Source of the DNA: Actinocatenispora rupis
GTDB lineage: Bacteria; Actinomycetota; Actinomycetes; Mycobacteriales; Micromonosporaceae
DNA: 32,042 nucleotides
Assembly (NCBI RefSeq): GCF_016861975.1
Contig: NZ_BOMB01000039.1
Coordinates: 1-32,042 of the forward strand
Direction of reading: 5' to 3'
The notes below the pieces were generated by a model, which worked only from the letters and a program-made list of their open reading frames with translations, made no database searches and had not been told where the DNA came from. A program made the position numbers and the translations under genes. Positions 1-32,042 of this stretch are shown here, one piece after another (positions within the stretch are counted from its first letter, which is position 1; every line of letters begins with the position of its first letter).

Positions 1-570
1 GGTGCCCAGACCGGAGATCATCAGGCCGACCACCCACAGGGTCGCGCCGACGCCCGGCGAGTTCTGCCCGTTCGCCAGCGGCTGGTACGCGAACCAGCCG
101 AAGTCGGCGGCACCACCCGGCGCGATGAACCCGCTCACGACCAGCGTGCTACCGAACAGGTACAGCCAGTACGCGAAGGCGTTGAGTCGCGGGAAGGCCA
201 CGTCCGGCGCGCCGATCTGCAGCGGCACCACGAAGTTCGCGAAGGCGAAGACGATCGGCGTCGCGAACATCAGCAGCATGATCGTGCCGTGCATGGTGAA
301 GAGCTGGTTGTACTGCTCCGGGGTGAGGAACTGCATCCCCGGCCGGGCCAGCTCGGCGCGCATCAGCAGCGCCATCAGACCACCGATGAGGAAGAACGCG
401 AAGGCGGTGACCATGTACATGATCCCGATCTGCTTCGCGTCGGTCGTCCGCAGCGTACGAGCCAGCCAGGAGCCCCGCGGTGCGTCGTGCACCGGCCACG
501 GCCGCGTGACGATCTGCTTCGGCTCGATCGGCCTGTCGGCGACCTCTGGCCGGGGAGCGACGGTGGTCAC
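1..570 (-). CDS. ctaD: Cytochrome c oxidase subunit I, N-terminal part (runs off the window)
   Basis: This is the catalytic haem-copper subunit of the aa3-type terminal oxidase, a membrane protein that reduces O2 and pumps protons. The first 190 codons are present and the gene continues past position 1. The GTG start at 570 follows an AGGAGG at 577-582. After a short cytoplasmic tail come the first membrane helix ([19 protein letters not shown]), the conserved stretch [17 protein letters not shown] that holds a haem-ligand His, and [19 protein letters not shown], all hallmark subunit I motifs. The catalytic copper and haem a3 ligands would lie beyond the window. Subunit identity is very secure. 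Confidence 0.96.
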
Positions 571-704
571 GAAAGCCCTCCTGAGGGAGATTCTCCAGTG
601 GGACGGCCCGGACCCACGTCGTGAGTCCAGGCCGCACCTCTCCGGCAGGATAGTCCCCCGACCGGGCCACCCCGCAGGGCGGGTCGAACCGGCGTGCGTA
701 CTGG

Positions 705-1601
705 TCAGGCGCCCGCGCGTGCCACGACGACGGCGGCCACACCGGCCATGCCGGCCGCGTTCGGGTGGTACGGCGCGGCAGTCGGAGACAGGGACTGGCC
801 GTTGATCCAGGCCGCCGTACCGGCACACGCGTCGTGCCCGTACGACGCGGGGAACGTGTCGACGAAGTCGGCGCCCGCATCGGCCGACGCCGATGCCAAC
901 GCACCGTTCAGGTACTCCTCGATCCCGTTCAGCCACGGATAGTCGCCGTCCGCGAACGGCAGTACCGCCGGGCAGGTGCCCGACTCCGGCGCGATCCGCG
1001 GGTACCCGACGACGAGCACCCGCGCCTGCGGCGACCGCTGGTGCACGCCGCGGACCACGTCGGCCACGCGTACCCGGGTCTGGTCGATCTTCTGCCGCAG
1101 GGTGTCGACGCCGTCGACGGTGAAGTGGCGCTGGCACGGGTTGCCGGTCGGGTCGCCGGCGCGCAACGGCGGGCAGTCCGAGATGACGCTGCCGAACACG
1201 CCGAAGTCGTTGCCACCGATGCCGATCGTGACCAGTTCGGTGTCCGGCCGCAGCGCGTCGAACTGCGGCGGGTTGCTGCCGAGCGGCACCGACTGGCTCG
1301 CCGTCATGTCGGTGGTGTCCGCCCCACCACAACTCACGTCCGTGTACGACGCGGCCCGCAGCGCATACGCGACGCGGGCCGGGTAGTTGCCGGTGGAACG
1401 CCAGCAGCCGACGGGATCCAGCCGTGGCAACGGAATCAACGGCCCCGACGTGTACGAGTCGCCGAGCGCGACGTACCGGGGATGGGCGGGCAGCGCGCGC
1501 GTCGTCGTACCGGCGTGGGCGGCCAGCGGCGACGCGACGGTCAGGGCCGCGGCGACGGTGCCGGCGACCAGGATGCGACGGATACGGGGGAGAACGCGCA
1601 T
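705..1601 (-). CDS. Secreted SGNH/GDSL-type hydrolase (lipase/esterase family)
   Basis: A 298-aa exported ester hydrolase. An Arg-rich start, hydrophobic core and AHA cleavage site near residue 30 form a signal peptide. Block I is [11 protein letters not shown] with the nucleophile Ser near residue 49, block III is GIGGNDFG, and the C-terminal HPNAAGM carries the catalytic His with the Asp-equivalent just before it. Several Cys pairs (GCW, SCGG, DCPP, PCQR, GTC, DAC) suggest disulfides, as in Streptomyces scabies-type SGNH esterases. The ATG at 1601 is chosen over an upstream in-frame start because GGAGGTG lies directly before it and the signal peptide then begins correctly. The substrate cannot be told from sequence. 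Confidence 0.9.
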
Positions 1602-1638
1602 GGGGCACCTCCGTCGTCGAGCCACGCACGTACGGAGG

Positions 1639-1669
1639 AACCTTCCCAGCGCGGTGAAACCGGAGTCAA
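1639..1669 (-). promoter_or_regulatory. Candidate promoter of the SGNH hydrolase with a 19-bp spacer
   Basis: On the minus strand TTGACT (1664-1669) is followed after exactly 19 bp by AAGGTT (1639-1644), leaving a leader of about 30 nt. A TTGACT box with an overlong 19-bp spacer is the typical layout of promoters activated by MerR-family regulators. The spacer contains the small dyad CGGT-TTC-ACCG. No MerR-type gene is in the window, so the regulator is inferred only. Confidence 0.35.
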
Positions 1670-1680
1670 GCGCCGCGAAC

Positions 1681-2073
1681 CTAGCGAATCCCCAGGCTTT
1701 CCCGGCTCGCCGGCGCGATCAGCAGACCGGCCACACCGAGCCCCAGCGCGATGACGAGCACGCCCGCCCAGACCACCCCGGCCGTGATCATGAAGTACCC
1801 GACGGCGAGGAGCATCAGTTGCAGCACGATGGACGGGCCGCGGGCCCAGCTGCGGCCGCGGAACATGACGACCCCGAACAGTCCGAGGCCCAGTCCCAGC
1901 ACGATGGTCACGGCCGCCTCGACGAGACTCGCCGTACGGTCGGTGGGGTTGCCGACGAGCGACGCGACGGCGAGCCAGATGCCGAGGCCGAGCAACGCGA
2001 CCCCCTCCGCCCACAGCAGGCCGAGCGCGACCTTCAACGTGGCGGGCAGTACCCGGTGCTCCGGTTCGGTCAC
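1681..2073 (-). CDS. Small integral membrane protein, function unknown
   Basis: A 130-aa protein with four predicted hydrophobic segments: roughly residues 13-37, 48-68, 80-97 and 100-120. A basic loop (RGRSWARGP) lies between helices two and three. Short, Ala/Gly/Leu-rich four-helix proteins of this type are common in actinomycetes and are usually called hypothetical membrane proteins. I see no catalytic or ligand motif. The start is the GTG at 2073, in frame with an acidic N-terminus (MTEPEH). It lies upstream of the SGNH gene on the same strand, but with its own stop and about 80 bp between them, so joint transcription is uncertain. Confidence 0.7.
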   Translation of the reverse strand: MTEPEHRVLPATLKVALGLLWAEGVALLGLGIWLAVASLVGNPTDRTASLVEAAVTIVLGLGLGLFGVVMFRGRSWARGPSIVLQLMLLAVGYFMITAGVVWAGVLVIALGLGVAGLLIAPASRESLGIR

Positions 2074-2175
2074 GACGACAGCTTAGGCGGCACCGCCGGT
2101 GGTCCGTCCGGCCGGCGTCGCCCCACGGTACGGCCATCGCCGGCCACTCGCCGGATAGGTGAACGAACGCTTGGG

Positions 2176-2188
2176 TAGATTGCTGGCC
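2176..2188 (+). promoter_or_regulatory. Leaderless-type -10 element of the lipid kinase gene
   Basis: TAGATT (2176-2181) sits 7 nt before the ATG at 2189 and no ribosome binding site is present. A TANNNT box at this distance puts transcription start at or next to the start codon. No clear -35 box is seen. Confidence 0.45.
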
Positions 2189-3112
2189 ATGCGCGCGCTG
2201 CTGGTGGTCAACCCGAACGCCACCACCACGACCGAGCGCAGCCGCGACGTCCTGACCCGCGCCCTGCGCAGCGAGGTCGACCTCGAACTGGGGTACACGG
2301 AGCGGCGCGGGCACGCCGCGCAGCTGGCACGCAAGGCGACCACCGACGGCGTCGACGTGGTCGTGACGCTCGGCGGTGACGGCACCGTCAACGAGGTCGT
2401 CAACGGGATGCTGGCCGACGGACCGGGACCGAAGGTACCGGCGCTCGCGGTCGTACCGGGCGGCTCGACGAACGTGTTCGCCCGCGCGCTCGGGCTGCCG
2501 GCGGACTGGGCCGAAGGCACCGGCGTGATCCTGGAGGCGTTGCGGGAGAAGCGGACCCGCACGATCGGGCTGGGTCGCGCGGGCGACCGGTGGTTCACGT
2601 TCTCCGCCGGGCTGGGCCTCGACGCCGAAACGATCCGCCGGGTCGAACACGCGCGCACCCGCGGCCGTACGGCGTCCAAGGGTCTCTACGTACGTTCCGC
2701 GTTCGCTCAGTACTTTGTCGGCACCGACAGGCGGGGGGCGCCGATCACCCTGCGGCGTCCCGCCTCCGCTCCGGAGCGTGACCTGTCCACGGTGATCGTG
2801 CAGAACACCCGACCATGGACGTACTTCGGGTCCTGGCCGGTGAATCCGTGCCCGGACGCGTCCTTCGACACCGGCCTGGACCTGCTGGCACTACGCGGAC
2901 TGCCGCTCGCCGCGACCCTGCGCACGACCCAGCAGATGCTCGCAGCGCGACCGCATCCGCACGGTAAGCACGTGGTCAGCCTGCACGACCTGTCCGAATT
3001 CACTCTGAGTTCCCTGACACCCCTGGCGTTTCAGGTCGATGGTGACTACGTTGACGAGCGCGACGAAATCACGTTTCGCTCCGCACCCGAGGCTTTGCGC
3101 GTAGTCTGCTGA
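2189..3112 (+). CDS. Diacylglycerol/lipid kinase family protein (DagK/YegS type)
   Basis: A 307-aa lipid kinase that probably phosphorylates diacylglycerol or a related lipid at the membrane. The N-terminal catalytic domain has the nucleotide-binding motif TLGGDGTVNEVVNG (about residues 60-73) and the PGGSTNVFAR motif (about 90-99). The C-terminal beta-sandwich ends with FQVDGDYVDERDEITF, the usual closing motif of the family. The ATG at 2189 starts the protein at MRALLVVNPN, the standard family N-terminus. An in-frame GTG at 2159 would add ten unlikely residues. No Shine-Dalgarno is visible, but TAGATT ends 7 nt before the ATG, so the mRNA may be leaderless. Its position just before whiB1 is also seen in mycobacteria (Rv3218-Rv3219). 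Confidence 0.9.
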   Translation: MRALLVVNPNATTTTERSRDVLTRALRSEVDLELGYTERRGHAAQLARKATTDGVDVVVTLGGDGTVNEVVNGMLADGPGPKVPALAVVPGGSTNVFARALGLPADWAEGTGVILEALREKRTRTIGLGRAGDRWFTFSAGLGLDAETIRRVEHARTRGRTASKGLYVRSAFAQYFVGTDRRGAPITLRRPASAPERDLSTVIVQNTRPWTYFGSWPVNPCPDASFDTGLDLLALRGLPLAATLRTTQQMLAARPHPHGKHVVSLHDLSEFTLSSLTPLAFQVDGDYVDERDEITFRSAPEALRVVC

Positions 3113-3245
3113 GGGTGAGACGTGAGTGCGCGCGTACCACGCGCGCACAGGGGGCTACCGACAGCGGGTGATCACTCGTTGCGGATGCGTTTCGCGGAGT
3201 CGCCAAATCAGGGCGGTTAATCCGGACAAAAGCCGATATACATGC

Positions 3246-3261
3246 GGTGACGTTACTCACC
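3246..3261. promoter_or_regulatory. CRP-like binding site 1 upstream of whiB1
   Basis: GGTGA-CGTTAC-TCACC has perfectly inverted 5-bp arms with a 6-bp centre, close to the cAMP-receptor-protein consensus TGTGA-N6-TCACA. Its centre lies roughly 70 bp before the likely transcription start of whiB1, a normal activating position for CRP. Confidence 0.5.
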
Positions 3262-3287
3262 GCGATCGACTTTCTTCCGGTTTCCCC

Positions 3288-3320
3288 TTGACATCGCGTG
3301 AGTTCGTGAAAGTATTCACA
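3288..3320 (+). promoter_or_regulatory. whiB1 promoter with overlapping CRP-like site 2
   Basis: A perfect TTGACA (-35) is at 3288-3293. A weak -10 region follows around 3311-3318 (AGTATT or TATTCA). CGTGA-AAGTAT-TCACA at 3305-3320 differs from the CRP consensus at one base and covers the spacer and -10 region, so protein bound there would be expected to block RNA polymerase. M. tuberculosis whiB1 is known to be controlled by its CRP (Rv3676) through two sites. Confidence 0.5.
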
Positions 3321-3419
3321 AGCGAGCGATCATCGCCTGTCGACGCGCGCCGGGGGCGGCGCGCGAGACACACCAAAGCCACCAGCAAGCAACTACATGA
3401 CCCGAGGAGTGTTGCCCTC

Positions 3420-3674
3420 ATGGACTGGCGCCATCGTGCCGTCTGCCGCGACGAGGACCCGGAGCTGTTCTTCCCGATCGGCACCTCCGGCCCGGCCCTG
3501 CTGCAAGTGGAGCAGGCCAAGGCGGTCTGCCGGCGATGCCCGGTCTCCGATGCCTGCCTGCAGTGGGCATTGGAGTCCGGCCAGGATGCCGGTGTGTGGG
3601 GCGGGATGAGCGAGGACGAGCGGCGCGCCCTGAAGCGCCGCCGCACCCTGCACGTGCAGGCTCGCACCGCCTGA
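3420..3674 (+). CDS. whiB1: WhiB1, iron-sulfur transcriptional regulator
   Basis: An 84-aa WhiB-family protein that binds a [4Fe-4S] cluster, contacts the primary sigma factor and regulates transcription; in mycobacteria WhiB1 is essential and its cluster reacts with nitric oxide. Cluster ligands are Cys9, Cys37, Cys40 and Cys46, exactly the M. tuberculosis WhiB1 spacing. The turn motif GVWGG and the basic tail ERRALKRRRTLHVQAR for DNA binding follow. Start MDWRHRAVCRDEDPELFFP is nearly identical to the mycobacterial protein. The ATG at 3420 has GAGGAG upstream; the open frame continues farther upstream but without similarity. The gene has its own promoter with two CRP-like sites and ends in a strong terminator. 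Confidence 0.96.
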   Translation: MDWRHRAVCRDEDPELFFPIGTSGPALLQVEQAKAVCRRCPVSDACLQWALESGQDAGVWGGMSEDERRALKRRRTLHVQARTA

Positions 3675-3693
3675 CACCCGGGAGACACCACGA

Positions 3694-3725
3694 CGGAGCC
3701 CCGGGCCTTTCGGCCCGGGGCTCCG
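3694..3725 (+). terminator. Terminator of whiB1
   Basis: A perfect 14-bp stem (CGGAGCCCCGGGCC at 3694-3707 paired with 3712-3725) and a 4-nt loop TTTC start 20 nt after the whiB1 stop. The U tract is short (GTTT), as is usual for actinomycete terminators. Confidence 0.85.
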
Positions 3726-3884
3726 TGTTTCCGTCACGCGTTGGCCTTCACGTCGTTACCACGGGTGGATCCCAAGCCAGACAGGGGATCCGCGTCCCGT
3801 CCGATAACCGTCCGGATGCCAGTGCCAAGCCCCGCACCGTCATCCGGCCGCCCGAGTCCACTGTGGAGGAACGAACGCGGCCGG

Positions 3885-4673
3885 TCAGCCGACGAGTACC
3901 GGCTGGCGGATCCGTTGGCTGTCAACCGATCGCAGCGCCTCGCCGTAGCTGGTGAGGGTCGCGGTCACGATCCCGGCGGTGGAGCCGAACGGCTCGGTCA
4001 CCGCCACCGCACCGCTGTCCCGCGCGCCCGCGACGATCCGGTCGTGCAACCGGCCGGGCGCCAGGAAGTACGACAGGACCGCGATGCGCCGCGCGCCGCT
4101 CGCCCGCAGTTCCGCCACGGCGGTCGGCACGTCCCGATCCCCCGCCGCGGCGTACGCGGGCAGGCAGGGTAGTCCGTGCCGTGCGCCGTACCGCCGTGCC
4201 AGGCGGGCGATGCCGCGCCGGGCGGCCACGTCCCGGGTACCGGCGGCGGCCAGTACCAGACCGTCCACAGTGGACACATTGGCGGCGGCGAGCCGGTCGT
4301 CCAGGGCGGCGGTCACGGCGTCGTCGCCACCCAGTACCCGACCGAGGCGTACGTGGAGGTCGGGGAGGTCGGCGCGGATCCCGGCGACGACCGCGGGCAC
4401 GTCGACCCGCCCGTGGTACGCCGAGGTCAGCAGCAGCGGCACCGCGACCAGCCCGCCGGTACCGCCGGTCAGGTCCCGGGCGACGGGCAGCGGCCGGCGA
4501 CCACGGTGCTCCAGGTACGCGGCGGCGACCGGCAGATCCGGCCTGGTGTCGGCGATCCGGGCGACGAGGCGCTCGATCACCGCGCCGGAGCGGGGATCCC
4601 GGCTACCGTGCGCGATCAGTAACAGCGGAACCGGTGACACGACAGGGATCCCGGCGGGTGTGGCCGGTGTCAT
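3885..4673 (-). CDS. Sirohydrochlorin ferrochelatase (CbiX/SirB family)
   Basis: A 262-aa class II chelatase that inserts iron into sirohydrochlorin to make sirohaem, the cofactor of the sulfite reductase encoded in the same operon. The metal-binding His is in LLIAHGSRDPRSG (His22), and a second His is in LLLTSAYHGRVDVP. The sequence continues as two related halves, with YFLAPGRLHDRI in the C-terminal one, as in double-length chelatases. Cobalt use for cobalamin cannot be excluded by sequence, but the operon favours iron. The ATG at 4673 overlaps the cysH stop by 4 nt (ATGA), indicating translational coupling. It is the last gene of the sulfur operon. Confidence 0.88.
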   Translation of the reverse strand: MTPATPAGIPVVSPVPLLLIAHGSRDPRSGAVIERLVARIADTRPDLPVAAAYLEHRGRRPLPVARDLTGGTGGLVAVPLLLTSAYHGRVDVPAVVAGIRADLPDLHVRLGRVLGGDDAVTAALDDRLAAANVSTVDGLVLAAAGTRDVAARRGIARLARRYGARHGLPCLPAYAAAGDRDVPTAVAELRASGARRIAVLSYFLAPGRLHDRIVAGARDSGAVAVTEPFGSTAGIVTATLTSYGEALRSVDSQRIRQPVLVG

Positions 4674-5374
4674 GCGTGGATCCCGCACTCGACCTTGTCG
4701 AACAGCGGCCAGCGGCCCGACCGCGGGTCCTCCCCCGGCGCCGTACGCCGGGTGCACGGCCAGCAGCCGACCGAGGCGTACCCCTGGCGGATGAGGTCGT
4801 TGACCGGCACGTTGTGGCGGGCGATGTAGCTGTCCACATCGGACTGGGTCCAGGCCGCGATCGGCGCGACCTTCACCATGTTGCGGTTCGCGTCGTAGTC
4901 CACCACCTTGGTACGGGCGCGGGTCGGTGACTCGTCGCGGCGCAGCCCGGTCGCCCACGCGTCGTACGGTTCGAGCGCGGACGACAGCGGCTCGACCTTG
5001 CGCAGCGCGCAGCACGAGTCCGGATCGCGCTCGAACAGCCGCGGACCGTACTCGGCGTCCTGCCGGCCGACGGTCAGCTCGGGCCGGACGGACCGGACGT
5101 TGACGGCCATGTCGCGCGCCACCCGGTCCCGTACGTCGAGGGTCTCGGTGAAGTGCAGGCCGGTGTCGAGGAACACCACGTCGACGCCGGGCACCACCCG
5201 GGACACGACGTGTACGAGGACCGCGTCGGCGAACGAGGACGTGACGCAGAACCGCGCGCCGAACGTCTCCGCCGCCCACGTCACGATCTCCGCGGCGGGC
5301 GCGCCCTCCAGCTCGTCGCCGGCGCGTACCGCGAGGTCGCGCAGTTCGGCGGGACTCCGTGTGGCTGTACTCAT
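4670..5374 (-). CDS. cysH: Adenylyl-sulfate (APS) reductase
   Basis: A 234-aa cytoplasmic enzyme that reduces adenosine 5'-phosphosulfate to sulfite with thioredoxin. The nucleotide loop is TSSFADAVLVH (about 45-55), followed by VVFLDTGLHF. The iron-sulfur ligands Cys121, Cys122, Cys204 and Cys207 (CCALRKVEPL and GCWPC) mark the bacterial APS type rather than cluster-free PAPS reductases. The catalytic Cys230 is in the C-terminal ECGIH motif. An AGGAGG precedes the ATG at 5374. The start overlaps the stop of the 50-aa zinc-ribbon gene, and the stop overlaps the chelatase start, so the operon is tightly coupled. Sulfate activation genes (cysD/cysN) are not in this window. Confidence 0.95.
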   Translation of the reverse strand: MSTATRSPAELRDLAVRAGDELEGAPAAEIVTWAAETFGARFCVTSSFADAVLVHVVSRVVPGVDVVFLDTGLHFTETLDVRDRVARDMAVNVRSVRPELTVGRQDAEYGPRLFERDPDSCCALRKVEPLSSALEPYDAWATGLRRDESPTRARTKVVDYDANRNMVKVAPIAAWTQSDVDSYIARHNVPVNDLIRQGYASVGCWPCTRRTAPGEDPRSGRWPLFDKVECGIHA

Positions 5375-5523
5375 CGTGCCTCCTGACCCAGTAAGCCGAT
5401 GAACCTCACCGCGAACACCCGGGCGCACTCGCGGCACTCCCACTGGCCGTGCGCGTCGGCGTGCGGACGCAGGTCCTCGCTCGCGCAGTACGGGCAGTGG
5501 TAGGGGACGATCCGTTCGGTCAC
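5371..5523 (-). CDS. 50-aa zinc-ribbon protein between sulfite reductase and cysH
   Basis: A small protein starting MTERIVPYHCPYC with two CxxC pairs, HCPYC (Cys10, Cys13) and WECREC (Cys30, Cys33), so it probably binds one zinc ion as a rubredoxin-like ribbon. The GTG start at 5523 is preceded by GGAGGT, and the TGA overlaps the ATG of cysH (ATGA). From memory, small Cys4 proteins occupy this same slot between sulfite reductase and cysH in other actinomycetes, which argues for a real role in sulfur assimilation. That role is unknown. Carrier or assembly functions are guesses. Confidence 0.8.
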   Translation of the reverse strand: MTERIVPYHCPYCASEDLRPHADAHGQWECRECARVFAVRFIGLLGQEAR

Positions 5524-5542
5524 GACGCCACCTCCGCGCCGG

Positions 5543-7207
5543 TCATCGCAGGTCCTCCTCGGGCGCGCGCACCACCCACTGGGCGAACCGCTCGTCCGGC
5601 TTGCGGTCGGCCAGGTAGCGCCGGGCCAGCCGCTCCACGTAGTCGGGCAGGTCGGCGGCGGTCACCTTGAGACCACGCAGTTTCCGGCCGAAGCCGGCGT
5701 CCAGCCCGAGCCCGCCGCCCAGGTGTACCTGGAACCCGGGCACCTGGCGGCCGTCGGCGTCGAGGACGAGCTGGCCCTTGAGACCGATGTCGGCGACCTG
5801 CGTACGGGCGCACGCGTTCGGGCATCCGTTGACGTGCACGGTGATCGGGGTGTCCAGCTCCGGTACCCGGCGTTCCAGTTCCGTGACGAGGTCGGCGGTC
5901 AGCGCCTTCGTCTCGACGATCGCGAGCTTGCAGTACTCGATGCCGGTGCAGGCGAGGGCGCTGCGCTTCCAGTACGACGGCTCGGCGGACAGGCCCAGCC
6001 CGGCCAGGTCGGCGACCAGACCGTCCACTTCGGACTCGTCGACGTCGAGTACCAGCAGCTTCTGGTACGGGGTGGTGCGGACGCGGCCGGAGCCGTGCGC
6101 CTCCACCACGTCGGCGATCCGGCCGAGCAGCGCGCCGGAGACGCGGCCGACGACGGGACTGACGCCCACGTAGTACCGGCCGTCGCGTTGGCGGTGCACG
6201 CCGATGTGGTCGATCGGGGTGGTGCGCTCCGGCGCCGGCCCGTCGGCGAGCGGCCGCTTCAGGTACTCGGTCTCCAGTACCTCCCGGAACTTCTCGACAC
6301 CCCAGTCGGCGACGAGGAACTTCAACCGGGCCCGGGTACGCAGCCGGCGGTAGCCGTAGTCGCGGAAGATGCTGGTCACGCCCCACCACACCGCGGCGAT
6401 CCCGTCCAGCGGCACCCACACGCCGAGTCGCTTGGCCAGCATGGGATTCGTGGACAGGCCGCCACCGACCCACACGTCGAAACCGGGCCCGTACTCGGGA
6501 TGCTCGACGCCGAGGAACGCCACGTCGTTCGCCTCGTACGGGGTGTCGAGCAGCCACGAGATCGTCGTCTTGAACTTGCGCGGCAGGTTCGCGAACGCCG
6601 GATCACCGATGTACTTCTCGGAGATCTCCCGGATCGCGGGCGTCGCGTCGACCACCTCGTCCGCGGCGATGCCCGCCACCGGGCTGCCCAGGATCACCCG
6701 CGGCACGTCGCCGCACGCCTCCGTGGTGGACAGCCCCACGGCCTCCAACCGCCGCCAGATCTCCGGTACGTCCTCGATCCGGACCCAGTGCAGCTGCACG
6801 TTCTGCCGGTCGGTCAGGTCCGCGGTGTCCCGCGCGAACTCCGACGACACGTCCGCGATCGTGCGCAGCTGAGCCAGATCCAGCTGCCCCGAGTCGACCC
6901 GCACCCGGAGCATGAAGTACTTGTCCTCCAGCTCCTCCGGCTCCAGCACCGCCGTACGGCCGCCGTCGATGCCGGGCCGGCGCTGCGTGTACAGGCCCCA
7001 CCAGCGGAACCGGCCGCGCTTGTCGGCCGGGTCGATCGAGTCGAAGCCGCGGTGCGCGTAGATGTTCTCGATCCGGGCGCGGACGTTCAGCCCGATGTCG
7101 TCCTTCTTCTGCTGTTCGTTGGCGTTGAGCGGTTCGCGGTGGCCCATCGCCCACTGGCCCTGCCCCTTGGGCTGGCGCGGACGGGACGGAACGGTACTGA
7201 CCGCCAT
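5543..7207 (-). CDS. sir: Ferredoxin-dependent sulfite reductase
   Basis: A 554-aa assimilatory enzyme that reduces sulfite to sulfide with six electrons from ferredoxin. It shows the duplicated nitrite/sulfite reductase ferredoxin-like half domains. The four cluster/sirohaem Cys ligands are in CTGIEYC (Cys420, Cys426) and NGCPNAC (Cys462, Cys466). The motif RQNVQLHWVRIEDVP and the N-terminal RGRFRWWGLYTQR are typical of actinobacterial SirA/NirA proteins. Sulfite rather than nitrite is inferred from the neighbours: APS reductase and sirohaem chelatase. The ATG at 7207 follows AAAGGA. A Cys-containing leader peptide and competing hairpins precede it, pointing to attenuation. Confidence 0.94.
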   Translation of the reverse strand: MAVSTVPSRPRQPKGQGQWAMGHREPLNANEQQKKDDIGLNVRARIENIYAHRGFDSIDPADKRGRFRWWGLYTQRRPGIDGGRTAVLEPEELEDKYFMLRVRVDSGQLDLAQLRTIADVSSEFARDTADLTDRQNVQLHWVRIEDVPEIWRRLEAVGLSTTEACGDVPRVILGSPVAGIAADEVVDATPAIREISEKYIGDPAFANLPRKFKTTISWLLDTPYEANDVAFLGVEHPEYGPGFDVWVGGGLSTNPMLAKRLGVWVPLDGIAAVWWGVTSIFRDYGYRRLRTRARLKFLVADWGVEKFREVLETEYLKRPLADGPAPERTTPIDHIGVHRQRDGRYYVGVSPVVGRVSGALLGRIADVVEAHGSGRVRTTPYQKLLVLDVDESEVDGLVADLAGLGLSAEPSYWKRSALACTGIEYCKLAIVETKALTADLVTELERRVPELDTPITVHVNGCPNACARTQVADIGLKGQLVLDADGRQVPGFQVHLGGGLGLDAGFGRKLRGLKVTAADLPDYVERLARRYLADRKPDERFAQWVVRAPEEDLR

Positions 7208-7213
7208 GGCGGA

Positions 7214-7317
7214 TCCTTTCCGGCGGGTACGGCAGAGCGGGTACGCGCCGGCGGTCACGGATCCTCGACGGAGTCCGGAACGGCGGTGTTCACGGCGGAG
7301 AGATCGGCGCCGGCGCG
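7214..7317 (-). promoter_or_regulatory. Alternative RNA hairpins between leader peptide and sir (attenuator candidate)
   Basis: Reading the minus strand, three segments can pair in two exclusive ways. Segment A (7308-7317) and segment B (7244-7253) form a perfect 10-bp helix, CGCGCCGGCG with CGCCGGCGCG. Segment B, extended to 7241-7251, can instead pair with segment C (7220-7230) in an 11-position helix with one C/C mismatch and a 10-nt loop. Segment C directly adjoins the AAAGGA ribosome binding site of sir at 7214-7219. The B:C hairpin would therefore abut the site and A:B would free it. This is the geometry of a translation-controlled attenuator; which state is on is not shown by sequence. 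Confidence 0.55.
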
Positions 7318-7349
7318 ACGGGCAGAAACCGAAGAAAGCGGTACTGCGG

Positions 7350-7439
7350 TCAGGCGGCCGGGCAACAGATGGCGCTGTGCACGCGGCAGTGGTCGACGTG
7401 ACGTCGCACCACCAACCTGCGCTGCACAGCCGCACTCAT
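7350..7439 (-). CDS. 29-aa cysteine-type leader peptide of the sulfur operon
   Basis: A short reading frame, starting MSAAVQRRL and containing VRRHVDHCRVHSAICCPAA, ends 142 nt before sir. It matches the family of actinomycete putative leader peptides with the pattern R-x-HVD-x-CR-x-x-SA-x-C found before sulfur genes (known from memory). It has GGGAGG 10 nt before the ATG at 7439. Three Cys codons lie near the end (codons 18, 25 and 26), so ribosome progress there would sense charged cysteinyl-tRNA. Cysteine-responsive short-ORF attenuation has been described in mycobacteria. The peptide itself probably has no function after translation. Confidence 0.82.
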   Translation of the reverse strand: MSAAVQRRLVVRRHVDHCRVHSAICCPAA

Positions 7440-7465
7440 GGGCGTCAGCCTCCCACGCCTACCGA

Positions 7466-7481
7466 CCCCGCACCAGCGGGG
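7466..7481 (-). promoter_or_regulatory. Small hairpin in the leader region upstream of the leader peptide
   Basis: CCCCGC-ACCA-GCGGGG forms a 6-bp perfect stem with a 4-nt loop about 27 nt before the leader-peptide ATG. It may be part of the 5' leader or an operator for the sulfur operon. No clear -10/-35 pair could be chosen here. Confidence 0.3.
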
Positions 7482-7513
7482 AGTGAAATCCGTCTCTCTG
7501 TCACGGAACGATT

Positions 7514-7541
7514 CGCCGGAGTCAGAGCGGCGGCTCCGGCG
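7514..7541 (-). terminator. Candidate terminator of the LuxR-family gene
   Basis: An 8-bp GC-rich stem (CGCCGGAG with CTCCGGCG) with a 12-nt loop begins 4 nt after the stop of the LuxR gene. The following bases are only mildly U-rich. It separates this gene from the sulfur operon downstream on the same strand. Confidence 0.45.
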
Positions 7542-7545
7542 GGCG

Positions 7546-10248
7546 TCACGAACCCTCCGCCAGCCGGTCGGCGATCGCCGTACGGGACGGGACGGACAGC
7601 TTGCGCAGGATGTTCCCGACGTGCACGGCCGCCGTCTTCGGGGAGATGTGCAGCCGCCTGGCCAGCTCCGCGTTCGTCAGCCCGTCCGCGATCAGCCGCG
7701 CCACCTCGCGCTCCCGCGGCGTCAGCGCCGCCGGCCCCGCCGCCGTACGCTCCTCGCCGGCCAGGCCCAGCTCCTCGCGTACCTCGGTGAGCTGCGCGAC
7801 CCGCCAGCCACCCCAGTCGGCCAGCCGCGTCGACGCCTCCCGCACGTACGCCGCGGCGTCCTCGGCCCGGCCCAGCGCCAGCGCACACCGCGCCGCCCCG
7901 ACGTACGCGGTGCCCACGACGGACGGCGGCATCAGCGCCGAACCGGTCGCCGCCAGGTAACCCGGCAGGGCGTCGGCGTGCCGCCGGTTCACCTCCGCGA
8001 TCTGCGCGTCGACCAGGTTGCGGTGCTCGTCCCACACGTTCGGGTCGAGCAGCTCGGCGTGCATCCGGTCCAGGTCTGCCAGGTCCAGCCCGCAGGCCAG
8101 CGCGGCGGAGATCAGGTCGTGCGCCTGCGCGCCGCTGCGCCACATCTGGTGCGACAGCGCCGCGTACAGCTCGGTCAGCCGGGCCAGCGCCACGTCCCGG
8201 TCGCCGCGCCGACAGGCCAGATGGAACGCCAGCCCCGGTACGGCGGTGGCGATGGCCTGCGGCTGCGCGACCAGCTCGTCCAGTACGGCGGCGGCGTCGT
8301 CCAGCCGCTCGGCCTCCAGGTACAGGCCGGCGAGGAACTGGCCGTGGTAGTCGGCCCGCCGCCCGCGCCGCCGGTACCCGCGGTCGATGCGGCGGCCCTC
8401 CTCCAGCGCCTCGACGGCCCGGTGCAGCTCCCCCTGCCGTACGGCGAGGCGAGCCAGGCCCGAGTAGTACGCGGCGACGGCGAGGCGCTCGAAGCCGGCG
8501 CGTTCCGCGTCGATGCGCATCCGTTCCAGCATCTGCGCGTGGTCCTGCGGGGTGGTCGGCGGCAGGTCCTGGACCAGGAAGTTCAGCGCGCGGGCGGCGA
8601 GCACCCACTCGCCCAGCTTCTCGGCCTCGTCGACCAGGTCGCCGAGGATCGTCCAGCCCTCAGCCGCGGTGGCGGGCCGGTCGGTCAGCGCCGCGCCCTT
8701 CTCCACCAGCGCGGCCAGCCGGATCTCCGGCAGCTCGTACTCCTCGGCCAGCGCCAGCGCCCGGTCCGCCCACGCGATCGTGGCGTCCACGTCGTCGCGC
8801 AGCCCGGTCGACTGCGCCACGGCGGTCATCGCGCGGGCCGCCTCGGCGCCCGGCGGCAGCTCCGCGATCAGCTCCTCCACCTGGCGCGTCGCCGTACGCA
8901 TCTCGTCGATCTCGTCGGCCTCCCACGCCACCCGGATCAGCAGGTACAGCGCGTCGGCCTGGGCGGTGGCGGTGGTCGCGGCCTCGCGCCAGCCGCGCGC
9001 GTACCGGATGCCGTCGTCGAGGAGGCCGGCGAGCCAGGCGGCGCGCGCGGCGGACGACAGCAGGTCGACGTCCTCGGGCATCTCGTCCAGGCCCATCTCG
9101 GCCAGCTGCAACGCCTGGTACGCGGAGCCGATCGACAGGTACAGCGCGGCGCCGCGGCGGGCGGCGTGGACCATGTCGTCGTACCGCATGGCGGCGTGCG
9201 CGTGGTGCGCCACCAGCGCCGGGTCGGCGTCCTCGCCGGCGAGGAGTACTTCCAGGGCGGACTCGTGCAGGCGGCGGCGCTGCCGGGCCAGCATCGCGCC
9301 GGTGATCGACTCGCGCACCAGCGCGTGCCGGAAGCTGAACTCGTCCTCGCCGGACTCGACGAGTACGCCGGTCTCGACCAGCTCGCGGAGCGCGGCGATC
9401 AGGTCGTCCTCGCCGGTGCCGGTGACGGCGGCGAGCAGGTCGAACGGGACGCGGTAGCCGAGCACGGCGGCGGCCTCGACGATGCGTCGCAGCTCGGGGG
9501 CGAGTCCCTCGGTCTGCCGGCGGAGCGCCTCGGCGAGGCTCCACGGCAGCGGCGCGTCGACCAGCTCGTCGACCCCGCCGGTACTGCCGCGCAGCAGTTC
9601 CTCCAGGAAGAACGGGTTCCCACCGGTACGGTGGTGCAGCGCCGCGACCGTCCGGTACGGCACGGTCTGTCCGGTCGCCGCGGACACGAACGCCGCGGTG
9701 TCCGCCTCGGTCAGCCGGTCCAGCCGGACGTGCGTGAGGGTGTGCCGGCGCTCCATCCGCGCCAGCAGCGCGCCGACCGGCTGCCGCCCCGACACCTCGT
9801 CCGGCCGGTACGTGGCGAGGAGAAGTCGCGGGCCGCCCTGCTCGGCGAGCCGTTCGAACAGTGCGGCGCTCTCCGAGTCGGCCCAGTGCAGGTCCTCGAA
9901 GACGATCACCGCCGGGCCGTCGCCGACCTGCGCCGACAACAGCGAGAGCCCGGTGTGCAGGCGCTCCACCGGGCTACGACGCGCATCGGTCAACTCGTCC
10001 AGCGCCGCCTCGGACACCCCCGGGCGACCGTCGATCGCGTCCAGCAGCACCTCGTACGGCCGGGACAGCGAGCCGGGCTCGGCGTGCCCGACCAGCACCG
10101 TCGTACCGGCGGGAAGGCCGGCGAGCAGCTCGGCGACCAGTCGGGTCTTGCCGATGCCGGGCTCGCCGGCGATCACGGCCACCTCGGGCCGGTGCGCGGC
10201 GGCGAGTCGCGCCAACCGGCGCAGCTCGTCGTCGCGGCCGACCATCAT
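7546..10248 (-). CDS. Large ATP-binding LuxR-family transcriptional regulator (LAL type)
   Basis: A 900-aa cytoplasmic regulator. An N-terminal AAA/STAND ATPase domain has Walker A GEPGIGKT (about residues 28-35) and Walker [13 protein letters not shown] (about 113-124). The middle is a long helical repeat region of TPR style. The C-terminus is a LuxR/GerE helix-turn-helix, [20 protein letters not shown] through [18 protein letters not shown]. The family switches promoters on after ATP and ligand binding; ligand and targets are unknown here. The ATG at 10248 is chosen because it overlaps the TGA of the upstream 65-aa gene (ATGA). A GTG at 10275 is an alternative. Confidence 0.9.
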
Positions 10249-10442
10249 CGGGCCGGCACCGTCCCTCCCACGCACGGCTCAAGACTAGCGGCGGTACGAC
10301 CGGCGCTCCGGCTCGCGTGGTGCCGGTGCGAGCGGCGTACCTTGCGTGCGGCGGCCAGCAGGCGGGACCGCTCGGCGGCGGCCAGGTGCTCGGCCTGGTA
10401 GGCGTGCAGGTTGTCGAGCATCAGTTCGGGGTTCGTGAACAT
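10245..10442 (-). CDS. 65-aa protein coupled to the LuxR regulator, unknown function
   Basis: A small protein, [20 protein letters not shown] then a basic helix ([22 protein letters not shown]) and a short tail. GGAGG stands before the ATG at 10442, and the stop overlaps the ATG of the LuxR gene by 4 nt. A good ribosome site plus translational coupling argue that it is a real gene. From memory, similar tiny proteins beginning MFT-P-E and ending in Arg/His-rich stretches occur in other actinobacteria and are called hypothetical. It has no enzyme motif. It could bind the ATPase partner or nucleic acid; neither is shown. Confidence 0.65.
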
Positions 10443-10568
10443 CAGGTCCTCCAAGACCGCGGATCTCTTGTTGTGAGACCAATACTCGGCTCGTAAGGCC
10501 CTGACCACATCGGCACCGATTACCTATCTTTGCCGCCCCCCGGTACCTACCCGCACCCCGAAGTGGAT

Positions 10569-10593
10569 CTAGGTATCCCTAGGTATGCCTAGG
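10569..10593. repeat. Direct repeats with 10-bp period
   Basis: CTAGGTATCC, CTAGGTATGC and CTAGG follow each other head to tail, so the same base pattern recurs once per helical turn. They lie between the promoter side of the LuxR operon and the end of the subtilase-like gene. Such helically phased repeats often bind a cooperative regulator, possibly the LuxR protein itself; no data here prove it. Confidence 0.5.
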
Positions 10594-10668
10594 CCGTGCC
10601 GGTGGCCGCCGTTCGACCGCGTTCCGGCGGCCGGATCCGGGGTGCCCGCCCGGACACCCCGGTGGTAC

Positions 10669-12852
10669 CTAGCCGGCCTGCACCGCGTACGCGGCGGTGA
10701 CGGTACGGGTGAGCGTCGAGCCGGCCGCGTCGGTCGCCGCGAGCCGCAGACCCACCTGCTTGCCGGCCGCGTCCGCCGGACTGTCCACCGCCACCCGGTA
10801 CCGGCCGCCGCCGAGCGCGGTGACCTGCGCCGGCCGGTACGCGCCGCCGGCGACGCTGGTGGCCGCCGTCAGCCCGGTCACCGCCGCCGTACCGCCGGGC
10901 AGGTGGCCGACGGTGACCACGAACTCGGTCCGCCCGACCGGTACCAGGGCCGGCACGGGCGCGGCCATCGTCAGCAGGGGCAGCAGCGTCGCGCCGGTGG
11001 CGCCGGCGGGGCAGGTCCAGCCGGCCGGCAGCGCGGCACCCGACGTGGCCGACGACGGCACCGTGTACTGCGAGTCGACGGTGGTGGCGCTGGTGGCCCC
11101 GAGCTTGTCGCGCCGTACGGTCTGGCCGATCCGGTACGTGTGCGCGGCGGCGTCGACCGGCACCGTGACGGTGTCGCTGTCGGCGACGTCGGCGAGGGTG
11201 CGGCCGTCGGCGGACACCGTGACCGCGGAGTACCCGGTGGTGTCGCCGGGATCGACCCAGCCGGAGTGCGCGGGATCGGCGTCCAGCTCGGTGGACGGCG
11301 ACAGGGCGAGCTGGCCCGCGGTGCGGCAGGCCACCCCGTACGGCCGCGGGAACGGTGTGCCGCCGGCGAACCCGGCACCGAGCGACGGCGTGAACCAGCC
11401 GACCCGGTAGGTGCGGCCCGGCTCGTACCGCACGGGCTCGGTGGTCATCCCGTCGGACTTCCGGTACACGACCGGCACCCAGCGCACGTCGGCGGGGCCG
11501 TACAGGTGGTCGACGTGCCGGGTGGCGTCGACCCGGTCGAGCGTCTCCTGCCCGCCCCGCAGGTCCGGGTAGACCGGCCCGTTCCCGTACGCGACGCCGC
11601 CGGTGCTGCCGTCCGCCGGGACGGTGTCGACGACCGTGGCGAACTCCGCCGGCGCCGGCGTACGCCGCAGGTCCGTCGGTACGCCGTCCCGCCACTCGGC
11701 GGTCAGGTGCCAGTCCTCCGCGGTGCCGTCGTGCGTCGGCACGGTGCGGTGCTCGTACGCGTCCAGCTCCAGCACGCCGTGCTTCGGCCGCGCGACCGGC
11801 TGCACGTGCAGCTGGTCCTCCTTCTCGTACGCCCAGCCGATGCCGGGCGGCGTCTCGTGTACGCCGTCGGTGGTCGCCACGTCCGCGCCGACCGAGGCCA
11901 GCGTGGACGGCTCGGGCGTGGTGAACCCGGCCGTGGCGGTGGCCTTCGTCGCGTCCACGGTGACGGTCTGGCCGGACGCGGTCACCGGGTAGTCCGCCAC
12001 GATCGGCTGGTACGCGGCCTGGAACTGGCCGTTCGCGTCACTGACCGCGGTGTCGCCGACGAGCATGTAGTGCCCGTCCGGTACGGAGAGCTTGACGACG
12101 TCGTCCGGGCCGACCGGCACGTACCGGCTGAACGTGCGGGTGTCGTCGGTGTTGGTGACCAGCACCGCGGCGCCCAGCAGCGTGCCGGGCGGCGGGACCA
12201 GCTTCACCGTCAGCGTCCGCATCGGGTACTTCGGCGTCACGGTGCGGGCGGCGGGCACGTCCAGCGCGACGCGGGTCAGCCCGGCCACCGGCGTACCGGC
12301 GGCGCGGGCGGCGGCCAGACCCCGGCGTACGGCGGCGCGCAGGGCGGCGCCGAGGTCCGCGGCGGACGCGACCGTACCGGCGGCGTGCGACCCGGACCGC
12401 GACGTGATCCGTACGCCCGGCACGTCACGGACGGGCCCCGCGTACGTGAGGGTCACCGGCGCCGGCCCGGTACGGTCGGCCAGCGCCGCCACGTCGAACA
12501 GGCCCAGGTCCAGCGCCCCGCCGAGGAACGGCCGCGCCTCCACGGGCACCGCGTACACCCGGCCGGCGGCGCGGACGACGGTGAGCGGCGAGCGGTCCCC
12601 GGGCATCCGGCCGACCAGCGGCGTGTCACCGGCCCAGCGCACCGCGATCCGTTCCCCGGTGGGCAACTGGACCCGGGACGGATGCCGGCCGGGCCGCGCG
12701 GCAACGGTGGACGCGCCGGCGCTGGACGTGGTGGTGGACAGGCTGGTGGACATCGTGGTGGGTGCCGCGGCGGCGGAGGTGGCCGCGGCGAGCGGCAGGA
12801 CGAGCGCCGCGACGCACAGGGCTCTCCACCGGCGGCGGTGGTTCGTCGACAC
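10669..12852 (-). CDS. Secreted subtilase-like protein lacking the protease domain
   Basis: A 727-aa exported protein; signal peptide residues 1 to about 30 end in TSAAAA. Residues about 55-135 (VQLPTGERIAVRW through ALDLGLFDVAAL) resemble the propeptide of large actinomycete S8 peptidases. The C-terminal half (YGPADVRWVPVVYRKSDG, YEPGRTYRVGWF, HSGWVDPGDTTGYS, VTALGGGRYRVAV) resembles the accessory domains that follow their catalytic domain. The roughly 400-aa catalytic domain with the Asp/His/Ser triad is absent: I find no DTG, HGTH or GTSM-type motif. The GTG at 12852 is chosen for its AAGGAGA site. The reading frame is intact, so this is not obviously a decaying gene. Confidence 0.7.
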   Translation of the reverse strand: MSTNHRRRWRALCVAALVLPLAAATSAAAAPTTMSTSLSTTTSSAGASTVAARPGRHPSRVQLPTGERIAVRWAGDTPLVGRMPGDRSPLTVVRAAGRVYAVPVEARPFLGGALDLGLFDVAALADRTGPAPVTLTYAGPVRDVPGVRITSRSGSHAAGTVASAADLGAALRAAVRRGLAAARAAGTPVAGLTRVALDVPAARTVTPKYPMRTLTVKLVPPPGTLLGAAVLVTNTDDTRTFSRYVPVGPDDVVKLSVPDGHYMLVGDTAVSDANGQFQAAYQPIVADYPVTASGQTVTVDATKATATAGFTTPEPSTLASVGADVATTDGVHETPPGIGWAYEKEDQLHVQPVARPKHGVLELDAYEHRTVPTHDGTAEDWHLTAEWRDGVPTDLRRTPAPAEFATVVDTVPADGSTGGVAYGNGPVYPDLRGGQETLDRVDATRHVDHLYGPADVRWVPVVYRKSDGMTTEPVRYEPGRTYRVGWFTPSLGAGFAGGTPFPRPYGVACRTAGQLALSPSTELDADPAHSGWVDPGDTTGYSAVTVSADGRTLADVADSDTVTVPVDAAAHTYRIGQTVRRDKLGATSATTVDSQYTVPSSATSGAALPAGWTCPAGATGATLLPLLTMAAPVPALVPVGRTEFVVTVGHLPGGTAAVTGLTAATSVAGGAYRPAQVTALGGGRYRVAVDSPADAAGKQVGLRLAATDAAGSTLTRTVTAAYAVQAG

Positions 12853-12871
12853 GATCGGTCTCCTTGTCGCG

Positions 12872-12906
12872 GCGGTCCGCACGGAACGGGGTTCCGTGCG
12901 GACCGC
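12872..12906 (-). terminator. Perfect 16-bp inverted repeat between CU044-type gene and secreted protein gene
   Basis: GCGGTCCGCACGGAAC (12872-12887) pairs fully with 12891-12906 around a 3-nt loop. It lies 42 bp after the stop of the CU044-type gene and ends 6 nt before the ribosome binding site of the secreted protein gene. It could end the sigma-factor operon, partly or fully, or shield the next gene's ribosome site. There is no U tract. Confidence 0.6.
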
Positions 12907-12948
12907 GGGCGGGGACGCGGGGCCCGGCGGACCTCGCGGGCGGGCGTA

Positions 12949-14073
12949 CTAGAAAAGGTGCGGGTTGCCGGTCACGTCGGCGCTCAGCGCGGTCTCCGAG
13001 TACGTGGAGCCGACCGGCAGGTACGCGTCGTCCTCGATGGAGCGGACGACGATCGTGCGCTCACCGAGGAACTGCCCGGTCTTCGGGTCGAACACGATCT
13101 CCGTGCGGAGGAACCCGTACGGCGCGGGCTTGCTGATCGAGACGCCCCTACGGCCGTCCAGGTCCTTGGCGTTCCGCTGGAACGTGATGCCCGGGATGAG
13201 CCGGGCCGCCCGGTAGAGCGCGGCGCGCAGGTCCGCCGGGGCGTACCCGGTGGCGAAGACCTCGGCGATCATCTGGAACGCCATCGTCGGCCGGTCGCCC
13301 TTGTTCAGCGACGACGGCTCCACGGCCGCCTCGATCGCCGCGAGCAGCTTCCTCGGGTCGCGCGGCTGCTGCGCGAGGAACCTCGGCGTCGGGTAGTACC
13401 AGCCGGGCTCCTGCGGGCCCACCACGTGTGGCTTGCCGGTGGGGGTCCGGTCCGGCTGGCCGTCGTGCCCGCTCGACAACGAGGCCGACCTGGTGAACAC
13501 CCTCGGATCGGACGCGCGGACCTTCCGCTCGTCGGCGGCACTGGCGAACTTCGTGTCGAGGCTGGTCTCCCGCCACCACCACACGCCGTCCGCGTCGGCC
13601 GGCACCCAGACCTCCGTCCGGAACTTGTGGCGGAACCTGACCCCGTCGAGGTACTCGCCCCACCACACGTTCCGCGAGATGTGCAGGTACTGGCCCTTGC
13701 CCACGACCGGGTCACCCGTCGTACGGGCGTGGTCGGCGGCCAGCGCCAGCGCCGACGACGCGTCCGTCGGCGCCCGGTACGGGGTACCTGCGGCCGACGT
13801 ACCGCCGCCGGTCTCGGGACGGTGCCCCGACGGGCGGTCCGTCCCCGCCACCGTGACGAGAACGCCGGCGCCGACGGCGACCGCCGCCGCGGTGGCCACG
13901 CCGATCGCGAGCCGCCGCCCCAGCAGCGCGCGCCACGACGTACGCGACCGTTCGAACGCGGGCGGTACCTCGGCCATCCGCCGGGTCAGCCGGTCCCGCG
14001 CGGCCGCGAGTACGTCGGGGTCCGGGTCGGGCAGGTCGGCGCGCAGCCGCGCCAGGGTGTCCATGTCATCCAT
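12949..14073 (-). CDS. CU044_5270-type membrane protein, probable partner of the ECF sigma factor
   Basis: A 374-aa protein. The first 45 residues are cytoplasmic (MDDMDTLARLRADLPDPDPD), then a basic patch (RALLGRR), one membrane helix (about 52-74, LAIGVATAAAVAVGAGVLVTV) and a large outside domain with PGITFQRNAKDLDGRRGVSI and FDPKTGQFLGERTIV. This order is typical of proteins annotated as the CU044_5270 family and found next to ECF sigma factors. They are thought to act like anti-sigma factors, but the N-terminus shows no zinc motif. The ATG at 14073 overlaps the sigma gene by 8 nt and has AAGGAGA upstream. Confidence 0.8.
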   Translation of the reverse strand: MDDMDTLARLRADLPDPDPDVLAAARDRLTRRMAEVPPAFERSRTSWRALLGRRLAIGVATAAAVAVGAGVLVTVAGTDRPSGHRPETGGGTSAAGTPYRAPTDASSALALAADHARTTGDPVVGKGQYLHISRNVWWGEYLDGVRFRHKFRTEVWVPADADGVWWWRETSLDTKFASAADERKVRASDPRVFTRSASLSSGHDGQPDRTPTGKPHVVGPQEPGWYYPTPRFLAQQPRDPRKLLAAIEAAVEPSSLNKGDRPTMAFQMIAEVFATGYAPADLRAALYRAARLIPGITFQRNAKDLDGRRGVSISKPAPYGFLRTEIVFDPKTGQFLGERTIVVRSIEDDAYLPVGSTYSETALSADVTGNPHLF

Positions 14074-14629
14074 GTCCGTCTCCTTGGTCTTTCGCGGCGG
14101 CGGCGCGGATCCGGGCGCGTGCCCGGTGCAGCCGGGACCGCACGGTGCCGATCGGGATGTCCAGCGCGTCGGCGACCTCGGGGTAGCTCAGCTCGCCCCA
14201 GGCCACCAGCAGCAGGACCTCCCGGTCGGCCGCCGACAGGCCCGCCAGTACGCCGGCCAGCCGGGCCGCGGCGCACTCGGCGTCCACGGCCTCGGCGACC
14301 CGGCCGGCGTGGTCCGCCGCGACCGGGTCCACCCCGGTCCGCGCCCACGCCTGGTACTGCCGGACCTCCTCGCGCCGGCGCCGGCGCAGCAGGTTGCCGG
14401 CGATGCCGTACAGCCAGGGCCGGGCGTCGGGGCGGGTCCGGTCGTACGTGCCGCGCCGCTCGTACGCGATCAGAAATGTCTGCGCGAGAAGGTCGTCGGC
14501 GGCGCCGGTGCCGGCCCGCCGCGCCAGGTACCGGTGCACCACGGCCGCGTGCCGGTCGAACAGCACCGCGAAGTCGCTGTCCACCAGGTCGGCGTCGGTA
14601 CGCACCGGCGGAGGTTCCGACACACTCAC
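14066..14629 (-). CDS. ECF-type RNA polymerase sigma factor
   Basis: A 187-aa sigma factor with region 2 (DFAVLFDRHAAVVHRYLARR through LLAQTFLIAYERRGTYD, then RPWLYGIAGNLLRRRRR) and region 4 (SAADREVLLLVAWGELSYPE, then IGTVRSRLHRARARI). It directs RNA polymerase to a small set of promoters and is presumably held by the membrane protein encoded next, whose start overlaps its stop. The GTG at 14629 (MSVSEPPPV) is preferred, with GAGGAG about 12 nt upstream; a longer frame to 14761 would run through the divergent promoter. The secreted subtilase-like gene lies just downstream and may be a target. Confidence 0.9.
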   Translation of the reverse strand: MSVSEPPPVRTDADLVDSDFAVLFDRHAAVVHRYLARRAGTGAADDLLAQTFLIAYERRGTYDRTRPDARPWLYGIAGNLLRRRRREEVRQYQAWARTGVDPVAADHAGRVAEAVDAECAAARLAGVLAGLSAADREVLLLVAWGELSYPEVADALDIPIGTVRSRLHRARARIRAAAAKDQGDGHG

Positions 14630-14652
14630 CCGCGCATCCTGCTCCTCATCCA

Positions 14653-14662
14653 GTGACGTCAC
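14653..14662. promoter_or_regulatory. 10-bp palindrome before the ECF sigma gene
   Basis: GTGACGTCAC is a perfect palindrome 24-33 bp before the sigma-factor start, inside the 112-bp divergent region. It could be an operator; no regulator is known. Confidence 0.25.
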
Positions 14663-14730
14663 ACCCGCTATTGCCCGGTACGCGCCGGCCGGTTCCCACC
14701 CGGGCGATGACTTTTCCGCCGGCCACCGGT

Positions 14731-14741
14731 CAAGCTGGGGT
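14731..14741 (+). promoter_or_regulatory. Leaderless-type -10 element of the DHFR-family gene
   Basis: CAAGCT (14731-14736) lies 5 nt before the ATG, with no ribosome site between. It resembles the start regions of five other genes in this window. Confidence 0.35.
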
Positions 14742-15377
14742 ATGGGAATCGTGACGAGCAACCTGTCGGTCTCGGTGGACGGCTACGTGGCCGGGCCGGA
14801 CCAGAGCCCGGAGAACCCGCTCGGCGTGGGCGGCGAACGCCTGCACGAGTGGATGGTCGTGACGCGGGAGTTCCAGTCGCAGCACGGGCAGAGCGGCGGC
14901 GAGCACACGGCGGACAGCGAGATCGCGGCGCGGATGGGCAGCGGCGTCGGCGCGCACGTGATGGGCCGGAAGATGTTCGGCGGCGGGGACGGCCCGTGGG
15001 ACACCACGTGGCGCGGCTGGTGGGGCGACGAGCCGCCGTTCCACGCGCCGGTGTTCGTCCTGTCGCACCACGAGCGCGCGCCGCTGGAGATGGCCGGTGG
15101 CACCACGTTCCACTTCGTGACCGGCGGTGTCGAGGCGGCGCTGGCGCGGGCGAAGGAGGCGGCCGGCGACGCGAACGTCCAGGTGGCGGGCGGCGCCAGC
15201 ACCGTCAACCAGTACCTGGCGGCGGGGTTGCTGGACGAGCTGTTCCTGCACGTCGCCCCGGTCGTACTCGGCGGCGGCGAGCGGCTGTTCGTCGGCGTCG
15301 GCGACCCGACCCTGACGCCCGTCGAGGTGGTCGGCTCCCCCACCGTCACGCACGTCCGGTACCGGATCGGGCGGTGA
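14742..15377 (+). CDS. Dihydrofolate reductase / RibD C-terminal family protein
   Basis: A 211-aa cytoplasmic protein of the NADPH-dependent reductase fold shared by DHFR and the RibD C-terminal domain. It begins TSNLSVSVDGYVAGPDQS, with GAHVMGRKMF, APVFVLSHH, and the glycine-rich VAGGASTVNQYLAAGLLDEL and VVLGGGERLF loops, all typical for the family. Such proteins in actinomycetes are usually of unknown substrate and are not the housekeeping DHFR. The ATG at 14742 fits the family N-terminus exactly. It is transcribed away from the ECF sigma gene. Confidence 0.88.
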   Translation: MGIVTSNLSVSVDGYVAGPDQSPENPLGVGGERLHEWMVVTREFQSQHGQSGGEHTADSEIAARMGSGVGAHVMGRKMFGGGDGPWDTTWRGWWGDEPPFHAPVFVLSHHERAPLEMAGGTTFHFVTGGVEAALARAKEAAGDANVQVAGGASTVNQYLAAGLLDELFLHVAPVVLGGGERLFVGVGDPTLTPVEVVGSPTVTHVRYRIGR

Positions 15378-15450
15378 GCCGCGTCGCCCGGCCGGGTGGT
15401 ACGCCCGGGGAGCGGTCCCGGCATCCCGGGCGGACGCCGGGCCGGGCCGC

Positions 15451-15462
15451 CATGCTGGGGTG
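15451..15462 (+). promoter_or_regulatory. Leaderless-type -10 element of the PQQ-propeller gene
   Basis: CATGCT (15451-15456) followed by GGGGTG lies directly before the ATG at 15463. The layout nearly repeats that before the DHFR-family gene. Confidence 0.35.
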
Positions 15463-16857
15463 ATGTGGCCCGGCGCGATCCCGCCGACCGGCCCGGCGCG
15501 CGGCACGCGTCGGGCCCGTGCCGTACTGGCCGTTCTGGCCGGTGCCGTCCTGCTGCTGACCGCCTGCACCGACACCCCCACCCCCACCCCGGTACGCAGC
15601 GGGTCGCCGGCGGCGAGCCCCGGCACCGGACCGGACTGGACCACGTACCACGGGGACGGGGCGCGGTCCGGCACGGGCCCGGCGGTCCGCGGCACGTCGG
15701 TGGTGTGGCGGGCCCGCCTCGACGGCGCCGTCTACGGCCAGCCCCTCGTACTCGGCAACCTGGTCGTCGCCGCCACCGAACACGACTCGCTGTACGGGCT
15801 GGACGAGCGGACCGGCACCGTCCGCTGGCACCGCTCCCTCGGTACTCCCGTGCCCCGGTCGGACCTGCCGTGCGGAAACATCGACCCGCTCGGCATCACC
15901 GGCACCCCGGCGTACGACCCGGCGACGCGGACGGTCTTCGCGGTCACCGAGACGACCGGGTTCCACCACACGCTCGTCGGGCTCGACCCGCGTACCGGCA
16001 GCGTCCGGACGCGCCGCGACCTGCCGTCCGGACACGCGCAGTACGACCAGCAGCGGTCGGCGCTGCTCGTCGCGCACGGCCACGTGTACGTCGCGTTCGG
16101 CGGCCTGTACGGCGACTGCGGCCCGTACGTCGGGTCGGTGCTGGGTGTTCCGACGTCCGGCGACGGCCCGGTCCTGGCGTACCGGGTGCCGACGGCGCGG
16201 GAGGGCGGCAGCTGGGCGACCGGCGGCCCCACCCTCGGCCCCGACGGCACCGTGTACGTCTCGGTCGGCAACGGCGCCGCCACCTCCGGCCGGTACGACG
16301 GGAGCGACGCGGTCCTCGCGCTCGACGCGAACCTGCACCGCACCGGGTACTTCGCGCCGGCCGAGTGGGCCGACGACAACGCCAACGACCTCGACCTCGG
16401 CTCCATGTCGCCCGCCGTACTGGACAGCGGCCGGATCGTCATCGCCGGCAAGCGCGGCACCGGCTACCTGCTCGACGCGGCGCGGCTCGGCGAGGTCGGC
16501 GGGCAGCTCGACAGCAGCGCGGTGTGCGCCGCGTTCGGCGGCCCCGCGCACCGCGGCACCATCGCGTACCTGCCGTGCCAGGGCGGCGGGGTGGCCGCCG
16601 TCGACACCACCGGCGACCGGCTGCGGCTCCGGTGGCACGGCCCCGCCGCCGCCACCGGCTCCCCCGTACTGGCCGGCGACCGGCTCTGGGTCGCCGACAC
16701 CGACGACGGCACCCTGTACGCGCTGGACGCGGCCACCGGCCGCACCGCCGCGACCGTACGGCTGGGCGAGGAGCTGCCGCACTTCGCCTCGCCCACCCCG
16801 GCGCACGGCCTGCTGTTCACCGGCACCCTGCACGGCGTCACCGCCGTCGGCCGGTGA
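15463..16857 (+). CDS. PQQ-like beta-propeller lipoprotein
   Basis: A 464-aa exported lipoprotein. After a basic start and hydrophobic stretch comes the lipobox LLTAC with the lipidated Cys35, then a Thr/Pro-rich linker. The rest is a repeated propeller with blades such as VVAATEHDSLYGLDERTGTVRWHRSL, split as NLVVAATEHDSLYGL and DERTGTVRWHRSL, and LWVADTDDGTLYALDAATG, the usual PQQ_2/PQQ_3 repeats. No catalytic Ca/PQQ dehydrogenase motif is seen, so it is probably a binding or scaffold protein at the outer face of the membrane. An in-frame GTG directly precedes the ATG at 15463; either may be used. Confidence 0.87.
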   Translation: MWPGAIPPTGPARGTRRARAVLAVLAGAVLLLTACTDTPTPTPVRSGSPAASPGTGPDWTTYHGDGARSGTGPAVRGTSVVWRARLDGAVYGQPLVLGNLVVAATEHDSLYGLDERTGTVRWHRSLGTPVPRSDLPCGNIDPLGITGTPAYDPATRTVFAVTETTGFHHTLVGLDPRTGSVRTRRDLPSGHAQYDQQRSALLVAHGHVYVAFGGLYGDCGPYVGSVLGVPTSGDGPVLAYRVPTAREGGSWATGGPTLGPDGTVYVSVGNGAATSGRYDGSDAVLALDANLHRTGYFAPAEWADDNANDLDLGSMSPAVLDSGRIVIAGKRGTGYLLDAARLGEVGGQLDSSAVCAAFGGPAHRGTIAYLPCQGGGVAAVDTTGDRLRLRWHGPAAATGSPVLAGDRLWVADTDDGTLYALDAATGRTAATVRLGEELPHFASPTPAHGLLFTGTLHGVTAVGR

Positions 16858-16861
16858 CGGG

Positions 16862-18340
16862 TCAGCGGCGGGTGAGCGGGATGCTCAGCACCGCCTCGGT
16901 ACCCGGGCCCGGGTCGCGCGGGCGCAGCTCGATCGTGCCGCGCAGCTCGCCGGTCACGAGCGTACGGACGATCTGGAGGCCGAGCCGGTCGCTGCGGTCC
17001 AGGTCGAACCCGTCCGGCAGGCCACTGCCCGCGTCGCACACCGTCACGTCGACCTGCCGGCGCCGGCGCCGCGCGGACACCACCACCTCGCCGGACTCCC
17101 CCGGTGGGTACGCGTGCTCCGCGGCGTTCTGCAGCAGTTCGTTGAGGACCATCACCAGCGGCGTCGCGACCTCGGCCGGGAGTACGCCGAAGGTGCCCTC
17201 GCGGCGGAAGACGACCTTGGACTCGGCGGCGGCGACCTCGCCGGCCATCGACGCCACCCGGTCCACGATCGTGTCGAACTCGACCGCCTCGTCCGAGGTG
17301 AACGACAGCGTCTCGTGCACCAGCGCGATCGACGCGACCCGCCGTACGGACTCCTCCAGCGCGACCCGCGCCTGCGGTACGGATCGCCTGGCCTGCAAGC
17401 GAAGCAGCGCGGCGACGGTCTGCAGGTTGTTCTTGACCCGGTGGTGGATCTCGCGGATCGTGGCGTCCTTGGTGAGCAGCGCGCGGTCCCGCCGGCGTAC
17501 CTCGGTGACGTCGCGGACGAGCACCAGCGCGCCGGCCGGCTCGTGCTCGGGCAGCAGCGGCAGCGCGCGCATCAGGACGCTCGCGCCCCGCGCGTCGATC
17601 TCCTTGCGGGCCGGCGCCTCCCCGGCCAGCGCGGCGAGGATCCGCTCGGTGGCCTCGCTGCCCTCCAACGGGTCGTCGGCGAGCCGGCCGGTCAGCGCGG
17701 CCAGGTCCTCGCCGATCAGGTCACCGGGCAACCCCATCCGCCGGTACGCGGACTGCGCATTGGGGCTGGCGTAAGTGGCCTTGCCGTTCTCGTCCAGGCG
17801 GACCAGGCCGTCGCCGATCCGCGGCGCCGAGGTCGTCTCCCCCGGGTGGTGCGGCGGCGGGAACGTGCCGTGCGTGAGCATCAGCGCCAGGTCGTCGGCG
17901 ATCGTCAGGTAGTTCAGCTCCAACTTCCCCGGCGTACGCGCGTCGGACAGGTTGGTGTCGCGCCCCACCACCGCGATGATCTCGTCGCTGCCCCGCCGCC
18001 GTACGGGGATGGCCTCGTGCCGCGCCGGCGTGTCCCCGTACCAGACGGGGTCGCCCTCGCGCCAGATCCGCCGCTCCGCGCGGGCGATCTCCAGGTGCGC
18101 GAAGTCCGGCCCGCCGGCCTCCCGCCCCACCTGGTCGTCCTGGTACGCGGTGGGCGCGGTGGTGGGGCGGACCTGCGCGACGCACCGGAACAGTTCGCCG
18201 GAGGTCGGCACCCACAGCAGCAGGTCGGCGAAGGACAGGTCCGACAGCAGCTGCCAGTCGCCCGCCAACCGGTGCAGATGTTCGATATCGGCCGGGCCGA
18301 GACTCGTGTACTCCTCGACCAGGTCCCGCAGTGTCGACAC
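16862..18340 (-). CDS. pdtaS: PdtaS-type sensor histidine kinase
   Basis: A 492-aa soluble sensor kinase of the HisKA_2/HWE group. The N-terminal GAF-like domain starts MSTLRDLVEEYTSLGPADIE and contains DWQLLSDLSFADLLLWVP, close to M. tuberculosis PdtaS (Rv3220c). A PAS domain follows (about 175-285). The phospho-accepting His is in IREIHHRVKNNLQT (about residue 300), then the N box NELLQNAAEHAYP and the G box DAGSGLPDGF. In mycobacteria PdtaS phosphorylates PdtaR, an RNA-binding antiterminator; no pdtaR is in this window. The GTG at 18340 fits the family start and has TAGGCT 7 nt upstream with no ribosome site, so it is likely leaderless. Confidence 0.92.
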   Translation of the reverse strand: MSTLRDLVEEYTSLGPADIEHLHRLAGDWQLLSDLSFADLLLWVPTSGELFRCVAQVRPTTAPTAYQDDQVGREAGGPDFAHLEIARAERRIWREGDPVWYGDTPARHEAIPVRRRGSDEIIAVVGRDTNLSDARTPGKLELNYLTIADDLALMLTHGTFPPPHHPGETTSAPRIGDGLVRLDENGKATYASPNAQSAYRRMGLPGDLIGEDLAALTGRLADDPLEGSEATERILAALAGEAPARKEIDARGASVLMRALPLLPEHEPAGALVLVRDVTEVRRRDRALLTKDATIREIHHRVKNNLQTVAALLRLQARRSVPQARVALEESVRRVASIALVHETLSFTSDEAVEFDTIVDRVASMAGEVAAAESKVVFRREGTFGVLPAEVATPLVMVLNELLQNAAEHAYPPGESGEVVVSARRRRRQVDVTVCDAGSGLPDGFDLDRSDRLGLQIVRTLVTGELRGTIELRPRDPGPGTEAVLSIPLTRR

Positions 18341-18347
18341 GCGCCCC

Positions 18348-18353
18348 AGCCTA
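18348..18353 (-). promoter_or_regulatory. Leaderless -10 element of pdtaS
   Basis: TAGGCT on the minus strand ends 7 nt before the GTG at 18340. It fits the TANNNT -10 consensus well and gives a transcript that begins at the start codon. Confidence 0.55.
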
Positions 18354-18460
18354 GGTGTTGGCCCCGCCGGTACCGGCGCGCCCGGCGGCCGACGGCGCGC
18401 CACCGGTCGTGCCGCGCTCGGGGCTGCGCGCCACCGCCCGCGCCGCCCCGACCGGGAATA

Positions 18461-18481
18461 CTTGACGATGCAAGGACCTTG
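18461..18481. promoter_or_regulatory. Operator-like CTTG/CAAG repeats before the dioxygenase gene
   Basis: CTTG (18461-18464) and CAAG (18471-18474) form an inverted repeat with a 6-bp centre. The CAAG also forms a second, perfect repeat CAAGG-A-CCTTG (18471-18481). Both lie 9-29 bp before the ATG at 18490. Inverted CTTG...CAAG sites in a promoter are typical of HxlR/MarR-type repressors. No such regulator gene is in the window. Confidence 0.45.
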
Positions 18482-18489
18482 TTCCTGAC

Positions 18490-19269
18490 ATGACCGACCG
18501 CATGCCCGTGCTGTACCTGGGGCACGGTGCCCCGCCGCTCGCCGACGACCCGGTGTGGACCCGCGAACTCGCCGCCTGGTCCGGCGACCTGCCGCGCCCG
18601 AAGGCCATCCTGGTCGTGTCCGCGCACTGGGAGGAGGCGCCGCTCACCCTCGGCGCCACCCGCCAGGTCCCCCTCGTGTACGACTTCTGGGGCTTTCCGC
18701 AGCACTACTACACCGTCCGGTACGACGCGCCCGGAGCGCCCGAACTCGCCGCGAAGGTCCGCGCGCTGGTGGGCACGAAGTACCCGACGCGGGACGATCC
18801 GGAGCGCGGCCTCGACCACGGCGCGTACGTGCCGCTCGTCGAGATGTACCCCGGGGCGGACGTCCCGGTCCTCCAGATCTCCATGCCCACCCTCGACCCC
18901 CGCCGCCTGTACGAGGTGGGCCGGCTCCTCGCGCCGCTGCGCCGGGAGGGCGTACTGATCGTCGGATCCGGCTTCCTGACGCACAACCTGTCCTGTGTGG
19001 ACTTCCACGCCGGGGTCGACGCGCCGCCGCCGTCGTTCATGACCGAGTTCGACGACTGGGCCGCGCGGGCGCTGGACGCCGGCGACGTGGATGCGTTGCT
19101 GGACTTCGGACACAAGGCGCCGGCCGCCCGACTGGCGCACCCGCGCAGCGAGCACTTCGCCCCGCTGTTCGTCTCGCTCGGTGCCGCCGAGGACACCCTC
19201 GCCGACCACCGCACCCCCGTCACCGGCTTCTGGTACGGGCTGTCCAAGCGCTCGTTCCAGTTCGACTGA
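18490..19269 (+). CDS. DODA-type extradiol dioxygenase (YgiD family)
   Basis: A 259-aa non-haem metalloenzyme of the class III extradiol ring-cleavage family, related to plant 4,5-DOPA dioxygenase and E. coli YgiD. Metal and active-site residues are in YLGHGAPPLA (His), VSAHWEEAPL (His), RGLDHGAYVPL (His) and HPRSEHFAPLF (His, Glu). The size matches the family. Cellular substrates of bacterial members are often unclear, and simple phenolics or quinone stress are suspected. The ATG at 18490 is used; no strong ribosome site is seen. The operator-like repeats upstream suggest induction by a small molecule. Confidence 0.92.
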   Translation: MTDRMPVLYLGHGAPPLADDPVWTRELAAWSGDLPRPKAILVVSAHWEEAPLTLGATRQVPLVYDFWGFPQHYYTVRYDAPGAPELAAKVRALVGTKYPTRDDPERGLDHGAYVPLVEMYPGADVPVLQISMPTLDPRRLYEVGRLLAPLRREGVLIVGSGFLTHNLSCVDFHAGVDAPPPSFMTEFDDWAARALDAGDVDALLDFGHKAPAARLAHPRSEHFAPLFVSLGAAEDTLADHRTPVTGFWYGLSKRSFQFD

Positions 19270-19278
19270 CGCGCGGTC

Positions 19279-19315
19279 CGACCGTCCACGATGGAATGTC
19301 CACCGTGGACGGTCG
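19279..19315. terminator. Shared terminator between convergent dioxygenase and proX genes
   Basis: An 11-bp perfect stem (CGACCGTCCAC at 19279-19289 with 19305-19315) and a 15-nt loop fill the 52-bp gap between the two stops. The symmetry lets it serve both strands. Confidence 0.6.
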
Positions 19316-19321
19316 CAGCCG

Positions 19322-20287
19322 CTACTCGAGGAGGCCCTCGGACTTCATCCAGTCCCGCGCGACCAGTACCGGCTCCTGGCCCTCCACGTCCACCTTGGCG
19401 TTGAGCTTCCGCATCACCTTGGTGGACAGCTTCGCCGCGATCTGCTTCTCGATGTCCGCGATCTGCGGGTACCGCTGCATCACCGAGTGGCGGACCGTCA
19501 GCGCCGGGTTGTAGATCGGGAAGAAGTGCCTGTCGTCGGCCAGGGTCGTCAGGTGCAGCGCCGGGATCCGGCCGTCGGTGTCGAACACCTCGCCGAACAG
19601 GCACGTGCCCTTCGCCGTCGCGTCGTACACGACGCCGGTGTCGAGCTTCTTCACCTGACCGGACGGCGGCTTCGGGATCCCGTACGCCTTCAGCATTCCG
19701 GCGAAGCCGTCGACCCGGGAGTAGAACTCGGTCTCCAGGCAGAAGGTCCGCTGGGCCGGCGGCACCTTCTTCATGTCCGACAACGACTTCAGCCCGTACT
19801 TCTTCGCGTTCGGCCCGGTCACCGCCATCGCGTACGTGTTGTTGAACGGCGCGTACGACAGCCAGTCGATCCGGTGCTGCGCCAGGTCCGCCTTCCGCAC
19901 CGCGTCGTACTGCTGCTGCGGGTCCGGGATCGGCTTGTCCTTGCCCATGTACGTGATCCACGCGGTGCCGGTGTACTCCCAGCCCATGTCGGCCTCGCCG
20001 CGCTCGATCGCCTTGCGCGAGTTGATACTGCCCTGCACGTTGGTCTTGTCGACGACCTTCGCGCCGGCGGCCTTGAGCGCCAGTACGGTGATCTTGCCGA
20101 GCAGGATCTGTTCGGTGAAGTTCTTCGACGTCACCGACAGCGTCGCGCCCTTGAGACTGCCCGCCTGGATGGACTTCCCGGTGACGTCGGGGGCGAACTG
20201 CGACGCCGGCTTCAGTCCGCATCCGGTCGCCGCCAACCCCAGCACGGCCACCGCGGCCACCGCCGCCGGGAGCCTCCGCACCCTCAT
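19322..20287 (-). CDS. proX: Glycine betaine/choline-type ABC transporter substrate-binding lipoprotein
   Basis: A 321-aa lipoprotein that binds an osmoprotectant outside the cell and passes it to the membrane pores encoded upstream. The lipobox LAATGC gives lipidated Cys23. The OpuAC-like fold starts SVTSKNFTEQILLGKI, and the sequence includes WEYTGTAWITYMG, FCLETEFYSRVDGF and FDTDGRIPALHLTTL, which are typical of the OpuC/ProX group for quaternary amines. The ATG at 20287 overlaps the permease stop by 4 nt. It is the last gene of a four-gene operon and ends in a shared terminator. The exact ligand (betaine, carnitine, choline, ergothioneine-like) is not resolved. Confidence 0.9.
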   Translation of the reverse strand: MRVRRLPAAVAAVAVLGLAATGCGLKPASQFAPDVTGKSIQAGSLKGATLSVTSKNFTEQILLGKITVLALKAAGAKVVDKTNVQGSINSRKAIERGEADMGWEYTGTAWITYMGKDKPIPDPQQQYDAVRKADLAQHRIDWLSYAPFNNTYAMAVTGPNAKKYGLKSLSDMKKVPPAQRTFCLETEFYSRVDGFAGMLKAYGIPKPPSGQVKKLDTGVVYDATAKGTCLFGEVFDTDGRIPALHLTTLADDRHFFPIYNPALTVRHSVMQRYPQIADIEKQIAAKLSTKVMRKLNAKVDVEGQEPVLVARDWMKSEGLLE

Positions 20288-21072
20288 GCCTTGATTCCCT
20301 TCGGACGCAGGTACCGTTCGGCGAGCCCGGCGAGCCAGTCCACGAACAGCGCCAGGCACGCCACCAGGACGCTGCCGGTGACGAGCACGTTGTACCGCTG
20401 GAGCTGCACCCCGGTGCTGATCATCTCGCCGAGCCCACCCGCGCCGATCAGCGACGACAGCGCGGCGACCCCGATCAGCAGCACCAGCGTGGTGCGTACG
20501 CCGGCCAGGATCACCGGTACCGCAAGGGGAAGCTCGACCTTGAACAGGACCGCGGCGGCGGACATGCCGATGCCGCGGCCGGCCTCCTTGAGCGACGGGT
20601 CGATCTGCTGGAGGCCGACCATGGTGTTGCGCAACGACGGCAGCACCGCGTAGATGATCAGCGCCACCACGGCGACCTCGAACCCGGTCTTCCACAGCAC
20701 GGCCAGCAGCACGATGATGCCGATCGCCGGCGCACCCTGACCGATGTTCGCCAGCGCCAGTACGACCGGGGTCGCGAGCCGCATTCCCTTGCGGGACAAC
20801 AGGATCCCGAGCGGGATCGCGATGAGCAGAACGAACACCCCGGCGACCACGGTGAGTTCCAGGTGTTCCAGCAGCTTCGACAGCATGTACGACGTCTGCA
20901 GCGTGGTGCGCGCGTTCGCGTCGGGGTGGGTGGAGCGCACGTAGAGCCAGTCGGCGACGAGCGCGCACACGATGAGCAGCGGCGTGCCGATCAGGTACCA
21001 GGTGCGCCGGGGCTTGGCCTTCACCGCGGCCGACGGTTGCGCGGCGACCTCGGTGTCGGGGGCAACGGTCAT
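20284..21072 (-). CDS. Osmoprotectant ABC transporter permease, second copy
   Basis: A 262-aa inner-membrane permease with about six hydrophobic segments. A cytoplasmic N-terminus (residues 1-25) is followed by a first helix (YLIGTPLLIVCALVADWLYV), an outside loop and the BPD_transp_1 domain. The EAA-type coupling motif that touches the ATPase is EAGRGIGMSAAAVLFKVELP. It is homologous to the other permease of the operon (ProW/ProZ in actinobacteria), so the pore is presumably a heterodimer. Its ATG overlaps the ATPase stop (ATGA), and its stop overlaps the proX start. Confidence 0.9.
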   Translation of the reverse strand: MTVAPDTEVAAQPSAAVKAKPRRTWYLIGTPLLIVCALVADWLYVRSTHPDANARTTLQTSYMLSKLLEHLELTVVAGVFVLLIAIPLGILLSRKGMRLATPVVLALANIGQGAPAIGIIVLLAVLWKTGFEVAVVALIIYAVLPSLRNTMVGLQQIDPSLKEAGRGIGMSAAAVLFKVELPLAVPVILAGVRTTLVLLIGVAALSSLIGAGGLGEMISTGVQLQRYNVLVTGSVLVACLALFVDWLAGLAERYLRPKGIKA

Positions 21073-22265
21073 GCGGACCCCTCCCCGACCGACGCCGGCG
21101 CGGCCTGCTTCGCCTGCTCGCGCAGCTGCTGGATCGCCGACTGCACGGTGTTCAGCGACACCAGCCCGATGTACTGCCGGCGCCGCGTCACCGGTACGAA
21201 GTCGGTGTCGGAGCCGAGCAGCGCCTCCAGCCCGGCCTGCAGGTCGGCGCGGCCGGAGATGGTGGTGGTGATGGGCGTCCCGTACTCCGACACCGGTCCG
21301 GTCTTGCCGTCCAGGTCCTCGATGCTGGCCCACTGCACCGGCGACGAGTTCTTGTCGAGTACGACCGCCCACGGCTCCTCGGCCTCGGCGAGTCGACTGT
21401 GGACGGTCGCGGCGTCGTCCGTGGCCTTGGCCGTCACACCGGCACCCAGGTCCACGTCGGCGATCCTGGTGACGTGCAACAGTTTCATCGCGCCGCCCTC
21501 GCCGATGAAGCCGCGGACGAAGTCGTTCGCCGGCCGCGCCAGGATCTCCGCCGGCTCCGCGTACTGCACGATGTGGGAGCCCTCGGACAGCACCGCGATC
21601 CGGTCGCCGAGCTTGACCGCCTCGTCGAAGTCGTGCGTGACGAACACGATCGTCTTGTGCAGCTCCTCCTGCAGCCGCAGCAGTTCGTCCTGCAACCGGC
21701 CGCGGGTGATCGGGTCGACCGCGCCGAACGGCTCGTCCATGAGCAGGACGGGCGGGTCCGCGGCGAGCGCCCGCGCCACCCCGACGCGCTGCTGCTGACC
21801 GCCGGAAAGCTGACGGGGGAAGCGATCCCGGTAGTTCGCCGGGTCCAGCCCGACCAGTTCGAGCATCTCGTCGACGCGCTCGGCGGTCCGCTTCTTGTCC
21901 CACTTCAACATCTTCGGTACGAGCGAGACGTTCTCGGCGATGCTCATGTGCGGGAACAGGCCGCCCTGCTGGATCACGTACCCGACGTGCCGGCGCAGGA
22001 TGTCCGCGGGCCGCCTGCGCGCGTCCTCGCCGCCGATCAGGATCTCGCCGGACGTCGGCTCGATCAGGCGGTTGATGAGCTTCATCGTGGTGGTCTTGCC
22101 GCACCCGGACGGGCCGACCAGCGCGACGATCTCCCCCGCGGGGATCGTCATCGTCACGTCGTCCACGGCGGCCTTCGCCTGCCCCGGGTACTTCTTGGTC
22201 AGGTTGCGCAGCTCGATCTCGACGCCGTGCGCGGCACCGCCAGAGCCGTTTCCGTTGTCAGCCAC
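21069..22265 (-). CDS. proV: Osmoprotectant ABC transporter ATP-binding protein with CBS domains
   Basis: A 398-aa ATPase that drives uptake. Walker A is GPSGCGKTTT (about 51-60), Q-loop and signature LSGGQQQRVGVARAL, Walker B PPVLLMDEPFGAVDP, and the switch His is in FVTHDFDEA. After about residue 265 come two CBS-like segments (TAKATDDAATVHSRL and TDFVPVTRRRQYIGLVSLN), which in OpuA-type ATPases sense ionic strength and gate transport. The GTG at 22265 overlaps the upstream permease stop by 8 nt and has GAGGGGAA in front. Confidence 0.93.
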   Translation of the reverse strand: MADNGNGSGGAAHGVEIELRNLTKKYPGQAKAAVDDVTMTIPAGEIVALVGPSGCGKTTTMKLINRLIEPTSGEILIGGEDARRRPADILRRHVGYVIQQGGLFPHMSIAENVSLVPKMLKWDKKRTAERVDEMLELVGLDPANYRDRFPRQLSGGQQQRVGVARALAADPPVLLMDEPFGAVDPITRGRLQDELLRLQEELHKTIVFVTHDFDEAVKLGDRIAVLSEGSHIVQYAEPAEILARPANDFVRGFIGEGGAMKLLHVTRIADVDLGAGVTAKATDDAATVHSRLAEAEEPWAVVLDKNSSPVQWASIEDLDGKTGPVSEYGTPITTTISGRADLQAGLEALLGSDTDFVPVTRRRQYIGLVSLNTVQSAIQQLREQAKQAAPASVGEGSA

Positions 22266-22905
22266 GGATTCCCCTCGATGTGGTGAGCCGCCCGATGAGG
22301 ACGAAGCACGCGTCGAAGACGAGCGCGAGCAGGATGATGAGCACGGTGCCGGCGAGCGCGGAGTTCACCGCGTTGGCGCCGCCGAGGCGGGCCAGTCCGG
22401 AGAAGATCTGGTCGCCGAGACCCGGCCCCGACACGTACGCCGCGATGGCCGCGACGCCCATGATGAGCTGGGCGGAGACCCGGATGCCGGTGAGGATCAC
22501 CGGCCAGGCGAGCGGCAGTTCCACCTTGAACAGCACCCGCAGGCGGCTCATCCCCATCCCGCGCGCCGCGTCGACCAGTGCGGGGTCCACATTGGACATA
22601 CCGACCACCGAGTTGCGCACGATGGGCAGCAGCGCGTACAGCACGAGCGCGATGACGGACGGCGTCGTACCGAGTCCGAAGGCAGGGATCAGCAGTCCGA
22701 ACAACGCGAACGACGGAATCGTGAACAGCACCGAGGCGATGCCGGTGGCGACCGCCGAGGCGGTCTTGCTGCGGTACGTGATGACCGCGATGATCAGGCC
22801 GATCGCGGTCGCCAGCAGCAGGCACTGCACCACCATGCTCGCGTGCTGGTACGTCTCGAACCAGAGCAGTTCCTGCCGGTTCCGCACGTACTCCCAGAGG
22901 TTCAA
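22258..22905 (-). CDS. Osmoprotectant ABC transporter permease, first copy
   Basis: A 215-aa permease and first gene of the operon. It begins MNLWEYVRNRQELLWFETYQ, like the family, and has five to six hydrophobic helices with the coupling motif DAARGMGMSRLRVLFKVELP. The start is a TTG at 22905, the only in-frame choice that keeps the conserved N-terminus; GAGAGGA lies about 12 nt upstream. A rare TTG start with a long spacing suggests modest translation of the first gene. Partners are proV and the second permease downstream. Confidence 0.9.
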   Translation of the reverse strand: MNLWEYVRNRQELLWFETYQHASMVVQCLLLATAIGLIIAVITYRSKTASAVATGIASVLFTIPSFALFGLLIPAFGLGTTPSVIALVLYALLPIVRNSVVGMSNVDPALVDAARGMGMSRLRVLFKVELPLAWPVILTGIRVSAQLIMGVAAIAAYVSGPGLGDQIFSGLARLGGANAVNSALAGTVLIILLALVFDACFVLIGRLTTSRGIRG

Positions 22906-23193
22906 GCGGTCACCGTCCTCTCACGGGGCCGCGGCCCGGAGTGGGCCGGGGGATCCGGTCGCGGCGCCGGCCCGGCCGTCCGACGCCGATCCGGTCGGCG
23001 GAGGTTGCCGGCCAGCCACCGGCGCTCCGGACCCTAACGGACGACATAGCGCCCATCTTCCCGCTTTTGCCGTGAAGCGCAGCGACGGACGGCGTCCCCG
23101 CGCGGGCACCTCCCGGATTCGTTACATGCATGTGACTCGTTTCACCCAAGGGTGAACGTGTCGGATTACCCGCTCGTCCAGGCACCCAAACAC
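22906..23193 (-). promoter_or_regulatory. Upstream region of the osmoprotectant operon with palindromes
   Basis: No gene is supported in this stretch. It holds a near-perfect 16-bp palindrome, GTTACATGCATGTGAC (23121-23136), and a second inverted repeat, TTCACCC-AA-GGGTGAA (23141-23156). Overlapping both is TGTGA-CTCGTT-TCACC (23131-23146), one base from the CRP consensus. These lie 216-251 bp before the first gene, so a long leader or a distant promoter must be assumed. I could not choose a reliable -10/-35 pair. Confidence 0.5.
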
Positions 23194-23234
23194 GCACGAC
23201 GGCCCGGACACCGTGCGTGTCCGGGCCGTCGTGC
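23194..23234 (-). terminator. Terminator of the SIS-domain gene
   Basis: A perfect 18-bp stem, GCACGACGGCCCGGACAC with its complement (23194-23211 and 23217-23234), closes a 5-nt loop 27 bp after the stop. This is one of the strongest hairpins in the window. Confidence 0.85.
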
Positions 23235-23260
23235 GGCGCAGGGATGTCGGCGCAGGGAGG

Positions 23261-24307
23261 TCAGAGCGTCTCGGTGACCTTCTTCAGGCCGCGCGGCGCG
23301 TCCGGGTCCTCACCGCGGGCGATCGCCAGGGACAGCGCGAGCTGCTGCAACGGCAGGATGTCCAGCAGCGGCGAGAACCGCTCGTCCACCCGCGGCGTCG
23401 GGATGCGCACCGCGTTCGCCGGCGCGGCACCCGACCCGACCGTGAGTACGTCGGCGCGGCGCTCCGCCAGGCGGCCCAGTACCTCGCCCATCGCCTTGCC
23501 GCCGGGCCCGTCGCCCACCACCGCCAGCACCGGTACGTCCGGGTCGGCCATCGCCAGCGGCCCGTGCAGCAGGTCCGCACCCGAGAACGCCAGCGCCGAC
23601 AGGTAGCTCGTCTCCATCAGCTTCAGCGCCGTCTCCCGCGCCGTCGGGTACGCGTACCCACGGCCCGTGGTGACCAGCCGGTCGGCGAACCGGTACCGCG
23701 CGGCCAGCTGGGTCGCCGTCGGATCCGCCAGTACGCCACGGGCCAGTTCCGGCAGGCGGTCCAGCTCGGCACGGTCCGCGGCGTCGATCCCGCGCACGCT
23801 CTCGACGAGCAGCAGCAGCGCCATCAGCTCCGCCGTGTACGTCTTCGTCGCGGCGACCGCGCGCTCCTTGCCGGCGAGTACGTCGACGTGCATCTCGGCG
23901 ATGTCGGCGAGCGGCGAGTCCGGGTTGTTCGTGACCGCGAGGGTGTGCGCGCCCGCGTCGCGGGCGACCCGTACGACCTCGGTCAGGTCCGGCGAGCCGC
24001 CGCTCTGGCTGACGCCCACGACGAGCGCGTCGCGCAGGTCCGGGCGCGCCCCGTACACGGTGATGGCGGACGGGGAGGCGAGGCCGGTCGGGATGCCGAG
24101 CCGGATCTCCGTCAGGTACGCCGCGAACAGGGCGGCGTGGTCGCTCGTGCCGCGCGCGGTGAACAGCACGAACCGCGGCTTCAGCTCCGCGATCCGGCGC
24201 GACACCGCGGCGATCGGGGCGAGCCCGGCGTCGAGCAGCCGCGCGTATCCCTCGGCCTGCTCGGCGACGTCGGTCGCCATGCCCTCGCCCGGCCCAAGCT
24301 CAGCCAT
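23261..24307 (-). CDS. SIS-domain sugar-phosphate isomerase/deaminase-like protein (GlmS C-terminal type)
   Basis: A 348-aa protein with two SIS sugar-phosphate-binding domains and no glutaminase domain, so it resembles the isomerase half of GlmS. Domain 1 has FTARGTSDHAALFAAY and VVGVSQSGGSPDL, the phosphosugar loop. Domain 2 has GRGYAYPTARETALKLMET and LAFSGADLLHGPLAM, which correspond to active-site stretches of glucosamine-6-phosphate enzymes. NagB-II-type glucosamine-6-phosphate deaminase or another amino-sugar isomerase is likely. The ATG at 24307 has GAGGAG upstream; in-frame codons farther up lack support. A small operator-like palindrome lies upstream. Confidence 0.85.
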   Translation of the reverse strand: MAELGPGEGMATDVAEQAEGYARLLDAGLAPIAAVSRRIAELKPRFVLFTARGTSDHAALFAAYLTEIRLGIPTGLASPSAITVYGARPDLRDALVVGVSQSGGSPDLTEVVRVARDAGAHTLAVTNNPDSPLADIAEMHVDVLAGKERAVAATKTYTAELMALLLLVESVRGIDAADRAELDRLPELARGVLADPTATQLAARYRFADRLVTTGRGYAYPTARETALKLMETSYLSALAFSGADLLHGPLAMADPDVPVLAVVGDGPGGKAMGEVLGRLAERRADVLTVGSGAAPANAVRIPTPRVDERFSPLLDILPLQQLALSLAIARGEDPDAPRGLKKVTETL

Positions 24308-24376
24308 CGTCACTCCTCTTCGCCGGCAGCGGCGCCCGTGGGGATCGTGCTTCGGATTCTGCACGAGTACGCGCGA

Positions 24377-24387
24377 AGTTGCCAACT
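24377..24387. promoter_or_regulatory. Operator-like palindrome before the SIS gene
   Basis: AGTTG-C-CAACT is a perfect 11-bp inverted repeat 70-80 bp before the SIS-gene start, in a locally AT-richer stretch. It could bind a sugar-responsive repressor (GntR, LacI or ROK type); none is encoded in the window. Confidence 0.35.
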
Positions 24388-24495
24388 ATCGCGCTCGAAC
24401 GTGCAGTAACGAATCAGCATGTGCGCGCAGCGCGGGCGCGCGGATCATGGCCGAACGAGCACGCCGCCGCGCGAAACCCCGCCCCGTACAACAGA

Positions 24496-24530
24496 ACGGG
24501 CGGGGACACCCCGAAGGTGTCCCCGCCCGT
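24496..24530 (-). terminator. Terminator of the biotinyl protein / GNAT operon
   Basis: A perfect 15-bp stem (ACGGGCGGGGACACC at 24496-24510 with 24516-24530) and a 5-nt loop begin 12 bp after the GNAT stop. Confidence 0.82.
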
Positions 24531-24542
24531 GACGAAGAGAAC

Positions 24543-25058
24543 TCAGCGCGCCCCGGCCGGCGCCGACGCCGGGCGCCGCAACGCGACCAGGTCGAAGCCG
24601 GGCACCGGCGACCAGTCCCGCTCCGGATCCCGGGTGAACCCGGCCCGCTCGTACAGCCGGCGGGCCGGGCCGTTGCCGTCGTGCGTGCACAGCACCACCG
24701 CGTGCGCACCGGCCGCTGCCGCCCGCACCAGACACTCCCGTACCAGCGCGGCGCCGACGCCACGGCCCTGCGCCGCCGGGGCCACCGCCAGCATCCGGAA
24801 CTCCGCCTCACCGTCGCGCGCCAGCTCCGCGTACGGCGAGCCGGCCAGACAGAACGTGACGCCACCGAGTACCACGCCGGTGGTGTCGTCGACCGCGGCG
24901 AGCAGATCGGCGTCCGCGGCACGGGACGCGCAGTCCGCCAGGACCGCCTCGTACCCGCTGCCCTCGGCGATCTGGTCCGACCCCCGGTACGCCTCGACCG
25001 TGAGCCGCCCCAGCTCCGTGTACTCTGCCGGCCGGGCCGGGCGGATCGTGAACGACAC
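24543..25058 (-). CDS. GNAT-family N-acetyltransferase
   Basis: A 171-aa acetyltransferase that uses acetyl-CoA. Motif A is FRMLAVAPAAQGRGVGAALV, with the pyrophosphate-binding Q-G-R-G-V-G, and motif B follows as VLCTHDGNGPARRLYERAGF. It starts MSFTIRPARPAEYTELGRL, as in the YjgM/RimI-like group. Its substrate is unknown. The GTG at 25058 lies only 5 nt after the stop of the biotinyl-carrier gene, so the two are one operon and probably coupled. A strong terminator follows. Confidence 0.88.
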   Translation of the reverse strand: MSFTIRPARPAEYTELGRLTVEAYRGSDQIAEGSGYEAVLADCASRAADADLLAAVDDTTGVVLGGVTFCLAGSPYAELARDGEAEFRMLAVAPAAQGRGVGAALVRECLVRAAAAGAHAVVLCTHDGNGPARRLYERAGFTRDPERDWSPVPGFDLVALRRPASAPAGAR

Positions 25059-25063
25059 GGCGC

Positions 25064-25279
25064 CTACTCGACGACGGCGATCAGGTCGCCCTCTTGGACC
25101 ACGTCGCCCTCGTTGACGTTGATGCTCGCGACGGTGCCGGCCGACTCGGCGATCACCGGGATCTCCATCTTCATCGACTCCAGGATGACGAGCGTGTCGC
25201 CGTCGTCCACCGAGTCGCCGGCCGAAGCGACGACCTTCCACACGTTGGCCACCATCTCGGCGCGGATCTCGTCGGCCAT
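25064..25279 (-). CDS. Biotin/lipoyl-attachment carrier protein (TB7.3 type)
   Basis: A 71-aa stand-alone biotinyl domain. The attachment motif is ESMKMEIPV, with the biotinylated Lys near residue 37; ESMKM rather than EAMKM is what M. tuberculosis TB7.3 (Rv3221c, also 71 aa) has. Length, ends (MADEIRAEMVANVWKVV and EGDLIAVVE) and location between pdtaS-type and sigR-type genes agree with that protein. Which acyl-CoA carboxylase it serves, if any, is unknown. The ATG at 25279 has GGGAGGT upstream. Confidence 0.92.
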   Translation of the reverse strand: MADEIRAEMVANVWKVVASAGDSVDDGDTLVILESMKMEIPVIAESAGTVASINVNEGDVVQEGDLIAVVE

Positions 25280-25426
25280 CGCGAACCTCCCGGTTTCCTC
25301 ACGTCAGGCGCGGACGGGCGTTCCCGCGCCCGCGTATCCAATCACGATCGGCCCGGGTACCGGCGGAACCCGGCCACGCGACGGAAACCACGGCCACCGC
25401 CCCGCGGGTGCCGCCCGGCGCGCCGG

Positions 25427-25432
25427 TAGCCT
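25427..25432 (+). promoter_or_regulatory. -10 element of the bL37 gene
   Basis: TAGCCT followed by GGGG is a good actinomycete -10 box, placing transcription start near 25440 and leaving a leader of about 50 nt that includes the bL37 ribosome site. Confidence 0.45.
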
Positions 25433-25490
25433 GGGGCGTCAGACGACTGCGACGCGACCGGCGTCGCCAGCCAGCCGCCGAGGAGGAGTC

Positions 25491-25565
25491 ATGGCCAAGA
25501 AGTCCCGCAAGAAGAAGGCCCGCAAGAAGAGCGCCGCCAACCACGGCAAGCGCCCCAACAGCTGA
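25491..25565 (+). CDS. Ribosomal protein bL37, 24 aa
   Basis: A 24-codon gene for the small basic peptide that starts MAKKSRKKKARKK and ends ANHGKRPNS. Mycobacterial large-subunit structures contain a 24-residue protein, bL37, with the same ANHGKRPN end; I recall its gene lying between sigH/rshA and TB7.3, as here between rsrA and the TB7.3-type gene. It is read opposite to both neighbours. The site GAGGAGGAG directly before the ATG is the strongest ribosome site in the window. Twelve of 24 residues are Lys or Arg, as expected for a peptide buried in rRNA. Automatic gene finders usually miss it. Confidence 0.88.
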   Translation: MAKKSRKKKARKKSAANHGKRPNS

Positions 25566-25581
25566 GGCCGTGCGCCGACCC

Positions 25582-25639
25582 GACGAGGGTCGTGCCGGTA
25601 CCTGCCGCGTGACCGCGGTGGTGCCGCACGGCCCTCGTC
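25582..25639. terminator. Branched terminator between bL37 and rsrA
   Basis: A 14-bp stem with one G-U pair (25582-25595 with 25626-25639) encloses a smaller hairpin CCGCG-TGAC-CGCGG. It fills the gap between the convergent genes and can serve both strands. Confidence 0.55.
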
Positions 25640-25651
25640 CGCGTACGGGAC

Positions 25652-25936
25652 CTATTCGGCCAGGTACTCGCGGGAGTCTGCCTCGACGACCAGCTCGTTG
25701 AGACGGGCGATGAGGCGCGCCTTGAGGTCGGACGGTGCGTGCTCGCCGCCGCAGCAGCGGGCCACCAGCACCTTCACCTCCTGCTCGATCCCGAACTCGC
25801 GCAGACACGGAGAACACTCGTCCAGGTGCTCCCGGATCACGTCGCGCCGGTCGTCACTGCACTCCAGGTCGAGGTAGAGGTACACCTCGGCAAGGACGTC
25901 ACGGCAGTCGGTCTCGTGGGGGTCCCCGCAGCTCAC
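25652..25936 (-). CDS. rsrA: RsrA/RshA-type zinc-binding, thiol-sensing anti-sigma factor
   Basis: A 94-aa redox switch that binds sigma-R when reduced and lets it go when oxidised. It has the ZAS motif H-x3-C-x2-C (His37, Cys41, Cys44 in EHLDECSPCL), plus Cys3 and Cys11 in MSCGDPHETDC and the pair Cys61-Cys62. This arrangement equals S. coelicolor RsrA, in which Cys11 and Cys44 form the trigger disulfide. The GTG at 25936 has GAGGTG upstream. It follows sigR by 60 bp in the same direction and is probably co-transcribed. Confidence 0.95.
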   Translation of the reverse strand: MSCGDPHETDCRDVLAEVYLYLDLECSDDRRDVIREHLDECSPCLREFGIEQEVKVLVARCCGGEHAPSDLKARLIARLNELVVEADSREYLAE

Positions 25937-25996
25937 GAGCGCACCTCGCTTCGCGCGCCCGGCCAGCCACTCTGCTCGCCATACGCGGTCACAGCG

Positions 25997-26602
25997 TCAC
26001 ACCTCCTGCCCGGCCGGCGCGGTCGCCGAACGGGAAAAGCCGCGGTCCCCGGCGTACGTCTCCAGCATCTGACGAAGGTTCCGGCGGCCCCGGTGGAGGC
26101 GGGACATCACCGTGCCGATCGGCGTGTCCATGATCTCGGCGATCTCCTTGTAGGAGAAGCCCTCCACGTCGGCCAGGTAGACGGCCAGCCGGAACTCCTC
26201 GGGCAGCCGCTGCAGGGCGTCCTTGACGTCGGAGTCCGGCAGCCGGTCGAGTGCCTCGGTCTCGGCGGACGGCAGCCCGCTCGACGAGTGCGACCCGGCC
26301 TCGGCGAGCTGCCAGTCGGTGATCTCCTCGGTCGGCGCCTGCACGGGCTGACGCTGCCGGCGCCGGTACGAGTTGATGTACGTGTTGGTGAGGATGCGGT
26401 ACAGCCAGGCCTTGAGGTTCGTGCCCTCCTGGAACTGGTGGAACGCCGCGAACGCCTTCAGGTAGGTCTCCTGGACCAGATCCTCGGCGTCGGCGGGATT
26501 GCGCGTCATGCGCAGACCCGCCGCGTACAGCTGGTCAACGAACGGCATCGCGTCCTGCTCGAACCGGGCTCGCCGGCGCTCCGGCGTCTCGGTACGCGTC
26601 AC
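25997..26602 (-). CDS. sigR: Sigma-R/SigH, thiol-oxidative-stress ECF sigma factor
   Basis: A 201-aa ECF sigma factor that turns on thioredoxin, mycothiol and related genes under disulfide stress. Region 2 is [37 protein letters not shown] and [20 protein letters not shown]; region 4 is [40 protein letters not shown] and [11 protein letters not shown]. The short form starting at GTG 26602 matches the usual proteins. The frame stays open for another 58 codons to a GTG at 26776 with an excellent GGAGGG site. That fits the long unstable isoform sigma-R' of Streptomyces, made from a stress-induced promoter. RsrA is encoded downstream. Confidence 0.94.
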
Positions 26603-26776
26603 GTCCTCGTCCCCCCTCGACCGCACCTGGGCCGAGGATACGCCGGAAGTGCCCACCCCGCCGCGGGTCGCACCGGGGGTGGTCGTGGACACGTCGGGGG
26701 TCCACTCCGGTGCCGACAGCAGGGACCTGAGCCGGGCCGAATCGCCCGCTCGGCCGCTACGAGCCGTTACCACCAC
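26603..26776 (-). CDS. 58-codon N-terminal extension of sigma-R (sigma-R' isoform)
   Basis: In frame with sigR and without stop, starting [19 protein letters not shown] and low in predicted structure (many Ser, Gly, Thr). The GTG at 26776 has GGAGGGA 5 nt upstream, and the sigma-R-type promoter begins transcription about 45 nt before it. In S. coelicolor an extension of about 55 residues made in the same way marks the protein for Clp degradation and shuts the response down. The sequence supports translation; degradation is inferred. Confidence 0.65.
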
Positions 26777-26827
26777 ATCGCTCCCTCCGGCCCCGACCGC
26801 GTCTGGTACGGGGCGCCTGACCCTGCC

Positions 26828-26853
26828 AACGCACGAGGCCGCGGCGGAATTCC
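26828..26853 (-). promoter_or_regulatory. Sigma-R-type autoregulatory promoter of sigR
   Basis: On the minus strand GGAAT (26849-26853) is followed after exactly 18 bp by GTT (26828-26830), a full match to the known sigma-R/SigH consensus GGAAT-N18/19-GTT. It lies 52 bp before the upstream GTG start. Confidence 0.85.
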
Positions 26854-26900
26854 GGGACGGCGACCGGCCGGGTACGGACAGTGGCTCAGGTCACCGTCGG

Positions 26901-27545
26901 TCAGCGCGCCCAGCCGTGCTCGACCAGCCAGCCGACGGCCACCTCGGCGACCCCGGCGGGATCGGTACCGAGGCCGTGCCGTTCGCCGGGGCGTACCTCG
27001 ACGTGGACGGCGTCGGACGCGGGCGGCACGCCGAACGGGTCGCGGTCGCCGTTCACCACCAGCGTCGGCAGCTCGGTCGGCAGCTCGGCCAGCCGCGACT
27101 TCTCCGGTTTCCCGGGCGGATGCAGCGGGAACGCCAGCGCCAGTACGCCGACCGCGCCGAGCGCCACCGCCGTACGGCAGGCGACGCGGGCACCGGACGA
27201 CCGGCCGCCCACCACCAGCGGCAGCCGGCGCGGCACCTCCGCCCACACCGCCGCCACCAGCTCCGCGTACGCCTCGTCGAGGTGTCCGGCGGGCGCGGGG
27301 GCACGCCGGCCCGCGAGCCGGTACGGCTGGGTCGTGCGGGCGACCGCGACGTGTGCCGCGTACGCCGCGTCTCGTACGGCCACGAGGTCGACCGCGTCCA
27401 CGCCACCGCCCGCGCCGTGCCCGAGGACGAGCAACGACCGCGGCGCCCGCGGTACGACGAGGTCGGCCTCGGCGGGCCCGCGGGACGTGTCGACGCGCAG
27501 GGTCAGTGCGCTGGAGTGGGCTCCGGCTCGTGCTCCAACCGCCAT
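26901..27545 (-). CDS. Alpha/beta-hydrolase (dienelactone-hydrolase / KANL3-Tex30-like)
   Basis: A 214-aa protein of the alpha/beta-hydrolase fold. The oxyanion stretch is LLVLGHGAGGG, the nucleophile elbow GGRSSGARVAC (G-x-S-x-G), then LAFPLHPPGKPEKSR, the acid in VNGDRDPFG and the His in PGERHGLG. This set is typical of a small family often annotated as dienelactone hydrolase or hydrolase of unknown substrate. The ATG at 27545 is the only in-frame start before the conserved part; it overlaps the end of the upstream WhiB gene by 43 nt in another frame. No strong ribosome site is seen, so coupling to whiB translation is likely. Confidence 0.86.
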   Translation of the reverse strand: MAVGARAGAHSSALTLRVDTSRGPAEADLVVPRAPRSLLVLGHGAGGGVDAVDLVAVRDAAYAAHVAVARTTQPYRLAGRRAPAPAGHLDEAYAELVAAVWAEVPRRLPLVVGGRSSGARVACRTAVALGAVGVLALAFPLHPPGKPEKSRLAELPTELPTLVVNGDRDPFGVPPASDAVHVEVRPGERHGLGTDPAGVAEVAVGWLVEHGWAR

Positions 27546-27844
27546 GCCACCAGCATGGCGCGTCGTTCCCGCGGCGTGGTGCCGCCCCACACACCGTTGC
27601 AGTCCCCCTGGTCCAGCGCCCAGGCCAGGCAGGAACCCTGGACGTCGCAGGCCCTGCACAGGGCGAGCGCGACGTCGGCCGGCTCGCTCGGCGCCGGGAA
27701 GAACGTCTCCGGGTCGACGGTCTGGCATCGGCCGCGTGCCCGCCAGGCGAGATCGGACAACCGGTCCCGTTGCGCCTTGAGCATCCGAGGATCTCGGCAT
27801 GCCGCCGCGACCTCGTGCGGGCGGGGCATCCGCGCCCGGGTCAT
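27503..27844 (-). CDS. WhiB-family iron-sulfur transcriptional regulator (second in window)
   Basis: A 113-aa Wbl protein with the four Cys ligands Cys40, Cys63, Cys66 and Cys72 (GRCQTVDPETFFP and ALCRACDVQGSCLAWAL), then GVWGG and the basic PRERRAMLVAWR. The Cys spacing (22-2-5) differs from WhiB1 (27-2-5), and about 35 extra residues precede the first Cys, so it is a different subgroup that I cannot name firmly. The ATG at 27844 with GGAGGTG is preferred; a longer frame to 27985 has no support. It lies near sigR, again linking Wbl proteins to redox control. Confidence 0.9.
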   Translation of the reverse strand: MTRARMPRPHEVAAACRDPRMLKAQRDRLSDLAWRARGRCQTVDPETFFPAPSEPADVALALCRACDVQGSCLAWALDQGDCNGVWGGTTPRERRAMLVAWRLEHEPEPTPAH

Positions 27845-27908
27845 GTGCCACCTCCGGAACTGGTGGGGCCGCTGTGTGGGGGTCCGACGAGCAAGTCGTC
27901 GGCGCTGT

Positions 27909-27938
27909 GTTTTACCCCACGGCACAGACCGTACGCAA
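27909..27938 (-). promoter_or_regulatory. Candidate promoter of the second WhiB gene
   Basis: TTGCGT (27933-27938) and TAAAAC (27909-27914) with an 18-bp spacer give a leader of about 57 nt. Farther upstream (27960-28020) lies an unusually AT-rich stretch with TTTTGACAT and six T in a row. Confidence 0.4.
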
Positions 27939-28028
27939 GGTTTGCCGGCGCGCCTTGAGCCATGATCCATGTCAAAAGCGCACATAAGTCGCCAAAAAAG
28001 GGTTGCGAGAGACCGTTTCGTGACTTCG

Positions 28029-28679
28029 TCAGAAGAGCGTGGGCGTCACGTACGGTGCCGGCGGGCCGACCGGGCGCACGCTCAGCCCGGCGACCAGCGC
28101 GTCCTCCGGCGGCGCCAGCAGATCCGGATCCGCGGGGCCCGCGCAGTCCAGCCACTCGGCCCACCGGTGCGGGGCGAGCACCAACGGCATCCGGTCGTGT
28201 ACGTCCCGGAGCCGGCCGAGCGCCGCCGTCGTGACGATCGTGCACGTCGGCGGAAACCGGTCGGACCCGTCCTCGTACAGGCCGGCGAAGGCGAGGGGGC
28301 GGCCGTCGGCGGCGGCCAGCTCGTGCTTCAGCGGACGCGGCAGCTCCTCGGCGCGGCGCCACTCGTACCAGGCGTCGGCGGGGACGAGGCAGCGGCGGCG
28401 CGCGAACGGCACCCGGTACGCCCGGGTCTCGGCGAGCGTCTCGGCCCGCGCGTTGATCATGCGGGCGGCGGAGCGGCGGTCCGGCGCCCACGGCGGCAGC
28501 AGGCCCCAGCGGACCGCGACGACCGCCCGACCCTCTCCCGTACGCCGGCGCACGATCGGTACGGCGTCGGTGGGGCGCAGCTCCTCGGTCGGCACGAGCG
28601 CGCCGCCGGTGTCGTCGGCCGCGTCGAAGAACGTCGCGAGCTGGCCGGCGCTCCGCGTCGACGCGTATCGTCCACACAC
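28029..28679 (-). CDS. SRAP-domain protein (YedK/HMCES family), abasic-site DNA-protein crosslink
   Basis: A 216-aa SOS-response-associated peptidase-fold protein. Family members use Cys2, freed after Met removal, to bond to abasic sites in single-stranded DNA and shield them. Key residues are all here: MCGRYAS with Cys2, MINARAET with Asn, WYEWRR with Glu and DVHDRMPLVL with His. The GTG at 28679 gives Cys directly after Met, which the chemistry needs, so the start is certain. There is no ribosome site; TACCTT ends 7 nt upstream, pointing to a leaderless transcript. Divergent from the aroA-like gene, as in mycobacteria (Rv3226c-Rv3227). Confidence 0.95.
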   Translation of the reverse strand: MCGRYASTRSAGQLATFFDAADDTGGALVPTEELRPTDAVPIVRRRTGEGRAVVAVRWGLLPPWAPDRRSAARMINARAETLAETRAYRVPFARRRCLVPADAWYEWRRAEELPRPLKHELAAADGRPLAFAGLYEDGSDRFPPTCTIVTTAALGRLRDVHDRMPLVLAPHRWAEWLDCAGPADPDLLAPPEDALVAGLSVRPVGPPAPYVTPTLF

Positions 28680-28686
28680 GACACCG

Positions 28687-28692
28687 AAGGTA
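28687..28692 (-). promoter_or_regulatory. Leaderless -10 element of the SRAP gene
   Basis: TACCTT on the minus strand lies 7 nt before the GTG at 28679, the same spacing as at pdtaS and the lipid kinase. Confidence 0.45.
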
Positions 28693-28775
28693 CCGCCGGC
28701 GGTGGGATCGGCGGCGTGCCCGGCGAGGCGGAATCCGACAACCAGCTGAACGGGCACGAAAGTGCGTCGACCCGG

Positions 28776-28787
28776 CAGACTGGGATC
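28776..28787 (+). promoter_or_regulatory. Leaderless-type -10 element of the aroA-like gene
   Basis: CAGACT (28776-28781) and GGGATC stand directly before the ATG at 28788. No Shine-Dalgarno is visible. Confidence 0.4.
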
Positions 28788-30164
28788 ATGGCCACGAACA
28801 GTGAAGCACCGATGCCGGTGGGGAACGATTCGGGCGACGGGCGGCCGACGCCACGTCCGGCCCGGCGTACCGGTCCGCGCGGCTGGGCGGCCGCGCCACT
28901 GCGCTGGCCGGCACCGACCGCGTCCGCCGCGGTGCACGCGCGGGTCCGGGTACCCGGCTCGAAGTCGATGACCGCGCGGGCGCTGCTGCTGGCCGCCGTC
29001 TCGGTCGGGCCGAGCACGTTGCAGCACCCGTCCGAGTCGCGGGACAGCGTGGTGCTCGCGCGGGGCCTGCGCACCATGGGCTGCCACGTGTCGAGCGTGG
29101 ACGACGAGCAGTGGCTGCTGCGTCCGCGGCCGCTCGCCGGGCCCGCGCACGTCGACGTCGAGCGTTCCGGTACGGCGATGCGTTTCCTGCCGCCGGTGGC
29201 CGGGTTCGCCGACGGGCCGGTGTCGTTCGACGGGGCGGAGGTGTTGCGCGGGGCGGCGCTGCGCCCGCAGCTCGACGCGATGCGCGAACTCGGCATCCGG
29301 GTGGAGACCGGTACCGGCGGGCTGCCGTTGACCGTGTCCGGCATCGGCCGGGTGCCGGGCGGCGACGTCGTACTGGACGCGTCCGGGTCGAGCCAGATGG
29401 TGTCCGGGCTGCTGCTCGCCGGGCCGGACTTCGACCACGGACTCGTGGTACGGCACGACGGCGCGCCGCTGCCGGTGGCCCCGCACATCGAACTGACCGT
29501 GGCGATGCTGCGCGCGGCCGGCGCCGGCATCGACGACACCACGCCGAACGTGTGGGAGGTGGAGCCGGGCCGGCTGTTCGGCCGGGCCTGGACGATCGAG
29601 CCGGACCTGGTCGCGGCCGCGCCGTTCCTGGCCGCCGCGCTGGTGACGGGCGGGCAGGTGACCGTACCGGGGTGGCCGACCCGTACCGGGGCGCCGGGTG
29701 CGCCGCTGCTCGACCTGCTCACCGAGTTCGGCGCGCACTGCGTACGGTCGCCGGAGGGCCTGACCGTACGCGGGGGCGGGGTGCTGCACGGGGTCGACGC
29801 GGACGTGTGCCGGCTGGGCGAGCTGCTCCCGGTGCTCGCCGTCCTGGCCGCGCTCGCCGACGGCCCCTCGTACCTGCGGGGCGTGGCGCGTACGCCGGGG
29901 GCGCCGGACCTGGTGTCCGGGCTGGCGGCCGCGCTCGGCACACTGGGGGGCATGGTGACCGAGGTGGCGGACGGCGTGCGGATCACGCCGCGCCCGCTGT
30001 CCGGCGGCGGGTTCGACACCCGTCGCGACCACCGTCTCGCGCACGCCGGCGCGGTGCTGGGGCTGGCCGTACCGGGGGTCGTGCTGTCCGACGTGTCGTG
30101 TACCGCCAAGAGCCTGCCGGACTTCCCGGGCATGTGGCGCCGGATGCTCGGGACTCCGGCCTGA
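28788..30164 (+). CDS. aroA: 3-phosphoshikimate 1-carboxyvinyltransferase (EPSP synthase) homologue with altered active site
   Basis: A 458-aa protein of the shikimate-pathway enzyme that joins PEP and shikimate-3-phosphate. Fold and many residues are kept: PGSKSMTARALLL (Lys59, Ser60, Arg64), SSQMVSGLLL (201-203), GELLP (Glu345 for E. coli Asp313), RDHRLAHAG (His415, Arg416) and CTAKSLPDFPGMW (Lys441). But the Arg equal to E. coli Arg124 is Ala156 (LRGAALRPQ for the usual RGRPI), and the (K/H)E(S/T)DR motif is replaced by GAPDL, so Lys340, Glu341 and Arg344 are lost. About 45 extra N-terminal residues are disordered. The locus between SRAP and rsgA is the normal place of aroA. Confidence 0.85.
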   Translation: MATNSEAPMPVGNDSGDGRPTPRPARRTGPRGWAAAPLRWPAPTASAAVHARVRVPGSKSMTARALLLAAVSVGPSTLQHPSESRDSVVLARGLRTMGCHVSSVDDEQWLLRPRPLAGPAHVDVERSGTAMRFLPPVAGFADGPVSFDGAEVLRGAALRPQLDAMRELGIRVETGTGGLPLTVSGIGRVPGGDVVLDASGSSQMVSGLLLAGPDFDHGLVVRHDGAPLPVAPHIELTVAMLRAAGAGIDDTTPNVWEVEPGRLFGRAWTIEPDLVAAAPFLAAALVTGGQVTVPGWPTRTGAPGAPLLDLLTEFGAHCVRSPEGLTVRGGGVLHGVDADVCRLGELLPVLAVLAALADGPSYLRGVARTPGAPDLVSGLAAALGTLGGMVTEVADGVRITPRPLSGGGFDTRRDHRLAHAGAVLGLAVPGVVLSDVSCTAKSLPDFPGMWRRMLGTPA

Positions 30165-30300
30165 CCGCCCGGTCCCCGCGGCGGGCGTACGGCGCCGGCG
30201 GGGTGGCCGCGGCCGAACGTTCCGCGGCCCGTGACCGGGTGCGGCTATGGTCGCTGCACGAGGGGCGCGCCGTGCGCCGCGGAGCGGGCCGGAGCGGCGG

Positions 30301-31308
30301 ATGGCACCGGTGAGGCGCCGGGAGTACGACGAGGACGACGTGCGGGTGCGCCCGGGTCGCCCGTCCCGGCCGCGTACCCGGATCCGGCCGCGGCACGAGG
30401 GCGCGGCGGCCGGCTTCGTCGTCGCCGTCGACCGTGGCCGCTACACCTGCGTACTCGACGACGGCGGCGGGACGATCACCGCGATGCGGGCGCGCGAGCT
30501 GGGCCGCAAGTCCGTGGTGGTGGGCGACCGGATCGCCCTGGTCGGCGATCTCAGCGGGGAGCCGGGCAGCCTGGCCCGGATCGTACGGATCGAGCCGCGC
30601 GCGTCGGTGCTGCGGCGCACCGCGGACGACGACGACCCGTACGAGCGGATCGTGGTGGCGAACGCGGACCAGCTGGTGATCGTGTGCGCCCTGCAGGATC
30701 CGCCGCCCCGGACCGGTTTCATCGACCGCTGCCTCGTCGCGGCGTACGACGCGGACGTGCGGCCGTTGCTGTGCCTGACGAAGGCGGACCTGCCGGCGGC
30801 GGACGCCGAGCGCGCCCGGCTCACCGAGTACTACGCGGATCTGGAACTGGACGCGGTGGCGTGCCGGCCGGACGGCCCGCTGGATCCGTTGCTGGACCGG
30901 CTCGCCGACCGCCTCTCGGTACTGGTGGGGCATTCCGGGGTGGGCAAGTCGACGCTGGTGAACCGGCTGATCCCGGGTGCGGACCGGGCGGTCGGCGGGG
31001 TGAGCGCGGTCGGCAAGGGCCGGCACACGTCGACGAGCGCGGTCGCGCTGCCACTGTCCGATGTGGACGGTTGGCTGGTGGACACGCCCGGGGTGCGGTC
31101 GTTCGGACTGGCGCACGTGTCGGCGGAGTCGCTGCTGCACGGGTTCCCGGATCTCGCGGCCGGGTCGGTGGACTGCCCGCCGGGCTGCGACCACGGCCGG
31201 GACGCGCCGGGCTGCGGGCTGGACGCGCTGGTCGCCGCGGGCCGCGCCTCGGCGCACCGACTGGAGTCGTACCGGCGGTTGCTGGCGTCGCGCGCCGGCG
31301 AGCTCTGA
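30301..31308 (+). CDS. rsgA: RsgA, ribosome small-subunit-dependent GTPase
   Basis: A 335-aa GTPase that helps late 30S subunit maturation. After a basic tail comes an OB-fold (GFVVAVDRGRYTCVLDDGG) that contacts rRNA. The GTPase domain is circularly permuted, as in the family: the TKAD motif (about 159) precedes the P-loop GHSGVGKSTLVNRL (about 204), followed by DTPGVRSFGL. The C-terminal zinc part is CPPGCDHGRDAPGCGL. The ATG at 30301 has GGAG 10 nt upstream; an in-frame GTG-region start at 30247 is possible but adds an unconserved stretch. TATGGT at 30246-30251 may be the -10 box. Confidence 0.93.
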   Translation: MAPVRRREYDEDDVRVRPGRPSRPRTRIRPRHEGAAAGFVVAVDRGRYTCVLDDGGGTITAMRARELGRKSVVVGDRIALVGDLSGEPGSLARIVRIEPRASVLRRTADDDDPYERIVVANADQLVIVCALQDPPPRTGFIDRCLVAAYDADVRPLLCLTKADLPAADAERARLTEYYADLELDAVACRPDGPLDPLLDRLADRLSVLVGHSGVGKSTLVNRLIPGADRAVGGVSAVGKGRHTSTSAVALPLSDVDGWLVDTPGVRSFGLAHVSAESLLHGFPDLAAGSVDCPPGCDHGRDAPGCGLDALVAAGRASAHRLESYRRLLASRAGEL

Positions 31309-31376
31309 CCCCTTCGCGTACCCGGTGAGCTGCGTGGCGGTCACCCCGCGTACGTCCGCGATGGTCGAAAGTAACC

Positions 31377-31414
31377 GACTTGGCGGAACTTTGGAAGAAA
31401 TCTGCCGCTAAGTC
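31377..31414. promoter_or_regulatory. Stem-loop in the AT-richer region before the lysozyme gene
   Basis: GACTT-GGCGGA pairs with TCTGCC-AAGTC (one G-U pair, a 3-nt bulge GCT and a 13-nt loop). It lies between the rsgA stop and the likely lysozyme promoter. It could be an operator or an rsgA terminator without U tract. Confidence 0.35.
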
Positions 31415-31443
31415 TTGAGCCGCCGCGTACCTCCTGCGAGTCT
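31415..31443 (+). promoter_or_regulatory. Candidate promoter of the GH25 lysozyme gene
   Basis: TTGAGC (31415-31420) and GAGTCT (31438-31443) are separated by 17 bp and give a leader of about 50 nt that includes the GGGAGG ribosome site. Confidence 0.45.
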
Positions 31444-31498
31444 GTCCTGTCCAGCCCACGACAACCCCCATGAGGCTGGAACCCACGGGAGGTTACCC

Positions 31499-32042
31499 AT
31501 GACCGGTTCCCTGGCGCGTCGGGCAAGACGCGTCCTGTACGCCGCCGTCGCCGTCGCCGCAGCCGCGGCGACATCCCTCGGCATGGCGGCACCCGCTCAG
31601 GCCGCGACGTACCTGAAGGGCCTGGACGTCTCGCACTACCAGGGCTCGATCAACTGGTCCTCGGTCAAGAGCAACGGCGCGAGCTTCGCGTACGTGAAGG
31701 CGACCGAGGGTACGAGCTACACCGACCCGAACTTCGCGGCCAACTACAACGGTTCGTACAACGCGGGCCTGATCCGCGGGGCGTACCACTTCGCGCGGCC
31801 GAACATCTCCTCCGGCGCCACCCAGGCGAACTACTTCGCCGCGCACGGCGGCGGCTGGTCGGCCGACGGCAAGACCCTGCCCCCGGCGCTCGACATCGAG
31901 TACAACCCGTACTCCGGTGGCACGTGCTACGGGCTGTCGCATGCCGGCATGGTCAGCTGGATCCGCGACTTCTCCAACACCATCAAGGCCAAGTACAACA
32001 AGTACCCGATGATCTACACGACCTTCGACTGGTGGAACACCT
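31499..32042 (+). CDS. Secreted GH25 lysozyme (runs off the window)
   Basis: The first 181 codons of an exported muramidase. The signal peptide (basic LARRARR, Ala/Val core, cleavage after PAQA near residue 35) is followed by the glycoside hydrolase family 25 domain. [13 protein letters not shown] holds Asp43 and [10 protein letters not shown] holds the catalytic Asp132/Glu134 pair. [18 protein letters not shown] and GAYHFARP are family hallmarks. The enzyme cuts the glycan of peptidoglycan between MurNAc and GlcNAc and may serve own-wall turnover or attack on other bacteria. GGGAGG stands before the ATG at 31499. The C-terminus and any wall-binding repeats lie outside the window. Confidence 0.95.

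Follow-up and report, generated by a model that had tools for sequence, protein, structure and literature searches.

How the sulfite reductase gene (sir) of Actinocatenispora rupis could be tuned to the supply of cysteine is the question raised by a short, cysteine-bearing reading frame immediately upstream of it. We analysed this locus within a stretch of 32,042 nt (the window), and compared it with sir loci from across the class. On the minus strand, the leader is followed by sir, then a cysH-like gene, and then a CbiX-like gene:

7439..7350, minus strand: leader peptide ORF, an ATG frame of 29 codons, MSAAVQRRLVVRRHVDHCRVHSAICCPAA, followed by its stop
7365..7406, minus strand: conserved peptide motif R-x-H-V-D-x-x-R-x5-C, codons 12-25, at fixed spacing
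7365..7367, minus strand: putative sensor Cys codon 25, TGT
5543..7207, minus strand: sir, 554 aa, ferredoxin-type sulfite/nitrite reductase family (Pfam NIR_SIR and NIR_SIR_ferr)
4670..5374, minus strand: cysH-like PAPS/APS reductase (Pfam PAPS_reduct, E 7.8e-48)
3885..4673, minus strand: CbiX-family sirohydrochlorin chelatase-like gene (Pfam CbiX, E 2.1e-27)

The frame of 29 codons with VRRHVDHCR, SAICC and three Cys codons, as described in the first-pass annotation, was found at 7439..7350 on the minus strand. Its Cys codons are TGC-18, TGT-25 and TGC-26, with contiguous Cys (CC) at codons 25-26 only, and its stop lies 142 nt from the sir ATG (7207). The sir genes of three other Actinocatenispora genomes match that of the window at 87-88%, and the nearest named relative is that of Actinocatenispora comari (87%). 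A gene for a large AAA/LuxR-type regulator lies upstream of the leader on the same strand (7546-10275, minus).

The leader frame in front of sir is real and is a member of a known family. The earlier statement that such leaders are known before actinomycete sulfur genes was correct, as NCBIfam includes NF042934 ("putative leader peptide", cis_reg_atten), Ms4527A (NF042936) and Ms5788A (NF042933). The window peptide scores 18.3 bits against NF042934, under its 27-bit cut-off, and misses the 45-bit cut-off of both NF042936 (11.2 bits) and NF042933 (17.5 bits). Among six relatives' peptides, the Streptomyces sir leader is the only one to pass, with 32.9 bits against NF042934 (cut-off 27); it scores 28.2 bits against NF042936, under the 45-bit cut-off. 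By our own definition of an actinobacterial Cys leader (R-x-H-x-D-x2-R-x5-C at fixed spacing, a stop at no more than 12 codons, a position upstream of a sulfur gene and a conserved Cys encoded by UGU), the window leader is one of these.

The motif is widespread. R12, H14, D16, R19 and C25 are invariant in an alignment of 18 leaders that includes two paralogues from the same genome. A motif-bearing leader precedes sir in all 80 of the nearest loci (drawn from titled genome records); 79 were recognized by a first pattern and all 80 by a later one, and the locus missed at first (L041) has the leader RRHLDFGRMRSMLC, with TGT as the conserved Cys codon. In a class-wide sample, sir was identified in 152 of 197 genomes, and 129 of the 151 from other genomes were examined (29 as loci and 100 as upstream regions), with contig-end matches and the tail of the list left out. 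The strict motif was found in 99 of these 129 regions, and 111 have a relaxed form that permits [RH] at the last Arg position and a spacing of 4-6, and that requires the Cys and leaves its codon free. Together, the 80 nearest loci, the 129 class-wide regions, the window and three congeners comprise 213 sir regions. The relaxed pattern detects R-x-H-x-D-x2-[RH]-x5-C before sir in 195 of them, 193 of these at standard spacing, and does not find it in 18. One of those 18 (L175) has RRHVDLAR, with Cys at other positions (codons TGC and TGT). The standard-spaced class-wide leaders come from 19 family handles. Two loci (L009 and L007) have an identical leader; hence, counts of distinct sequences are given alongside.

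Placement of the motif follows the direction of sir. The strict motif occurs on the sense strand upstream of sir in 156 of 180 regions and on neither strand in the sir and downstream stretches of 80 loci. Antisense matches occur in five of the 180 upstream regions; four look like real leaders (TGT) and one looks like chance (TGC). At L215, L235, L236 and L237 a TGT motif leader lies upstream of sir on the opposite strand and points away from it. L215 has leaders on both strands, and a sense-strand leader was not found at the other three (family f16). In these three, control may thus be exerted on the divergent gene.

The codons of the invariant residues vary synonymously (Arg as CGA, CGG, CGC or CGT, His as CAC or CAT, Asp as GAC or GAT). 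Thus, selection acts at the level of the peptide. Distinct ATG-start peptides carry one Cys in 68 of 115 cases and two in 33 (one or two in 101 of 115). Cys runs such as RVCSCCCLP occur together with the motif in family f4, which is of the same order and apparently represents mycobacteria or their kin. Family f32 has poly-Cys frames before sir at both of its loci (MCCCMCCSA and CCMCCCS at L168 and L213), with no R-x-H-x-D motif. We think that the peptide matters because a single UGU seems to suffice where the motif is present and a run occurs where it is absent, a pattern drawn from few families. The RxHxD residues would lie approximately 9-13 residues from the Cys position, in a part of the exit tunnel that known arrest peptides contact.

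The conserved Cys is encoded by TGT in all 193 standard-spaced sir leaders (131/131 distinct sequences). TGT accounts for approximately 17 of 598 Cys codons (2.8%) within sir itself, as counted in 110 genes (the 80 nearest, the 29 class-wide loci and the window, leaving aside the 100 fetched upstream regions). Neighbouring invariant residues are only occasionally T-ending across the 131 distinct motifs (GAT for 20% of Asp, CAT for 12% of His). Third-position T makes up 13% of C/T over motif codons 1-13, and the other Cys codons between motif and stop are mixed (43 TGC vs 31 TGT); therefore, relaxed composition does not explain the fixed T. The codon after the conserved Cys varies, so TGT is not simply a piece of a longer fixed word. 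For the Ser three codons before the Cys, AGC makes up 92% of Ser codons, compared with 20%. This enrichment may reflect inertia, given that an exchange between AGC and TCN takes two changes. For the first Arg of the motif (7406-7404 in the window), CGA is used in the window and by 30% of distinct leaders, compared with 1.3% of Arg codons in sir; it may be a second rare codon of importance.

We identified two tRNA-Cys genes, both with anticodon GCA, in 30 tRNA loci out of 65 tRNA matches in the genome (plus some others within these loci). Thus, UGU would probably be wobble-read, which is, in general, slower. The second tRNA-Cys (GCA) is part of an array of at least 15 tRNA genes (G000:C48, approximately 39,000-41,000; L266, L269, L279, L280) that looks like the array of a mobile element.

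Leaders of this type are also found before other genes. The genome of A. rupis encodes three further motif leaders, all three with TGT at the conserved Cys:

G000:C4:257057-257128: own-genome paralogous leader (L243), TGT
G000:C47:10981-11034: own-genome paralogous leader (L245), TGT
G000:C44:67176-67247: own-genome paralogous leader (L244), TGT

The genes that follow encode two similar proteins of the FMN-reductase family and one winged-helix (Trans_reg_C) protein. From other genomes, 40 leader regions were fetched; six had no motif match, five had non-standard spacing and one (L323) was a sir leader already counted. TGT is present in 28 of the remaining 28. Judged by the look of their sequences, the genes after these leaders probably include cysteine-synthase-like and cysH-like genes, sulfonate-type transport genes and symporter genes. 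The search for further leaders relied on a profile built from the 18 leaders, because searches with NF042936 and NF042934 were noisy (matching 5 and 10 of 14 control genomes, respectively). Matches at E <=0.001 were obtained in 48 of 60 class genomes, with up to 12 per genome.

How the leader itself is expressed can be approached through the DNA upstream of it, where two promoter-like elements were identified:

7470..7475, minus strand: -35-like TGGTGC, at -36..-31 from the leader ATG, weak consensus
7447..7452, minus strand: -10-like GAGGCT, 7 nt upstream of the leader ATG

Among 164 distinct leader upstreams, the frequencies are 0.74 for T-36, 0.60 for G-35 and 0.70 for G-34, and xAxxxT occurs 6 or 7 nt before the ATG in 146 (over 200 rounds of shuffling, the mean was 10.6 and the maximum 19). 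Leaders with no ATG in the range used (17 of 195) were left out. The leader had been credited with its own ribosome site, but the GGAGG in question (7453-7449) overlaps the conserved -10-like GAGGCT (7452-7447), and only 18 of the 164 leader upstreams have a Shine-Dalgarno-like tetramer, compared with 81 of 83 for sir (the sir starts were chosen in part by this feature). GGAGG is therefore not confirmed as a ribosome site. The conserved elements suggest a leaderless transcript that would start at or near 7439. A strict scan for a sigma-70 promoter found none upstream of the leader, and thus the leaderless reading rests on the conserved spacing.

Between the leader and sir, RNA segments that could pair in alternative ways were considered:

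7351..7363, minus strand: segment Z, end of the leader ORF and its stop, predicted partner of A in the ribosome-free fold
7308..7317, minus strand: segment A, CGCGCCGGCG, 10-bp complement of B
7244..7253, minus strand: segment B, CGCCGGCGCG, partner of A in the stalled-ribosome model or of C in the free RNA
7220..7227, minus strand: segment C, overlaps the sir Shine-Dalgarno, partner of B
7214..7221, minus strand: sir Shine-Dalgarno, GGAAAGGA, 7-14 nt before the sir ATG

Both pairings drawn in the first-pass annotation are present in the sequence. A (7317-7308) is perfectly complementary to B (7253-7244) over 10 bp, and B can pair with C, which overlaps the sir ribosome site. When the 142-nt gap was shuffled with its dinucleotides preserved, 22 of 1000 rounds gave a complementarity of at least 10 bp, making it an event of approximately 2%. 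In the predicted fold of the free RNA, most B:C pairs have a probability of approximately 0.85. The A:B form, proposed as one state of this RNA, has a predicted probability of only 0.02 there, since A is taken up by the last part of the frame (7363-7351), a partner that had been overlooked (A:Z probabilities 0.21-0.95, and at least 0.8 at 7 of 10 positions). When UGU-25 occupies the A site, the ribosome would cover segment Z, and the predicted probability of A:B rises from 0.02 to 0.80. The idea that ribosome position selects between A:B and B:C thus survives in the predicted fold, but the release of the sir ribosome site that should follow is small (modelled accessibility 0.39 to 0.48), and accessibility drops to 0.27 with the ribosome at the stop codon. 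For the best duplex between the gap and the sir ribosome site in the window, 3 of 100 shuffles did as well or better (p 0.03). No intrinsic terminator was identified in 7150-7560, so the arrangement lacks what defines a classical terminator/antiterminator. There were no Rfam matches at the gathering score in the window, and the local search gave one irrelevant weak match. A long hairpin inside the leader ORF was set aside, as it is no more stable than synonymous recodings that preserve the peptide. According to the model, the toggle would make a sensible switch and is correct as drawn for this one sequence; it is not conserved and is unproven.

Relatives were compared at the same positions. 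The gap between leader and sir is 142 nt in the window vs 198-225 nt of different sequence in the three congeners, in which A:B is absent and the longest perfect inverted repeat is 7 bp, the level expected by chance. Helices at corresponding places are well paired, with no two-sided change in any of three sets: the post-stop hairpin CGCCCG/CGGGCG (92.4% of cells paired) and the alternative helix GGGCGC/CGCGCC (78.4%), both of conserved sequence, in 25 chosen Micromonosporaceae rows, and the ribosome-site helix CCGTTGTC/GACAACGG (96.1%) in 16 Micromonospora rows. Covariation of A:B and B:C, proposed earlier as a check, was therefore negative in these relatives, and A:B/B:C is discarded as a conserved structure.

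Nor does release of the ribosome site, taken as a general output, exceed what shuffles give. The mean accessibility gain over 82 loci is 0.049, which falls between the extremes obtained with shuffled gaps (-0.002 and 0.054). By group, the observed vs shuffled gain is 0.110 vs 0.052 in Micromonospora (16 loci), 0.112 vs 0.066 in Kribbella (6) and 0.003 vs 0.018 in the group of the window (5). The numbers of loci with anti-Shine-Dalgarno pairing at p<=0.05 are 0 of 32 for Streptomyces, 10 of 37 for Micromonosporaceae (Actinocatenispora included) and 2 of 11 for others. Compared with shuffles, sequestration of the Streptomyces ribosome site is, if anything, weaker (mean z +0.74). In Streptomyces (L049-L088), the gap from leader to sir contains sequence blocks, around GCGCAA...GCGC and GCGCAGGTCAGAGCC, that are conserved.

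From this sequence-based evidence, we consider it probable that a ribosome stall at one wobble-read UGU, most likely aided by the peptide, raises sir under cysteine shortage. When cysteine is short, the ribosome would stall at UGU-25, the nascent peptide with its R-x-H-x-D motif probably helping, and the stall would increase expression of sir, either through release of the sir ribosome site or through Rho. On the input side, codon and peptide are conserved; the output may vary between lineages. A broader version might also hold, although we place it somewhat short of an even chance. In that version, a single fixed wobble-read UGU at constant distance behind R-x-H-[VI]-D-x2-R would be an ancestral, Actinomycetes-wide sensor that governs sulfur genes, arrest would need both a slow or uncharged UGU and the peptide in the tunnel, the sensor would underlie a cysteine regulon (in line with up to 12 profile matches per genome), and poly-Cys runs (with the motif in f4, without it in f32) would be derived.

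Four explanations compete with a peptide-aided stall. It is very improbable that the frame arose by chance or encodes a small functional protein with no role in attenuation. Small ORFs in a single genome are often chance, but this motif is kept before sir in every one of the 80 nearest loci and in 111 of the 129 class-wide regions, the Cys near the C-terminus is always UGU at standard spacing, and paralogues precede other genes, of which some look like sulfur genes. A classical attenuator, in which the number and charging of Cys codons decide and the peptide sequence is passive, would account for the Cys runs of f4 (RVCSCCCLP) and the motif-free poly-Cys frames at both f32 loci, and contiguous Cys codons are described for M. 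smegmatis in PMC9031893. Such codon counting seems unlikely here, as most distinct peptides (68 of 115) have one Cys, and R, H, D and R are kept at fixed distance across families and paralogues despite synonymous codon variation.

The remaining two rivals concern the output. In a Rho-dependent, tnaC-like arrangement, a ribosome near the stop would mask a C-rich rut site, and without a stall Rho would end transcription before sir, making a helix switch unnecessary. In 80 loci, the excess of C over G is larger in the gap than in the DNA upstream of the leader (0.151 vs 0.009), although C-richness is unspecific for Rho and the comparison is with upstream DNA rather than with ordinary 5' UTRs. The C-rich gap and the lack of an intrinsic terminator in the region searched make Rho output a serious rival. 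The less sequestered Streptomyces ribosome sites are also in its favour, as are the three codons that separate UGU from the stop in 125 of 193 leaders. Seliverstov et al. (2005; PMC1262725) put Rho forward for mycobacterial cys leaders, in terms of a weak prediction; in PMC13236596, however, attenuation in M. smegmatis is described as acting on translation. On balance, we regard the Rho reading as possible but rather doubtful. Sequestration of the ribosome site as first drawn, with A:B against B:C as a conserved structure, draws on the 10-bp A:B pairing (22/1000 shuffles), the toggling in the model and the site duplex (p 0.03). We find it quite unlikely, given that A:B is absent in congeners, the helices of relatives lack two-sided changes and there is no aggregate accessibility gain over shuffles.

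If the peptide-aided stall at UGU is true, cysteine sensing in Streptomyces, Micromonospora and many other actinomycetes relies on one codon and a conserved peptide, not on a codon run. A one-base synonymous change, UGU to UGC, would then make it possible to address the old problem of how slow one codon has to be and whether the nascent chain contributes. Motif plus UGU would also offer a simple rule by which candidates for the cysteine regulon of antibiotic producers could be listed from their sequences.

Parts of this picture have precedents, and novelty was overstated in the first-pass annotation. The family is already in NCBIfam, and the legend to Fig 7 of Shell et al. (2015; PMC4633059) places a uORF before mycobacterial nirA/Msmeg_4527, a leaderless, Cys-rich short ORF. 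Cysteine-dependent attenuation in M. smegmatis is reported in PMC9031893 (contiguous Cys codons, cysteine-dependent ribosome speed) and PMC13236596. Eight leaders are given in a leader-peptide survey of S. lividans, with no cysteine leader among them (PMC8079986). The Rhodobacterales cysS leader uORFC-8-2, for which attenuation is proposed (PMC8632094), resembles ours as a uORF that contains Cys codons and precedes a Cys gene; it differs in that its Cys codons are tandem and mostly UGC, and in having two prominent stems and a U run, which are read as an intrinsic terminator. Because those codons are mostly UGC, Cys leaders do not in general have a fixed UGU. We found no mention of a fixed UGU in Cys leaders among the literature matches listed, and none of RRHVD in the context of leader peptides in the literature searched, where these letters occur in two papers that, by title and opening of the abstract, do not deal with leaders; subscription papers lay outside both searches. 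Thus, there are two class-wide features for which we could not find a description in the searched literature, the single invariant UGU and the fixed nascent-chain motif. These two strongest features of the leader show only in comparison with relatives and were missed in the first-pass annotation.

Compared with known systems, the window leader shares its motif region with NF042934, but falls under the cut-off of that model. Ms4527A, presumably the nirA leader given the shared locus number, and the M. smegmatis attenuators have the same kind of downstream gene and a short Cys-bearing ORF, with a leaderless start also suggested here; the Cys run is longer there, and here there are one or two Cys in 101 of 115 distinct peptides and three in the window. 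Canestrari and colleagues reportedly described in 2020 that stalled ribosomes at cysteine-responsive attenuators of M. smegmatis relieve sequestration of the downstream ribosome site; the earlier remark that the paired alternative structure had not been seen described would therefore not hold. The tnaC leader of E. coli tryptophanase senses free tryptophan at its stop and has a Rho-dependent output. The leader proposed here would resemble tnaC in a nascent-peptide-aided stall near the stop and, possibly, in Rho-dependent output, but would sense a codon pause on Cys rather than a free amino acid. The leu leader of Salmonella likewise uses a rare synonymous codon as the sensor; it has a run of several rare Leu codons and an intrinsic terminator, whereas the actinomycete leader would act through one UGU and no terminator.
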